Position numbers and translations under genes: made by a program. A DNA stretch of 46,686 bases from Rhodospirillaceae bacterium MC!. Lineage in GTDB: Bacteria; Pseudomonadota; Alphaproteobacteria; MC1. Under the pieces are notes generated by a model. The model was given only the letters and a program-made list of their open reading frames with translations. It made no database searches and was not told the origin of the DNA. This document shows, one piece after another, positions 1-46,686 of this stretch (position 1 is the first letter of the stretch; every line of letters begins with the position of its first letter). Location of the stretch: positions 1 through 46,686 of the forward strand of contig NQOV01000004.1 in assembly GCA_002632265.1 (NCBI GenBank), read 5' to 3'.

Positions 1-243
1 CTTTTTCAAGCTAAAATACACCAACTAAATTATGTTCTGATACATACTTATTAACTATTTTTAAAGATCTATTTCAATAGCAATGTTAACTGGATACGTC
101 GTCTGCATAGTTTGCAAAAACAACATACGTAACTCGCTACAGAACCTAATTTACTAAATATAGACATACATGTCAATAACTTTTTTTATTTTTATATGAT
201 ATTTATGGTAATCTGTTGTTTTACTTGAGATAAATTATTTTAT
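1..243. other. AT-rich left edge without a gene
   Basis: This AT-rich stretch lies beyond the 3' end of mobA. I see no convincing reading frame, RNA gene or strong hairpin in it. It may contain the 3' untranslated end of the molybdenum-cofactor operon. Confidence 0.5.
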
Positions 244-819
244 TTACTTGTGAGTTATCGTATTAAGGGATGTACTCTCAAAAGCGGTTTTGAATTCTTC
301 TTGAGTGTTTAGATTATCCAGCTCGCCTGTGTTTAAATAGTTAATTTTACTAGCATTTATTTCCTTTAAGAAGCCTTTAATTGTACATTTTTCGCTAGTT
401 TTGAGATAATTATTTATTATATCTTTCATGGTTGGGCGATTCTTAATAAGTAATGGGAATATGCTTTTATCGTAATATAAAGAGGTATTATCGCCTTGTT
501 CTATTAAGGATTTAATTAAATTTAGCGATATTTTAGGCATATCGCAAGGTACGATGATCACATCATCAGAGATAAAATCCATGTGAGTTAAGCAACTATG
601 AATCCCACTCATTGCCCCTTTATTGGGGATAATATCGGGAATAAATGTCTTTTCTTGTGTGCCTGATACGATAATATTTTCACATCCTGCTTGTGTTAGA
701 ATGGATTTAATATGGAGCCATAGGGGTAGGTCGTTGGTCCATTTAAGCATGGATTTATCCTGGCCCATGCGTGAGGATTCGCCACCTGCTAAGATGATTG
801 CTGATACCATTTTATTCAC
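244..819 (-). CDS. mobA: Molybdenum cofactor guanylyltransferase MobA
   Basis: MobA transfers GMP from GTP to molybdopterin to make the guanine dinucleotide form of the cofactor used by DMSO-reductase-family enzymes; it is cytosolic. The 191-residue protein opens with the nucleotide-binding signature LAGGESSRMGQDKSMLKW, and VPCDMPKIS near residue 90 supplies the metal-binding aspartate. Length is normal for MobA. The start overlaps the end of moaE by 4 bases, which indicates translational coupling; a second ATG three codons in (MVSAIILAGG) is an alternative start. It is the last gene of the moa/moe cluster. MocA-type cytidylyltransferases share the N-terminal signature, but the gene context and length favour MobA. 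Confidence 0.88.
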   Translation of the reverse strand: MNKMVSAIILAGGESSRMGQDKSMLKWTNDLPLWLHIKSILTQAGCENIIVSGTQEKTFIPDIIPNKGAMSGIHSCLTHMDFISDDVIIVPCDMPKISLNLIKSLIEQGDNTSLYYDKSIFPLLIKNRPTMKDIINNYLKTSEKCTIKGFLKEINASKINYLNTGELDNLNTQEEFKTAFESTSLNTITHK

Positions 820-1280
820 ATTTTACTTTCATTAAGATCCGCACCATTTAGCCATTTTGTTGGATTATCTTTGTAGGTTTCATTTTTCCATATGGGGATA
901 TGTTGTTTTAATTCCTTAAGCGTACGTTTACAGACGTCGAATGATTCGGGGCTATGGGCCGATGATACCGCAATAATCACGGAAATATCGCCGATATTCT
1001 GTAATCCGTAAGCGTGAGATAGGTATATTTTTACGATATCTTCCTTATCTAGAACACTTTTAGCGAGTTTTTCCAATTGGGCCATGGTTAATGTGGGATG
1101 GACATCATAACTAAGGCTAGTAACTTCTTGATTCTCATTATTATTTCGCACTGTACCGATGAATATATCGGTTGCTCCGCAATCAGGCGACTGAACGAAG
1201 TTAAAGGCGTCTTGGATATCTAGCTTTTTATTAGAGAGAATCAGCTTGTAATTTTCTTGGATTATGGATTGATCTTCCAT
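816..1280 (-). CDS. moaE: Molybdopterin synthase catalytic subunit MoaE
   Basis: This is the large subunit of molybdopterin synthase, which with thiocarboxylated MoaD converts precursor Z (cPMP) into molybdopterin. The 154-residue protein shows the family blocks in order: CGATDIFIGTVRNNN (about residues 34-48), the segment around SLSYDVHPT, HAYGLQNIGDISVIIAVSSAH, and the active-site stretch PIWKNETYKD with its lysines. The N-terminus has a short extra leader before the core. It lies 3 bases downstream of moaD, its obligate partner, and overlaps mobA by 4 bases, so the three are almost certainly one transcription unit. Confidence 0.92.
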   Translation of the reverse strand: MEDQSIIQENYKLILSNKKLDIQDAFNFVQSPDCGATDIFIGTVRNNNENQEVTSLSYDVHPTLTMAQLEKLAKSVLDKEDIVKIYLSHAYGLQNIGDISVIIAVSSAHSPESFDVCKRTLKELKQHIPIWKNETYKDNPTKWLNGADLNESKM

Positions 1281-1283
1281 AAA

Positions 1284-1532
1284 TTATCCTCCGCATACTG
1301 GGGGTAAAATCGATATGTTTGTGTTATTTTCAATGATAGTATCATCGAGAATCAAATCTTCATCGGTGGAAAAAGCACAAGAGTTTATAATGACATCATT
1401 GGCATAAATAGAGATGAGTTTATCCTTTATATCTTGGGCCTTTAGAGATTGCTCAAGGGGGAATTCTAAAGATATGGGATCGTTAAAAAGTTCTCTTACT
1501 GATCCGAATGGATTTATGGTTATTTTTTGCAT
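1284..1532 (-). CDS. moaD: Molybdopterin synthase sulfur carrier subunit MoaD
   Basis: A small ubiquitin-like sulfur carrier of 82 residues. It ends in PPVCGG, the Gly-Gly tail that is adenylated and converted to a thiocarboxylate before sulfur is donated at the MoaE active site. The N-terminal strand (KITINPFGSVREL) fits the beta-grasp fold. A cysteine just before the double glycine is a variation on the usual PPVAGG or PPVSGG. The adenylating enzyme MoeB/ThiF is not encoded in this window and must lie elsewhere. The AAGGAG-like sequence just upstream on the minus strand supports the start. It is directly followed by moaE. Confidence 0.9.
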   Translation of the reverse strand: MQKITINPFGSVRELFNDPISLEFPLEQSLKAQDIKDKLISIYANDVIINSCAFSTDEDLILDDTIIENNTNISILPPVCGG

Positions 1533-1550
1533 GTTGATATCTCCTTAATA

Positions 1551-1587
1551 TGATGTGATGTTATGTGATATGATATGATGTGATGTA
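1551..1587. repeat. Short TGATR microsatellite
   Basis: A run of imperfect 5-base units (TGATG, TGATA, TTATG) fills the gap between the moeA 3' end and the moaD start. Slipped-strand variation here could alter moaD spacing or 5' sequence, but this is inference only. Confidence 0.5.
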
Positions 1588-1604
1588 ATTTAATTGTTAA
1601 AGTA

Positions 1605-1640
1605 AAGGGTGGAAAAAATTAGCTAATTTTTCACGCCCTT
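1605..1640 (-). terminator. Short AATTAG/CTAATT hairpin at the moeA stop codon
   Basis: Arms 1605-1622 and 1623-1640 are nearly perfect reverse complements (two mismatches), centred on TTAGCTAA. The hairpin touches the moeA stop codon and carries A/T runs that would act as a rho-independent terminator. The same outer arms (GGGTGG..AAAAATTAG / CTAATTTT..GCCC) occur at 15906-16012, where about 70 extra bases are interposed at the centre, so this copy resembles an unoccupied form of that element. Confidence 0.65.
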
Positions 1641-2898
1641 AAAGTGGGAAGACGTTGACAAGATCGCCAATTCTATTTTCCTGTTGGGATTCGCCAAATA
1701 CTACCCAAGAATTAGCCAAGCTAAAGGGCTTGATCCTGTAGCTTTCTTGACCATCTAGCACGGTTACAACTTGTTTTCCTTGATCGTTTATGGATACATT
1801 AGCTTTAGTAAACATCGTCAATTTATGATTTTTAATGTAATCATTTTGCAATATGGCTTTGGTGGAATTGAGTTGTTTTAGTCCTAGAATGTTCCGAATT
1901 AGGGGACGCACGAAGAATCCCAATCCCATGGCGGTAGAAATGGGATTGCCTGCAAGACCGATGAAGATTTGCTCGCCAATGGTGGCGGTGTATATGGGTT
2001 TGCCTGGGCGAATCTTTGCTTTATGAAAGATCACTTTTCCGCCGATTTCTTTCACTGCTTGCGGAATGTAATCCTTTTGCCCTGCTGATACTCCGCCACA
2101 GGTTAAAATAATCTGTGCTTTTGTTTCAAGTGCTTGTTTTATGTGTGCTTTTGTTTCTTCAAGATTATCGAGAGCGGAAGATAATTCCATGGTATCGGCG
2201 TGATTTTGCGATAAAAACAACTTAATATAAGTGGAATTACTATCATATATTTTACCTGCACTTAGAGCCATACCAGGCTTTAAGATCTCATCGCCTGTTG
2301 TGAGATATGACACTTTAAGCGGTTGTATTACATTAATATTAGCTATACCAAGGGACGCTAGAAAGGTAATGTGATTTTCATTTAGAATCGTATGCTTGGC
2401 AATGGCAAGAGTGCCTTTAGCGATGTCTGATCCTTGTTTTCTGATGTTACTTCCCTTTGTTTGATCGGGATTCGCAATGCTTACGGCATTAGGATTTTGA
2501 TCCTTCTCATTAGTATGAAAGGTAAGATCTTCAACTTTTGTTACGCTATCGGCATTTTTTGGCATAACAGCACCTGTCATGATTTGAATGGCGTTGTTAT
2601 CTTCAAGAATTTTACCTTCGTCGCCTGCGTAAGTTTGGGATTGTAAGGAAAGTTTACGCTCGGTATTCTGCTCGTTAAAGGCCTGATCATAAATGTATGC
2701 TATACCGTCCATGGCGGAATTATCAAAGGGTGGCAGATCAATGGGGGAATTGATATCATCGGCGAGTATGTGTCCCATGGCGTTCCCGATATCCATAGTG
2801 ATGATTTTAGGCTTGATATTATGAGAATCAAGAAGTTTATTCAAAGCCTTTTCGTAAGAAATTAGTTCTTGTTTGTGATTTGCTTTACTATTTGCCAT
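1639..2898 (-). CDS. moeA: Molybdopterin molybdenumtransferase MoeA
   Basis: MoeA inserts molybdate into adenylylated molybdopterin to give active molybdenum cofactor. The 419-residue protein is normal length and shows the family landmarks in order: LPPFDNSAMDGIAY (about residue 60), TGAVMPKNADSVTKVED, GSNIRKQGSDIAKG, LTTGDEI with a following DSN, then the GEPHYRIN/MoaB-like domain motif TCGGVSAGQKDYIP, then KIRPGKP and GLAGNPISTAMG. Its start overlaps the end of the moaC-moaB fusion gene by 11 bases, indicating coupled translation. A hairpin follows immediately at the stop codon, so moaD-moaE-mobA downstream may be a separate or read-through unit. Confidence 0.95.
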   Translation of the reverse strand: MANSKANHKQELISYEKALNKLLDSHNIKPKIITMDIGNAMGHILADDINSPIDLPPFDNSAMDGIAYIYDQAFNEQNTERKLSLQSQTYAGDEGKILEDNNAIQIMTGAVMPKNADSVTKVEDLTFHTNEKDQNPNAVSIANPDQTKGSNIRKQGSDIAKGTLAIAKHTILNENHITFLASLGIANINVIQPLKVSYLTTGDEILKPGMALSAGKIYDSNSTYIKLFLSQNHADTMELSSALDNLEETKAHIKQALETKAQIILTCGGVSAGQKDYIPQAVKEIGGKVIFHKAKIRPGKPIYTATIGEQIFIGLAGNPISTAMGLGFFVRPLIRNILGLKQLNSTKAILQNDYIKNHKLTMFTKANVSINDQGKQVVTVLDGQESYRIKPFSLANSWVVFGESQQENRIGDLVNVFPL

Positions 2899-3904
2899 GA
2901 TTTTTTATTCCGTTCTTCATATTAATGGCGTGCTTGATAATACCATAACAGATATCAAGATTTTCTATAACTGCCTTTTTACTCCCTGGTAATGTGATAA
3001 TTAAGGTTTCATCAATGATCCCCACTGTAGAATTAGAGAGCCAAGCTTTATCGGTAAAGCGTGCTACCCCTTCGGCTTTGAGCATTTGCGATAATCCAGT
3101 GGCGTTTTTATTAAATAAAGGAAGTAATGTTTCAACGGTGATATCACGTCCGCCCAATCCTGTACCGCCTAGGGTGAAGATAATTTCAGGTTTTTTGCTA
3201 AGATGCTCTTGCAAGGTTTTTTCAAGTAATTCTTTTTCGTCACCAATTAGGGATTGAGCTACAACATTCGCTCCCCACGTGTTTAAGATTTCCTTGGCAG
3301 ATTCGCCAGCAGTATCTTCATATACGCCTTGGCTTGCTCTATCGCTCATGGTTATGGTGGTAACATCCAGATCATTCAAGACCTTATCGACTTTTAATTC
3401 ATTATCTAACCATGCTTGAGCGAGTGGTGGAATGCCGTCCGTACAGACCCATACGCCTTTTTTTCCGCCTGTTTTAACAAGTAGATGGACATCGCTAATG
3501 GTTAGGGTTGGTTCTATGGGTTTTGTCATGTCATAGATGTTAAGAAGTGCGGTAGTAACTCCGCTTAAGGCTTCCATTTCTATCCCAGTTTTTGCGATAG
3601 TAGTGGCCAGCACATACGCTTCAAAGCACGATTCTTCTTTGTTGGGAATGATCTCAACCCATACGGCAGATATATCAATAGGATGGCACAAAGGCAATAT
3701 ATCCGCAGTTTTTTTCGCTCCGATAACTCCTGCCACTTCGGCGATAGTTAAGGGATTCCCTTTGGGTAGATTATCATTCATAATCTCATTAAAAGCAAAT
3801 TCTCCCACATGGATTTTACCATATGCTAACGCTTTTCTTTCCGATATCTTCTTCGCCGAAACATTCGACATATGAACTTTCGAATCTTTAAATAATGTTT
3901 TCAT
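2888..3904 (-). CDS. moaC: Fused MoaC-MoaB molybdenum cofactor protein
   Basis: Two enzymes in one 338-residue chain. Residues 1 to about 160 are MoaC (cyclic pyranopterin monophosphate synthase): the KISERKALAYGKI opening, ILPLCHPIDIS, and GIEMEALSGVTTALLNIYDM are diagnostic, with the catalytic Lys/His/Asp set apparently intact. Residues about 180-338 are a MoaB/MogA-type molybdopterin adenylyltransferase: TITMSDRASQGVYEDTAGE, FTLGGTGLGGRDITVE and ITLPGSKKAV. Such fusions (bifunctional MoaC/MoaB) are known in other bacteria. The fusion links an early pathway step with the adenylation step just before MoeA, encoded immediately downstream with an 11-base overlap. A promoter is visible at 3964-3992. 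Confidence 0.92.
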   Translation of the reverse strand: MKTLFKDSKVHMSNVSAKKISERKALAYGKIHVGEFAFNEIMNDNLPKGNPLTIAEVAGVIGAKKTADILPLCHPIDISAVWVEIIPNKEESCFEAYVLATTIAKTGIEMEALSGVTTALLNIYDMTKPIEPTLTISDVHLLVKTGGKKGVWVCTDGIPPLAQAWLDNELKVDKVLNDLDVTTITMSDRASQGVYEDTAGESAKEILNTWGANVVAQSLIGDEKELLEKTLQEHLSKKPEIIFTLGGTGLGGRDITVETLLPLFNKNATGLSQMLKAEGVARFTDKAWLSNSTVGIIDETLIITLPGSKKAVIENLDICYGIIKHAINMKNGIKNHGK

Positions 3905-3963
3905 ATTTATTTTACAATCTCATTAGGGTTATTTCTATATATTTATATATTTTAATCCTTAAC

Positions 3964-3992
3964 ATTATAATATAAATTTTCCAAGAATGCAA
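3964..3992 (-). promoter_or_regulatory. Sigma70-type promoter for moaCB-moeA
   Basis: On the minus strand, TTGCAT (3992-3987), a 17-base spacer and a perfect TATAAT (3969-3964) stand about 60 bases upstream of the moaC-moaB start. The dispersed GGCC palindrome at 3997-4041 abuts the -35 box. Confidence 0.7.
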
Positions 3993-3996
3993 GCTT

Positions 3997-4041
3997 TATA
4001 GATAGTTACAGGCCTAAATATTAGGCCTGTAACTATCTATA
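3997..4041. repeat. GGCC-core palindrome, copy 1
   Basis: A perfect 21-bp stem with a 3-base loop (ATA). The core is GGCCTAAATATTAGGCC and the flanking arms are TATAGATAGTTACA and its complement. Four other palindromes in the window share the core but have different, still complementary, arms. It sits just upstream of the moaCB promoter. Confidence 0.85.
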
Positions 4042-4111
4042 GCATAGGATAAAGAAAAATGCTCAAGCCCCCACGATATTCATGGGCTGTTTTTACCCCC
4101 TACACAAGATT

Positions 4112-4218
4112 TAAGGACGAGAAAAATAGTCAGTAGGCTCTTTAAGGCAATGCGTGGTGTATATACCACTACATAAGCATTGACTTAAAGAGCCTAATGG
4201 CTGTTTTTATCGTTCTTA
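4112..4218. repeat. Long stop-adjacent hairpin (variant F1)
   Basis: About 107 bases fold into one long stem. The outer 30 bp pair almost completely, with three G-T wobbles and two mismatches. An inner arm (CTTTAAGGCAATGC / GCATTGACTTAAAG) carries an apical loop that begins GTGGTGTATA and ends CTACATAA. The last arm bases include the moaA stop codon. Loop ends and architecture match the copies at 7.6, 12.0-12.3, 15.9, 21.3 and 24.7 kb. It probably also terminates moaA transcription. Confidence 0.8.
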
Positions 4219-5190
4219 ACCGCCAATTTTTGAGAGATTATCGCAAGCTCCGACAAAATTCTCATCTAAATGGTGGGATTTGGGTTTGCTGATTAGGAGG
4301 GTTTCGATTTCGGCTTTTAGTTCTTCTTTTTTCTCGAGCGTTAACAGATGACGTAGGGGGATTCTTTTTTTGCCGAATAGACACAATAATATTTCGCCTA
4401 GTGATGAGAATCTTATGCGGTTACAGGTTGAGCAGAAGTCTTGGGCGTAGGGGGTTATAAAGCCAATTTTTCCTAGATTATCTTGATGTTTGAAAGTTTG
4501 GGCTGGGCCTTTTAGTTTGGGGTCTTCTGAATTGTCTAATGTCCAGCCTTTGGCTTTTAGGTCTTCTATTATTGTTTCGGCGGTTAGTTGGCGTTTGTTT
4601 AGATAATCTACGGTACAGGTGTTATTTTGCATTAGTTCTATGAAGCGAATCGTTACTTTGTGGGTGTTGGCAAAGGAGATGAAATCGTCCATATCTTGTG
4701 TATTTATACCTTGCAGGATAACGGCGTTAATTTTTATGTTGAAACCTAAATGGATAGCATGTTTAATGCCTGCTATGATTTTATCTAAAATATCGACTTT
4801 GGTAATTTCGAAGAATTTTTTAGGATCTAGGCTATCTATTGATACGTTGATATTTCGCAAGCCTGCTTTATACCATTCTTCGGCTTTGGCTAATAAATTA
4901 AAGCCGTTTGTTGTTAAGCCACAACTTTCGAATTTATATTTGTGGTTTGTAATTTCTAATACTTTTGTTAGATCCTTAAACAAAGCGGGTTCGCCACCGC
5001 TAAATCTGATTTTTTTCACTCCTAATTCCTTTAGGGTGGCTAATAAGATATCTAGCTCATTAACCGATAAGGTATCCTTTAACTTTTTATCCCAACCACC
5101 TGGCAGACAGTACTCACAACTAAAGTTACATTTTTCAGTTAATGAAATTCTAACATAAGTAATGTTTCTTTTTAGATAATCTTGTAACAT
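4216..5190 (-). CDS. moaA: GTP 3',8-cyclase MoaA (radical SAM)
   Basis: MoaA catalyses the first step of molybdenum-cofactor synthesis, radical rearrangement of GTP to 3',8-cyclo-GTP. The 324-residue protein has the radical-SAM cluster CNFSCEYC (Cys-x3-Cys-x2-Cys, about residues 21-28), RFSGGEPALF for SAM binding, and the second [4Fe-4S] cluster ligands FCSTCNRIRF plus a downstream Cys in LLCLFG. It ends in Gly-Gly, as expected for MoaA, where the C-terminal tail completes the active site. The ATG is preceded by AAGGAA on the minus strand. It follows the carrier-protein gene and is followed by a long hairpin at its stop codon. Confidence 0.95.
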   Translation of the reverse strand: MLQDYLKRNITYVRISLTEKCNFSCEYCLPGGWDKKLKDTLSVNELDILLATLKELGVKKIRFSGGEPALFKDLTKVLEITNHKYKFESCGLTTNGFNLLAKAEEWYKAGLRNINVSIDSLDPKKFFEITKVDILDKIIAGIKHAIHLGFNIKINAVILQGINTQDMDDFISFANTHKVTIRFIELMQNNTCTVDYLNKRQLTAETIIEDLKAKGWTLDNSEDPKLKGPAQTFKHQDNLGKIGFITPYAQDFCSTCNRIRFSSLGEILLCLFGKKRIPLRHLLTLEKKEELKAEIETLLISKPKSHHLDENFVGACDNLSKIGG

Positions 5191-5203
5191 ATTTTTTACA
5201 TTC

Positions 5204-5290
5204 CTTAAAACTTCATTTGTAGTACTACACGCCTACATAAGCCCCACTTAAGGACGCTAAGATTAGTGCTTTTTCCCACCCTTAATAATA
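5204..5290. repeat. Decayed half-copy of the long hairpin family (F3)
   Basis: The right half is recognisable: a loop ending CTACATAA, then GCCCCACTTAAGG, then TGCTTTTTCCCACCC running into the stop codon of the carrier-protein gene. This matches the right halves at 4.2 and 21.4 kb. The left half pairs only at CCTTAA and is otherwise degraded, possibly because it has merged with the moaA ribosome-binding region. Confidence 0.5.
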
Positions 5291-5542
5291 ATCATTACTT
5301 TGTTTGCGGAGGTGCATGGCTTTACTTACGTAATGGGAAATTTGTGCTATGGAGTCGAAATTTTCTTCTGTGATGTCGTTGGCGTTGATTTTTATGGCGA
5401 ATTCGTTTTCTATGGCTACAACTAAATCTATGATTCCCATACTGTTTATTAACTTAGTTGTGTATAGGCGATCTGTTGATCTTAGCTTTTTCTTTGCCAT
5501 AGATTCTACGAATTTATGAATTTTTTTATATGTATCTTGCAT
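5282..5542 (-). CDS. Stand-alone acyl carrier protein-like protein
   Basis: An 86-residue carrier protein. The pattern TTKLINSMGIIDLVVAIENEFAIKI matches the helix II region of carrier proteins, with the serine of NSMG in the position that receives the 4'-phosphopantetheine arm (DSL/DSM in most relatives). The following ITEENFDSIAQI resembles the accessory carriers used with amino-acid- or acyl-activating enzymes more than the fatty-acid-synthesis AcpP. No ligase, ketosynthase or phosphopantetheinyl transferase lies nearby. It sits 67 bases downstream of the lysA-like decarboxylase gene on the same strand, so a link between the two is possible but unproven. Its cargo cannot be told from the sequence. 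Confidence 0.75.
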   Translation of the reverse strand: MQDTYKKIHKFVESMAKKKLRSTDRLYTTKLINSMGIIDLVVAIENEFAIKINANDITEENFDSIAQISHYVSKAMHLRKQSNDYY

Positions 5543-5609
5543 TTTTTATTCCATTATTTTTTGTATTGAAGATCATATCTCTTTAAACATGTGCTTTTAC
5601 ACGCCCCTT

Positions 5610-6860
5610 TTACCAGACTAGGGTTTGGAATAGATCTTCAATGGTTTCTTGTCTGCGGATTAGATCGAAAGATCCATCTTCATTTAGCATAATTTCCGCT
5701 GATTTCAAGGTCCCGTTGTAATTAAAGCCCATGGCGTGGCCGTGTGCTCCTGTATCGTGGATCACTATGAGATCATTTCTATCGATTTTTGGGAGTTTTC
5801 TATCTATGGCGAATTTGTCATTATTTTCGCATAACTTACCCACTAGATCGTAGGTATGATCACAGGGAGCATTCTCTTTACCGATAACGCTAATGTGATG
5901 ATATGCTCCATATAAGGCAGGACGCATTAAGTTTGTCATACACGCATCAACGCCGATGTATTTTTTATAGATATCCTTATGGTGGACTGCTTTTGTTACT
6001 AAATAGCCGAATGGAGCAGTTACGCAACGAGCACATTCTGTTACTACTCTTGGTTTATTGTTCTCGTCTGTGAAAATGGCGTTGTATTCTTCTTTTATTA
6101 ACTCTCCGATTTTCGCAAATGACGGTTGAGTCTGATCTGGATGATACGCTACTCCAATCCCACCACCGAGATTAATTAGATCAAACTTGATCCCAACTTT
6201 TTCTTGAATATCTTTTGCGAGCTTAAACATGATATTGGCAGTTTCTGCGAAATATACTTCATTTAGCTCGTTACTAGCTACCATGGTATGAATACCGAAT
6301 CTTTTCACGCCTTTATTTTTTGCGATCTCATAGGCTTGATACATTTGATCAGTGGTTAAGCCGTATTTAGCATCTGCAGGATGACCTATGATTGTATTTC
6401 CTGCTTTGGCTTCTCCTGGATTGTATCTAAAGGATAACATTTCGGGTAATTTTCCCCCTAGTGTTTCTTCTAAGAACTCAATATGTGAGATATCATCTAA
6501 ATTAATGATAGCCCCTAATTCATAAGCTTTTTCATACTCTTGTGCGGTTGTGTTGTTGGAAGTGAACATGATCTCTTCCCCTTTTAAGCCGATTTTTTCC
6601 ACTAGTAATAGTTCGGTTAAAGAAGAGCAATCTGCTCCGTATCCTGCACCGTCCTTTAAGGCTTTAACTATGGCAGGTGTTGGCGTGCCTTTTACTGCGA
6701 AATAATTAGTGTATCCCTTTGCCCATGAAAAAGCTTTATTGAAAGATTGTGCATTCTCAAGCATGGGTTTTTTATCATAAATATGAAAAGGGGTTGGATG
6801 TGCTTTAATGATATTATCAAGCTGGCTTTTGCTGAACGGATGTGATTTCGAATTAGTCAT
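5610..6860 (-). CDS. lysA: Diaminopimelate decarboxylase-like PLP enzyme
   Basis: A fold-type III (alanine-racemase-like barrel) PLP decarboxylase of 416 residues, most like the diaminopimelate decarboxylases of anaerobic Firmicutes that make L-lysine. The Schiff-base lysine is Lys57 in YFAVKGTPTP; NLGGGIGVAY (about residue 231) binds the PLP phosphate; MRPALYGAYHH and LCENNDKFA supply substrate- and dimer-side active-site residues, with CENND where CESGD is usual. The C-terminus (HDTGAHGHAMGFNYNG) is typical. In window context it precedes a carrier protein and moaA rather than other lysine genes. A related carboxylase acting on another amino acid cannot be excluded. The resemblance to Firmicute enzymes suggests horizontal acquisition, but I could not test this. 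Confidence 0.8.
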   Translation of the reverse strand: MTNSKSHPFSKSQLDNIIKAHPTPFHIYDKKPMLENAQSFNKAFSWAKGYTNYFAVKGTPTPAIVKALKDGAGYGADCSSLTELLLVEKIGLKGEEIMFTSNNTTAQEYEKAYELGAIINLDDISHIEFLEETLGGKLPEMLSFRYNPGEAKAGNTIIGHPADAKYGLTTDQMYQAYEIAKNKGVKRFGIHTMVASNELNEVYFAETANIMFKLAKDIQEKVGIKFDLINLGGGIGVAYHPDQTQPSFAKIGELIKEEYNAIFTDENNKPRVVTECARCVTAPFGYLVTKAVHHKDIYKKYIGVDACMTNLMRPALYGAYHHISVIGKENAPCDHTYDLVGKLCENNDKFAIDRKLPKIDRNDLIVIHDTGAHGHAMGFNYNGTLKSAEIMLNEDGSFDLIRRQETIEDLFQTLVW

Positions 6861-6986
6861 TACTTGTACCTTTATATTAGTATGTTGGAATTCTATATTG
6901 TTATTTTAATGGTTTATATAATTATTAAGAATAATATCATATTTTTTGCAATCCTACAAGTTAAAATTACAATTAGCAAATTAAAC

Positions 6987-7015
6987 TTGACATTTTTTCA
7001 TATATTTTGTATAAT
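6987..7015 (+). promoter_or_regulatory. Consensus sigma70 promoter for the VOC gene
   Basis: A perfect TTGACA (6987-6992), 17-base spacer and perfect TATAAT (7010-7015). Transcription should start near 7022, giving a leader of about 55 bases before the ATG at 7076. Confidence 0.85.
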
Positions 7016-7075
7016 TTATCAAGAATATATCAAGATATCAACACATTAATCATAACAAACTTAAGGAAATATATA

Positions 7076-7459
7076 ATGTCTTCATACATAGTCCTAGGAA
7101 CAAACGATCTAGATAAAGCAGATAATTTTTATAAAACAGTATTTAAAAACACTAGCTTAAAGGAAATCACCAGATATCCACACATTATCATATACGATCT
7201 AGACGGCTTTAAATTCGGTATAGTAAAACCAAGAAACGGCTCGCCTGCCACCTACGGCAACGGTACAATGCTAGCTCTAGAATTGGGATCAATGGAAAAA
7301 GTTGAAGAAGTTCTAAAACTAGCCCTAGCAAACGGCGGAAAAATCGACGGCGTAATCTCCGAAGGTCGCAACGACGACGGCTCTCTAAGATTCTACGGTC
7401 AATACTGGCGTGATCTTGACAACAATCGCATATGCCTAACCCACAACACTTTTAAATAA
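7076..7459 (+). CDS. VOC (glyoxalase/bleomycin-resistance fold) protein
   Basis: A 127-residue single-chain vicinal-oxygen-chelate protein. SSYIVLGTNDLDKADNFYKTVF begins the first beta-alpha-beta unit, DLDGFKFGIVKP follows, and the second unit ends in FYGQYWRDLDNNRICL, the usual C-terminal VOC signature. Family members bind metal or act as dioxygenases, isomerases or resistance proteins, so substrate cannot be assigned. I chose ATG 7076 because AAGGA lies 9 bases upstream and the promoter at 6987 would exclude some upstream starts; the upstream extension of the frame has no family similarity. It is divergent from lysA and monocistronic, with its own terminator at 7487. Confidence 0.85.
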   Translation: MSSYIVLGTNDLDKADNFYKTVFKNTSLKEITRYPHIIIYDLDGFKFGIVKPRNGSPATYGNGTMLALELGSMEKVEEVLKLALANGGKIDGVISEGRNDDGSLRFYGQYWRDLDNNRICLTHNTFK

Positions 7460-7486
7460 GATGTGGCTAAAGTAATAACTTACATC

Positions 7487-7530
7487 AGATCTTAAATAAA
7501 ACCAACCATGTTTATTTAAGATCTTGTTTT
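7487..7530 (+). terminator. Terminator of the VOC gene
   Basis: A perfect 14-bp stem, AGATCTTAAATAAA (7487-7500) and its complement (7511-7524), with a 10-base loop and a following T-rich tail. It stands 27 bases after the stop codon. Confidence 0.85.
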
Positions 7531-7546
7531 TGTATCTTATGTTCTG

Positions 7547-7593
7547 TAGTTTATTATTGCTGGCCTAATATTTAGACCAGCAATAATAAACTA
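7547..7593. repeat. GGCC-core palindrome, copy 2
   Basis: A 17-bp perfect outer stem (TAGTTTATTATTGCTGG and its complement) capped by CCTAATATTTAGA. The core differs slightly from the others (one C-A mismatch). It lies between the convergent VOC and FAD-oxidoreductase genes. Confidence 0.75.
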
Positions 7594-7617
7594 TAATATA
7601 ATACAGAATCTCACACC

Positions 7618-7845
7618 ACTTCGATCCGCAGGATTGGAAGAAACTGGCTAAGATGTACCTTAAATCAGGGCGACGTGTACTCACATCTACATAAGCCCTA
7701 AGCTAAGGTGCAGATTAACCCACTTACCGCAATCTGTAGGATTGAGAGAAATGGGATAAGATGTGCTTGTAAGCGGTACGCCGTGTACTTAATGCCTAAA
7801 CTAGTACCGCTTACAAGTGCAGATTAGCCAATTTATCACGATCCC
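7618..7845. repeat. Two-copy array of the long hairpin element (H1-H2)
   Basis: Two units with period 108-109 bp. Each has a lower stem block (TAAGATGT.C paired to GTGCA.ATTA), a copy-specific middle arm and an apical loop beginning GACGTGTAC or GCCGTGTAC. In H1 the middle arm is ATCAGGGC, imperfectly paired. In H2 it is GTAAGCGGTAC, paired end to end. Units are joined by a small hairpin of the type GATCCgcaGGATT. The outermost arms (AAACTGGCTAA and TTAGCCAATTT) pair across the whole array. It ends at the stop codon of the FAD-oxidoreductase gene. Confidence 0.85.
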
Positions 7846-10104
7846 TTATTTAAGGCATATGCCGAATATGGCAGGCTTATTGCCCCATGTGTCATTTACT
7901 GTGATAGTTAATTCGCTAAAATTAATCGTACCTAAATTATGATGATTAACGGCTTGATGATTATCTTTAACACTTACAATAACTTCATTCTTTTCATTAG
8001 TGATAGTATAATCTTTTATGCAATATGAAAGGGCATGATATTTATGGTTTTTCCCTGTGGTTTCCATATTTTGACTGCTGTTGGTATCAAAGAACATTGT
8101 TAATATACCATTTTTTAGATTGATTTCCTTATCCCATTGGATTTTTAGTTGCGAATCATGTTTATTCTTACCAACCCAAGCATTACTTGAGATTACTGGT
8201 CTGTACTGTCCTTTTAGGATGTTTTCAGGTTGGAATATATTTTGCTCTTCTAGGAATTCAATGGCGATGTTAAACTCGTTAGGATGTCTCATAGCTTGCC
8301 AACGTTCGTATGATTGAGCTTTATCTTCCTTGTTAAAGAGTTCCATAACAGGATTGTAAACAGTTGTAACAGCGGTTAATAGTTCAGATGTGGAATTAAA
8401 TAAAATATCAGGATTTTCGCCTAAGGTAATATAGATATAGCAATTTTCATTCACGCTTGCGGTTGGCTTAATTATGATATCTTGCACGCCTGTTTCTAAG
8501 GCAACATCAAAGCTTTCTAGAGTAGTATGTGGCGTGAAATTATCTAGGCTTTCGGTTGTTCTGATTTGAATGTTAACATTATCCTTATTAAATGCTTTAA
8601 AGTTTAATTTAAAACTTGGAATCTTGCCTTTATTTACTGGGAATAAAAAAGCGTATGCTTTATCTAGACGTGTATAATCTTCGCTTTTTTGAGTAAATCC
8701 TTTAAATGGTAAAGTATCATTCGATGAAATTTTCGCTTGTGATACTAAATTATTTTCTAACGCTGGTAAAACATTAGGAATATAATGCCCTTTAGCAATA
8801 AGACGTTGTTGTAGTTCGTGTAAGTATTTATCTTCCAATATATCTTTAGGCTCAAGATTATATTCTACGCACATGGCGGTAGCCATTCCTGTAGCTTGAC
8901 CATTAACCGCTCCTGTAAGCATTAGGCGAGTAGTACCAAAAGCAATATGACTCACTGATATTAGACGTCCACCTAAGAATAAATTACTAATATTACGACT
9001 ATATAAACATCTGTAAGGAATGGCGTATACGCTTTTAGGATGCCAATGACTGGAAGACGGTAATTTACTATAAATCCCATCGGACGGATGTAAATCAATT
9101 GACCATCCACCATGGGCGATGTTATCCTTATGATGTTTTACTAATAAGACATCATCTTGAGTTAACATATAATCTCCGTAAAAGCGTCTGGCGTCTCTTT
9201 TACCTGGTAAAGCTCCTATCCAATCTAGAGTTTTATTTTTAGCTTCAGGGAATTTGCCAGAATTTTTAATGTGATCCCACGCACCATATACGACCTTTTT
9301 AAGCTCATATTTGATTTCTTCGGCGTCTCTAATGGTATCCAGTCGCCCACCGTATTCGAACCACCAGAAATGACAATCGCCCTCTTCTAATAATTTCATT
9401 TCCTTATATTTAGGCAATTTAGTTATATCTTTTAAGGCGAAATTCGGGGCAGTATATTTAACTTCTTGTCCCATATCTTTAATGGAAAACATTATGGAAT
9501 TACCTAAGCAATGGCCGTAAGCTTTATCACGTATAAGGCTTTCATTAAAATCTTCTTTGGTTTCTGGGGTGATTGTATGCTCGGCTCCTGATGTGTATCC
9601 CACAAGACCATCGCCTGACGAATCAGAAAAGAATTTGGATTTAAATGTGTAGAATGTTTCATTATTACTATTATAACCACTTACGGAAGTAATCTTATTC
9701 TTGCCGTCTGTTTCGCTTGAGTTTATGGATGTATTTAAAAATAATTGAATATTTTCTTCATCTAGAACCTTATCTAAAAGAAGAGCGTCGAATAAATAGG
9801 CGTTACCCTCGGCGTTTCTGTGAACATTTTCTGTGAGAATTTCATCGATCACACCGCCCTCACGACCCCAACGATTATTATTTCCCATTCCTGCGGTAGC
9901 CCCTAAGGCCCATACTCGGATCTCTGATGAGGCATTCCCACCGAGAACAGGTCGATCCTGTACTAAAGCCACTTTTAATCCCTCTCGTGCTGCCGTAATT
10001 GCCGTACAAATACCAGCCATACCGCCACCAACTACCGTATAATCACTTGTGATAGTAACTTCTTTTATTTTATTCTGATTATTATTGTTATTATTATTGT
10101 TCAT
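7846..10104 (-). CDS. FAD-dependent oxidoreductase (FAD_oxidored family)
   Basis: A 752-residue flavoprotein. After a low-complexity start (eight asparagines in a row from an AAT/AAC repeat), residues about 17-60 form the dinucleotide-binding fold (TVVGGGMAGICTAITAAREG ... QDRPVLGGNASSEIRV), typical of the FAD_oxidored family. SDSSGDGLVGYTSGAEH and the C-terminal half of the FAD domain (LFLGGRLISVSHIAFGTTR, then GAVNGQATGMATAMC) complete the cofactor site. Residues about 480-752 look like beta-rich accessory domains. No signal peptide is seen, so it is probably cytosolic. Relatives often sit in sugar or glycoside loci, and the neighbouring LacY-like permease supports a carbohydrate substrate, but the reaction is unknown. 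A terminator-like hairpin separates it from the permease gene. Confidence 0.85.
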   Translation of the reverse strand: MNNNNNNNNQNKIKEVTITSDYTVVGGGMAGICTAITAAREGLKVALVQDRPVLGGNASSEIRVWALGATAGMGNNNRWGREGGVIDEILTENVHRNAEGNAYLFDALLLDKVLDEENIQLFLNTSINSSETDGKNKITSVSGYNSNNETFYTFKSKFFSDSSGDGLVGYTSGAEHTITPETKEDFNESLIRDKAYGHCLGNSIMFSIKDMGQEVKYTAPNFALKDITKLPKYKEMKLLEEGDCHFWWFEYGGRLDTIRDAEEIKYELKKVVYGAWDHIKNSGKFPEAKNKTLDWIGALPGKRDARRFYGDYMLTQDDVLLVKHHKDNIAHGGWSIDLHPSDGIYSKLPSSSHWHPKSVYAIPYRCLYSRNISNLFLGGRLISVSHIAFGTTRLMLTGAVNGQATGMATAMCVEYNLEPKDILEDKYLHELQQRLIAKGHYIPNVLPALENNLVSQAKISSNDTLPFKGFTQKSEDYTRLDKAYAFLFPVNKGKIPSFKLNFKAFNKDNVNIQIRTTESLDNFTPHTTLESFDVALETGVQDIIIKPTASVNENCYIYITLGENPDILFNSTSELLTAVTTVYNPVMELFNKEDKAQSYERWQAMRHPNEFNIAIEFLEEQNIFQPENILKGQYRPVISSNAWVGKNKHDSQLKIQWDKEINLKNGILTMFFDTNSSQNMETTGKNHKYHALSYCIKDYTITNEKNEVIVSVKDNHQAVNHHNLGTINFSELTITVNDTWGNKPAIFGICLK

Positions 10105-10144
10105 AATTATGAATCCTTTAATTATTTTATTTATTTATTATTAT

Positions 10145-10183
10145 AAAGATATGAAAAATAGTCAATGTATTTTTCATATCTTT
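10145..10183. terminator. Perfect hairpin between permease and oxidoreductase genes
   Basis: A 14-bp perfect stem, AAAGATATGAAAAA (10145-10158) and its complement (10170-10183), flanked by A/T runs on both strands. It could attenuate read-through from the permease gene into the oxidoreductase gene. Confidence 0.75.
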
Positions 10184-10203
10184 TTATATGTTGAATGTTG
10201 AAA

Positions 10204-11559
10204 CTATTCTGTTTCTGTTTTTACGTGTGCCATAACTTTCTTTTTCTCGTATGAGTTAATAGCAAGCATGATTCCGCTTAAGATCACCGCACAAGCCAAG
10301 ATAAAAGCCCCAAGCTCGAGATAAGAATAAGCCCAACCTTGCGTTTTAAACATTGCACCTTCTACAACATTCGCAAAACTGCTCCCAAAATTAGAAATGA
10401 ACGCATATCCCACCAAGAAAACAGTACTCGCAATCTTTTTGTTAAATGACATATTAACATAAGTCATGATCACAAGAGCTGGGAAAGTATTAACAAAAAC
10501 CAGTAATTGATTACCGAAAATACTAACAACAAGACTAGGTATATAATGACCATCTGCCATATGTGTGTGCATAACCCCTGCAAACCCCAAGACGATAAAA
10601 CATAAAGTGTAACAACAAGCGATTAATATTAAAGATCTACTAGGATTTAGTTTTTTAATCACTCCTGAAGATCGTGTTATTAATACGATCACAATAAGAT
10701 GTACAGGAATACTAATTATACTAAAAAATCTTAAACCAAATGATTGCATATTATCGGGCCAAAAATATAAATTATAACGCCCTAATTGTGAAAATTGGGT
10801 TTGAGCGGCCACTAAAATGGTAATAGAAAAGAATGCTATTACTATAAAGCGTGGGTTCGTTATGGCATATTTTAAATCGGACATTTTTACCTTTTGTTTA
10901 GATGTGGTTTTTGTATCTAAAGTATTAAATGGTTTTACTTTTAAACTAAATAATACGACAATCATCCCAACAGCGGAAAGACTCGCCACATAAAAGCCCC
11001 ATATTGGGCTAACTGTATACATAAAGTTCATAAAAATGTCCATTATGAACCAACCTGTAATACTAGCACTTCCGATTTTATCTTCTGTACCGCCATGGGC
11101 TACGATATAACGTCCACAATAACCATATACGGCCGCACTACCTGCGATAACCACATAACCAAAGTAGATACCACCTAGCCAACCAGCCATATAAAATAAG
11201 GTGGGATTGTGTGTCATTAACAATGGTTGATATACGAACTGAAAGAATGGACCAGAGGCCACACCAAATATGGCTATACTTAAAACAACCCAAATACGTA
11301 ATTGAGTTTTATCTAGCAACCAACCAAATAATGGCTTATAGAAAACCGCTATAATGGTTTTCATTCCTAGAAGTTCCCCTATTTCCAGAGCGTCCAAATG
11401 CACTTGTTTATCCAGCCATATGGCAAACACTCGAGAGGCTAACACCGCAAATACACAAGTATGCGTAAACATAATTAGCCAAACTTTTATACTTGCGACT
11501 CTTGGAGAATCTATTATCCCTTTTGCTTGTAGGGATTCTATACTATCATAATCACTCAT
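10204..11559 (-). CDS. MFS permease, oligosaccharide:H+ symporter (LacY-like)
   Basis: A 451-residue, 12-helix inner-membrane transporter. Several stretches resemble LacY: KPLFGWLLDKTQLRIWVV (the loop 2-3 motif, compare PLFGLLSDKLGLRKYLLW), GPFFQFVYQPLL, and GGIYFGYVVIAGSAAVYGYC in helices 4-5. This suggests proton-coupled uptake of a sugar or glycoside, not an assigned one. I start at ATG 11559 (MSDYDSIESL) because AAGGAATAA precedes it; the frame runs 32 codons further upstream without family resemblance. With the FAD-oxidoreductase gene 99 bases downstream, it forms a likely uptake-and-oxidation pair. Confidence 0.8.
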   Translation of the reverse strand: MSDYDSIESLQAKGIIDSPRVASIKVWLIMFTHTCVFAVLASRVFAIWLDKQVHLDALEIGELLGMKTIIAVFYKPLFGWLLDKTQLRIWVVLSIAIFGVASGPFFQFVYQPLLMTHNPTLFYMAGWLGGIYFGYVVIAGSAAVYGYCGRYIVAHGGTEDKIGSASITGWFIMDIFMNFMYTVSPIWGFYVASLSAVGMIVVLFSLKVKPFNTLDTKTTSKQKVKMSDLKYAITNPRFIVIAFFSITILVAAQTQFSQLGRYNLYFWPDNMQSFGLRFFSIISIPVHLIVIVLITRSSGVIKKLNPSRSLILIACCYTLCFIVLGFAGVMHTHMADGHYIPSLVVSIFGNQLLVFVNTFPALVIMTYVNMSFNKKIASTVFLVGYAFISNFGSSFANVVEGAMFKTQGWAYSYLELGAFILACAVILSGIMLAINSYEKKKVMAHVKTETE

Positions 11560-11659
11560 GAATTTATTCCTTTTTTTAATTTTCTTTGTGACTCTATAAA
11601 TATAATATTTTAGTATTATTATAATAAAGAATCTTTGTTTATTTTTAATATGCAAATAA

Positions 11660-12014
11660 GTAATAACATAACTGGCCTATTTTTTTACTAGATAAAAAAA
11701 TTATAATACAAACCCGTCGTAAGTTACCATTAATTAACTTATCGCATTATACATATGAATATACATTTATTTGAATAGGCGTAATTGCATTTTATATGGA
11801 ATCTATACCCAACATATTCATATATATTATAGTATATATTAAGTTAACCACAAAGTCAAGCTTATAATTATTTTTACTGTAAAATCTTATACTTGCATTT
11901 AAATTAACAATTTTAAATTAAATATTATTTTTCATATCCTAATAAAAAGGCTCTTGATTAATTTAAAATAATAAAACTCTAAACCAATCAAGAACCATAT
12001 TAACCCACTTATGA
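11660..12014. other. AT-rich non-coding region upstream of the permease
   Basis: No gene is visible. An imperfect hairpin (GGCTCTTGATT at 11949-11959 with its complement at 11986-11996) lies just before the three-copy hairpin array. The permease promoter should lie at the left edge, but I could not settle on one. Confidence 0.5.
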
Positions 12015-12346
12015 CGATCCGCAGGATTGGGAGAAATTGGCTAAGATGTGCCTTAACTTAGAGCGACGTTTACTTAATGCCTACACTAGCTCTAAGGTAA
12101 GGTGCATATTAACCCACTTATGACGATCCGCAGGATTGGGAGAAATGGGATAAGATGTGCCTTAAATCAGGGCGTACATGTACATATGTTTACCTAAGCC
12201 CTGATTTAAGGTGCATATTAGCCCACTTATCACGATCCGCAGGATTGGGAGAAATTGGCTAAGATGTGCCTTAACTTAGAGCGACGTGTACTTAATGCCT
12301 ACACTAGCTCTAAGGTAAGGTGCATATTAGCCAATTTATCACAATC
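12015..12346. repeat. Three-copy array of the long hairpin element (H3-H5)
   Basis: Three units with an exact 109-bp period (GATCC marks at 12016, 12125 and 12234). Each unit contains GATCCGCAGGATTGGGAGAA, the lower-stem block TAAGATGTGCCTTAA, a variable middle arm, an apical loop and TTAAGGTGCATATTA. Middle arms are CTTAGAGC in H3 and H5 but ATCAGGGC in H4. H4 pairs perfectly, while H3 and H5 each have one mismatch. H4 also has a different loop (GTACATGTAC..TTTACCTAA). The first left arm (AAATTGGCTAA) pairs perfectly with the last right arm (TTAGCCAATTT) across the array. It ends at the lptE stop codon. Confidence 0.9.
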
Positions 12347-13252
12347 CTACTTATCGGTTACGTCTATTGGTAGGGGATATAATGTAATATCTTTTATGGT
12401 TTTTTCTTTGGCTTTTATGGCGTCCATGTCTTCGACTACTTTGGGTTTTATGACTTCTATTTGGTGTTCGTTATGATAAAGCCATGCTATAATATTGGTG
12501 TATATTTTACTACTTATGTAAATAAGAGCTTTTTCTTTTGCGTCTTTTTCGGCGAAAGTTAAGCCTGTTAGGGATCTGGAAAGTGTGTAGCTTGTTACGG
12601 CTTGGGATTTGGCGTTATAGACCACTTTACCAGTTTGGAAACTTTCTATTGAGTATGAGGCGTATAGCAAATACTTAAAGCGGTTGGGTACACCGTAGAT
12701 ATCTGAAGAGAATGAGCTTGTACTATCGCTTAAGCTAACTCTTAGCACATATTTATAATCGCCTATCGGTTTAACCGTATGTAATAGTTTATTTAATTCT
12801 CCACGTAAGAACCAACCTTGATAATCGGCAATGGATGCTATCCATACACGTTCGGAAGATAAGACGGTACTATTTTTTAACGGATTAAGTATTAAACGAT
12901 GATAAAAACTCTGATTATACTTTTTATTAAATTGATTATCGCCAACCGTATGAGTAACTTTACTTAGTTTTTCCTTTTGATATTTGGCAATGAAATTCTT
13001 ATAATAATTCACATAAGCAGGTTTTTGTTTTATATTATGGCGTGAGTGTTTGTTGTGAGATTTTACTTTAGATAATCTTCCAGAATTCTTATTTGCTCTA
13101 ACTAAATTTTGCGAATTCGAATCGTTTACAGACTGATAAAAGGATTTAATATTCGGTCTATCAGGATTATATAAGGATGAATAGCCACAACCACTTAAGA
13201 AAAATATAACAATTACCGAAGTAATATGAGATAATCTCGCACCGCCATTCAT
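12347..13252 (-). CDS. lptE: LptE-like LPS-assembly lipoprotein
   Basis: The 301-residue protein begins with a signal peptide and lipobox (IVIFFLSGCGYSSLY; lipidated Cys at about residue 22), the hallmark GCGY start of LptE. LptE plugs the outer-membrane LptD barrel during lipopolysaccharide export. The gene follows leuS with only one base between, the usual leuS-lptE order of alphaproteobacteria. The chain is longer than typical LptE (about 170-200 residues) because of a basic, Ser/Asn/Lys-rich insert (about residues 30-105) and a C-terminal extension. The core YGVPNRFKYLLYASYSIE and the SQAVTSYTLSRS region fit the family. holA, often next in this operon, is absent; a repeat array follows instead. 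Confidence 0.75.
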   Translation of the reverse strand: MNGGARLSHITSVIVIFFLSGCGYSSLYNPDRPNIKSFYQSVNDSNSQNLVRANKNSGRLSKVKSHNKHSRHNIKQKPAYVNYYKNFIAKYQKEKLSKVTHTVGDNQFNKKYNQSFYHRLILNPLKNSTVLSSERVWIASIADYQGWFLRGELNKLLHTVKPIGDYKYVLRVSLSDSTSSFSSDIYGVPNRFKYLLYASYSIESFQTGKVVYNAKSQAVTSYTLSRSLTGLTFAEKDAKEKALIYISSKIYTNIIAWLYHNEHQIEVIKPKVVEDMDAIKAKEKTIKDITLYPLPIDVTDK

Positions 13253-13253
13253 C

Positions 13254-15839
13254 TTAGTTAGCTACTATATTGACGATTCTTGCAGGTACTACAATAACCT
13301 TACGGATGGTTTTACCTGCGATATTATTTTTAATTTTCTCATCATCAAGGGCGATTTTTTCCAGATCTTCCTTAGATATATCCTTAGGAACTTCAAGAGT
13401 ATTACGCACTTTGCCATTTACTTGAATGGCTATGGTAACAGTATCATCAACTAGGAAATTTTTATCATATTCTATCCACGGCGTTTGAGATAGTTGAGTT
13501 TTCTTTTTAAAGAGAACTTCCCATATTTCTTCGGTAATGTGCGGAGTGATAGGATTTAGCAATCTTGTTACCGCTTCCATACCGAATTTGTAAACATATT
13601 GCGAATGATCATCATCAAGGCTCATGCTTGAAAGAGAGTTGGTTAATTCACGAATCCTTGCGATAATTTTATTATACTGGAATTGTGGCAATTCTTCTTC
13701 TACGGCGAAAATTGTTTTGTGAATTAAAGAATATATCTTTTTTGTTTCGCCTGTAAAGCTTGCCGAATCTTGATCTGCTATATTTTGGATGATATCTGAT
13801 TTTTCTTCAACCATACGCCATACACGATTTAAGAATCGCCAACAACCGTCGGCCCCTGATTCGGTCCATTCTAAATCACGATCAGGAGGGCTATCAGAAA
13901 CCACAAACATGCGTGCAGTATCAGCCCCATAAGAACGGATAATAAAATCAGGATCAACCACATTTTTCTTAGATTTTGACATCTTTTCCACACGTCCGAT
14001 AGTTACCTTTTTACGGGTTTTAGCGTGCTGATACGTGCCGTCATTTAACTTAATAACGTCATCAGGGAATACCCAATTGCCATCTTCATCCTTATAGGTT
14101 TCATGGCAGATCATACCTTGAGTTAACAGAGCCTTAAATGGTTCGAATGATTCCATGGAAGAATCAAGATAGCCACAATCACGCAAGGCAAGATTAAAGA
14201 ATCGAGCATATAATAAGTGCATTACCGCATGTTCTACACCACCGATGTAATGATCAACATTCATCCAATATTTAGCCTTATCTTGTGCGAATGCTTGCTC
14301 TTCGTTGCGTGGATCTAAATAGCGTAAGAAATACCAACTTGATTCGAAAAATGTATCAAAAGTATCGGTTTCACGGATAGCAGGTTTGCCACAGGTTGGG
14401 CAAGTTGTATGCTTCCAAGTGGGATGATTTTCCAGCGGATTCCCTGCACTTTTGAATTCCACATCATCGGGTAAAGTAATGGGCAGATCGCTTGAATTAA
14501 CAGGTACAGCCCCATGCTCATCACAATACACTATCGGCACAGGACAACCCCAATAACGCTGACGTGATACTCCCCAATCGTGTAAGCGATAGTTGGTTTC
14601 ACGTCTGCCGATTTTATGTTCTTCCATGTAAGTCATCATTTTCTCTTTTGCTTCGACTACCGTTAAGCCGTTTAAGAATTGAGAATTAAAATGAACAGAT
14701 TCGTAAGTTGTGTAAGCTTCATCATTGATCTTGAAATCGTCGCCTTTATAATCTAGCGGTTTAACCACTTCGATAATTGGCAATTTATATTTAGTTGCGA
14801 ATTCAAAATCTCGTTGATCGTGGGCAGGCACGCCGTAAACTGCTCCTGTACCGTATCCCATAAGGACAAAATTAGCCACATAAATGGGCAGGAGATCGCC
14901 TGTGATATGATGTTTTACTCTTAAACCTGTATCAACGCCCTTTTTCTCGGCTTTGGCTACGGCTTCTTCTGATGTGTCTGTCTGGTTGCATTCTTCGATG
15001 AATTTTGCTAGATCCTTGTTATCTTTTGCCAGATCTAAAGCGATTGCATGATTGGGCGAAATACCAATAAAAGACGCCCCGAAAAACGTATCAGGACGAG
15101 TCGTGAAGATTTCCACAACTTGATCGGAATTATCCACAGGAAAAACAATTGTCATTCCTTGAGATTTACCTATCCAGTTATTCTGCATGGTGCGAACTTT
15201 TTCCGGCCAGTCGGTAATTTCCTTTAAGCCTGCGATAAGCTCTTCGGAATAATCGGTGATTTTTAAGAACCATTGATTTAATTTCTTTAATTCGACCACT
15301 GCCCCACTACGCCAGCCTTTACCGTCTACCACTTGTTCGTTAGCTAGTACGGTATTTTCCACAGGATCCCAATTCACAAGGGATTCTTTTCTATAGGCTA
15401 AGCCTTTTTTTAGGAAATCAATGAACATTTGCTGTTCGTGCTTGAAGTATTTGGGATGACAAGTGGCAATTTCACGATCCCAATCGTAACTCATACCTAA
15501 ACTTTTAATTTGTTGACGCATGAAATCGATATTTTCATAGGTCCATTTACCAGGGTGGGTATCGTGTTGCATTGCGGCATTTTCCGCAGGCAAGCCGAAC
15601 GAATCCCAACCCATGGGGTGCATAACATTAAAGCCCTTTTGTTTTTTATAGCGAGATAAAACATCGCCTAAAGTATAATTACGCACATGTCCCATATGCA
15701 ACTTACCTGACGGATAAGGCAACATTTCCAATACATAGGATTTGGGTTTTGCTTGGTCAACTTCCACTTTAAAAGTGTGTTCAGATTCCCATTTTGATTG
15801 CCACTTTTTTTCTACTTCATTAAAATTATGACGAGACAT
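13254..15839 (-). CDS. leuS: Leucyl-tRNA synthetase
   Basis: An 861-residue class I aminoacyl-tRNA synthetase that charges tRNA-Leu. HMGH at residues 48-51 and KMSKSKKNVVDPD near residue 620 form the ATP-binding signatures. The CP1 editing domain is present (TTRPDTFFGASFIGISPNH and GTGAVYGVPAHDQRDFEFA), as are the zinc-domain cysteines (CPTCGKP), ETDTFDTFFESSWYFLRY and the C-terminal tRNA-binding domain (VQVNGKVRN type). Length is normal. It heads the leuS-lptE unit. Between it and the DUF3576 gene lies hairpin H6. Confidence 0.97.
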   Translation of the reverse strand: MSRHNFNEVEKKWQSKWESEHTFKVEVDQAKPKSYVLEMLPYPSGKLHMGHVRNYTLGDVLSRYKKQKGFNVMHPMGWDSFGLPAENAAMQHDTHPGKWTYENIDFMRQQIKSLGMSYDWDREIATCHPKYFKHEQQMFIDFLKKGLAYRKESLVNWDPVENTVLANEQVVDGKGWRSGAVVELKKLNQWFLKITDYSEELIAGLKEITDWPEKVRTMQNNWIGKSQGMTIVFPVDNSDQVVEIFTTRPDTFFGASFIGISPNHAIALDLAKDNKDLAKFIEECNQTDTSEEAVAKAEKKGVDTGLRVKHHITGDLLPIYVANFVLMGYGTGAVYGVPAHDQRDFEFATKYKLPIIEVVKPLDYKGDDFKINDEAYTTYESVHFNSQFLNGLTVVEAKEKMMTYMEEHKIGRRETNYRLHDWGVSRQRYWGCPVPIVYCDEHGAVPVNSSDLPITLPDDVEFKSAGNPLENHPTWKHTTCPTCGKPAIRETDTFDTFFESSWYFLRYLDPRNEEQAFAQDKAKYWMNVDHYIGGVEHAVMHLLYARFFNLALRDCGYLDSSMESFEPFKALLTQGMICHETYKDEDGNWVFPDDVIKLNDGTYQHAKTRKKVTIGRVEKMSKSKKNVVDPDFIIRSYGADTARMFVVSDSPPDRDLEWTESGADGCWRFLNRVWRMVEEKSDIIQNIADQDSASFTGETKKIYSLIHKTIFAVEEELPQFQYNKIIARIRELTNSLSSMSLDDDHSQYVYKFGMEAVTRLLNPITPHITEEIWEVLFKKKTQLSQTPWIEYDKNFLVDDTVTIAIQVNGKVRNTLEVPKDISKEDLEKIALDDEKIKNNIAGKTIRKVIVVPARIVNIVAN

Positions 15840-15905
15840 TTATATTATTCCTTAATTATGATTGTATTTGTGATTCTAATTGTGTTTATATTTATACTTA
15901 TATTT

Positions 15906-16012
15906 TTAGGGTGGGAAAAATTAGTTAAGATGTGCCTTAAAGCATAGCGACATGTACTCTTGTTTACCTTAACTATGCTTTAAGGTGCATATTAGCTAAT
16001 TTTCAGCCCTAA
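15906..16012. repeat. Long stop-adjacent hairpin (H6)
   Basis: A 107-base element beginning TTAGGG and ending CCCTAA. Outer arms AAAAATTAG / CTAATTTT are shared with the short hairpin at 1605-1640. Inside lie the conserved block TTAAGATGTGCC paired to GGTGCATATTAG, a perfectly paired copy-specific arm (TTAAAGCATAG / CTATGCTTTAA) and a loop beginning CGACATGTAC and ending TTTACCTTAA. The right arm runs through the stop codon of the DUF3576 gene. Confidence 0.88.
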
Positions 16013-16599
16013 TGGGTATCCACGTAATATTTTTTCAGCTGTCTTGCACGTAGAAGAATCACATCGTTAAGCTGGGCACTTGCCAATTTATCGGGTTTAA
16101 TAACGCCTTTATTTTTCTTAAAGACAACCACACGCAAGGATTCTGCCTTTAAAGGCGAACCTAAAATATAAACATTAATTTGTACAGTACCGTAACCGCT
16201 CATATCGTACCATTTAGTAGTAATCACACCTGATTCAGGTAAGATCTTATCAAGGGGCATGATCTGTAAACTATCTAAAACCGCACGCCATAGCCACACA
16301 TTCACACGTAAGACATTATCAGACGGCGAAGAAGATAAGAATCCTGTACTTTTCTTATGTTCAGCAAGAAACTTTTTACGTTCTTTGGGAGTCATATCGT
16401 TGAGTTTACTAAAAAGATCCTTCTCGCTTTTTGTAAATAATTCTTTCTTTTTGCCGATAGCAGTATCAGGATTATAGATCCCTTCCACTTCTTCGCCACT
16501 GGCGTGGGATGCGGTTGTTGTTGGTACATTACTCTCGGCACAAGCTACAAGAGTTAAAAATGATAAAGAAAACACTAATGGTTTTATATATTTATTCAC
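16009..16599 (-). CDS. DUF3576 family lipoprotein
   Basis: A 196-residue predicted lipoprotein with signal peptide and lipobox (SLSFLTLVACAES). The C-terminal two thirds match DUF3576, a family found next to leuS in alphaproteobacteria: RVNVWLWRAVLDSLQIMPL, VITTKWYD, VQINVYILGSPLKAESLRVVVFK and NDVILLRARQLKKYY. Its function is unknown; the conserved neighbourhood with leuS and lptE hints at cell-envelope assembly. I start at GTG 16599 (followed by NKYIKPLV). A clear promoter (-10 at 16648-16643) overlaps the upstream ATGs at 16674 and 16644, so neither could be on the transcript, and AGG lies upstream of the GTG. Confidence 0.85.
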   Translation of the reverse strand: MNKYIKPLVFSLSFLTLVACAESNVPTTTASHASGEEVEGIYNPDTAIGKKKELFTKSEKDLFSKLNDMTPKERKKFLAEHKKSTGFLSSSPSDNVLRVNVWLWRAVLDSLQIMPLDKILPESGVITTKWYDMSGYGTVQINVYILGSPLKAESLRVVVFKKNKGVIKPDKLASAQLNDVILLRARQLKKYYVDTH

Positions 16600-16642
16600 A
16601 AAAACACCTAACTTTCGTATAAATTCATTTAAATAATAAAAC

Positions 16643-16671
16643 ATTATAATATAGATCTCATTTTTTTTCAA
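16643..16671 (-). promoter_or_regulatory. Sigma70 promoter for the DUF3576 gene
   Basis: On the minus strand, TTGAAA (16671-16666), a 17-base spacer and a perfect TATAAT (16648-16643). Predicted transcription start is near 16636, which decides the downstream GTG start at 16599. Confidence 0.8.
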
Positions 16672-16809
16672 CATTTTTTTAATTTAATTTCACAACTCTT
16701 ATAATGAAGATTTATATACTACATTTGATAAATGCTATTTCACATGATTATAAGAAAATACCATTTATTAATATTCTTAAACTTTAGTGGCTAGAAAATC
16801 GCCACTAAC

Positions 16810-17586
16810 TTACTTCATGAATTTTTCCAGCCATGGGCTTGGTAAGATCGTCTTGTAGATACGCTTGTGAAATTTAACCTTATCGCTCCATTTACCTATT
16901 ACAGCGTTATGGGGTTTGGGATCGCCGTGGAAAGCGAGAATCTTTGTGCCTGTTGGGAGTTTGGGAGCGATGAATTTACGTAAATAAAAGGGCGGTAGAC
17001 AACTAAATTTAAAACTACTACACCATTCTTCAGGAAAAAATTTCAAAGCTCCCCTTTTTTCTATGACTTTAGATGATAAATATTCTTGGCTCGCCGTATA
17101 ATATTTACTAACAACTTCTTGCGGATGAGCCTCAAAGTAGGATTTTATATATCCCAACGTCCCCACTTGCCATGAATACATACTAGCTTGTCCAACATGA
17201 TTTCCTTTAGTGTTCCAGTCGTTTATAATCACGAACTCATCATCTTTAGGATAAAGCCATAACTCATCAAGATTATCGGTAATCAAGACATCTAAATCAA
17301 AAAAGAAAACTCTCTTACCTGTAAGACCACCTAAATTATCATCACACAAGCCCGCTTCCTTTTTATAAGCATATTTTACATCTTCAGGCTTGCAATTCAT
17401 CACAGGCAATGGAAACACATTGATATCAGGATTAAGATCCACCCCATTATCCGTAAAGCAATAAAAATTCAACGAACTAAAAAGCGGGCCCAAAGTCGTA
17501 TTTTCTCGTAATTTCCTATAAAGTAAGTTAACATCAACAGCGGTATATTTATCCCCCCATTTGATACAGATAGCATTAATTTCCAT
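16810..17586 (-). CDS. GT-A type glycosyltransferase-like protein
   Basis: A 258-residue cytosolic protein. RVFFFDLDVLITDNLDELW (about residues 89-107) has the DxD metal/nucleotide-sugar motif of GT-A glycosyltransferases after a hydrophobic strand, and KILAFHGDPKPHNAV near the C-terminus matches the histidine-containing metal-binding end motif seen in GT8-like enzymes. The start METNAICIKWGDKY-like segment (MEINAICIKWGDKY) and YCFTDNG fit the first strands of such folds. The likely role is addition of a sugar to lipopolysaccharide or another surface glycan, but donor and acceptor are unknown. It stands alone between the DUF3576 gene and pyrD with its own upstream region. Confidence 0.7.
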   Translation of the reverse strand: MEINAICIKWGDKYTAVDVNLLYRKLRENTTLGPLFSSLNFYCFTDNGVDLNPDINVFPLPVMNCKPEDVKYAYKKEAGLCDDNLGGLTGKRVFFFDLDVLITDNLDELWLYPKDDEFVIINDWNTKGNHVGQASMYSWQVGTLGYIKSYFEAHPQEVVSKYYTASQEYLSSKVIEKRGALKFFPEEWCSSFKFSCLPPFYLRKFIAPKLPTGTKILAFHGDPKPHNAVIGKWSDKVKFHKRIYKTILPSPWLEKFMK

Positions 17587-17662
17587 ATTAAAAGCCCTAT
17601 TTATGAATTGGTTTAATGAATGTTAGTATTGTAATACAATCCAACCAATTTTACAACCTAAA

Positions 17663-17735
17663 TATATAAAACATAGCGAATGTTTGCACACTTACTTATC
17701 TGTACAACAGTGTTGTGTTCGAACCGTCTGGCAAA
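17663..17735. repeat. Remnant related to the 33/35-bp tandem-repeat arrays
   Basis: Read on the minus strand, CTTTTGCCAGACGGTTCGAAC followed by ACAACACTGTTGT matches the repeat unit and 3' flank of the array at 33.4-33.8 kb. On the plus strand, AACATAGCGAATGTTTGCAC matches the 3' flank of the array at 46.1-46.3 kb. It looks like a single-unit or collapsed copy with both kinds of flank. Confidence 0.55.
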
Positions 17736-17757
17736 AGAAAAAAAGATACTAGTATTT

Positions 17758-18582
17758 TCATTTAAATTCGCAGGGATTAAAATACTGCTCGGCGGTTTTA
17801 ATTAGGGTTTTGACTTTTAAAATATTAGTTGAAGCCATGCCGATACCAAAGGAGTTTGCTCCCACATCGGCGTAGGATTTAATATGATCCGAATGAGTAA
17901 TTCCGCCAGCTCCTACGATGTGGAAATCGTTGGCAAATGACTTTCTCACATGTTCGATCAATTTAAAGTTATGTTTAAGTAAGGGCTTGCCTGATATTCC
18001 GCCTTTTTTTGTGGGAATGGTATTTGAGATGATAAATTGTCTTGCACCGTCATTTAAGTATTGTTCGATATTATTAACCGACTTCAAGCGTGGCGAAAGT
18101 TTTAGCACTGTGTTAAAACTTTCTAGAAACATTTGTAATTCGTGGGAAGATATGGGCAGGATATCTGCATTGGGACAACTTAAATTTAAGACAACCCCAC
18201 CAAACAACAAGCCTTGTTCTTGGCGTGTTTTTAGGGCGTTAAAATGTTCTTGCCAGTCGCCGTCTTTTAAGGACGAAATGGAAATCAAATGATTTTCGCT
18301 CTTGGGATTCGGCGTTTTCCATATGCTAGGATTTCGCAAACCTATTTTATTTCTAAAAGCTTTTTTTCTCATCAAAGGGCGGAAAGTTTTTACAAATTGT
18401 AAAACTGCTCCCCTGCGAACTTCGGTTGTGTAGCTCCCGTAAACGGAGCTTGTATTTTTATATTTTATGTATCTACCAAAAGGAGCAGATAACAATAAAG
18501 GTTTAAATACCCATGAAGAATGCTTTCCATGAGTATTTAAATTGTCAGAGGTGTTATTAATCATTTTGCCAAAAATCTGCAT
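17758..18582 (-). CDS. pyrD: Dihydroorotate dehydrogenase-like protein
   Basis: An FMN-binding TIM-barrel protein of 274 residues. VVLNLSCPNAD (about residue 131) carries the cysteine that serves as catalytic base in class 1 enzymes; VLKLSPRL, IISNTIPTKKGGISGKPLLKHN and FHIVGAGGITHSDHIKSYADVGANSFGIG are the usual FMN-phosphate and substrate loops. It would oxidise dihydroorotate to orotate, fitting adjacent pyrE and nearby pyrF. It is shorter and more divergent than usual, mainly at the N-terminus, and lacks the N-terminal membrane segment of class 2 enzymes. The start overlaps pyrE by 26 bases; an in-frame ATG at 18564 (overlap 8 bases) is an equally good start. Confidence 0.75.
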   Translation of the reverse strand: MQIFGKMINNTSDNLNTHGKHSSWVFKPLLLSAPFGRYIKYKNTSSVYGSYTTEVRRGAVLQFVKTFRPLMRKKAFRNKIGLRNPSIWKTPNPKSENHLISISSLKDGDWQEHFNALKTRQEQGLLFGGVVLNLSCPNADILPISSHELQMFLESFNTVLKLSPRLKSVNNIEQYLNDGARQFIISNTIPTKKGGISGKPLLKHNFKLIEHVRKSFANDFHIVGAGGITHSDHIKSYADVGANSFGIGMASTNILKVKTLIKTAEQYFNPCEFK

Positions 18583-18964
18583 TTAAATTAAATATAGCTG
18601 TGGTATTATCTAGAAGTTTCCCCCTTGCAAATACTACGATAGATTGTATATCTTCGGCCTTATAGCCATGTTCTTTTATTAAAAGCTCTTGATGATCAAC
18701 TATTGATTTACCAGTTGTTAAAACATCATCAGCAATTAAAATTGTTGTGGCATTTTCGTCTTCATATTCCTTTAAAGCATACTCAAAAGGCAAGCCACCT
18801 CTTGGGATTCCGTAAACCTTTTTAAATTTAATCTTGTTAGATACTAAAAAAGCTAAAGTTTTATAATCTTTTTCCGTTAAAGCATCACACTCAATTTTAA
18901 AATCCGAAAAACCGCCTGCGTGCATTTGAAAACGTTCTTTTATGAATAGGTTAGGAGTTGTCAT
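18557..18964 (-). CDS. pyrE: Compact orotate phosphoribosyltransferase-like protein
   Basis: A 135-residue phosphoribosyltransferase fold. TILIADDVLTTGKSIVDHQELL is the PRPP-binding loop (two acidic residues then TTGKS), and YGIPRGGLPFEYALKEY is the upstream loop of the type I fold. Its place directly before pyrD, with pyrF nearby, points to orotate plus PRPP giving OMP. It is much shorter than typical PyrE (about 200 residues), with a reduced N-terminal hood and C-terminus. A different PRTase substrate is possible. A promoter is visible at 19014-19042. Confidence 0.7.
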   Translation of the reverse strand: MTTPNLFIKERFQMHAGGFSDFKIECDALTEKDYKTLAFLVSNKIKFKKVYGIPRGGLPFEYALKEYEDENATTILIADDVLTTGKSIVDHQELLIKEHGYKAEDIQSIVVFARGKLLDNTTAIFNLNADFWQND

Positions 18965-19345
18965 ATTAAAATAGCTCTTTCTTATTTGTTCTTAATGTTA
19001 GTTATAGTTATGTATATTAAAAATAACATAAAAATAAGTCAAGCATTCTTAAAATTCTATAGTTTAAGTTTCCATTAACGAGGCTTAAAAAACTACTATT
19101 TTTCTTATTTAAGTACTTTACTTATTTTATATGTATTTATATTTGTTGTATTGTGTTTCATTATAATCTATGATGAAATTAAGCTTCCAACCTTGGAATT
19201 CAAGTTTTTACGAGATATTACTTTAAAAACTATTCTGTATTTAGCTTACTTAATTTACATACATTATATGTATATCTGCTTATTACATCCACTTAATTAC
19301 GCCCACTTATTATACTTACTTATTAAGTAGACTTATTAAACATAC
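18965..19345. other. AT-rich gap between pyrF and pyrE
   Basis: No gene is visible in this 381-base stretch. The right end carries a degenerate repetition of CACTTATTA/ACTTATTAA-like words (about 19275-19350). The left end holds the pyrE promoter. Confidence 0.5.
19014..19042 (-). promoter_or_regulatory. Probable promoter of pyrE-pyrD
   Basis: Minus strand: TTGACT (19042-19037), 17-base spacer, TAATAT (19019-19014), about 50 bases upstream of the pyrE start. Confidence 0.6.
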
Positions 19346-19996
19346 TTATGAAGTATATTTACGAATGTCCTTAAGAACATCCTTAGGATCTTTGGCATTT
19401 AAGATTGATCTACCCATAATAATGTAATCACTACCATTTAGGATTGCATTTTTAGGAGTTGAAATATGTTGTTGATCGTCATTATTATTAGCAATATCGA
19501 TTCTAATACCTGGAGAATATAATTTTATATCGTGCTTAAACTTAGCTTTAACTTTTTTGGTAATAGTTGGCGGGCAGATAAAATCTCTAACACCGAGATT
19601 TAAATTTCTATCCACAAGTCTCATGAAGTTATCTTCGTCCATATTATCACTTGTTAGAGATATAACAGATAAAGCCTTAACATCTTCATGGGCATTAAGT
19701 GCAGATTTGATCATTTTATCAGATCCCACACCCCAAATTGTCATTAGTTCAAGATTGGAATATAATTTTTTATAATTACGTATGGCACTTTCTACAGTGT
19801 TGGGAATATCATGTAGTTTAAAATCGAAAAATAATTTATAAGCTTTATTTTCCTTAAGAATTTCCTTATATTCATTAACCAAATGCCCATAGGGAATATG
19901 ACCAATTTTAATATAAGATAGTTTATCTTGTGTAGCGTTAATAACTCTATCTATTTGATCTCGGCTGGTGCTATCTAGCGAAAGGATAAAGGACAT
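19346..19996 (-). CDS. pyrF: Orotidine-5'-phosphate decarboxylase
   Basis: A 216-residue TIM-barrel enzyme catalysing the last step of UMP synthesis. FDFKLHDIPNTVESAIRNY (about residues 58-76) contains the DxKxxD catalytic array of the family, SPGIRIDIAN is the phosphate-side loop and GSDYIIMGRSILNAKDP the conserved C-terminal phosphate-binding motif. MSFILSLDSTSRDQ fits the first strand with its substrate-binding aspartate. Together with the pyrE- and pyrD-like genes it gives the final three steps of pyrimidine synthesis in one strand-consistent cluster, although a 381-base gap separates it from pyrE. It follows the AspRS-like gene by 98 bases. Confidence 0.9.
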   Translation of the reverse strand: MSFILSLDSTSRDQIDRVINATQDKLSYIKIGHIPYGHLVNEYKEILKENKAYKLFFDFKLHDIPNTVESAIRNYKKLYSNLELMTIWGVGSDKMIKSALNAHEDVKALSVISLTSDNMDEDNFMRLVDRNLNLGVRDFICPPTITKKVKAKFKHDIKLYSPGIRIDIANNNDDQQHISTPKNAILNGSDYIIMGRSILNAKDPKDVLKDIRKYTS

Positions 19997-20094
19997 GGTT
20001 TCTTACTTTCTCATAAATTATTTAAATTACAAAGCTAATTTCAATGATAGAGTAGAAAAAATCATTCTCCTACTCTATTTACACAATTAACTTA

Positions 20095-20979
20095 TTATAT
20101 CTTACCAACTTTTTTAAGTGCAGACATCATACGAGTTACCCCGATACCGCCACCACTACGTGGGAAGAATTCGAATTTGAAGTAATCTTCAAGTTCTTTT
20201 TCTACTCTTTCTTTACCGAAGATTCTGTATAGTAGATCAGCGTATCCGCCATCCATAATTTCATGGAACATTGTTCTCATTTCTTCAACATTACAAGAAC
20301 GTTCAGCAGATCCGATTGTTTCCATACCGTCGATGATAACATCAACTTTATTACTATGAGTACCGTCGCCACGTTGTTTCATGTTCCAGAATGGGCTAGT
20401 GTAGTTAGGGAAATCTGTAATCAAGCTTGCGATTGTTTCTTCTTTACATAATCTTTCTTCATGATCATGATCAAGTTCTTTTACACCATAACGTTCAGCC
20501 AAGCTGTCGTATGTGAATTCTTTAACGTCATTAACATCTTTTCCTAATCCTAGGAATACGCATAATTCTTTTTCTAATTTTTTAAGTTCATCGATACCAC
20601 CGTGAGATTCGAATTCGAACATTGGGAAGATTGTGCGATGTCTACCAGGTACAAGATCTTTTTCATCTCTGTAAGAAGTTGAGATACAAAAGTAACCTTT
20701 AGCAGATGGATTATTTAGTAGTTCATATTCTAACCAAACTTGCCCAGTTTGTGGCAATGGCCATACCATATTGTTATACTCGTAAGTAGCAACCGTTGTA
20801 GGATCTTCGCATGCTGCAAGAATTGATAAACGGGTTTGAGTTGGAGCTTCAATATATCCACGAGACAAAAAGAATTCTCTTAATAAGTTTACAGTTTTGC
20901 TGTAATCTTCAGCATTAATAAGTTCAGCTTTATATACGCCAGCTGGATTGTATTCAGGAATGTTTAATGCAACAGTCAT
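20095..20979 (-). CDS. Stand-alone AspRS/AsnRS-like catalytic domain protein
   Basis: A 294-residue class IIb aminoacyl-tRNA synthetase core without the N-terminal OB-fold anticodon-binding domain. Motif 2 is recognisable in ISTSYRDEKDLVPGRHRTIFPMFEFES (Arg and the flipping-loop region) and motif 3 in RSGGGIGVTRMMSALKK with its ATP-binding arginine. Such truncated proteins include the archaeal asparagine synthetase related to AsnRS, which is about this length, and bacterial AsnA, which is similar in design but not in sequence. Amidation of aspartate or another aminoacyl-adenylate reaction is therefore plausible. Lacking an anticodon-binding domain, it is unlikely to charge tRNA conventionally. 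CGGAG precedes the ATG. It stands upstream of pyrF on the same strand. Confidence 0.75.
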   Translation of the reverse strand: MTVALNIPEYNPAGVYKAELINAEDYSKTVNLLREFFLSRGYIEAPTQTRLSILAACEDPTTVATYEYNNMVWPLPQTGQVWLEYELLNNPSAKGYFCISTSYRDEKDLVPGRHRTIFPMFEFESHGGIDELKKLEKELCVFLGLGKDVNDVKEFTYDSLAERYGVKELDHDHEERLCKEETIASLITDFPNYTSPFWNMKQRGDGTHSNKVDVIIDGMETIGSAERSCNVEEMRTMFHEIMDGGYADLLYRIFGKERVEKELEDYFKFEFFPRSGGGIGVTRMMSALKKVGKI

Positions 20980-21306
20980 TATGTTTCTCCGTTATGATAT
21001 TTCATATTTAAAAGTGTAAAGATCTAATTAAAACAAATACTTAGGATTTGTTTTAGATAAAAATTTTTTGACCTCAAAGATCGTAAAAAATTTTTGTGCT
21101 TTGTTTAACAGTATTCGGCTTCGTAGCTCGTTTGTTAAACTTCCCTATAATAACCATAAGCCAACCCTAAAAGCAAATATATTTTTAAACTATTTTACAT
21201 CTTATTGTAATAGTTATATATTTTTTAGAAAAAAGAATAAATATAAATAATGATTCGCTTTTCATTATTAAGATTCTCTTAATAATTTACGAATCCCAAA
21301 CCCAAA
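20980..21306. other. Non-coding region with inverted repeats upstream of the AspRS-like gene
   Basis: No gene is supported. AAAAATTTTTT (21059-21069) pairs perfectly with 21085-21095, and GTTTAACA (21103-21110) pairs with TGTTAAAC (21133-21140). Three GANTC sites lie at 21252-21295. The promoter of the AspRS-like gene should be at the left end. Confidence 0.5.
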
Positions 21307-21408
21307 GGGTGTGAAAAAGTGCTTATCCAAGGTTCTTAAGGCATACGGGGTGTATACCCCATACATAAGTATGCCTTAAGGGCTTTGGATGAGTGCTTTT
21401 TCACACCC
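21307..21408. repeat. Long hairpin variant F2
   Basis: A 102-base, almost fully paired stem: outer arms GGGTGTGAAAAAGTGC and GTGCTTTTTCACACCC, and an inner perfect arm CTTAAGGCATAC / GTATGCCTTAAG. The loop begins GGGGTGTATA and ends CATACATAA. Unlike the other copies it does not touch a stop codon; it lies about 100 bases before addB. Confidence 0.85.
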
Positions 21409-21436
21409 CTTGAAAATAATTTTCTCAAAAAAGTTC

Positions 21437-21465
21437 TTGTTCTCTTTTTGTTTTTATGATAATAT
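21437..21465 (+). promoter_or_regulatory. Probable addB promoter
   Basis: TTGTTC (21437-21442), 17-base spacer, TAATAT (21460-21465), about 47 bases before the addB ATG. This placement supports the start at 21512 over the upstream ATG at 21389. Confidence 0.5.
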
Positions 21466-21511
21466 AACTATAATTCACAAGAATCAAGCACTCAAAAGAG
21501 AGAAAAGTATA

Positions 21512-24500
21512 ATGAGTATTTACAATATTTCAGCAAGTTACGATTTTTCCGATGTCCTAGCCAAGCACATTTTAAAGGATTCGGATATCCATAACAGTAT
21601 TATTTTTCTTCCGACTAAGCGTGCTATCCGTACCATGCAAGAAGCATTCTTACGCTTATCGGACGGTAAACCCCTGTTATTGCCAAGACTAATTGCCCTA
21701 GGAGATCCTGATGATACCTCGATTCTCATTGATCAACTTACAGATCATGATGATTCGCTTTTAACTCTCAAGCCTGCCATTAGTAATAAGTTGCGTCTCC
21801 TACATTTTACGCAATTTGTGCGAAGATTATACGAAAATTTAAAGCGTCCTGCCCCAACCATGACGGTACTTAAGCAATCCCAAGAATTATCGACCTTTCT
21901 CGATACGGCTCAACGCTTTGAAGTGGATCTTAGTAAACTCGAAAAATTAGTGCCAGAAGAATATTCCAAACATTGGAATGAGAATCTCGCCTTTTTAAAG
22001 ATCATCAGCCACTCATGGCAAGATTTCCTTAAGGATATGGATTTGCTTGATCCTGTAGATCGTTGGGTGCGAATCATCAATTCCATATGCAGATATTGGC
22101 AAGAACATCCGCCTAAACAAAAAATATACATAGCAGGTTATAGCGGTTCTGTTCCTGCCATGGCTAGATTACTTAAGACCATCAGCGAAAACGAAAATGG
22201 TTGCGTGATCTTGCCTGATCTTGACACGAATCCCTATTTACAAGCGGAATATGATATGGGAAATCTAAGGGAAACACATCCGCAATATTCCTTATATAAG
22301 CTGTGCGATCAAATGGGAATCCTACCCAGATCCATCGAAGAATTACCAGGGGATCATATACAAAATAATAAGATATTACCAATCATAGTCCGCTCGGCAT
22401 TTGCTCCCAATGGAGTATCTTACGCCGAAGAGTATGAAAAACTAGCACATACAAAAGCCACCACGATCCATACTGCCACTTTAAATAGTGAGCAGGAAGA
22501 GGCCTTATATATTGCTGGCGTCATGCGTAAGATAGCCGAAAAAGATAGCACCACATGCACCCTAGTTACTCCCAACCGCAAGCAAGCCCAAAGGGTTAAA
22601 GCCGAGCTTAAACGTTGGGATATTCAAGTGGATGATTCCGCAGGTTCGCAATTGATACACACAGCAAAAGGCGTATTAGTTAACAGTATCTTAGAAGTAT
22701 TCTTTAAGGATTTTAATGCGGTAAATGTTCTTTCCATGTTAAAACATAATCTATGTTGGCACGCTTGGGCAGATAAGCAAAAATCCGTTGATATCCTAGA
22801 TATCGCCCTACGTGGTGTAGGAGCTAAAAAATCCCTGCATGAGCTGAAAAATAAGGCTCTACAGACTATCGGCAAGGATCAAGAAAACAATAGTAATTAC
22901 AAACATAATTTCCAACATTTAGGATCTAAAGAAGAAATACTCAAGCATATGGACAAGCTTTTTTCCCATATGGAACAAGCATTTGCCCCAATGTTTGCCA
23001 TAAGCACAGCCAATGAAGAACACTTCAATACTACTCTTGATTTTAATATCAGCGAAAAACTAACCGCCATAGTTCAAACAATCGAAAATATCGCCAACAG
23101 CGAACCATATGATAATGATAATCATGATAATAAAACCAATCCCGACAAAAAAGACGGCCATAAAAACATGTGGATAGATGATGACGGTGTTACCTGTGCC
23201 AACATGTTTACAGATCTCTTAAAACTAGCCGAAGAAAATAAGGATTATGAGCTATTTAAAGGGCAAAACATTTCACAAACCATATCTTTTTTCATGTCTA
23301 ACACTCAAGTACGAGCGAGCTTTTCCAATCATCCACGCTTGCACATTCTCGGCATGTTAGAATCACGTTTTCATCGTGCTGATGTGGTTATTATCGGCGA
23401 TATGAATGACGGCTCACTCCCACCAACGCCCACTCCTAGCCCATGGTTAAACAAAGCCATGTCAAGAGCCATAAACATGCCTGTTGATGATACTAAAGTC
23501 GGCGATTCTGCCCATGATTTCGCTTTCTCTATGGGGGCCGATAGTATATATCTCACACGCTCGGAAAAAGTCGACAATGCTAAATCTCTACTTTCCCCAT
23601 GGTGGTTAAAAATCAAAAATTATATAGATAATCAGAACAAACTACATAAAGACAAAAATAAGGCAATGGATATCACATTCGCCACAGATGATTTTAACAT
23701 CACTCATATAGATAAAGCAGAAAAGCTCATTCCAACCGTACCGCCACAACCTTTAGTACCTGTTAAGTATCGTCCGCAACACTTATCGGTAACAGGGATT
23801 GAAGCTTTAGTCCAAAATCCTTATTATATTTATGCTCGTAATATTTTAAAGTTACAAAAATTAGCCGATTTTAACGAGCAAGGCTCATACGCAGGTTACG
23901 GCAGTTGGATACATAAAATATTCGAAACATTCTCCTATAATCCCACCGCTAGCACAAGCGAAAATGTAGCAAGACTGGATCGCCTAGCACAAAAATACAT
24001 CCATGATTATACCAATGACGACATGGAAAAAATCATCTGGAATCATCGTTTTTCACGTACTAAATACGGCATGCACGCCCAAATCAGAGACAATTCTCAT
24101 GATTTCATCCATAGTTACAACGAAAAATACGGCATATATAACATAACCTTAGATAACAAAAGCACATTTACCCTAACAGGCATAGTCGATCGTCTTGATG
24201 TCATTGAAGTTGAGTATGATAATAACAACAAAAGCGAAGAAAAAATCCGTATTATTGATTATAAAACAGGTAAAGCCCCAACAAGACCCAAGGTGTTAAG
24301 CGGATTCTATCCACAATTGCCCCTACTTGCTCTCATCGCCCAAGAAGGCGGATACAGATCCCATAATGATAACACTCTAGACATTCAAAATATGCAAGCC
24401 CATAGCATGTGGTATTGGCAAGTGGAATCTTCAAACATCAAGCCTACATTTGTCCCCGCCAAACCCACCGCCAAGGAAGATAAAACCCATGACGAACTCA

Positions 24501-24664
24501 TAAGCGAATTGATCCTAAATACTAAATACTCCTTAAAGAAACTCTTAAACGATTTTACCAAAGAAGAAACCGTATACAACGCCCACCCCCACGGAATCGG
24601 CGAAAGCAAACGCACCGACTATGACCACTTGGCAAGAGTAGAACAATGGAGTAAAGAGCTATGA
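21512..24664 (+). CDS. addB: Double-strand break repair protein AddB
   Basis: A 1050-residue subunit of the AddAB helicase-nuclease, which processes double-strand ends for RecA loading. The N-terminal helicase-like part has IIFLPTKRAIRTMQEAFLR in place of a canonical Walker A, and later VVIIGDMNDGSLPPTPTPSPWLNKAM, characteristic of alphaproteobacterial AddB. The C-terminal RecB-like nuclease domain keeps IRIIDYKTGKAPTRP (Asp and Lys of the catalytic motif) about 100 residues from the end. ATG 21512 is preceded by GAGAGAAAAG; the frame is open to 21389 but the promoter argues against using that start. addA follows after hairpin H7. Confidence 0.92.
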   Translation: MSIYNISASYDFSDVLAKHILKDSDIHNSIIFLPTKRAIRTMQEAFLRLSDGKPLLLPRLIALGDPDDTSILIDQLTDHDDSLLTLKPAISNKLRLLHFTQFVRRLYENLKRPAPTMTVLKQSQELSTFLDTAQRFEVDLSKLEKLVPEEYSKHWNENLAFLKIISHSWQDFLKDMDLLDPVDRWVRIINSICRYWQEHPPKQKIYIAGYSGSVPAMARLLKTISENENGCVILPDLDTNPYLQAEYDMGNLRETHPQYSLYKLCDQMGILPRSIEELPGDHIQNNKILPIIVRSAFAPNGVSYAEEYEKLAHTKATTIHTATLNSEQEEALYIAGVMRKIAEKDSTTCTLVTPNRKQAQRVKAELKRWDIQVDDSAGSQLIHTAKGVLVNSILEVFFKDFNAVNVLSMLKHNLCWHAWADKQKSVDILDIALRGVGAKKSLHELKNKALQTIGKDQENNSNYKHNFQHLGSKEEILKHMDKLFSHMEQAFAPMFAISTANEEHFNTTLDFNISEKLTAIVQTIENIANSEPYDNDNHDNKTNPDKKDGHKNMWIDDDGVTCANMFTDLLKLAEENKDYELFKGQNISQTISFFMSNTQVRASFSNHPRLHILGMLESRFHRADVVIIGDMNDGSLPPTPTPSPWLNKAMSRAINMPVDDTKVGDSAHDFAFSMGADSIYLTRSEKVDNAKSLLSPWWLKIKNYIDNQNKLHKDKNKAMDITFATDDFNITHIDKAEKLIPTVPPQPLVPVKYRPQHLSVTGIEALVQNPYYIYARNILKLQKLADFNEQGSYAGYGSWIHKIFETFSYNPTASTSENVARLDRLAQKYIHDYTNDDMEKIIWNHRFSRTKYGMHAQIRDNSHDFIHSYNEKYGIYNITLDNKSTFTLTGIVDRLDVIEVEYDNNNKSEEKIRIIDYKTGKAPTRPKVLSGFYPQLPLLALIAQEGGYRSHNDNTLDIQNMQAHSMWYWQVESSNIKPTFVPAKPTAKEDKTHDELISELILNTKYSLKKLLNDFTKEETVYNAHPHGIGESKRTDYDHLARVEQWSKEL

Positions 24665-24665
24665 T

Positions 24666-24758
24666 AAATGGGCTAATATGCACCTTAAATTAAAATTAGG
24701 GCTAAGGTAAACTCATAGTACATGTACGCCCTAATTTAAAGCACATCTTAGCCCACTT
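24666..24758. repeat. Long stop-adjacent hairpin (H7), reverse orientation
   Basis: Starts one base after the addB stop codon. Read on the minus strand it has the family order: GGGCTAAGATGTGCTTTAA, arm ATTAGGGC, a loop beginning GTACATGTAC and ending GTTTACCTTA, the complementary arm, then AAGGTGCATATTAGCCC. It is inverted relative to the other copies, but so is addB, so orientation relative to the adjoining gene is the same. The right middle arm has a 3-4 base insertion. Confidence 0.85.
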
Positions 24759-24829
24759 CTCCCACTCCTTTAAGCCGAATCACAAGCAGAACTACAAGCG
24801 AATCACAACAGTAAGATCAAGAGAATCCC

Positions 24830-27800
24830 ATGAACAGCACAACCCACACATACAACGAAATAAGCGACGAAGTTAAAAGCCAAGCGTCGAAAATTCAAAA
24901 GCAGACGGCGAATCCCAAGCATTCCATATGGGTTTCGGCGTCGGCAGGTACAGGGAAAACTACCGTTTTAACCAATCGCATACTTGCCCTACTTCTAGAC
25001 GGGGCCGACCCTAGGGGCTTGTTGTGTTTAACATTCACTAAAACAGGTGCGTCAGAAATGAAAGAGCGTATCACAGATAAATTAATGCGTTGGCAATCCC
25101 TAGAAAATGAACAGTTAAAACAAGAAGTTGCCGACGTCCACCAAGGGGAAATAACCGCCGAAACCTTACAAATAGCAAGGAATTTATTTAACAATATCCT
25201 AGATATCCCCCAAGGCCTAAAGATATATACTATCCATGCCTTTTGCCAATCCATATTACAACGCTTTCCTATTGAGGCGGGTCTCTCGCCCAACTTTGAA
25301 GTGATCGACGATATTAAAAATCAAGACATACTTGAACAAGCTCGCCTAAAAACCCTAATGAAACTCTCTTCACAAACAGAGACCACCGAAGGCCAAGCCC
25401 TAAGCTTTTTATATGCTAACTTAAATGCCGATAATGTGGAAAAGCTCTTAAATAATCTCATTACTCATCGCATGAAATTACGTCATTTTTTAGCGTCCCA
25501 TGATAACTTAGAACAAGCCATTCAAACCATACAAGCATTCACAACCGAAGAATATGCCATGGATCTCATAACCGAAGATTTAACCACAGATCCACGCTAT
25601 TATACTTTTGAAGAATTTAGCGATCTCATAACTAACCATGAGATAATACAAAACCATAAAAATCTTTTAGATCAATTACTTAACACCCAAATAAAAGGCG
25701 GAGCAAAAACCCAAGAATATTTTTCCACCTTTAAGGAGAAATTTACAAGCTGGATAGGAGAAAGTAAAAAATTCCGCTCATCTAATATCTTTAAGCTTTT
25801 TGATATGCTCTTAAGTACCGATCATAAAAAGTTAAAAAATTATCTAGAAAAGATCCGAGAAGACATCCCAGAACTGGATATACTAGCACAAAACACCATA
25901 AACAAATACAATCCATTTCTCGCATTAAGACAGTTTGAGCTAACAAAATCATTACTCTTGGTAGGTAATATTTATCTTGAAGAATATCGTAAACAAAAGG
26001 AAAAGATCGGCGTACTGGATTTTGATGATCTCATCAGCAAAACCGTATCATTAATGCACAAGGACGACGGCGTAAACTGGGTTATGTATAAGCTCGATAC
26101 CGCAATCCAAAATCTATTAGTAGACGAAGCACAGGACACAAGCCCCGCCCAATGGGAGCTTGTCAAATCATTATCCAAAGAATTTTTTAACGATCAAACC
26201 CAAACGGAAGAAGGCGGATACAAAAACCGTACTCTATTTGTGGTGGGCGATGAAAAGCAATCAATTTACAGTTTCCAAGGAGCAGATCGCATAAGCTTTA
26301 CTAAAAACAAGCACGAACTTCTAGACGAAAAAAATAACCAAGATCACAAGATCCTAGAAATGCAACACAATTTCCGATCAGCCCCAGAAATATTAAAGCT
26401 AGTAGATGAAGTATTTAAGCCCGACGAATTCCAAATGGCCATTCAAGATTCTCTTGTAAAACACTACGCCGGCCGCAGTACCAATAAGGCATACATCGAA
26501 CTTCTACCAATCTATTACGCCGAACCCCCTGCCCCCAACGATGAAAGCGAAAGCGAGAAAACCAACAAAAATACGCCAACCACCACATGGATTTCGCCTG
26601 TGGATATAAATGAAAACATTAGCCCCATACCTAAAGAAACTCTAGCCGAAGACATTGCAACAAAAATCCACGAGCTAATAAATAGTGATGATATTTTATC
26701 ATCAACAGTCCAAACCATTAAGCCAAGTGATATCATGATCCTAGTCCGCACGAATAGTCATGCTACCTTGATCGAATCTGCATTAAAAAATAAAAATGTT
26801 CCTGTATCTGGTTTAGATAAGGTTACCTTAGGCAAACATTTAGCCATTCAAGATTTAATATCTGTGGCGAAATTTTGCCTATTAACTAGCGACAATCTTT
26901 CCCTTGCCGAAGTTCTAAAAAGCCCCTTACTAGAATTTAGTGATCAAGATCTTATTGAGATCACCGCATATAAAAGCGAAAGCAAGCAAGAAAATTTAAG
27001 CATGTGGCAAGCTTTAGAAAAGCTTTCTCAAGCCAACAGCTATCTTACAAGCGAGCAACAAAACAAATACAAAATGGCCGTACTTTATCTAGAAGAAATA
27101 AGAAATCTTTCTCACACTCTTAATCCTTATGATTTCTTTTCTTACATCCTAAGTCCTTTAGGTGGAAGAAAAAAGCTAGTTAAATATTTGGGCGAACAGG
27201 CACTCCAACCCTTGCAAATGTTCCTTGATTTCACCCTAAATTTCGATAATCACGGACTCATATCCTTACAAGAATTTCTCTACGATTTCACAAGACGAGA
27301 GATGGCCATAAAAAGAGAACACACTTCATCCAATGAAGTTAAGATTTTCACTGTTCATGGTGCTAAGGGTATGGAAGCCCCTATCGTATTTTTACCTCGT
27401 GCTAATTTTAATTTGGATGAAGATAAAGACATCCTAGGATGGCACAATAACCATAACAATTTAGTTCCAATCATAAAAACCAGTCAAAAGGAATCAAGCG
27501 AGCGTTTTCAAGATCTAACCGCTAAAATAAAAGATATCAAAATGCAAGAAGAATTAAGACTTTTATACGTAGCTCTAACACGTGCAAAAGATCGCCTATA
27601 CATCTGTGGCCACAGCAAAAAGAACGCCATAGATCCCCAACAAAAGGAAAAGAAAAGCAAAACAGACGAGAAGACCACATGGTATTCCATGATAAAAGCT
27701 GGCTTACACACCCTAGCCGAAGAAACAGGAATCCCCCTAAAGGAAGACCGCACAAGCATATTTGCCAAAAATAGCCATAACCAAGAGCCATGCTATTCAT

Positions 27801-28552
27801 ACGGCGAAATCGAAACCAAACCCCAAGAGTTAGCAAGCGACCTATTCTCCACAAGCGAATCGCCAACAAGCGAACCGCAAAAGAAAACTATAGATAAAAT
27901 ATTTTACCAAAAGATATCCCTTAATGAGACTGTATCTCGTCCCCTTGCTCCGTCGAATATCTTAAATAATTACACAACAGCGGTAAGATCGCCCCTATCA
28001 TATATGGCAACAGATAGCAGATTCGAACATGGTATCCTAATCCATAGCCTACTTGAATATTTACCGAACATCAAGCCAGAGCAACGCTCACAAGTGGCCA
28101 GCCATTGGCTTGATAAAAACGCCATTTTGCAGGATGAAGAAAAAGAGAAAATCATAAACGAAACCCTAAAAACCATAAACACATTCCCAAAAGTATTTGC
28201 AAGCCACGGCATGTCCGAAATGCCTATAGTTGGCAATGTTGAGATCGATCTTTCCCTTTACGATCCCCAAAAGAAAGGCAAAAATTCCACCCACTCAATC
28301 AATGCGATTATCGATAGAGTGATAGAATTTGAAAATGAAATCCTACTAGTAGATTTCAAAACCAATCGCCAACCAGCAAAAGACATAAGCGAAGTATCTA
28401 AAAGTTACGTATTACAATTAAAAATATATCAACAACTCTTAAGTAAAATCTATCCAAACAAACCAATAACATCCTACATCCTATGGACCGAACCCACTAC
28501 ATTAATGGAAATTAACGTAGCAAAATACGAATCTTTATATTTACATTTATAA
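24830..28552 (+). CDS. addA: Double-strand break repair helicase-nuclease AddA
   Basis: The 1240-residue UvrD/Rep-family helicase subunit of AddAB. Walker A is SASAGTGKTTVLTNR (GTGKT at 40-44), followed by LCLTFTKTGASEMKERI (motif Ia). Walker B/motif II is LLVDEAQDTSPAQWELV, then VVGDEKQSIYSFQGADR (motif III), KIFTVHGAKGMEAPIVFLP (motif V) and LRLLYVALTRAKDRLYICG (motif VI). The C-terminal RecB nuclease motif ILLVDFKTNRQP is present, as expected for a complete AddA. GAGAATCCC precedes the ATG. It is 165 bases downstream of addB, the standard order, with hairpin H7 between, which may tune the AddB:AddA ratio. Confidence 0.96.
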   Translation: MNSTTHTYNEISDEVKSQASKIQKQTANPKHSIWVSASAGTGKTTVLTNRILALLLDGADPRGLLCLTFTKTGASEMKERITDKLMRWQSLENEQLKQEVADVHQGEITAETLQIARNLFNNILDIPQGLKIYTIHAFCQSILQRFPIEAGLSPNFEVIDDIKNQDILEQARLKTLMKLSSQTETTEGQALSFLYANLNADNVEKLLNNLITHRMKLRHFLASHDNLEQAIQTIQAFTTEEYAMDLITEDLTTDPRYYTFEEFSDLITNHEIIQNHKNLLDQLLNTQIKGGAKTQEYFSTFKEKFTSWIGESKKFRSSNIFKLFDMLLSTDHKKLKNYLEKIREDIPELDILAQNTINKYNPFLALRQFELTKSLLLVGNIYLEEYRKQKEKIGVLDFDDLISKTVSLMHKDDGVNWVMYKLDTAIQNLLVDEAQDTSPAQWELVKSLSKEFFNDQTQTEEGGYKNRTLFVVGDEKQSIYSFQGADRISFTKNKHELLDEKNNQDHKILEMQHNFRSAPEILKLVDEVFKPDEFQMAIQDSLVKHYAGRSTNKAYIELLPIYYAEPPAPNDESESEKTNKNTPTTTWISPVDINENISPIPKETLAEDIATKIHELINSDDILSSTVQTIKPSDIMILVRTNSHATLIESALKNKNVPVSGLDKVTLGKHLAIQDLISVAKFCLLTSDNLSLAEVLKSPLLEFSDQDLIEITAYKSESKQENLSMWQALEKLSQANSYLTSEQQNKYKMAVLYLEEIRNLSHTLNPYDFFSYILSPLGGRKKLVKYLGEQALQPLQMFLDFTLNFDNHGLISLQEFLYDFTRREMAIKREHTSSNEVKIFTVHGAKGMEAPIVFLPRANFNLDEDKDILGWHNNHNNLVPIIKTSQKESSERFQDLTAKIKDIKMQEELRLLYVALTRAKDRLYICGHSKKNAIDPQQKEKKSKTDEKTTWYSMIKAGLHTLAEETGIPLKEDRTSIFAKNSHNQEPCYSYGEIETKPQELASDLFSTSESPTSEPQKKTIDKIFYQKISLNETVSRPLAPSNILNNYTTAVRSPLSYMATDSRFEHGILIHSLLEYLPNIKPEQRSQVASHWLDKNAILQDEEKEKIINETLKTINTFPKVFASHGMSEMPIVGNVEIDLSLYDPQKKGKNSTHSINAIIDRVIEFENEILLVDFKTNRQPAKDISEVSKSYVLQLKIYQQLLSKIYPNKPITSYILWTEPTTLMEINVAKYESLYLHL

Positions 28553-28661
28553 CTCACAAAAAGCAAAAAAGATCGACAAAATAAAAATCTCTTAAGTGAT
28601 TCTATTGATTCAAACTTTTCTCAACTCACAGCAAAACACTACCCTATACACATTTATTACC

Positions 28662-28691
28662 TTGATTTAATACACATTTTATGATTATAAT
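28662..28691 (+). promoter_or_regulatory. Autotransporter promoter
   Basis: TTGATT (28662-28667), 18-base spacer and a perfect TATAAT (28686-28691). Predicted start is near 28698, with an AAGGA ribosome site just before the ATG at 28738. Confidence 0.75.
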
Positions 28692-28737
28692 AGATCCATA
28701 TATACATATCTAAAGAAACATATCTTCAAGGATTACC

Positions 28738-31700
28738 ATGAAAAAAGCATTACTATACTCTCTAGTTGGATTGTCATTATCTTCGCTATCATTTGTGGCA
28801 CAGGCGAAAAACCACTTGGCCCCGCAAGTGAGTACCAATCCGCAATTTCATCATTATAGTGATTACATGGATATCTCAACCGAAGATATTGCCGACTATA
28901 TAAATAACCAATACACAAACCCAACAACAGGAATTCCAGAATTTATCTTTAATCATGTGGGTAAAGAATCAGGCGACGGCCACGGCACAAACACCCAAGG
29001 AGCAGGCGGTCGCTACAATGAAATGTTCGACGCCGAATTGGAATTCGACAACGCCCTAAAGCGTGATAACATCATCGGCAATCAAGTAATGGCTAAATAC
29101 CGAGATAGCCACGATCTCCTATGGCTAAAAGTCCGCAAAATGGAACGCTACAACGCCGAACGCCAACGCCTATATTCCCAACACCGTGGCCAAGGCGGTT
29201 GGAATGCCATAAGTGGCGGATCAGGTATCCCAAAAATTGTCCATTTAGACGTATACGGAGCAAGAATCGGCAACTATCGAGCTGAAGAATTAGCTAAATA
29301 TCGCCTAGATACAGGCTTAGCCCCAAGCGGTACAGATACCCCCCATGAAGATGACTACGGCCGCCATGGTAGGGATGTGAATAACGATCATATGAATGAT
29401 CTAGGTTGGCAGTCTGAAAATGTAATGACTCCAAGAAATGGGTATAAAAGCGTTTTCCACCTACCAAAAACCATAGTAACGGACCAAGCAGGCTCTAAAC
29501 CGCCCATAGCCCTATTAGAAGAATATATGTTCAATAGTGGCAAGGTAGATTCCACCATGTGGGGATCGGACGGCTATTCGGCTTATATTATCGAACGTGT
29601 GAAATTACCACCCACTAACAGTGGCGATAATACTAAAATCGGACCATCAGACCATTTAAAAAATGGCGTCTTACCCTTATATCCTAGCCCTGATTACGAA
29701 AAAATGGGGCATTTTGTCAATATAATGGATGATGAAAACGTCGATGCGGCTGGTACTATAGTTGCACTTGTCGACGGCGGAGCATATACAAACTATGCAG
29801 ATGTTGACGAATTCGGCATGAAACATACAGCCTTTCCCTCTCCTGTACCACCTGGCTTACAATCTCTTCCAGGAAAAGGTAAAGATTATGTTAAAGTTAT
29901 AATTAAAACCAATGAACCAAACGCACTCTTTAACTATGATATTACAGTGGACGGAACTCCGACACAAGTTTACGATTCAACTGGTAAATTAAGATACGAT
30001 CCTACTTGGGGAGGTGGAGTTAAGGCCGCACCATTATATGATTCTGTAAAACATGAATATCATTTATATGTAAAAGTACCAACTGCAGATCAATCAAAAC
30101 CATCAATAAAAATACAAGCAGTTTTAGGCGGACCTGTAGGGCAAATAGGTACTACGGCCACGCATGCAATACAAGGAATCGATCCAAACACTGCCCCAAC
30201 CAATCCCCATAGTCATAGTATGACAGGTGAAAAGAAAACAGGCGATGATTTCCGAACTAAAACTAATCTATTCACAACCCCAGGCGATTTACAAAACGCT
30301 CTTTTAGGTGGGCCATTTTTACAACAACAAGCCTTTGCCAACTACCAAAATATCACAGTTAACGGAGCAGGTAAAATCGCTCTTGATGATCCTAAAGTCG
30401 TTATAGAGTATGACTATAGCAACTTAGCTGACAAAGATATCACTAATAAAAGTGTAGCCTATCTTTCCAACCGTGGTATAGTAATGGCCACAAATGGAGC
30501 GAAAGCGGTAAAATTAAATGACACTCGAATTTTTGTCAACGAGGGCGTAATATTTGCTGATCAAAATTCAACCGCTATCCAAATGAATGGACAAAATAAT
30601 ATTATCCAACTAAGAAATGATCTTATTGAGGGGGTTATCGACGGCGGTGCAGGTCAAAATACCTTACTACTTAGCAATCCCAAGCACCAAATGGATGAGC
30701 GTGGTTTGGATAAATCCGCACCTACAACTAATAAATACACCGTACATAATGTTACTTTAAAGAATATCCAACAGATTCACGCACAAAGTGGTAATTGGTA
30801 TTTCCAAAATAGTACCATTAGTTTAGGCAGTTCTAATCTACGACAAGCCACAACCTTACCATGGGCCCATAACGACGCATCAGGCTTGAAAGATTCCTAT
30901 GATTATAAACCACAATCAGGTAATGTTACATTCCAAGGGGATATCACTGTCGACGGTAACAGCCCCAATCCTGTAGTATTCGCCCAAGATATCACATTTA
31001 AAGGCAAGATCAAAATTCTAAATTTAACTGATTCAGGTAGCAGTATGGATTTTTCTAATTTATTTAATGCTCGAAGAAATTTAACGATAGATTATGACAA
31101 TATCGAATTTGGCGGCCAAGGAGGAAGTACCAGTGCTAGATTCCTTATGGGGAAATATAACAGACCATTAACAGGCTCTGTTCTTTTCGGCTCATCACAA
31201 AATATGCAAATTATAGACAACGATCAAGCTATGAATTTCGATGAAAATAAAATCGCCCAAATGCAAGGCTCTGATCCGAGCAATCTCGGTAATAGCGAAG
31301 TGGGAGCAATTGCAGGTACTGCCCCTTTAACCGTTAATACAGAAATCAACGCCAACGGCGAAAATTCCTTGGGCGTATGGTCAGGCTTTAAAGGTACAGA
31401 TATCACAATAAAAAAGGTTATTACCGCCCTAGGGATCAACTCGAAAGCCATTGAATTAAATCACAATAATAACACATTAACCCTACAAGATGACATCACA
31501 GGAATAATCGATACTGGTAGCGGTAATGATACTCTTGTATTATCAGCAACCGCAACCAACAAAGCTCATCACATAAACGGTAAAGTTGTCGGCATAACCA
31601 ATATAAAAAATACTAAAGGTTCGTGGGTCTTTAGTGATCCTATCGAGCTTTCTCTAGATACCACTAGAGCCAAAACATCAAAGAATCAAGCCACTAACTC

Positions 31701-33339
31701 AAACGCACAAACCAGTTCTCCTGCGTCGCCTGCTCCTGCTCCAGCTCCAGCTTTCCCTTCTTCGGCGTCGCCTGCTCCCGCTCCAGCTCTCCCTTCTTCG
31801 GCGTCGCCCGCTCCTGCTCCTGCACTCCCTTCTTCGGTGTCGCCTGCTCCAGCTCCCGCTCCTGCTCCTAGTCATATTCTTTACGGTATGCCAACCCCTT
31901 ATCCATATACTTCGCCTGCGTCTCCGCCACCAAGTATAAAACCTGTGCAAAATACCCAAGCTAGCAGACAACAAATGGCTACAGCCTTAGGCATACCAAC
32001 TCCATTTACCTCTTCGCCTGCGTCTCCTGCTCCTGCTCCAGTTTCTACTTCCATTTCCAATCAAGGCTCATCATTAACCTTTAACGGTAAACTAACCTTT
32101 AATATAGATCCTGTAAAACGTCAAGCCACTCACATTACTTCCGATCATGTGGATCTTAAAGCAGGTTACGACATCCAAGTAGCGTCCCTTAAGGCAAGCC
32201 CAGGCATAGAATACAGCACTATCCTAATCAAAAGTCCAGACATCAAAAACGAAAACAAAAACCAAACCGTATATAAAGACAAACTTTCCGCAGGTAAAGG
32301 CTTGTGGAAGATCACTACTAATCGTGATAATACAGGCTTACACGCAAAAGTAAAAGCCAGTAGTACTGTTGATTATAACTACGGGCCTTTAGATAATAAC
32401 GATGATATAACATTCGGTATTAGCAATCAAGTTGCCCAATATCGTACTAATGCCATTGTAGCCCATGGTTCTAACTATCTTGATTTATCCATGAGTGGGG
32501 CGACAGGCAGTGCTTATCAAGATTTATCGTTAATTGAAACCCATTTAAATGTATCTATGCCCTTTAAACATGCAATCCCCTTGCTTAATCAAGATTCTCG
32601 TAATTTATTTAATATCCAAATGGGATACTATCATGGTACAGGTACGCAAGATGATTTCAACCGATCAGTTAATGCTTACACAACTGGCGGTAGTGTGAAA
32701 ATATATAATATCTTAAACCAACACAAAAACGCTTTACTGCGAAATACTTGGCTTAGTACTGGTTTTGATTTTGGTCTATCACAACAATACAACATTGCAC
32801 GACACAGCGAACACTTTAACCAAAACACAACAAAAGGTAAGGAAAATGATATCTTCACAACCAATACCATACTAAGTGGTTTAGATCTCTACGTCCACTT
32901 TAAAAGCAAACCCACCCTTAAATTCTCAATTACTCCTTACATGGGTGTAGGTTTCAATCTTACACGCTTGGGCGAATATTCAGAAACCGCCGTCAATCCT
33001 TTAACAATCACATCCCAATATCGATTCAATAGCTACGGCATTTTCGGTACAAACCTAAAAGCCACCTATAAACTAAAAAATAGCCAACTGGTATCCCTTG
33101 GAGCAAACATCGAAACTAACTTACGATTCAATCCCATAGGTCATAACAGAAATTACTCTTATGTGAATTTCAATAGCGGTACTCCAAAAGATAACGACTA
33201 TAAACAACTACCATTCATCCTAAGCCTAAACGCCAGCTATCAACCAAAAAAATACATTTCAATCTTCACAAAGCTAAGCGGTTCAACCCAAGAAATGTAT
33301 AATTATAACATGTCAATAGGAGCGAAAATACTATTCTAA
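28738..33339 (+). CDS. Large autotransporter (type Va secretion) protein
   Basis: A 1533-residue secreted surface protein. Residues 1-23 are a Sec signal peptide (SLSSLSFVAQA, then cleavage before KN). A long, mostly beta-rich passenger follows. It contains a repeated module, NNIIQLRNDL.EGVIDGGAGQNTLLLS (about 620) and NNTLTLQDDITGIIDTGSGN (about 915), each followed by a GNWYFQN or GSWVFSD strand, resembling calcium-binding or pertactin-like turns. Residues about 990-1105 are a Pro/Ala/Ser linker with repeated SPAPAPALPSSA. The last 290 or so residues form the outer-membrane beta-barrel, ending in the aromatic SIGAKILF. The passenger's first 450 residues match no family I recognise. Likely roles are adhesion or host interaction. 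It has its own promoter and no partner genes. Confidence 0.9.
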   Translation: MKKALLYSLVGLSLSSLSFVAQAKNHLAPQVSTNPQFHHYSDYMDISTEDIADYINNQYTNPTTGIPEFIFNHVGKESGDGHGTNTQGAGGRYNEMFDAELEFDNALKRDNIIGNQVMAKYRDSHDLLWLKVRKMERYNAERQRLYSQHRGQGGWNAISGGSGIPKIVHLDVYGARIGNYRAEELAKYRLDTGLAPSGTDTPHEDDYGRHGRDVNNDHMNDLGWQSENVMTPRNGYKSVFHLPKTIVTDQAGSKPPIALLEEYMFNSGKVDSTMWGSDGYSAYIIERVKLPPTNSGDNTKIGPSDHLKNGVLPLYPSPDYEKMGHFVNIMDDENVDAAGTIVALVDGGAYTNYADVDEFGMKHTAFPSPVPPGLQSLPGKGKDYVKVIIKTNEPNALFNYDITVDGTPTQVYDSTGKLRYDPTWGGGVKAAPLYDSVKHEYHLYVKVPTADQSKPSIKIQAVLGGPVGQIGTTATHAIQGIDPNTAPTNPHSHSMTGEKKTGDDFRTKTNLFTTPGDLQNALLGGPFLQQQAFANYQNITVNGAGKIALDDPKVVIEYDYSNLADKDITNKSVAYLSNRGIVMATNGAKAVKLNDTRIFVNEGVIFADQNSTAIQMNGQNNIIQLRNDLIEGVIDGGAGQNTLLLSNPKHQMDERGLDKSAPTTNKYTVHNVTLKNIQQIHAQSGNWYFQNSTISLGSSNLRQATTLPWAHNDASGLKDSYDYKPQSGNVTFQGDITVDGNSPNPVVFAQDITFKGKIKILNLTDSGSSMDFSNLFNARRNLTIDYDNIEFGGQGGSTSARFLMGKYNRPLTGSVLFGSSQNMQIIDNDQAMNFDENKIAQMQGSDPSNLGNSEVGAIAGTAPLTVNTEINANGENSLGVWSGFKGTDITIKKVITALGINSKAIELNHNNNTLTLQDDITGIIDTGSGNDTLVLSATATNKAHHINGKVVGITNIKNTKGSWVFSDPIELSLDTTRAKTSKNQATNSNAQTSSPASPAPAPAPAFPSSASPAPAPALPSSASPAPAPALPSSVSPAPAPAPAPSHILYGMPTPYPYTSPASPPPSIKPVQNTQASRQQMATALGIPTPFTSSPASPAPAPVSTSISNQGSSLTFNGKLTFNIDPVKRQATHITSDHVDLKAGYDIQVASLKASPGIEYSTILIKSPDIKNENKNQTVYKDKLSAGKGLWKITTNRDNTGLHAKVKASSTVDYNYGPLDNNDDITFGISNQVAQYRTNAIVAHGSNYLDLSMSGATGSAYQDLSLIETHLNVSMPFKHAIPLLNQDSRNLFNIQMGYYHGTGTQDDFNRSVNAYTTGGSVKIYNILNQHKNALLRNTWLSTGFDFGLSQQYNIARHSEHFNQNTTKGKENDIFTTNTILSGLDLYVHFKSKPTLKFSITPYMGVGFNLTRLGEYSETAVNPLTITSQYRFNSYGIFGTNLKATYKLKNSQLVSLGANIETNLRFNPIGHNRNYSYVNFNSGTPKDNDYKQLPFILSLNASYQPKKYISIFTKLSGSTQEMYNYNMSIGAKILF
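31717..31869 (+). repeat. Coding repeat: Pro/Ala-rich linker of the autotransporter
   Basis: Repeats of 36 bases encode SPAPAPALPSSA-type units three times in succession, with shorter PAPAPAP blocks on either side and another SPASPAPAP block near 32015. The local GC is far above the window average. Such repeats vary readily in copy number and would change the reach of the passenger from the barrel. Confidence 0.8.
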
Positions 33340-33394
33340 CTTAACAATCCCCCCCATACTCACGCCTAAACCTTACCAAACATTCGTACTTCTT

Positions 33395-33806
33395 TGTTTT
33401 GTTTTGTTTTGTTTTGTTTTGTTTGGTCTTGCTCGACAGACGGTCAATCTCTTCGGTTTGGTTTTACTCGACAGACGGTCGCTCTCTTCGGTTTGGTTTT
33501 ACTCGACAGACGGTCGCTCTCTTCGGTGTGGTGTGGCTCGACAGACAGTCAATCTCTTCGATGTGGTCTTGCTCGACAGACAGTCAATCTCTTCGATGTG
33601 GTTTTACTCGACAGACAGTCAATCTCTTCGGTGTGGTCTTACTCGACAGACGGTCGCTCTCTTCGGTGTGGTCTTGCTCGACAGACGGCCGCTCTCTTTG
33701 GTGTGGTCTTGCTCGACAGACGGTCGCTCTCTTCGGTGTGGTCTTGCTCGACAGACGGCCGCTCTCTTCGGTGTGGTCTTGCTTGGTAAACGGTCGCCAT
33801 GTGTAA
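33395..33806. repeat. Tandem array of 35-bp repeats with pentamer leader
   Basis: After a run of GTTTT pentamers (about 33395-33420), ten full units of 35 bases follow, with CTCGACAGA recurring exactly every 35 bases from 33432 to 33747, and then a degenerate unit at 33782. The core is CGACAGACGGTCGCTCT with single-base variants (GGTCGCT, GGCCGCT, AGTCAAT). Because 35 is not a multiple of three and the unit lacks stops, all three plus frames appear open; none has a ribosome site or protein-like composition. Confidence 0.9.
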
Positions 33807-33833
33807 CACTGTTGTGTTTTCTATTTGTATCTA

Positions 33834-33874
33834 TTTGTTTGTGCTGGCCTAATATATAGGCCAGCACAAACAAA
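33834..33874. repeat. GGCC-core palindrome, copy 3
   Basis: An 18-bp perfect stem: TTTGTTTGTGCTGGCCTA and its complement around the loop ATATA. It lies just after the 35-bp array and upstream of argR. Confidence 0.85.
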
Positions 33875-33901
33875 TTCAAATGATAAAAGCAAACAAAAAG
33901 A

Positions 33902-33942
33902 ATTGAAAATTAAGCATAAATATGTTATACTTAATTTTCAAT
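33902..33942 (+). promoter_or_regulatory. argR promoter embedded in a perfect inverted repeat
   Basis: ATTGAAAATTAAG (33902-33914) and CTTAATTTTCAAT (33930-33942) are perfect 13-base inverted repeats 15 bases apart. The left arm contains a -35 box (TTGAAA, 33903-33908) and the -10 box (TATACT, 33926-33931) starts the right arm, with a 17-base spacer. This arrangement suits autoregulation by a symmetric regulator, plausibly ArgR itself. Confidence 0.75.
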
Positions 33943-33984
33943 CAAGCTTAATAAAAAATATTTCATATGGGAGAAATCCGAATT

Positions 33985-34452
33985 ATGCCAAAATTAACCG
34001 AAGAACTTAAGAATGCCATAAATGATAACTCTTTTAAAAATCAACAAGATATCGCCAAATGGTTTAAGAAAAAAGGAAGAAATATCAATCAATCATCCAT
34101 TTCCAGAGCCTTACAAAAGATCAACGCTTTAAAGAGAATTAATATTCATGGGGAAATCGAATACAAGATCCCCACCGATTACAATAACAAAAACGCCTTG
34201 GAAAATCTAAGTTTTTTAATTAAGGAAATCGCCAACAATGAAGTTATGATCGTAGTCAAAACCGAATCAGGCAGTGCTTCAGTTATTTCCGAATTAATCG
34301 ATAAACAACACAATGAGAAAATCCTCTCAACTTTAGCAGGAGAAAATACCGTGTTAATTATTCCTGTTAGCGTTAAATTTATCAATGACATCGTAAGCGA
34401 TCTTGATAATCTTATATATCATTGGGAAGATAAGAAGAGTGAAGATAAATAA
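33985..34452 (+). CDS. argR: Arginine repressor ArgR
   Basis: A 155-residue transcription factor. The N-terminal winged helix-turn-helix is NSFKNQQDIAKWFKKKG..INQSSISRALQKINALK (the SSxSRAL recognition helix is typical of ArgR). The C-terminal hexamerisation and arginine-binding domain shows MIVVKTESGSASVISELIDK and ILSTLAGENTVLIIP. It would control arginine synthesis or use in response to L-arginine. I start at ATG 33985, preceded by GGGAG; an ATG at 33967 would add six residues and overlap that site. The next gene, mutM, starts 5 bases after its stop, so the two are co-transcribed. Confidence 0.9.
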   Translation: MPKLTEELKNAINDNSFKNQQDIAKWFKKKGRNINQSSISRALQKINALKRINIHGEIEYKIPTDYNNKNALENLSFLIKEIANNEVMIVVKTESGSASVISELIDKQHNEKILSTLAGENTVLIIPVSVKFINDIVSDLDNLIYHWEDKKSEDK

Positions 34453-34457
34453 CAATC

Positions 34458-35315
34458 ATGCCAGAATTACCAGAAGTAGAAACCATAACCGCAGGCGTTC
34501 GCCCACATCTAGAGAAGAAGATAATTGATCACATAGTGGTACGCTTTCCTAAACTTCGCTATCCCATTCCTACGAATTTAAATGAAGTATCACAAGGGGT
34601 TAGTGTAAGAAGTGTAACACGTCGAGGCAAAGCCATGGTTATTACTTTAGAAAATGATCACGCAATAATCATCCGCTTTGGCATGAGTGGGCGTATTACG
34701 ATCTTAGAAAATAATAAAACTAATCCTACAGAACTAAAAAAGCATGATCATTTGGATATGGTGCTAAATACTGGCACGATTCTTCGCTATAATGACGCTA
34801 GAAGATTCGGCTCAATCGAATTACGAGAAGTTGCACAACTTAAAGATTACTTTAAAAATATGGGGCCCGAGCCATTTGATCATGAAAAAGTAAACGCTCA
34901 AAGCTATATGGATTTTGTAAAACCCCATGGCAAAAAAGAAAAAACAAAAGAAATCAAACAAATCCTAATGGAAGGCAAATTCGCCGTAGGAGTGGGCAAT
35001 ATATATGCTTGTGAAAGTCTATTTATCTCAAAAATACATCCCAAAACCCCTGCCAATTCCCTAGATATCACCCAAGCAAAAACCCTAATTACAAACTTCC
35101 AAAACATCCTAAAAGACGCCATAAAAGCAGGCGGATCAACTCTAAAAGATTACAAAAAAAGCGACGGCTCTCTAGGATACTTCCAACATAGTTTCAAAGT
35201 CTACGGCAAAGAGAATCAACCTTGTACAATCTGCCAAACTCCCATAAAGCGAATCACTCAAGCTCAAAGATCCACATGGTACTGCCCCACCTGTCAAAAA
35301 GATCCCAATTCTTAA
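34458..35315 (+). CDS. mutM: Formamidopyrimidine-DNA glycosylase Fpg/MutM
   Basis: A bifunctional DNA glycosylase/AP lyase that removes 8-oxoguanine and other oxidised purines. The 285-residue protein begins MPELPEVETI: Pro2 is the Schiff-base nucleophile and Glu3 the catalytic acid. RYNDARRFGSIEL, VGVGNIYACESLF (DNA-binding helix-two-turn-helix) and the C-terminal zinc finger (CTIC, 16 residues, CPTC) are all intact. KSDGSLGYFQHSFKVYG is the usual pre-finger segment. Start is fixed by the conserved N-terminus. It lies 5 bases after argR, an unusual pairing that probably reflects shared transcription only. Confidence 0.95.
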   Translation: MPELPEVETITAGVRPHLEKKIIDHIVVRFPKLRYPIPTNLNEVSQGVSVRSVTRRGKAMVITLENDHAIIIRFGMSGRITILENNKTNPTELKKHDHLDMVLNTGTILRYNDARRFGSIELREVAQLKDYFKNMGPEPFDHEKVNAQSYMDFVKPHGKKEKTKEIKQILMEGKFAVGVGNIYACESLFISKIHPKTPANSLDITQAKTLITNFQNILKDAIKAGGSTLKDYKKSDGSLGYFQHSFKVYGKENQPCTICQTPIKRITQAQRSTWYCPTCQKDPNS

Positions 35316-35395
35316 TATATTATACGTTAACTTATTTTTTACAATTCTTATAAATAGTAAAAACTATTCACATAATAAACATTAAATGATTTTGC

Positions 35396-35620
35396 GAATC
35401 TTAAGAGGATATTTATATATTTCCTTTGCGAATCCTATGGATTCACATGTAGGTAAAAAGTGCTAGATTAACACTATATCAAGGCTTTAAGGTGGTATAT
35501 GATACGCTTTAAAGGAATATATCGGAATAGAGTTAGATAATTGATTCTATTTTAATGATTTTTTTGATTCAAAATGAATCTTTAAGAATCAAACACTTTA
35601 GAGAGAATCAAAAAAGAATC
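35396..35620. promoter_or_regulatory. Cluster of nine GANTC sites upstream of the YbjN-like gene
   Basis: GANTC occurs at 35396, 35430, 35440, 35543, 35566, 35576, 35586, 35605 and 35616. Six lie within 78 bases, several spaced 10-11 bases apart. GANTC is the site methylated by CcrM in alphaproteobacteria, where hemimethylated promoters respond to replication. Chance expectation at this base composition is roughly one per 300 bases. A weak hairpin resembling the long-hairpin family (CTTTAAG..GCTTTAAAG) lies between the two groups of sites, near 35485-35515. Confidence 0.65.
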
Positions 35621-35657
35621 GTTTTTATGCTTTTAAACATGTGTTAATATATTAAAC

Positions 35658-36158
35658 ATGATGAAAAATAGCAATATCAATTACCCCATGCAATCGCATA
35701 ATGTTTCTTCGGAATTTCTTGGCATTGTCATAGATCTTCTTGAAGAATATGAGTGGGATTATTCTAATACTGCACGTCAAATTCAATTGGACGTTGAAGG
35801 CGATATGGATAATTATATCATTGCCTTTAACAACGATTATAAGAATAACGGCTTAAGAGTATCTTGCTTTTTTGATATTGATATACATTCATCAGTTATG
35901 CCAAAACTTGTAAATTTCATTCATATGATAAATAATTTACAACATGAAGTTATCTTTAAGATAAAAGATAACCACATATGTTTTAGTTGTTCCATGGAAG
36001 CGGATGTAATAACTAAGGAAAATATTTATTATTGTATGGAAATTCTAACAATTAAAGCCGATTTATATTATGAATGCGTCGCAGGTGTAGCCTTTAAGAA
36101 GTTCGATGAAAATACAGCTATCTTAATGTGCGACACTCCAGAAAATGCCTTAGCATGA
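35658..36158 (+). CDS. YbjN domain-containing protein
   Basis: A 166-residue cytosolic protein resembling the alphaproteobacterial YbjN domain family: LGIVIDLLEEYEWDY near the N-terminus, GLRVSCFFDIDIHSSVMPKLVNFIHMINN in the middle, and a final alpha-beta segment (MEILTIKADLYYECVAG). The fold resembles type III secretion chaperones. In E. coli YbjN has been linked to stress and motility regulation, but no biochemical role is settled. A second ATG follows the first directly. The upstream region is crowded with GANTC sites, so expression may be tied to DNA methylation state. Confidence 0.7.
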   Translation: MMKNSNINYPMQSHNVSSEFLGIVIDLLEEYEWDYSNTARQIQLDVEGDMDNYIIAFNNDYKNNGLRVSCFFDIDIHSSVMPKLVNFIHMINNLQHEVIFKIKDNHICFSCSMEADVITKENIYYCMEILTIKADLYYECVAGVAFKKFDENTAILMCDTPENALA

Positions 36159-36260
36159 TATGTAAATAATCGCCCTTTAAGATGACAAGTTTCAAGACAT
36201 AACACAATACAAAATTACTGATTTTACGGAATATCATTTTCGTAGGATTCGTTCAATAAA

Positions 36261-36414
36261 TTCTAAAACTAGGGTTACCCCTTAATTATATGTCCTTATA
36301 ATTATATTCTTTATCCCTTCTCCAATAATTCTAGTTTTAGAACACACAACACAAACCAAAAACAAAATAGGTTGTTAGTTTCCAATTGCACACCAATGAT
36401 CTAACAACTATTTT
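36261..36414. other. Two successive hairpins between the YbjN-like gene and the antiporter
   Basis: TTCTAAAACTAG (36261-36272) pairs perfectly with 36331-36342, enclosing smaller inverted repeats. AAAATAGGTTGTTAG (36364-36378) pairs with 36401-36414 (one bulge) and is followed by Ts, a plausible terminator or attenuator about 40 bases before the antiporter start. Confidence 0.55.
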
Positions 36415-36455
36415 TAGATAAAGCTCTTTAAATAGGCTTTTTCCTAAGGTAAACC

Positions 36456-37415
36456 ATGCCATATTTTAACATTTTACTACTCTTACTAGGATTTATATTT
36501 TTACTGACAGGGGCCGACTTCATGGTAAGAGGCTCTAGCTCTTTAGCCTATAAAATGAGAGTACCGCCCATATTTATCGGCTTAATAATCATAGCTGTAG
36601 GCACGTCTCTCCCTGAATTAGCAATTAGTATCAAGGCTTCTTTGTTGACTACGAGTGGTTTAATAATTGGGAACATCTTAGGTTCAAACATTACAAATAT
36701 CTTACTATTTTTTGGTATCGGTGGAATGTTCGCCCCTTTTATGACAGGGACAAGCCGATACAAAAAAAAGAATGGGATCTTCCTTGTTGCCATTTCCATT
36801 TTAGTTTGTATTTTTCTTTATACCAAAAACTTGGGAATGTTTAAAGGTATCATTTTATTATTGATCTTTATTATCTTTATGATCGTCTCATATATTTACG
36901 CAAAAAAATGTGGAGTAGAATATGAAACACACGAAGACAAAACTAAAAATAAAAATCGCTCTCTTTTTATTACTATAGTTTTACTTATCGGCGGAATCGT
37001 CGGTATAACTATCGGATCTGAATTACTCGTAGACGGCACAACAAATTTAGCCAAGCAATTAAATGTTAGTAATACGGTTGTTGGATTCTCAATTATTTCT
37101 TTAGGAACGTCCTTACCTGAAATTTTTGTCTCGGTTGTTGCTCTTTACAGAAAAGAAAAATCCATGGCTTTGGGAAATATTGTTGGTTCAAACATCATAA
37201 ATCTCCTTGTGGCTTTTGGAGCGTCTGCCATCATACATCCCATACAAGTAACAGAGAATCTTACCATGTATTACATTCTCTTAATCTTGAGTTCTTCATT
37301 CGTTTTTTGTATGTCTTTAAAGAGAATACAAATTAATAGAATTATAGGCTTGGGATTTACGCTTCTCTATGTTATATTTACAATATACAATTTCGGTTAT
37401 CATACTCAACCGTAA
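36456..37415 (+). CDS. Calcium/sodium antiporter (CaCA family, YrbG-like)
   Basis: A 319-residue inner-membrane cation/Ca2+ exchanger with about ten transmembrane helices in two inverted halves. Each half carries the alpha-repeat signatures: GTSLPELAISIKA with GNILGSNITNILL in the first, and GTSLPEIFVSVVA with GNIVGSNIINLLV in the second. The acidic residues of both GTSLPE motifs, which coordinate the transported ions, are present. A hydrophilic loop (about residues 155-170) joins the halves. The probable role is Na+-driven Ca2+ export. It is followed 49 bases later by the RNase PH-like gene. Confidence 0.9.
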   Translation: MPYFNILLLLLGFIFLLTGADFMVRGSSSLAYKMRVPPIFIGLIIIAVGTSLPELAISIKASLLTTSGLIIGNILGSNITNILLFFGIGGMFAPFMTGTSRYKKKNGIFLVAISILVCIFLYTKNLGMFKGIILLLIFIIFMIVSYIYAKKCGVEYETHEDKTKNKNRSLFITIVLLIGGIVGITIGSELLVDGTTNLAKQLNVSNTVVGFSIISLGTSLPEIFVSVVALYRKEKSMALGNIVGSNIINLLVAFGASAIIHPIQVTENLTMYYILLILSSSFVFCMSLKRIQINRIIGLGFTLLYVIFTIYNFGYHTQP

Positions 37416-37464
37416 AATACGATCGCCATAATGCAATCCCATTCACAATCTTGAGAAAGCAATA

Positions 37465-38220
37465 ATGAGAGAAAACAACAGAAATAACAATGAAATAAGA
37501 TCAATAGTTATAGAACCCAACTGTAATACCTATGCCCATGGATCATGCTCCATAAAAATGGGGAATACTCATGTGATTAGTACTGTAACCATTGAAAGCA
37601 TGCCCCTATCTCAAGCCAATCAGAATCCACAATATATCATACCTGGCGAAGTTAAGTGCCAAGTAACAAAATTACCTCGAGCCACCCCCTTAAGACGCAA
37701 AAAACAAGACGAAGAGATCAACAAATACGAAGATGTATCCATAGCCGTATCCATTGAAAAGGCTCTAACTTCGGTTATTAATCTCAATGAAATAGCTAGC
37801 AAAAAAGTAATCATCGATTGTAATATAATTCAAGATGACGGAAGTTTAATCTCCGCATCCCTAACCAGCTCATGGATATCAACCTACATCGCCTTTAACG
37901 AACTAATGCTCAATGGATACATACGCATGAATCCCATAACCCACATTATCGCTACCATTTCTTGTGGAATAAAAAATGGTAATACTTTGGTGGATCTTGA
38001 CTACGAAGAAGAACGCACATCCCAACTCCTATCCAACTTCACTCTTACCGATAAAGGGCAAATAATCGACATGACATCCCAAGCAAACGGCATGCCTTTC
38101 AACGCCATAGACTTCATGAAACTCCTAGAACTCGCCCAAAATAAAATCCAAGAACTAATCAACTCCCAACAAATATCCATAGGCAATTATACTAAAATCG
38201 AAGATAAAGTCCAATATTAA
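37465..38220 (+). CDS. rph: Ribonuclease PH-like protein with altered phosphate site
   Basis: A 251-residue RNase PH fold protein. EIRSIVIEPNCNTYAHGSCSIKMGNTHVISTVTIE, LPRATPLRR, IIDCNIIQDDGS, NTLVDLDYEEERTS and MTSQANGMPF align with RNase PH, which trims tRNA 3' ends phosphorolytically. Known phosphate-binding residues (Arg86 and Thr125-Arg126 in bacterial enzymes, within GRSLRAV and GGTRTAS) are not conserved: the stretches here are SIEKALTSV (residues 96-104) and DGSLISAS (125-132). The acidic LDYEEE pair remains. It may be a poor or non-phosphorolytic enzyme, or an RNA-binding relative. Confidence 0.75.
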   Translation: MRENNRNNNEIRSIVIEPNCNTYAHGSCSIKMGNTHVISTVTIESMPLSQANQNPQYIIPGEVKCQVTKLPRATPLRRKKQDEEINKYEDVSIAVSIEKALTSVINLNEIASKKVIIDCNIIQDDGSLISASLTSSWISTYIAFNELMLNGYIRMNPITHIIATISCGIKNGNTLVDLDYEEERTSQLLSNFTLTDKGQIIDMTSQANGMPFNAIDFMKLLELAQNKIQELINSQQISIGNYTKIEDKVQY

Positions 38221-38279
38221 GATTACAACTCTCTCTCCTACCTACTTTAACATGATATCTTGACTAAAAAATCCAAACT

Positions 38280-38346
38280 TTAGCTATGTTGCACAAAGTT
38301 CACTCAACCCCACTTTAGGGATGAGGGTGGGGCTATGAATAGATAA
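38280..38346. other. Short repeat motif and CCCCAC/GTGGGG hairpin after rph
   Basis: ATGTTGCACAAAGTT (about 38286-38300) is identical to a stretch after the 33-bp array (about 46326-46340). It is followed by a GC-rich hairpin, CCCCAC (38308-38313) with GTGGGG (38327-38332), which may terminate rph. Confidence 0.5.
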
Positions 38347-38472
38347 ATGTTTATAATATCTGTATATGTTGTTGTTAGATGTATTCTTTTATTTTCTGGC
38401 CGAACTTATATCATATATTTAATATTTATAAAGCTGATTTACACATCCAACTCCACAGAGAAAGGATATATA

Positions 38473-38562
38473 ATGAGCATTTCTCATATATTTGAGAAAA
38501 TTAACAAAGTAAAAAGCCTTGTAAGAACTAACTTACAAGGCTTTTTTAACTGGCGAAAGTGA
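38473..38562 (+). CDS. Possible 29-residue small protein
   Basis: ATG at 38473 is preceded by AGAAAGGA at good spacing and opens a 29-codon frame (MSISHIFEKINKVKS..., basic at its C-terminus). The 3' half of the frame runs through the terminator hairpin at 38514-38547, which argues against it being a stable gene. It may be a leader peptide, a truncated gene start, or chance. I do not recognise it. Confidence 0.25.
   Translation: MSISHIFEKINKVKSLVRTNLQGFFNWRK
38514..38547 (-). terminator. Terminator of the tRNA operon
   Basis: AAAGCCTTGTAAG and CTTACAAGGCTTTT form a 12-13 bp stem with a 6-base loop and A/T tracts on both sides. It lies immediately 3' of tRNA-Asp on the minus strand and could work in both directions. 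Confidence 0.85.
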
Positions 38563-38627
38563 CGAGACTCGAACTCGCGACCTTCTGCGTGACAGGCAGA
38601 CGCTCTAACCAACTGAGCTACACCTCC
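38551..38627 (-). tRNA. tRNA-Asp (GTC)
   Basis: Read on the minus strand, GGAGGTGTAGCTCAGTTGG begins a full cloverleaf of 77 bases. The anticodon loop is CTGTCAC (anticodon GTC, aspartate), the T arm contains GAGTTCGAGTCTC, the discriminator is G and CCA is encoded. The acceptor stem pairs fully with two G-U pairs. Confidence 0.95.
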
Positions 38628-38631
38628 ATAA

Positions 38632-38707
38632 TGGCTTCGGTGGTAGGACTCGAACCTACGACATATGGATTAACAGTCCACCGTTCTACCAACTGAACTA
38701 CACCGAA
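38632..38707 (-). tRNA. tRNA-Asn (GTT)
   Basis: A 76-base cloverleaf on the minus strand. It begins TTCGGTGTAGTTCAGTTGG, has anticodon GTT in CTGTTAA (asparagine), T arm GTAGGTTCGAGTCCTAC, discriminator G and encoded CCA. It is 4 bases upstream of tRNA-Asp in the same transcript. Confidence 0.95.
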
Positions 38708-38749
38708 TTATCTATGGATTTAGATCTATTACCTAATGATCTAAATCCA

Positions 38750-38778
38750 TTTATAACAAATAATCAACCCCAATGCAA
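38750..38778 (-). promoter_or_regulatory. tRNA operon promoter
   Basis: Minus strand: TTGCAT (38778-38773), 17-base spacer, TATAAA (38755-38750). An 11-bp inverted repeat (GGATTTAGATC at 38716-38726 with 38738-38748) lies over the expected start point between promoter and tRNA-Asn. Confidence 0.7.
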
Positions 38779-39354
38779 GTAATTTTTTCACAAACTAGCT
38801 AAGATACTGTTTATAAAAGAAAAAACCATTCTAAATCCCTTAAAGTCTCCACAAGTGGATTGTGGCATGTTCTAAATCATAATACTCATTTAGCTAAGAT
38901 ATTGTTTTTGTGTTATATATCTATAATTTAAGGCCTAAATATTAGGCCTTAAATTATAGGTACATTAATAAAAGAAAAAATCAAGTGCGAGATTAAGATT
39001 TAAAAAGGAGAGATATAATCAAGCACTTGAAGTATAAAATCAAACTGAAGGTATGAGAATCCAAAAATAATAAAAGGGATAAGAATATTTATGGAATAAA
39101 GGGATTAATGTATAAAATATATACTTCTCATACCTTGGAGTCAGTTTGACCATGTTCTAAATTAATATTATTGGGAGAAATATTAAATGGAATAGAACAT
39201 TATATAGTTATATATTATAAGGTTTAAAAGAATCTTAAGAAGAGATTTAGGATTGGTAAATGGCATTAATCTTGCATTAAGTTCTTGCTAAATCTTTATT
39301 AATGTGTTATCTTTATTTAATTGATTCTTATAACTTAATTACTATGAATGGGAT
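38779..39354. other. Structured non-coding region upstream of the DsbA-like gene
   Basis: No gene is visible in about 575 bases. Besides the GGCC palindrome there are three further stem-loops in a row: CAAGTGC/GCACTTG (38982-38988 with 39023-39029), a 20-base arm at 39040-39059 pairing with 39125-39149 (5-base bulge), and ATGTTCTA..TTAATATT pairing at 39152-39200. TAGCTAAGATA.TGTTT occurs twice (about 38806 and 38891). It could encode a small RNA or a long leader. Confidence 0.5.
38921..38959. repeat. GGCC-core palindrome, copy 4
   Basis: A perfect 18-bp stem: CTATAATTTAAGGCCTAA and its complement, loop ATA. It lies in the non-coding stretch between the tRNA operon and the DsbA-like gene. 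Confidence 0.85.
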
Positions 39355-39363
39355 GTGATATCC

Positions 39364-40044
39364 ATGAACAAAATAAGTATTATTTTTTTATTTTTTTTAC
39401 TATTTTTTGTAAATAAAAACTCTATGGCAGAATCTTTTACGGATTCTACTAAAGAAATTAACTTAGCAAATCAACAACATATTTTAAATCAATATGAAGA
39501 GTCCAAACGTAGTCTTGTGAATGATCTGTTTAAAAATAATAAATCATTGTTTATAAATTCGCCCTACTATGGTAATAAAAATGGTCGTAAAGTAATATAC
39601 GAATTATTTGATTATCATTGTATTTATTGTAAATCGATCCATGCGTCTTTGCACGATATGGTTAAAAAAGATAATAATCTCAAAGTAATTCTCTTAGATT
39701 ATCCAATTTTGCAGAAAACATCGCTTGTGGCAGCCATGTACGCCTATGCGGTTTTTCATAATTATAGCCATGAGCAATATATGGCTTATCACGACGCCTT
39801 ATTCTCTGCTCCCAAACCCCTAACCTTGGAAAAAATCCTCGAATTAGCACAACTAGCAGGATTCGACGCAAAAAAACTCGATCAAATGGTCGACAATCCC
39901 CAAACCATGGATTATATGAAAAGCGTCTACGATATGGCCCGTGCCTTAGAACTATCAGGAACTCCAGTTGTCATATACAACGGCATAATCATCATCGGTG
40001 CAGTCCCAGAACAAAAAATCCAAACTATAGTAAACGAATCCTAA
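39364..40044 (+). CDS. DsbA-family thiol-disulfide oxidoreductase
   Basis: A 226-residue periplasmic thioredoxin-fold protein. Residues 1-22 form a signal peptide (ISIIFLFFLLFFVNKNSMA). IYELFDYHCIYCKSIHASLHD holds the CxxC active site (CIYC, about residues 83-86); the helical insertion follows, and LSGTPVVIYNG supplies the cis-proline loop. It resembles the DsbA/Com1-like group of alphaproteobacterial pathogens and endosymbionts. The likely role is disulfide formation or isomerisation in secreted proteins. ATG 39364 fits the signal peptide; an ATG three codons earlier is possible. No DsbB partner is in the window. Confidence 0.85.
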   Translation: MNKISIIFLFFLLFFVNKNSMAESFTDSTKEINLANQQHILNQYEESKRSLVNDLFKNNKSLFINSPYYGNKNGRKVIYELFDYHCIYCKSIHASLHDMVKKDNNLKVILLDYPILQKTSLVAAMYAYAVFHNYSHEQYMAYHDALFSAPKPLTLEKILELAQLAGFDAKKLDQMVDNPQTMDYMKSVYDMARALELSGTPVVIYNGIIIIGAVPEQKIQTIVNES

Positions 40045-40110
40045 AATAAAAACCCCCGCTCTCTTCTGGTTCGAAACTCGGGAATTCCATATACAGCACT
40101 GGCAAGGCAA

Positions 40111-40165
40111 AAAAAATACCCCATATTTATATTAACTAATAATAAAAACATGGGGATATTTTATT
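40111..40165. terminator. Bidirectional terminator between dsbA-like gene and EIIB gene 1
   Basis: AAATACCCCAT (about 40114-40124) pairs with ATGGGGATATTT (about 40150-40160), with A and T runs on both sides, between two convergent genes. Confidence 0.7.
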
Positions 40166-40200
40166 TTATGCTATATCATGATATATAATATATATTATGC

Positions 40201-40719
40201 TTAAGCAATACTACGCATTTCATCGGCGATACTTGTAACTTTAAGACCGATTACCACGTGTAATTCCTTATCAGATTTATGAACAACGCCTTTATTATCT
40301 AGTTTTTCAAGGTCTGATTCGTTAACTTTAGACATATCTTTAATTGTTAAGCGTAAGCGTGTGATACAGTTATCGATTTTCTCAAGGTTTTCAGCTCCGC
40401 CCAAGGCTTGAATATATTCTTTTGCGGTTTTGTTGTAATCTTCGGAATTTTTTGCAACTGTAGTAAGTGCACCGTCTCCCTTTAGATTGTGCATTTCATC
40501 GGCGATACACACAACATTCGCTCCAATAATAAGGTGGAATTTATTTTGTCCCACATATACTGTACCTTTACTTCCAAGTGCGATAATTTTATCATCATCC
40601 ACTTTTGTCATATCAACCATTTCTAAACGTAAACGTGTGATACAATTATCAATTGTTTTAATATTATCCAATCCGCCCAACGCTTCTACATAATCTTTTG
40701 CAAGTTCAAAATAACCCAT
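40201..40719 (-). CDS. Tandem PTS EIIB-domain protein, paralogue 1
   Basis: 172 residues made of two EIIB domains of the glucose family (about 4-77 and 97-172). Both carry IDNCITRLRL with the phosphorylatable cysteine (Cys26 and Cys118), as in EIIB of glucose and N-acetylglucosamine permeases. There is no EIIC or EIIA part, no membrane segment and no signal peptide. The two domains are joined by a short acidic linker (GDGALTTVAKNSEDYN). All copies have a histidine where EIIB usually has Gln in QVIFG (His62 in KFHLIIG, His154 in ELHVVIG). It could relay phosphate from HPr/EIIA or sense PTS flux. It is monocistronic with a strong promoter and GGAGAG before the ATG. Its partner proteins are unknown. 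Confidence 0.85.
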   Translation of the reverse strand: MGYFELAKDYVEALGGLDNIKTIDNCITRLRLEMVDMTKVDDDKIIALGSKGTVYVGQNKFHLIIGANVVCIADEMHNLKGDGALTTVAKNSEDYNKTAKEYIQALGGAENLEKIDNCITRLRLTIKDMSKVNESDLEKLDNKGVVHKSDKELHVVIGLKVTSIADEMRSIA

Positions 40720-40786
40720 TTGGTTCTCTCCATAATTTATTCATTTAGATTCATTAATTAATCAGATTAATTAACAACTAACAATT

Positions 40787-40814
40787 ATTATACATATATA
40801 TAATATCTTGTCAA
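40787..40814 (-). promoter_or_regulatory. Strong promoter of EIIB gene 1
   Basis: Minus strand: perfect TTGACA (40814-40809), 16-base spacer, perfect TATAAT (40792-40787). The leader is about 60 bases. Confidence 0.8.
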
Positions 40815-41027
40815 CATTTTTCAACATCTTTCCGTATTTTTATGGATTCTTGCAAGGAAAAAATCTTAAACAAACAGTGTTTATTTTATGTGATGAATGT
40901 TAAGGAGTATTTATTATTTACGAATGATATTTTTTATTAATCAAACACATAGAATATATCTTAACTAAATCTTAAGATCTTTAAAAAAAATTGTGGTTTT
41001 TCATAACTTTAAATATATAAAAAACCA

Positions 41028-41056
41028 TTGACAAATTAAGGTATTTTGTGTATAAT
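41028..41056 (+). promoter_or_regulatory. Consensus promoter of EIIB gene 2 with a long leader
   Basis: Perfect TTGACA (41028-41033), 17-base spacer and perfect TATAAT (41051-41056). The start near 41063 leaves about 205 untranslated bases before ATG 41269. AACGTT occurs at about 41065 and 41177. Confidence 0.85.
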
Positions 41057-41268
41057 GAACTATAACGTTAATTACTGGTGTTTTTATATTGTAAGACAAA
41101 AATAATAAAACTATTCATACTATAAAATTGTAATTTTCTATATATTTCATATGGTTAATACATACATCAAAAAATAACGTTTAAATAAGCACTATTATTT
41201 AATTACAGCTAATTAGATAATATACTTAAATAAATTCAACTAACAAATAAAATTTAGGAGATAACCAA

Positions 41269-41796
41269 ATGAGTTATATAGAATTAACAAAAAATTATAT
41301 TAAAGCATTGGGTGGATTAGATAATATCAAAACAATCGATAATTGTATTACCCGCCTACGTTTAGAAGTAAACCAAATGAGTAAAATAAATGAAGATAAA
41401 GTCATAGAACTTGGAGCTAAAGGTATTATATATGTGGGTCATAATAAATTTCATCTTATAATCGGCACACATGTTTCATGTATTGCCGACGAATTACACA
41501 CTATGAAAAAAGACGGCTTTATCGGTACAATTGAAGACGGTGCGAGCGAATGCGATGAAACCGCAATGCAATACATCCAAGCTTTAGGCGGAGTAAGAAA
41601 CATTGAAAGAGTTGATAATTGTATCACTCGTTTACGCTTAAAAGTACACAATATGGAAAACGTAAACGAGGACGAACTTTCAAAATTACACAACCGAGGA
41701 ATTATTCATAAATCACTTCATGATTTACACATTATAATCGGTCTAAATGTTACCAGTATCGCCGACTCAATGCGTAACATTCATAAATATTCTTAA
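41269..41796 (+). CDS. Tandem PTS EIIB-domain protein, paralogue 2
   Basis: 175 residues with the same two-domain plan as the neighbour at 40201: Cys26 and Cys118 in IDNCITRLRL and VDNCITRLRL, His62 in KFHLIIG and His154 in DLHIIIG. First domains of the three paralogues resemble each other more than they resemble the second domains, so the internal duplication came before the gene triplication. The interdomain linker (DGFIGTIEDGASECD) differs. The gene is divergent from paralogue 1 and convergent with paralogue 3. TAGGAGATAACCAA precedes the ATG. Functions considered are soluble phosphocarrier, PTS-linked regulator or decoy; no transporter domain is present. Confidence 0.85.
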   Translation: MSYIELTKNYIKALGGLDNIKTIDNCITRLRLEVNQMSKINEDKVIELGAKGIIYVGHNKFHLIIGTHVSCIADELHTMKKDGFIGTIEDGASECDETAMQYIQALGGVRNIERVDNCITRLRLKVHNMENVNEDELSKLHNRGIIHKSLHDLHIIIGLNVTSIADSMRNIHKYS

Positions 41797-41859
41797 GTTC
41801 TAAAGGATAGAATCTATCAAAGATAGAATCTAAAGGCTAGAATTTAAAGGCTAAAATCT

Positions 41860-41910
41860 AAAGGATGTGAGAAAGCACTCATATTATTTGAGCGATTTCT
41901 CACATCCTTT
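41860..41910 (+). terminator. Terminator of EIIB gene 2
   Basis: A perfect 15-bp stem (AAAGGATGTGAGAAA with its complement, 41860-41874 and 41896-41910). It is preceded by short repeats of TAGAATCTAAAGG. It resembles in form, but not in loop, the long stop-adjacent hairpins. Confidence 0.8.
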
Positions 41911-41960
41911 ATATTACATACTTTATACTTACAATTATCCCCATAAATAAAAAATACAAA

Positions 41961-42002
41961 AAAATAGTAGATATATAAAATTACATCTACTATTTTTTTT
42001 AT
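41961..42002. terminator. Bidirectional terminator between EIIB genes 2 and 3
   Basis: AAAATAGTAGAT (41961-41972) pairs perfectly with ATCTACTATTTT (41985-41996), followed by a run of Ts on the plus strand and preceded by As, which act as Ts for the minus-strand gene. Confidence 0.8.
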
Positions 42003-42050
42003 ACTTATGTATAATAACTTTAAGCTTAGCTTAGCTTAGTTTAGCTTATT

Positions 42051-42578
42051 TTAAGCATTTTCATAAAGCTGACGCATTGAGGCAGCAATACTGGTAACAT
42101 TCAGACCGATTATAATGTGTAAATCCGTATTAGATGTATGAATTACACCTTTATTATCTAGATTTGACAAAGCGTCTTCATTTACCTTATTCATATCCTT
42201 AAGATTTATACGTAAACGAGTGATACAATTATCAATTCTATTAATATTGCCAACTCCGCCTAGTACTTGAATATATTGAGTAGCGATTTGCTTATAATCA
42301 TCGGCTTTATCTGATGTTTTAGTAACCACATCATCCCCTTTGAGCTTGTGCATTTCGTCAGCAATGCCTACAACTTGTGCACCTATAATAAGGTGAAACT
42401 TATTCTTACCAACGTAAATTGTTCCCATACTACCGATTTCTATAATTCTATCTTCGTTAACTTTATCCATATTAACTATTTCTAAACGTAAACGTGTAAT
42501 ACAATTATCGATTGTTTTGATATTATCTAATCCGCCCAAGGCTTCAACATACTGCTTTGCAACTTCTTTATGACCCAT
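42051..42578 (-). CDS. Tandem PTS EIIB-domain protein, paralogue 3
   Basis: 175 residues, two EIIB domains, with Cys26 and Cys118 (both in IDNCITRLR) and His62/His154 conserved. It differs from paralogue 1 mainly in the linker (VVTKTSDKADDYKQ) and in losing the second cysteine of the first domain (VVGIADEM against VVCIADEM). TAGGAGATGGC precedes the ATG. It has its own near-consensus promoter at 42652-42681. The presence of three copies within 2.4 kb, all free of EIIC, implies expansion under selection rather than transporter decay. Confidence 0.85.
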   Translation of the reverse strand: MGHKEVAKQYVEALGGLDNIKTIDNCITRLRLEIVNMDKVNEDRIIEIGSMGTIYVGKNKFHLIIGAQVVGIADEMHKLKGDDVVTKTSDKADDYKQIATQYIQVLGGVGNINRIDNCITRLRINLKDMNKVNEDALSNLDNKGVIHTSNTDLHIIIGLNVTSIAASMRQLYENA

Positions 42579-42651
42579 TTTGCCATCTCCTAAATTTCAT
42601 GTATTAAATATATTAACTAATAATCTTAATTAATAGTCATACTCATATTAT

Positions 42652-42681
42652 ATTATACACACATATTTATATAAATGTCAA
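42652..42681 (-). promoter_or_regulatory. Strong promoter of EIIB gene 3
   Basis: Minus strand: perfect TTGACA (42681-42676), 18-base spacer and perfect TATAAT (42657-42652), leader about 65 bases. Confidence 0.8.
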
Positions 42682-42843
42682 TCTTTTTGTTCACAATCAG
42701 TATAATATTTATTATATTAAATTTAATATTGAGAATAAATTGTAAAAAAATATATCCTAGACTTTTTCTTTTCTATGTGTTATAACAATTATATCATAAT
42801 ATTTTCATCAGATACTTTTCTAAAAATTCAAGGAGCGAGATTT

Positions 42844-44454
42844 ATGTCATCTACAGAAGAATTAAAGGCTGAAACTTTACAAGCCGAAGCTTTAAAATCC
42901 AACGCTTGGCCCTTTGTCGAGGCTCGTGCTTTATTAAAAAAGCTCAATAATAAATTACCCGAAAAGGGATTTGTTGCCTTTCAAACGGGTTACGGTCCTT
43001 CGGGATTGCCACATCTGGGGACATTCGGCGAGAATTCTCGTACAACTATGGTTATGCGTGCCTTTAATGTTCTATCTGATATGCCGACAAAACTCATCGC
43101 CTTTTCCGATGATATGGACGGCTTTAGAAAAGTACCAACCAACGTACCCAATCAGGAAGAGCTGGCAAACTACATCGGCATGCCACTAACTAAAGTGAAA
43201 GATCCCTTTGGCACTCATGATAGTTTCGGCGAACATAATAATGCCCGCTTACAAGTTTTTCTTGATCAATTTAACTTTAAATATGAGTTTATGTCGTCTA
43301 CCAAATGTTATAAGAGTGGGATGTTTGATGATGTAATGCTTCAGATTCTCGAAAATTACGATAAAATTAAAAATGTGATTCTCCCAACTCTTGGCGAAGA
43401 ACGTAGAGAAACCTATTCTCCTTTCCTACCTGTGGATGAAAAATCAGGCAAGGTCTTACAAGCCAAAGTAATTTCCACCAACAAAGAAACAGGCTCTATC
43501 GTATATTTAGATGAAGATAACAACGAAGTAGAAACCAAAGTTACAGGCGGTAGATGTAAAATGCAATGGAAAGTTGATTGGGCCATGCGTTGGGCTGGTC
43601 TTGAGATCGATTATGAAATGTGTGGTAAAGATCTAAGTGATTCGGTAACATTATCTTCTAAAATCGTACGTATTTTAGGAAAAAAGCCACCGCAGAATCT
43701 CATTTACGAATTATTTCTTGATTCTAAGGGCGAGAAAATATCCAAATCTAAAGGGAATGGCTTATCTATGGATGAATGGTTACGTTATGGCATTACCGAA
43801 TCCTTATCTCTATTTATGTATCAAAAACCGAAGACCGCCAAACGCTTGCATTTTGACATAATACCTAAAACTGTAGATGAATATTTGCAACATCTCAAAG
43901 CCTATGCGGATCAAGATCCTAAGGCGAAGTTAAATAATCCTGTCTATCACATTCACAATGGCGATGTGCCGACTAATGTTGATGTGCCTGTTACTTATTC
44001 CTTATTGCTCAATCTGGCAAGTGTGGTAAATGCTGATGATAAAGAGATCCTATGGTCATTCATCAAGCGTTACGCCAAAGACGCCACGCCACAAAACAAT
44101 CCGATTTTAAATAAATTAAGTGAATTTGCGGTTGTCTACTATCAAGATTTCGTTAAGCCTAATAAGAAGTATGTAATACCTAAAGGGCAAGCTTTAGAAG
44201 CCTTAAAAGTGTTAAAGGATCAACTTCAAGCCTACACAGGCGACGAAACAGACGGCAAAGAAATACAATCTCTAGTATTTAGTGTGGGCAAAGAAAACGG
44301 CTATGCAGAGAATCTTAAGGATTGGTTTAAGGTTTTATATGAATGTCTTTTAGGACAGGAAACCGGACCTCGTATGGGTGGATTCTTTGCCATATTTGGT
44401 AAGAATGAAAGTATAAAGCTAATCGAAAATGCTATTTTAGGCAAGCTATCTTAA
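42844..44454 (+). CDS. lysS: Lysyl-tRNA synthetase, class I
   Basis: The archaeal/alphaproteobacterial class I form of LysRS, unrelated to the usual class II enzyme. The 536-residue protein has GYGPSGLPHLGTFGE (HIGH-type motif HLGT) and GEKISKSKGNGLS (KMSKS-type). MQWKVDWAMRWAGLEIDYEM and the GPRMGGFFAIFGKNESI end are typical of the family. ATG 42844 has AAGGAGCGAG upstream; the frame remains open for 23 codons further but without support. The gene is divergent from EIIB paralogue 3. A partial hairpin (CCAACT..AGTTGG, about 44462-44525) follows its stop. Confidence 0.95.
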   Translation: MSSTEELKAETLQAEALKSNAWPFVEARALLKKLNNKLPEKGFVAFQTGYGPSGLPHLGTFGENSRTTMVMRAFNVLSDMPTKLIAFSDDMDGFRKVPTNVPNQEELANYIGMPLTKVKDPFGTHDSFGEHNNARLQVFLDQFNFKYEFMSSTKCYKSGMFDDVMLQILENYDKIKNVILPTLGEERRETYSPFLPVDEKSGKVLQAKVISTNKETGSIVYLDEDNNEVETKVTGGRCKMQWKVDWAMRWAGLEIDYEMCGKDLSDSVTLSSKIVRILGKKPPQNLIYELFLDSKGEKISKSKGNGLSMDEWLRYGITESLSLFMYQKPKTAKRLHFDIIPKTVDEYLQHLKAYADQDPKAKLNNPVYHIHNGDVPTNVDVPVTYSLLLNLASVVNADDKEILWSFIKRYAKDATPQNNPILNKLSEFAVVYYQDFVKPNKKYVIPKGQALEALKVLKDQLQAYTGDETDGKEIQSLVFSVGKENGYAENLKDWFKVLYECLLGQETGPRMGGFFAIFGKNESIKLIENAILGKLS

Positions 44455-44586
44455 TTATTTTCCAACTGAAATATACTTCTAACCTAACAGTTATAAAATA
44501 TTAGATAACAAGTATTTAGTTGGCATAGTAAATGCATATTAGATTAAAGCAATTCAATTATATCCATAGATATTTCAAATATTAAC

Positions 44587-44614
44587 TTGTTATTAACACA
44601 ATTTATGTTATAGT
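44587..44614 (+). promoter_or_regulatory. Probable promoter of the SPOR lipoprotein gene
   Basis: TTGTTA (44587-44592), 16-base spacer, TATAGT (44609-44614), with GAGGAA just before the ATG at 44661. Confidence 0.5.
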
Positions 44615-44660
44615 TATTAGAATACATTTATGGATTATATGATTTTAAATGAGGAATCAG

Positions 44661-45986
44661 ATGTTTAAACAGTTTTTAAAAACTACAACCTTAGCTTCTG
44701 TATTATTAGCTTTTGGTGCATGTTCAAATATGGCACCAGTTACACGTACAGAATTTAATAACTTAAATACAGATCTTGGGTTATCTCAATTAATGCAGGG
44801 TAATATTTCAAAAGCCGATTCTTATTTTGATAAAGCTTTAGCAAGTCATGATGATGACGTATACGCCTTAATGGGTAAAGCTATGGTTTATGATCAACTT
44901 GGGCAAGAAGAGCAAGCCGCATTGATGTATGAGCAAATTCTCGCACTTTCGCCGTCTGATGAAAACAAAATTAATGTAATGGCCATGCCAATGAATATTA
45001 AGCCTTTGTCTCAACTTTCTGACGTGCGTTTATCGATGTTGAACACATCGAAAGCCAAAAGAGCTTCACGATTACATAGAATCAACAAAAATGTACCTGA
45101 TTATATCGCTCAAATTATGAAAACATACGGCGTAAAACAACCACAAGCAAACGTAATTTCAAGATTCGAAACATTGGAATCTTTACTAAACAAAGGCTTG
45201 ATTACTCCTGAAGAATATAATATACGTCGTAAAGAAAATATTGGTGCGTTAGCTCCACTTACTCAAAGAGAACCTTCAATTGGCTTGGACGCTCCTGTAC
45301 CGTCTACCGCAGAAATTGAAAACAGATTAAAAAGCTTATCTAAAGCTCTAGAATTAAAAGCTATATCTGTAAATCAATTCACAGGCGAACGCAATACTAT
45401 TCTAGATGGATTAGTGCCGTCTGCTCCACAACAACGCTTAAGAAGACCCGCTCCACCTAGTGGATTGTTAGCGTCAGCTACCGCAGTTAGTCAACTGGAA
45501 GCTATGAAAACTCACGGCTTACTTACAAATGACGAATACGCTAAAGAACGTGCAGCAATCGAACATGGTATGTATCACAGAACATCAACAGGCACATATA
45601 CTCCACATTCTGGTTCTTATGGTAGCGGTGGTACGCTTTCATCAGCGTCAACAAGTGGCGGTGCTAGCGGTGGTACTACTAATGCGTCCACTAAAAAAGC
45701 AACTGGCTATCGTCGCCCTGCCGTTTATATCTCGTCATACACCAGCAAAAACGCCGCTACAGACGGTTGGAAACGCCTTTCAGCATCATTCCCAACCCAA
45801 CTGGCTGGCAAGCACCCTGTAGTTACCATAATAGACGTACCAGAACGTGGCACATTCTACCGCCTATCAGTGGGCCCTTTCAGCGAAATGGCTAAAGCGT
45901 CCGAATTCTGTGGCACTCTAAAAGATTCTCAAATCTTCTGCCGTGCTGGCTTATTAGACTTCTCTAAAGCCAAAAAATTACAATAA
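44661..45986 (+). CDS. TPR and SPOR domain lipoprotein
   Basis: A 441-residue predicted lipoprotein. The signal peptide ends in LLAFGACSN (lipidated Cys at about residue 21). Residues 35-95 form tetratricopeptide-like helices (LGLSQLMQGNISKADSYFDKAL, ALMGKAMVYDQLGQEEQAALMYEQILAL). Two short helical motifs, LESLLNKGLITPEEYNIRR and LEAMKTHGLLTNDEYAKER, resemble SHOCT-type repeats. A Gly/Ser/Thr-rich linker leads to a C-terminal SPOR domain (VYISSYTSKNAATDGWKRLSASF ... FYRLSVGPFSEMAKASEFCGTLK), which binds denuded peptidoglycan glycans at division sites. A role in envelope or division is likely. ATG 44661 is chosen for GAGGAA; an ATG 12 bases earlier is possible. Confidence 0.85.
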   Translation: MFKQFLKTTTLASVLLAFGACSNMAPVTRTEFNNLNTDLGLSQLMQGNISKADSYFDKALASHDDDVYALMGKAMVYDQLGQEEQAALMYEQILALSPSDENKINVMAMPMNIKPLSQLSDVRLSMLNTSKAKRASRLHRINKNVPDYIAQIMKTYGVKQPQANVISRFETLESLLNKGLITPEEYNIRRKENIGALAPLTQREPSIGLDAPVPSTAEIENRLKSLSKALELKAISVNQFTGERNTILDGLVPSAPQQRLRRPAPPSGLLASATAVSQLEAMKTHGLLTNDEYAKERAAIEHGMYHRTSTGTYTPHSGSYGSGGTLSSASTSGGASGGTTNASTKKATGYRRPAVYISSYTSKNAATDGWKRLSASFPTQLAGKHPVVTIIDVPERGTFYRLSVGPFSEMAKASEFCGTLKDSQIFCRAGLLDFSKAKKLQ

Positions 45987-46011
45987 GATAACTGCCTAAT
46001 CTATAACTAAC

Positions 46012-46051
46012 CCATATAAGTAATATTCCAAGAATATTACTTATATTTTTT
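46012..46051 (+). terminator. Terminator of the SPOR lipoprotein gene
   Basis: A perfect 15-bp stem, ATATAAGTAATATTC (46012-46026) with its complement (46030-46044), a 3-base loop and seven Ts. Confidence 0.9.
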
Positions 46052-46094
46052 TGTCTCGCCCATAAGTGTCTTAACAAACACTCACTCTCTTTGA

Positions 46095-46313
46095 TTAGAA
46101 ATCTTGCCAGACAGTCGCACTCTTTAGTTGGAGGTCTTGCCAGACGGTCGCTCTACTCGAGCAGAGGTCTTGACAGACGGTCGCTCTGCTCGGGCAGAGG
46201 TCTTAACAGACGGTTGCCCTACTCGGGCGGAGGTCTTGACAGACGGTTGCCCTACTCGGGCGGAAGTCTTAACAGACGGTTGCCCTACTCGGGCGGAAGT
46301 CTTGCCAGACGGG
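46095..46313. repeat. Tandem array of 33-bp repeats
   Basis: About seven units, with CTTGCCAGA/CTTGACAGA/CTTAACAGA recurring exactly every 33 bases from 46103 to 46301. The unit contains CCAGACGGTCGCTCT or ACAGACGGTTGCCCT followed by ACTCGGGCGGAGGT, so it shares its core with the 35-bp array at 33.4 kb but has a different second half. Because 33 is a multiple of three, both strands show open frames of Arg/Ser- or Thr/Ser-rich repeats, without ribosome sites. Confidence 0.88.
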
Positions 46314-46314
46314 C

Positions 46315-46346
46315 CGAACATAGCGATGTTGCACAAAGTTTGTTCG
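46315..46346. repeat. Small palindrome at the end of the 33-bp array
   Basis: CGAACA (46315-46320) pairs with TGTTCG (46341-46346) around AACATagcgATGTT and TTGCACAAAGTT. Parts recur at about 17663 and 38286, marking it as the flank module of a dispersed element. Confidence 0.55.
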
Positions 46347-46415
46347 ATCACATATTCAACTAGGATCTAGTTCATAGCTCATATGGGGTAATTATTGTGT
46401 ATAAGCTTGTGGCTA

Positions 46416-46458
46416 ATATATAATTACTGGCCTATATATTAGGCCAGTAATTATATAT
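46416..46458. repeat. GGCC-core palindrome, copy 5
   Basis: A perfect 19-bp stem: ATATATAATTACTGGCCTA and its complement, loop TATAT. It follows the 33-bp array, just as copy 3 follows the 35-bp array. Confidence 0.85.
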
Positions 46459-46527
46459 CATACGGCACAAAAAATAAGAGCTTAGTATAAACAGATTGCT
46501 TTTATTTGAGATATGCTATAAACAACA

Positions 46528-46561
46528 AAAAAAGCGATGAATATTAATTCATCGCTTTTTT
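46528..46561. terminator. Rho-independent terminator at the right edge
   Basis: GCGATGAAT (46534-46542) pairs with ATTCATCGC (46547-46555), with six As before and six Ts after, so it can act in both directions. The served gene probably lies to the right of the window on the minus strand, or this is the end of a small transcript from the repeat region. Confidence 0.75.
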
Positions 46562-46686
46562 ATAATCTTTAAAATATTATATCATGTGATATAAGATCAG
46601 TAAAATGGAAATTTGTAGAAAGAATTGATACATAGGTGAAAGAAAGGGAAGACTTTTTCTATGTAAGGGTGTTTAATAAGGAACTT

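Follow-up and report, generated by a model that had tools for sequence, protein, structure and literature searches.

Why do hairpins that share a foot and a tip differ from copy to copy in the middle of the stem, and why do three of them stand in a row next to the end of a gene, at positions 12,015 to 12,346 of the window (the whole stretch of 46,686 nucleotides analysed here)? The initial annotation had counted at least nine such hairpins, seven of them with a common lower stem, and had offered two explanations: either structure rather than sequence is maintained, or each copy was made by a process that writes both arms together. The nine copies are real, as R1, a covariance model built from 24 units of the genome (alignment A1), recovers 9/9 of them in the window at 49.7-108.5 bits (Table 1). 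Single window units fold at −27 to −69 kcal/mol, compared with a median of −16 for 428 other 105-nt stretches of the window, and five folded window stretches gave z values of −5.9 to −8.5 against dinucleotide shuffles. The common lower stem of seven copies was recovered as the foot TAAGATGTGCC / GGTGCATATTA with small changes, while the copies at 4115 and 21306 have a different foot and the same apex as the other copies; the unit at 12133-12236 carries an apex of the other type (TTTACCTAA). As described initially, the middle arms differ yet match, and they do so in eight of the nine copies, the exception being the partly mismatched unit at 7631-7733 (AAATCAGGGC versus GCCCTAAGCT).

Table 1. 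Hairpin units and associated features in the window
Feature	Position	Strand	Description
Unit	4115-4213	+	Single, divergent, B-like; R1 65.7 bits, R2 97.5 bits
Unit	7631-7733	+	Subfamily A, distal copy; R1 87.4 bits; folded
Unit	7739-7842	+	Subfamily A, proximal copy; arms GTAAGCGGTAC / GTACCGCTTAC; R1 96 bits
Terminator-like site	11949-11996	-	Intrinsic-terminator-like, ordinary; beyond the array
Truncated unit	11996-12023	+	Older unit's right end, distal in the array; sequence (CATATTAACCCACTTATGACGATCC)
Unit 3 of array (distal)	12024-12127	+	Subfamily A; arms CTTAGAGC; R1 95.3 bits
Unit 2 of array	12133-12236	+	Subfamily A; arms ATCAGGGC; R1 106.7 bits
Unit 1 of array (gene-proximal)	12242-12345	+	Subfamily A; R1 108.5 bits
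Unit	15908-16010	+	Single; A5/T4 tracts in foot; R1 77.8 bits
Unit	21306-21407	+	Subfamily B; R2 117.8 bits
Unit	24658-24768	-	Subfamily A; R1 68.7 bits; stop offset −7

With respect to the genes, the proximal end of unit 4115-4213 lies 2 nt from the moaA stop codon (4216, − strand), unit 7739-7842 has a 752-aa gene (7846-10104, −) whose stop codon is 3 nt away, unit 12242-12345 stops 1 nt short of the stop codon of a 301-aa gene (12347-13252, −), unit 15908-16010 overlaps the stop codon (16009) of a 221-aa gene (−), and the 1091-aa gene at 21389-24664 (+) takes its TGA stop codon from the end of unit 24658-24768. The placement exception is unit 21306-21407, which has no adjoining opposite-strand stop; it is located in a divergent region, upstream of the 1091-aa gene. 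The three units in a row belong to a head-to-tail tandem repeat of 109-bp period (11996-12347 by TRF, array start 11996), and since the terminator-like site lies past this array, the likely terminator is separated from the stop codon by the array.

Across the genome as a whole, window included, 172 units in 96 clusters were curated, a lower bound, as the stretches around matches were read and some further hits of a second covariance model, R2, were left out. BLAST of the genome gave 67 matches, and R1 and R2 gave at least 146 and at least 127 hits, respectively (both strands counted, 150 candidates scored each). The LeuS protein of this genome places it in the Alphaproteobacteria, its best match there reaching 56-57% identity. 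One unit is a hairpin of 95-115 nt with 40 modelled pairs. The units fall into two subfamilies, A (the 12015 type) and B (the 21307 type), that are built alike: foot and apex (GTGTAY ... TACATAA-like) are conserved, and the middle arm between them covaries freely; the stem of B (GTGCTTA..CAGCGTTC..) is unlike that of A, and the apex is the same. The unit termini are GGATTGGG / CAATCC-like and covary, and A5 ... T5 tracts surround the stem in subfamily B and in some A units. Two units contain internal partial duplications of the apex region (L074 3501-3635 and L082 3614-3728). The initial statement that no described family has this plan stands as far as Rfam is concerned, since no family reached its gathering score in the window, where only two tRNAs were found; it does not stand for the general kind, as extragenic palindromes at gene ends are known (REP). 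At a low threshold, Rfam returned mostly eukaryotic miRNA-type hairpins far below their gathering scores, the exact foot or apex patterns had no match in genome contigs or viral contigs, and phage and plasmid records had no match to the element.

Covariation was tested statistically at the genome-wide level, and the real alignments score above all shuffled and slid controls. In A1 (A type), 92.1% of the cells pair and 60 cells are changed on both sides, versus 17.3 ± 3.4 in shuffled and at most 17 in slid controls, with a covariation score of 0.249 versus 0.137 shuffled and ≤0.075 slid. In A3 (B type), 95.7% of the cells pair, 20/40 pairs show two-sided changes, and 45 cells are changed on both sides, versus 12.4 ± 2.9 shuffled and ≤15 slid, with a score of 0.284 versus 0.153 shuffled and ≤0.098 slid; no shuffle equalled the count of two-sided changes in either alignment. 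The middle arm pairs in 95% of the cells of A1, with a majority letter per column of only 0.78, and in 96% of those of B, with a majority letter of 0.83; it is the most variable part of the stem in subfamily A, and in subfamily B the short outer foot varies even more. Middle arms that are about 95% paired despite variable letters support the view that structure rather than sequence is maintained.

The other explanation is that quasi-palindrome correction or hairpin template switching rewrites the arms together, so that no selection is needed. It would suit middle arms that vary more than the foot yet stay matched, and likewise the 37-nt perfect arms of one unit in a second genome (G094, described below). 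However, conserved wobbles would be lost if one arm served as the template for the other, and in the most intact, gene-proximal units conserved G.U pairs and mismatches persist beside variable arms. Chimeric arms persist too, and one-sided changes and G.U intermediates occur in the stems of A1 and A3. Joint rewriting of the arms, already weakened by these observations, is therefore disfavoured and appears improbable.

The wobble pairs are distributed unequally between the two strands. The foot of both subfamilies contains a GTGC/GTGC tandem wobble, whose pairs read G.U on the element strand but A.C on its complement, and columns 28/29 of the proximal A units give TG in 44/56 and GT in 45/56. 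Departures from Watson-Crick pairing number 100 G.U versus 41 A.C in proximal A units and 21 G.U versus 7 A.C in proximal B units, and the wobble-majority pairs of subfamily B comprise 80 G.U versus 0 A.C cells. The strand complementary to the flanked gene (mRNA) is the one that folds better and bears the conserved G.U pairs. Among proximal units, RNA parameters make this element strand the more stable one in 53/59 of subfamily A and 28/30 of subfamily B, and DNA parameters do so in 56/59 and 29/30. For A units from position 3 outward, RNA parameters no longer show the preference (17/33) and DNA parameters show it less strongly (22/33). The fold preference is compatible with both RNA and single-stranded DNA, which it cannot tell apart.

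With plain ORFs as gene calls, without curated annotation, the 3′ end of the element falls within −45 to +20 nt of an opposite-strand stop codon in 70 of the 96 clusters, and the offsets peak at 0-12 nt, whereas random placement in the intergenic space of the same stretches gave a mean of 8.2% and a maximum of 18.8% (200 runs). The reverse orientation at a stop codon was found in 6/96 clusters; 26/96 are not at a stop codon by the ORF criterion, and several of these exceptions end at shorter ORFs. The clusters lie outside long ORFs, mostly at ORF ends, and in a few a reading frame enters the element and stops inside. The flanked genes are functionally diverse (e.g. lepA, adk, GidA family, priA, lacZ-like), and the distal neighbour, where counted, is tandem in 46 cases and convergent in 23. 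Additionally, a few units are found just upstream of start codons (L045 3582-4043 at dnaG, L065 3501, L078 820, and the G094 unit L224 5732 at deoD), and their element strand is in the mRNA sense, opposite to the usual polarity.

The element was rejected as an ordinary intrinsic terminator, as few units have the stem directly followed by a T tract (3/96 clusters score as intrinsic terminators in the mRNA sense and 7/96 in the + sense); subfamily B has its T5 inside the foot, under the terminator threshold used. A terminator-like site follows within 300 nt after 41/96 clusters versus 53/181 control stops. An AT-rich genome (window G+C 36%), with hairpins common at gene ends, might be thought to yield such structures as unrelated ordinary terminators or chance inverted repeats, but a foot and an apex common to 172 units, covariation above the controls, a fixed polarity and a separate terminator-like site beyond the 12015 array leave that next to no likelihood, and it is excluded by the covariance and placement tests.

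The arrays are polarised, the gene-adjoining unit being the best preserved and the distal units decayed. From the proximal unit outward, the Watson-Crick cells of the subfamily A foot run 0.91, 0.81, 0.80 and 0.77, and the mean fold energy of this subfamily goes from −49 to −33 kcal/mol. In 26/29 arrays the nearest match of the proximal unit lies in a different array and not in its own; identity between proximal units is 100% for L045 and L050 and 99% for L059 and L053, and such near-identical copies at unrelated genes point to recent spread. The gradient fits the arrival of new copies at the gene end. A very similar gradient would be expected if selection acted on the proximal unit while the others decayed, and the gradient together with the proximal-proximal similarity could also result from proximal selection plus local duplication, or from gene conversion. 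Genome-wide covariation bears out that arms are usually matched, but chimeric units, with mismatched arms of two types, are not rare (e.g. L063:3501-3604 and, in the L078:3501 array, the unit next to the gene), which limits the initial description. Such units imply that arms are inherited as halves, and, proximal ones included, they point to recombination through the shared loop. No consistent target-site duplication was found in the array linkers, whose last letters are TA, CA or AA with no regular pattern. Unrelated arrays (e.g. L045, L056, L058, L063, L070, L081) have the same C-rich linker, CCACCGCAAGCCC(T/A)A, on the distal side of units, which suggests that unit and linker spread together.

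The initial annotation had also pointed to relatives as a place to search. Among 385 genomes of the class, with few candidates scored per genome, R1 found none and R2 two, G094 and G190; the G190 hit (L212) has no apex and was not counted. G094, a distant second alphaproteobacterial genome, carries hairpins with the apex GTGTAT..ATACAT(A/G)A, whose stems are unrelated in sequence and copy-specific, with matched arms. In its 16 aligned units 22/34 pairs show two-sided changes, with a score of 0.479 versus 0.155 shuffled; the inner stem is the most variable part, the apex is nearly invariant, and the middle arm is 91% paired with a majority letter of 0.62. Twelve of the 20 units found in 800 kb of G094 are at gene 3′ ends, and in 11/20 an opposite-strand stop codon lies 31-42 nt past the apex. 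One unit abuts the 3′ end of a tRNA, which suggests that gene ends rather than stop codons decide the position. Across 618 kb from other genomes of the class, and across 360-470 kb from other species, no same-apex hairpin was found. A tRNA with anticodon TCA at L218 12667-12740 of G094, labelled SeC by ARAGORN, could be a tRNA-Trp reading UGA; the stop codons beside the G094 elements, as printed, are TAA or TAG.

These observations bear on whether the hairpins might be a structured RNA with a host function at gene ends, duplicated around but kept by selection and not a mobile parasite, which could act as an insulator against antisense or read-through transcription, a bidirectional terminator or a 3′-end protector. 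The best-kept structure in gene-proximal units, the A5 ... T5 tracts of subfamily B and some A units, the conserved G.U pairs, which suit RNA, and the G094 tRNA case, where the position follows gene ends and not translation, are all in its favour. However, the better strand is antisense, so that the 3′ UTR of the flanked gene has A.C where the other strand has G.U; intrinsic terminators are few, and the recent, almost identical copies beside unrelated genes speak for spreading. A host-functional RNA of this kind is possible, though we consider it rather doubtful.

The closest known systems are REPs, dispersed extragenic palindromes that lie <20 bp from the 3′ end of the upstream gene; REP, BIME and REPIN of the GTAG and CGTC superfamilies occur mostly between tandem or convergent genes, sometimes supply the stop codon of the upstream gene and have heterogeneous stems within a family (PMC3733652). 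The element resembles them in being predominantly extragenic and near gene 3′ ends (70/96 versus 8% expected), but it differs in that a REP palindrome measures 20-40 bp and the element 95-115 nt, which is 3-5 times longer; in that REPs have an unpaired GTAG or CGTC tag at one end and the element a conserved apex instead; in that it forms head-to-tail arrays of ~109 bp where REPs form inverted dimers; and in its one fixed polarity relative to the gene. GTAG-type REPs also have an associated Y1 (RAYT) transposase, which was not found in the genome. The family is thus classed as REP-like in behaviour and not as REP, from which its length and the lack of the terminal tag set it apart. It would be a true REP/REPIN if mobilised by a RAYT (Y1) transposase missing from the assembly, and the placement within 20 bp of a gene end (PMC3733652), the better folding of one strand and the GTAG that the complementary strand of many apices reads beside a small hairpin would agree with this; given the unit length, the missing Y1_Tnp and a GTAG-like word that is internal to the apex and varies (GTAG, GTAA, GTAT), we think this unlikely.

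Three other kinds of palindrome share part of the plan. RPEs are known for lying inside reading frames, RPE-1 being among the longer palindromic insertions; the element is likewise alphaproteobacterial, palindromic and present in many dispersed copies, but it lies at gene ends where RPEs lie in-frame inside genes, and it is set apart from them by description. The attC sites of integrons are long hairpins after stop codons in which structure is kept more than sequence and the folded strand is complementary to the coding strand, all of which the element shares, but it is not in cassette arrays and has a conserved apex in place of conserved R boxes; by reading, the R-box consensus (RYYYAAC / GTTRRRY) is absent from the consensus termini of A1 and A3. 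IS630-type MITEs (RUP, Correia) are non-autonomous palindromes of ~100 bp in high copy number, and the element matches them in length, palindromic form and copy number, but has no IS630 transposase, no constant TA duplication and a strand-asymmetric fold. In the genome (assembly 95.5% complete), no match was found for the Y1 transposase (Y1_Tnp, PF01797), for a reverse transcriptase (RVT_1, PF00078), by which spread by an own reverse transcriptase was rejected, or for the IS630 transposase (DDE_3). The best hit of the integron integrase model (TIGR02249) reached 71.8 bits against a cut-off of 265, and all 14 control genomes match likewise; tyrosine recombinases gave only generic, sub-cut-off hits.

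Based on these findings, we propose, with a probability of about one half, that the hairpins are new REP-like palindromic repeats which settle at the 3′ ends of genes and are probably mobile, though non-autonomous; their mobility, their acting strand and any host function are what we infer from the patterns above. The hairpin of the mRNA-complementary strand, as single-stranded DNA or antisense RNA, would be the recognised form, and a machinery that binds foot and apex would recognise it. The middle arm may then be a mere spacer stem, and for this reason any compensatory change in it would be tolerated. New copies would be placed beside the gene end and push older ones outward, where structure would be lost, and recombination in the shared loop inside arrays would give chimeric arms. 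Once in place, a unit would be part of the 3′ UTR, where an effect on transcript ends or translation is possible, as for E. coli REPs, for which effects on ribosomes and translation are reported within 15 nt of stop codons (PMC12306157).

More tentatively, the family may represent a new alphaproteobacterial class of structured, gene-end-seeking elements, defined by a GTGTAY...TACATAA apex above a stem that covaries freely, which spread among distant lineages, stack in time order and depend on neither Y1, reverse transcriptase nor IS630. If stacking in time order is true, the arrays record an insertion history. With more than 170 hairpins in one genome, foot and tip conserved and the stem free, the family is a natural experiment, and a different stem on the same plan in a distant genome makes REP-like needs and the relevant strand testable by sequence alone. 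The family also points to an unknown recognition or mobilisation machinery.

The window contains other repeats as well. The tandem arrays at 33424-33797 (35-bp, 10.7 copies), spanned by three overlapping + frame ORFs, and at 46102-46312 (33-bp, 6.4 copies) have a common CAGACGGTCGC core and look like a second, unrelated repeat family, and a 36-bp tandem repeat (CCTGCTCCAGCTCCAGCT...) lies at 31716-31862 within a 1533-aa ORF.

Follow-up and report, generated by a model that had tools for sequence, protein, structure and literature searches.

A stop-codon-adjacent family of hairpin repeats with long and short forms in a poorly known alphaproteobacterium

Several families of small palindromic repeats resemble the elements described here. 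Correia repeat enclosed elements exist in full and internally deleted forms of ~150 and 105 bp (PMC2649163), and PMC2229807 describes TA at the ends of Correia/NEMIS elements. The same source reports Rickettsia palindromic elements (RPEs) as 105-146 bp stem-loops present in many copies in an alphaproteobacterium, and RUP as an intergenic repeat of ~107 bp with ~100 copies and TA at its ends. RPEs are known for in-frame insertion within genes (PMC10969869), those of R. conorii carry CGTC at one end, and CGTC-type palindromic repeats have been found in alphaproteobacteria including Micavibrio (PMC3733652). Literature searches found no direct report of alphaproteobacterial palindromes that are anchored at stop codons.

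The window analysed here (the whole stretch of 46,686 nt) is one entire contig of a 2.05 Mb assembly that is 95.5% complete and AT-rich (36% G+C). Two hairpins within it are copies of one undescribed gene-end repeat family of this poorly known alphaproteobacterium. The long hairpin (15906-16012, 107 nt) consists of TTAGGGTGGGAAAAATTAG, a central stretch that begins with T and holds the core, and CTAATTTTCAGCCCTAA; it overlaps the TAG stop codon (16009-16011) of a minus-strand DUF3576 gene (16009-16674), downstream of which lies leuS (13254-15839, minus strand). The short hairpin (1605-1640, 36 nt), composed of AAGGGTGGAAAAAATTAG followed directly by CTAATTTTTCACGCCCTT, possesses the same arms without the core and overlaps the TAA stop codon (1639-1641) of minus-strand moeA (1639-2898); all three genes were called from open reading frames and Pfam matches. 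A sequence-only reading had proposed that the hairpins share their outer arms, that both touch a minus-strand stop codon, and that the long one carries about 70 extra central bases. Reading both sequences bears out each of these points, the length difference being 71 nt and located centrally. Its description of the hairpins as terminators did not hold: a search for an intrinsic terminator (a GC-rich stem followed by a T-run) at the long and short hairpins found none, and sequence downstream of the elements at gene ends is not T-rich. Rfam searches identified only two tRNAs in the whole window, only microRNA-precursor models far under their cut-offs at 15850-16060, and nothing at six relative loci.

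The long hairpin is an intact A-type copy, matched at 15905-16015 (105.7 bits) by a covariance model (R1) that we built from 27 copies. It pairs better on the plus strand, antisense to the DUF3576 gene, where the predicted RNA fold reaches -45.8 kcal/mol vs -36.7 kcal/mol on the minus strand. R1 gave 144 matches in the organism's own genome, corresponding to at least ~124 distinct places in 2.05 Mb once opposite-strand duplicates had been removed by hand count, a lower bound because the best 150 of 1504 candidates were scored. BLAST with the long copy as query found 64 matches, and a sister model for C-type copies (R2) found 123, a figure that also counts opposite-strand matches and A copies recognised by cross-matching. 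Both types have the outer arms and inner hairpin in common. The intact unit spans ~105-113 nt, with arms AAGG..GTGGGAAAAA / TTTTTCAC..CCTT, a stem of variable sequence but compensated pairing, and a conserved inner hairpin that reads GCTTATGTA...GTACACGTCGC on the gene's strand. Arm pairing runs over the full length of the element, which, like MITEs, has terminal inverted repeats. In the A1 alignment 97.8% of cells are paired and 19 of 35 pairs have changed on both sides; the covariation score of 0.351 compares with 0.127 for shuffles and at most 0.063 for slid structures, controls that do not amount to probabilities since the sequences are related. GCAC occurs as a direct repeat in both element halves of both subfamilies and in the G197 group described below; as a result, one strand has G-U pairs in tandem where its complement has A-C mismatches. 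A possible third subfamily of the same plan, with inner hairpins such as TACATGTATATGTACTACC, is seen at L050:6874, L067:18864, L073:788, L077:682 and 4111-4219 of the window.

Further copies in the window also lie mostly at gene ends. On the plus strand, a tandem pair (7628-7847) and a tandem triplet (12021-12350) of A-type copies adjoin the stop codons of the genes at 7846-10104 and 12347-13252, respectively, and the C-like sister copy at 4111-4219 adjoins that of the gene at 4216-5190. A minus-strand A-type copy (24652-24771) meets the stop codon of a plus-strand gene (21389-24664). A C-type copy matched by R2 (21303-21413, plus strand) lies in a divergent context, of which there are few, and a short C-type form (41858-41911, minus strand) lies 62 nt from a stop codon. 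Also identified was a second palindrome family with a 17-bp conserved centre, GGCCTAAATATTAGGCC, and site-specific near-perfect arms of 12-27 bp (3996-4042, 7545-7595, 33833-33875, 38898-38982 and 46416-46458), which is not anchored at stop codons; at other sites (L063:7748, L047:16764) it takes a long form of ~130 nt whose ends are the same. The window further contains an array of at least 10 copies of a 35-bp tandem repeat (33354-33843) and a possibly coding 33-bp repeat array (GAGGTCTTGACAGACGGTCGC.., 46098-46310).

Statistics on the family were collected from 0.84 Mb of stretches, selected partly for holding copies, in which 84 element arrays were defined using simple ORF calls. In the fixed orientation, 49 of the 84 arrays lie within 4 nt of a stop codon, 59 within 8 nt and 70 within 30 nt, compared with 1, 1 and 2 in the opposite orientation and with means of 1.3, 1.9 and 4.7 (maxima 5, 5 and 12) upon random placement in intergenic gaps. 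The stop codon often falls within the first bases of the element on the gene's strand (TAAGG, TAGGA), and only one of 125 copies is inside a called ORF, itself short and uncertain. Read along that strand, many copies start with TAAGGAGTGTGA or a similar sequence, which is Shine-Dalgarno-like and overlaps the stop codon. Considered as a possible target site duplication, TA is common at the ends and flanks both sides of 29 of 61 solitary copies, the left TA belonging to the stop codon. Tandem arrays reach five copies. Non-Watson-Crick pairs on the gene-antisense strand are G-T rather than A-C (76:8 in A1, 94:10 in A2). Of 104 copies, 83 fold better on this strand when modelled as RNA, and 90 do so when modelled as DNA. 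With replication direction approximated by GC skew, abutting genes comprise 64 on the putative leading strand vs 7 on the lagging strand, compared with 384 vs 264 for all genes; this bias is provisional because skew is near zero in some stretches. Element orientation is also nearly uniform within each contig of the genome, where it follows not only gene direction but also GC skew.

The genomes compared as relatives share only the class with the source organism, and the nearest LeuS relatives found are ~56% identical. R1 had no match across 13 LeuS loci, and a search for the core pattern in genome contigs and viral contigs returned none. Across 384 other class members sampled, R1 matched only in G197, as did the inner motif pattern GCTTATGTA..GTACACG.CGC. 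Within the G197 group, copies were also identified in G385 and G386, along with one weaker copy each in G395 and G398, from another family. Copies in G386 (L178, L181) and G398 (L179) are oriented in the same way relative to the gene and start at a stop codon or no more than ~15 nt from one; that of G395 (L180) apparently does not. Orthologous gene ends were compared among three species of the related genus g172 (G197, G385 and G386), with gene names taken from our reading of the sequences and with L193 (G385, not a true orthologue) and L201 (66% identity, too distant) left out. The element is common to all three after rho, where the genes are 84-86% identical and the stems have changed yet remain paired, and after a glycosyltransferase-like gene, where one copy has diverged. 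An acc-like gene end carries it in two species, and mfd, lolA and ssrA carry it in G197 only; vacant orthologous gene ends have no arms. In the case of rho and ssrA, a separate terminator lies beyond the element, which itself follows the gene end. CGTC-type REP-like palindromes (GGCGACGTCGCTTCGCGCC) adjoin elements in G197 (L148, L146, L150).

In our reading the arms are part of the element, and the short forms are very probably intact copies that lost the core by internal deletion, rather than empty landing sites. Near-identical direct repeats, TTAGTTAA (15921-15928) and TTAGCTAA (15992-15999), lie 71 nt apart and bracket the core of the long copy; removal of one repeat plus the core leaves 107-71=36 nt, the length of the short form, in which TTAGCTAA (1619-1626) stands at the predicted deletion junction. 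We examined 16 short and intermediate forms of 37-78 nt in 0.84 Mb of the same genome; the moeA form is 41 nt here because a few adjacent bases were included. Each was fitted as a long copy from which a single internal segment is removed. Four hairpin-preserving (mirrored) shuffles served as control, and a quarter of the parents was used in scoring them. As deleted long copies, 15 of the 16 scored far above the shuffles, the weak case being L052:9288 (25 vs 20); the moeA form reached 28 of 41 vs at most 12. Deletions of 28-79 nt with varied end points form a graded series that extends to arms alone, and one-sided remnants of the core persist at L079:3677-3731, L044:15907-15974, L059:17439-17496 and L077:5883. 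The suggestion that the element is precisely lost from its hairpins is therefore supported, one form fitting weakly. Palindromes flanked by direct repeats are known to undergo replication slippage between those repeats. Slippage across the hairpin, between the repeats beside the core, could have removed the core, and is the most likely mechanism; in C-type copies AGTGCTT provides such a short direct repeat. Junctions are ambiguous by 5-9 nt in five forms and by 0-3 nt in the other 11, so slippage between perfect repeats does not account for all. Reversed orientation was more frequent among short forms (4/15 vs 3/66, Fisher p=0.02); we do not count this as evidence, as it was noticed post hoc and near-symmetric short forms cannot be oriented with certainty.

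The converse proposal, that the ~70-nt core is a separate mobile unit entering the centre of short palindromes, with the short hairpin as an empty site, would also explain why removing the core from the long form yields the short one. Where the arm ends are palindromic, the core is bordered by direct repeats of 7-8 nt that could conceivably be a target duplication, and a mobile core making such duplications predicts the same pattern at these few loci. We nevertheless consider this improbable. Arm type and core type are linked, GTGC arms being usual for C-type cores and found with none of 75 A-type cores, though most clear short forms have GTGC arms. Most A copies show no target duplication since their flanks are inverted rather than direct repeats (TGGG..CCCA, GGTCG..CGACC). 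Intermediates retain one-sided core remnants, and vacant sites in g172 lack the arms that such a unit would enter. Arm-core linkage, inverted flanks, armless vacant sites and the element's position ahead of a separate terminator at rho and ssrA thus leave the earlier idea that it targets the centres of palindromic terminators unsupported. A chance likeness of two unrelated terminator hairpins might be entertained in an AT-rich genome with stem-rich gene ends, yet is very nearly negligible: neither hairpin has a T-run, the moeA form fits a deleted long copy, and a loose outer-arm pattern gave 12 short-centre matches vs 0 with the reversed control. Membership of both hairpins in one family refutes it. 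On the reading we prefer, internal deletion, the family provides a naturally occurring set of palindrome deletions whose junctions can be read.

At about even odds, we interpret the family as a non-autonomous mobile repeat: it may spread strand-specifically, be tolerated at the stop codon, a position that leaves the reading frame undisturbed, and decay by core deletion. Searches for a driver enzyme covered two families and found none in the genome, neither Y1 tyrosine transposase/RAYT (PF01797; 0 matches, with matches in five control genomes) nor DDE_3 (PF13358, IS630-like); with both absent, a RAYT or IS630-like driver is rejected. With regard to a parent transposase with matching ends, two arm pairs lie 2-4 kb apart. 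Somewhat less probable, and a rival to mobility rather than to internal deletion, is a functional 3'-untranslated (or antisense) RNA, in which a hairpin starting from the stop codon is kept by selection and short forms have decayed; on that account it might protect or process the mRNA end, or act on the terminating ribosome. Fixed position and orientation and strong covariation agree with such a function, which is a serious contender mainly because of the conserved rho copies, kept in three species with stems altered but paired. Conversely, the wobble bias towards the gene-antisense strand leaves the mRNA with poorer pairing, a function in the mRNA would not predict that putative lagging-strand genes are avoided, and tandem arrays and presence or absence between species are repeat-like. 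Neither mobility nor RNA selection accounts in detail for the exact placement at stop codons. Should the hairpin act at the mRNA end, it would represent a new alphaproteobacterial 3'-end element, located after genes such as rho in relatives; in either case the family motif can be searched for in further genomes.

Among known systems, the family resembles Correia/NEMIS elements of Neisseria in comprising short non-coding inverted repeats with many copies and full as well as internally deleted forms, and differs, when compared by description, in its stop-codon placement, fixed orientation, covarying stems and graded deletions down to arms. With RPEs it shares a long stem-loop, many copies and an alphaproteobacterial host; again by description, RPEs enter genes in frame, whereas the present elements begin at the stop codon and lie, all but one, outside called ORFs, and unlike RPEs of R. 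conorii they lack a consistent CGTC end. REP and the GTAG and CGTC repeats are likewise high-copy extragenic bacterial palindromes, but REPs measure 20-40 bp and are tagged at one end by GTAG or CGTC, whereas the present elements measure 105-113 nt and bear such tags at the ends of only a few among 108 long copies; REPs of the GTAG type are associated with the RAYT/Y1 transposase, for which this genome has no match. RUP and MITE-like repeats are similar in size, copy number, intergenic location and TA ends, but RUP is tied to an IS630 transposase, whose DDE_3 domain has no match here, and a fixed orientation to the gene, characteristic of the present family, is not mentioned for RUP in the available part of PMC2229807. 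It is possible, although we hold this tentatively, that these repeats constitute a new class of strand-specific hairpin elements in at least two, perhaps three, alphaproteobacterial families, placed or kept at stop codons in one orientation, mostly of leading-strand genes, with their spread or function dependent on the direction of transcription and replication. Among small palindromic repeats, which are themselves common, stop-codon anchoring, a single orientation and replication-strand bias are unusual features, and are testable.

Follow-up and report, generated by a model that had tools for sequence, protein, structure and literature searches.

The window analysed here, a 46,686-nucleotide stretch of contig NQOV01000004.1 from Rhodospirillaceae bacterium MC! 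(assembly GCA_002632265.1), encodes three paralogous tandem EIIB proteins of the glucose-type PTS, referred to below as the triad. We propose that the triad would form the soluble, permease-free end of a PTS phosphorelay, storing phosphoryl groups and docking a target in a phosphorylation-gated manner, and we put the probability of this reading at roughly one half. Orphan EIIBs have been described before, and EIIC-fused tandem EIIBs are frequent among the loci examined; apparently new, judged by the literature and genomes searched, is the stand-alone tandem form, present in three copies together with a full set of PTS enzymes. PTS regulation is understood mainly via EIIA, HPr and permease-bound EIIB. 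If the proposal is true, the relay would reach one step past EIIA, to free EIIBs that lack a permease and each offer two cysteines for phosphorylation.

Three stand-alone tandem EIIB proteins

Gene A (40201..40719, minus strand; 172 aa, with domain 1 at ca. residues 5-77 and domain 2 at ca. residues 96-168), gene B (41269..41796, plus strand; 175 aa) and gene C (42051..42578, minus strand; 175 aa) are flanked by a DsbA-like gene on one side and a class I lysyl-tRNA synthetase gene on the other. An earlier note on this DNA had described three paralogues of 172-175 residues consisting solely of two glucose-family EIIB domains, and both the ORF lengths and the domain scans confirm this. Two PF00367 matches were obtained for each protein (111.4, 96.2 and 95.4 bits per protein for the A-C set), all six domains individually exceed the curated cut-off of 27 bits, and beyond EIIB no domain in A, B or C passes the Pfam cut-off. 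The best NCBIfam profile is TIGR01998 (GlcNAc IIBC permease) with 158.6 bits, a score below the cut-off of 553.2 bits that is set for the whole permease.

An AlphaFold2 model of a triad protein shows two EIIB folds connected by a low-confidence linker (mean pLDDT 87.7), and the relative orientation of the two predicted folds is left unset because of a pTM of 0.53. Using this model in Foldseek, the best PDB matches were found to include E. coli IIB-Glc (1o2f, 3bp3 and 3bp8), with 36-38% identity between the triad and IIB-Glc in the structure matches. Profile score, Cys loop and predicted fold all place the triad in the glucose-type PTS EIIB family (PF00367, TIGR00826). It resembles the IIB domain of E. 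coli PtsG in fold, DNCITRLR loop and Cys but differs from it in having no EIIC, in carrying two domains per protein and in the loss of a basic residue and a Gln discussed below.

Sequence identity is 70-79% among the first domains and 62-68% among the second domains, compared with 44-49% between first and second domains. A tree built from 91 EIIB domains (73 columns) unites the second domains of the triad in one group with a support of 100/96, and the first domains of the same proteins also group, with weaker support. The internal duplication therefore predates the triplication, as had previously been proposed from domain-wise similarity. Pairwise dN/dS values between A, B and C are 0.20-0.27, at dS values of ca. 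1 which are near saturation, and are lower for domain 1 (0.09-0.20) than for domain 2 (0.27-0.31). Judged by these ratios, the three ORFs are under purifying constraint.

Predicted phosphorylation sites and residue signature

DNCITRLR is kept in all six domains, in agreement with the earlier note, and contains the predicted phosphorylation sites. The codons of Cys26 in domain 1 and Cys118 in domain 2 are located at 40642..40644 and 40366..40368 in gene A (minus strand), at 41344..41346 and 41620..41622 in gene B (plus strand) and at 42501..42503 and 42225..42227 in gene C (minus strand).

Two other alignment columns distinguish the triad from EIICs' usual partners. Lys or Arg is found at one column and Gln at another in 59 of 60 EIIC-coupled EIIB domains each, while none of the six triad domains carries the basic residue (Ile, Glu or Ser instead) or the Gln (His instead). 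The His codons, where transport EIIBs have Gln, are those of His62 and its domain 2 equivalent His154, at 40534..40536 and 40258-40260 in gene A (minus strand), 41452..41454 and 41728-41730 in gene B (plus strand), and 42393..42395 and 42117-42119 in gene C (minus strand). The EIIB sample was picked by similarity to the triad, and its 60 coupled domains comprise 50 single-EIIB frames, the EIIB of the genome's own NagE, six stand-alone EIIBs adjacent to an EIIC and three further fused frames. In all 50 single-EIIB frames the EIIC was confirmed using our own EIIC model, for which some of these frames had also served as input. In E. coli IIB-Glc, the basic residue corresponds to the first Lys of GLKKLG and the Gln to that of VQAIFG, which we take to be Gln456, described as close to Cys421. 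The signature Gln would have a role in sugar transfer; a literature search on this residue yielded nothing usable. Using the basic residue together with the Gln as the mark of a sugar-transporting EII complex, a criterion defined in this analysis, the triad falls outside such complexes. Both residues are retained in all six EIIC-adjacent stand-alone single EIIBs, and the EIIB of the genome's own NagE has Lys and Gln as well as DNCITRLR.

Tandem EIIBs fused to an EIIC were found in 16 frames among the loci examined and occur in several groups (Thalassotalea and several alphaproteobacteria among them). These EIIC-B-B permeases share the tandem arrangement with the triad, and their extra copy often has His for Gln; unlike the triad, they are EIIC-fused and their second copy has lost its Cys in 11 of the 16 frames. 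At the Gln column, the second copy has His in 7 frames, keeps Gln in 3 and shows a gap in 6, and in all 8 EIIC-B-B proteins with a His copy the partner copy retains Gln.

We define orphan EIIBs as stand-alone single EIIBs with no EIIC within the fetched stretches of up to ca. 10 kb on each side. Twelve of these were identified, five of them adjoining homologues of what we presume to be arabinogalactan endo-galactosidase and beta-galactosidase, and three adjoining TRAP transporter genes. Orphans near galactan and TRAP genes, found in genomes of the same phylum, are stand-alone like the triad, three having His for Gln, but consist of one domain and are linked to other uptake genes. Across the 12 orphans, the basic residue is present in 6 and the Gln in 9, with His replacing Gln in the remaining three. 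Naive Fisher tests of orphan against coupled domains gave p = 4e-5 for the basic residue and 0.013 for the Gln. After clustering at 60% identity, 27/27 coupled clusters have the basic residue and 26/27 the Gln, compared with 4/7 and 6/7 orphan clusters. As read from the alignment, the signature is clear for the triad and, based on the clustered counts, only suggestive for orphan EIIBs in general. If true, it would provide a simple sequence rule with which to find other non-transport EIIBs, for example near galactan and TRAP-transporter genes.

PTS complement of the genome

A search of the genome (2.05 Mb, 19 contigs, 95.5% complete), which its tmRNA type and FlaF place in Alphaproteobacteria, for EI, HPr, EIIA and EIIC, as recommended in the earlier note, recovered the full upstream relay expected of a permease-free regulatory PTS together with two full permeases. 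The single EI is fused to HPr (L019, 3568-6051), and a second HPr sits on a mannitol-type permease. Three EIIA-Glc domains are present, one in NagE, one as a stand-alone protein of 171 aa (L018, 4834-5349, contig 19) and the last terminating a protein of 457 aa (L017, 5571-6944, contig 7). EIIC domains, searched for as PF02378, occur in two ORFs only, each with its own EIIB domain: a NagE-like EIICBA of 816 aa (L020, 6570-9020), which has a DNCITRLR-containing EIIB and its own EIIA, and an EIICBA-HPr of 733 aa (L009) with an EIIB of a different type and its own EIIA, which we call mannitol-type on account of a neighbouring mannitol-dehydrogenase-like ORF. As both permeases bring their own EIIA, the stand-alone EIIA is without an obvious permease. 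The 457-aa protein aligns with A over both domains (26% identity, E 2e-10), contains two supported Cys-less EIIB-like domains (hhalign E 1.2e-6 and 6.4e-10) and a doubtful third (0.089), and ends in an intact-looking EIIA resembling that of E. coli. The presence of this Cys-less paralogue ties tandem EIIBs to EIIA without an EIIC.

No PTS_EIIC match was found in the window's contig, consistent with the previous observation that no EIIC is encoded nearby. Further, no EIIC of the PF02378 family is fused to the triad, adjacent to it or left as an orphan for it to serve, and no member of this family missing its EIIB was detected in the 95.5% complete genome. The two outcomes that the earlier note had named as speaking against its reading, an EIIC without EIIB that the triad clearly serves and a genome devoid of PTS phosphotransfer enzymes, were thus both not observed. 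That the triad serves no transporter is supported by the lack of an EIIB-less PF02378 EIIC and by the loss of two transport-associated residues in 6/6 domains. The interpretation in the earlier note is thus partly supported, with buffering, sensing and regulation as candidate roles.

The main rival explanation is that the triad proteins are trans-acting EIIBs which serve the NagE EIIC, or one encoded in sequence missing from the assembly, and raise uptake capacity. Such a role would fit the GlcNAc IIBC permease being the best, if sub-threshold, NCBIfam profile, the six stand-alone single EIIBs that adjoin an EIIC elsewhere, the genome completeness of 95.5% and the reported retention of activity by split EIIC and EIIB that is cited in PMC6148471. 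It is weakened by the intact EIIB of NagE itself, with DNCITRLR, Lys and Gln in place, and by the absence from the triad of both signature residues, which all six EIIC-adjacent EIIBs keep; in addition, the triad lies outside the nagE locus. We therefore consider service in trans unlikely.

Proposed phosphorelay

In the permease-free relay that we favor, PEP would phosphorylate the HPr-EI fusion protein and HPr would pass the phosphoryl group to a glucose-family EIIA. The likeliest such EIIA is the stand-alone one of contig 19, with those of NagE and of the contig 7 fusion as alternatives. From the EIIA, the group would be transferred to both cysteines of each tandem EIIB. Lacking an EIIC, the tandem EIIBs would not spend it on sugar and would therefore hold it and track the EIIA~P pool. 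This pool, and with it tandem EIIB phosphorylation, would be expected to fall when GlcNAc enters via NagE. The tandem EIIBs may thus store phosphoryl groups and dock a target according to their phosphorylation state. A pair of sites in each protein, with three copies expressed separately, would fit a capacity or graded-response role. Competition for shared partners could come from the Cys-less tandem EIIB-EIIA protein. Taken together, the complete upstream relay, the constrained cysteines and the lack of an EIIB-less EIIC favor phosphorylation by EIIA without transfer to sugar.

For gated docking, E. coli provides a precedent in that EIIB-Glc holds the repressor Mlc only while unphosphorylated (complex, PDB 3bp8). 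An Mlc-like repressor was rejected as the triad's target, as no ROK repressor with an HTH domain (Mlc/NagC type) was found in the genome; both of its ROK matches, ORFs of 289 and 320 aa, are kinase-like and too short for an HTH domain to precede the kinase part. Nothing was found that links the triad to a target, be it a partner, an operon mate or a regulator. Non-cognate EIIA and EIIB of the Glc family cross-talk in B. subtilis according to PMC6148471, and PMC2937029 describes a working permease-free PTS chain in Brucella. This regulatory PTS (EI-Ntr, NPr, EIIA-Ntr, EIIA-Man) is a relay without a permease, as proposed for the triad, but it stops at EIIA, and no EIIB is named among its four PTS proteins.

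Alternatively, the triad proteins could be moonlighting docking proteins whose role has become independent of phosphorylation. The model for this is MG_129 of Mycoplasma genitalium, which PMC13047044 calls an orphan PTS EIIB and predicts to bind FtsY, a precedent consisting of the prediction plus one crosslink. MG_129 and MPN_268 are, like the triad, orphans; compared by description, each is one EIIB protein, whereas the triad is tandem, present in three copies and accompanied by full PTS enzymes. Moonlighting is also compatible with the genome's Cys-less tandem EIIB paralogue, which shows that such a protein can persist after losing its cysteines. However, six cysteines and the entire DNCITRLR loop are retained in the triad, so that its phosphorylation is probably still under selection, and we regard a phosphorylation-independent role as quite improbable.

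Distribution and origin

Using a profile of the three proteins, the stand-alone tandem EIIB was found only in its own genome among the matches listed across overlapping genome sets. These sets comprised 385 genomes of the class, 398 of the phylum and 398 of the phylum of a genome holding a Blautia locus (full-length matches rank first for both 398-genome sets), as well as 30 genomes reached through named loci and 41 genomes including its own (40 relatives, the closest belonging to the same class). Short frames considered as further stand-alone tandems (L070, L071, L150, L158 and L171-L176) were rejected, each having at most one EIIB. The proposed look for orthologues in related genomes thus returned single orphan EIIBs but no stand-alone tandem form in the sampled genomes. 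Likewise, the earlier statement that no system of this form has been described stands for the stand-alone tandem in the literature and genomes searched but not for single orphan EIIBs or EIIC-fused tandems, which exist. The literature search found no stand-alone family of tandem EIIBs with three copies alongside full PTS enzymes, nor the phrase "two EIIB domains"; its nearest results were MG_129 and the Brucella PTS.

That the triad represents functionless relics of a lost EIIC-B-B permease would fit the fused tandem frames of other alphaproteobacteria but is very improbable in view of three intact copies with dN/dS values of 0.20-0.27 and three perfect promoters (see below), and the 91-domain tree, albeit poorly resolved, keeps triad and fused-tandem domains apart. 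Whether the triad originated from EIIC-B-B fusions is left undecided by the poorly resolved 73-column tree. A phage or defence origin was rejected, with no PHROGs match, a chance-level PADLOC match (E 0.008), tblastn matches to phage records below 60% identity (best 20 of 33 records) and no relative on viral contigs. Plasmid relatives were rejected as well; among the best 30 of 307 records, those with names are ordinary permeases on which both query domains match one place.

A broader and more tentative possibility, in our view doubtful, is that glucose-type EIIBs broke away from permeases time and again and would thereby make up a distinct class of PTS output proteins, linking PTS flux to processes outside the PTS such as, elsewhere, those of galactan and TRAP uptake genes. 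Members would be recognized by lacking the basic residue and by carrying His in place of Gln. With two phosphorylation sites in each protein, the triad would represent the most elaborate example, and the Cys-less tandem EIIB-EIIA protein might act as competitor or reader in the same circuit.

Transcription

Perfect sigma-70 motifs precede all three genes: TTGACA-N16-TATAAT before gene A (40787..40814, minus strand), TTGACA-N17-TATAAT before gene B (41028..41056, plus strand; leader of ca. 200 nt) and TTGACA-N18-TATAAT before gene C (42652..42681, minus strand). They represent three of the four zero-mismatch TTGACA-N16-18-TATAAT motifs in the window, where 0.06 were expected from shuffles. The genome contains 36 in total (17 + 19), and the same pattern read backwards is found 0 times in the whole genome. 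This suggests independent and probably strong transcription of each triad gene.

Three inverted repeats may serve as terminators, although all are absent from the terminator-scan output: a CCCCAT...ATGGGG repeat where the 39355 gene and gene A converge (40119..40155), a 40-nt repeat just past gene B (41845..41925) and an A/T-flanked, possibly two-way repeat between the convergent ends of B and C (41958..41999). For the 200-nt gene B leader, an RNA element was considered and rejected, with no Rfam match and a folding z-score that reached just -2.6.

Codon usage was uninformative as a sign of high expression. C-ending codon fractions of the triad (0.34, 0.40 and 0.22) are ordinary relative to a background median of 0.33 (69 ORFs), and high abundance is therefore without independent support. 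A perfect promoter alone is no proof of high abundance either, since the genes behind such promoters are mixed. Including a Pfam scan of 20 proteins, they were found to comprise tmRNA, flagellin, FlaF, glyA, metK, luxS, peroxiredoxin and CheW as well as MarR/GntR/DeoR regulators and MFS transporters. The tmRNA is of the alphaproteobacterial type (RF01849), and FlaF is presumably alphaproteobacterial.

The triad of stand-alone tandem EIIB genes has a distant paralogue in the source genome. This gene, on the minus strand of contig 7 (L017:5571-6944), encodes a 457-residue protein in which tandem EIIB-like domains lacking the cysteine are fused to an EIIA domain. Close to it lies a gene cluster which, as named by eye, is formate-dehydrogenase-like. 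An HPr-EI fusion protein is encoded at L019:3568-6051. Its first ca. 160 residues matched none of the Pfam families and look like a putative decayed EIIA.

LacY-family symporter genes were assigned via Pfam in the window (10204-11655) and at L106, and via sequence similarity at L107. Since E. coli LacY is a classical EIIA-Glc target, PTS control could possibly act at these symporters.

In other genomes, orphan EIIBs were found as single domains. Five genomes of the same phylum (L140, L142, L143, L145, L146; L162-L166) carry one next to galactan-degradation genes, namely arabinogalactan endo-galactosidase and beta-galactosidase homologues; no EIIC was present in the stretches fetched around these five, and in three of them His replaces the Gln typical of EIIC-coupled EIIBs. 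DctM/DctP TRAP transporter genes adjoin a single orphan EIIB at L139, L141 and L144 (L159-L161), with an adjacent aldo-keto reductase gene in two of the three loci.

Mismatch-free TTGACA-N16-18-TATAAT promoters with similar spacers precede each of several secreted-looking ankyrin-repeat paralogues on contig 11 of the source genome (L098, L102, L103; Pfam scan of L098 only). Another precedes a gene for LuxS (L113:440-952), an enzyme unusual in Alphaproteobacteria. Finally, L020:3800-4384 encodes a small secreted-looking protein with many DDDDEDVDKKKK-type acidic/basic tandem repeats.
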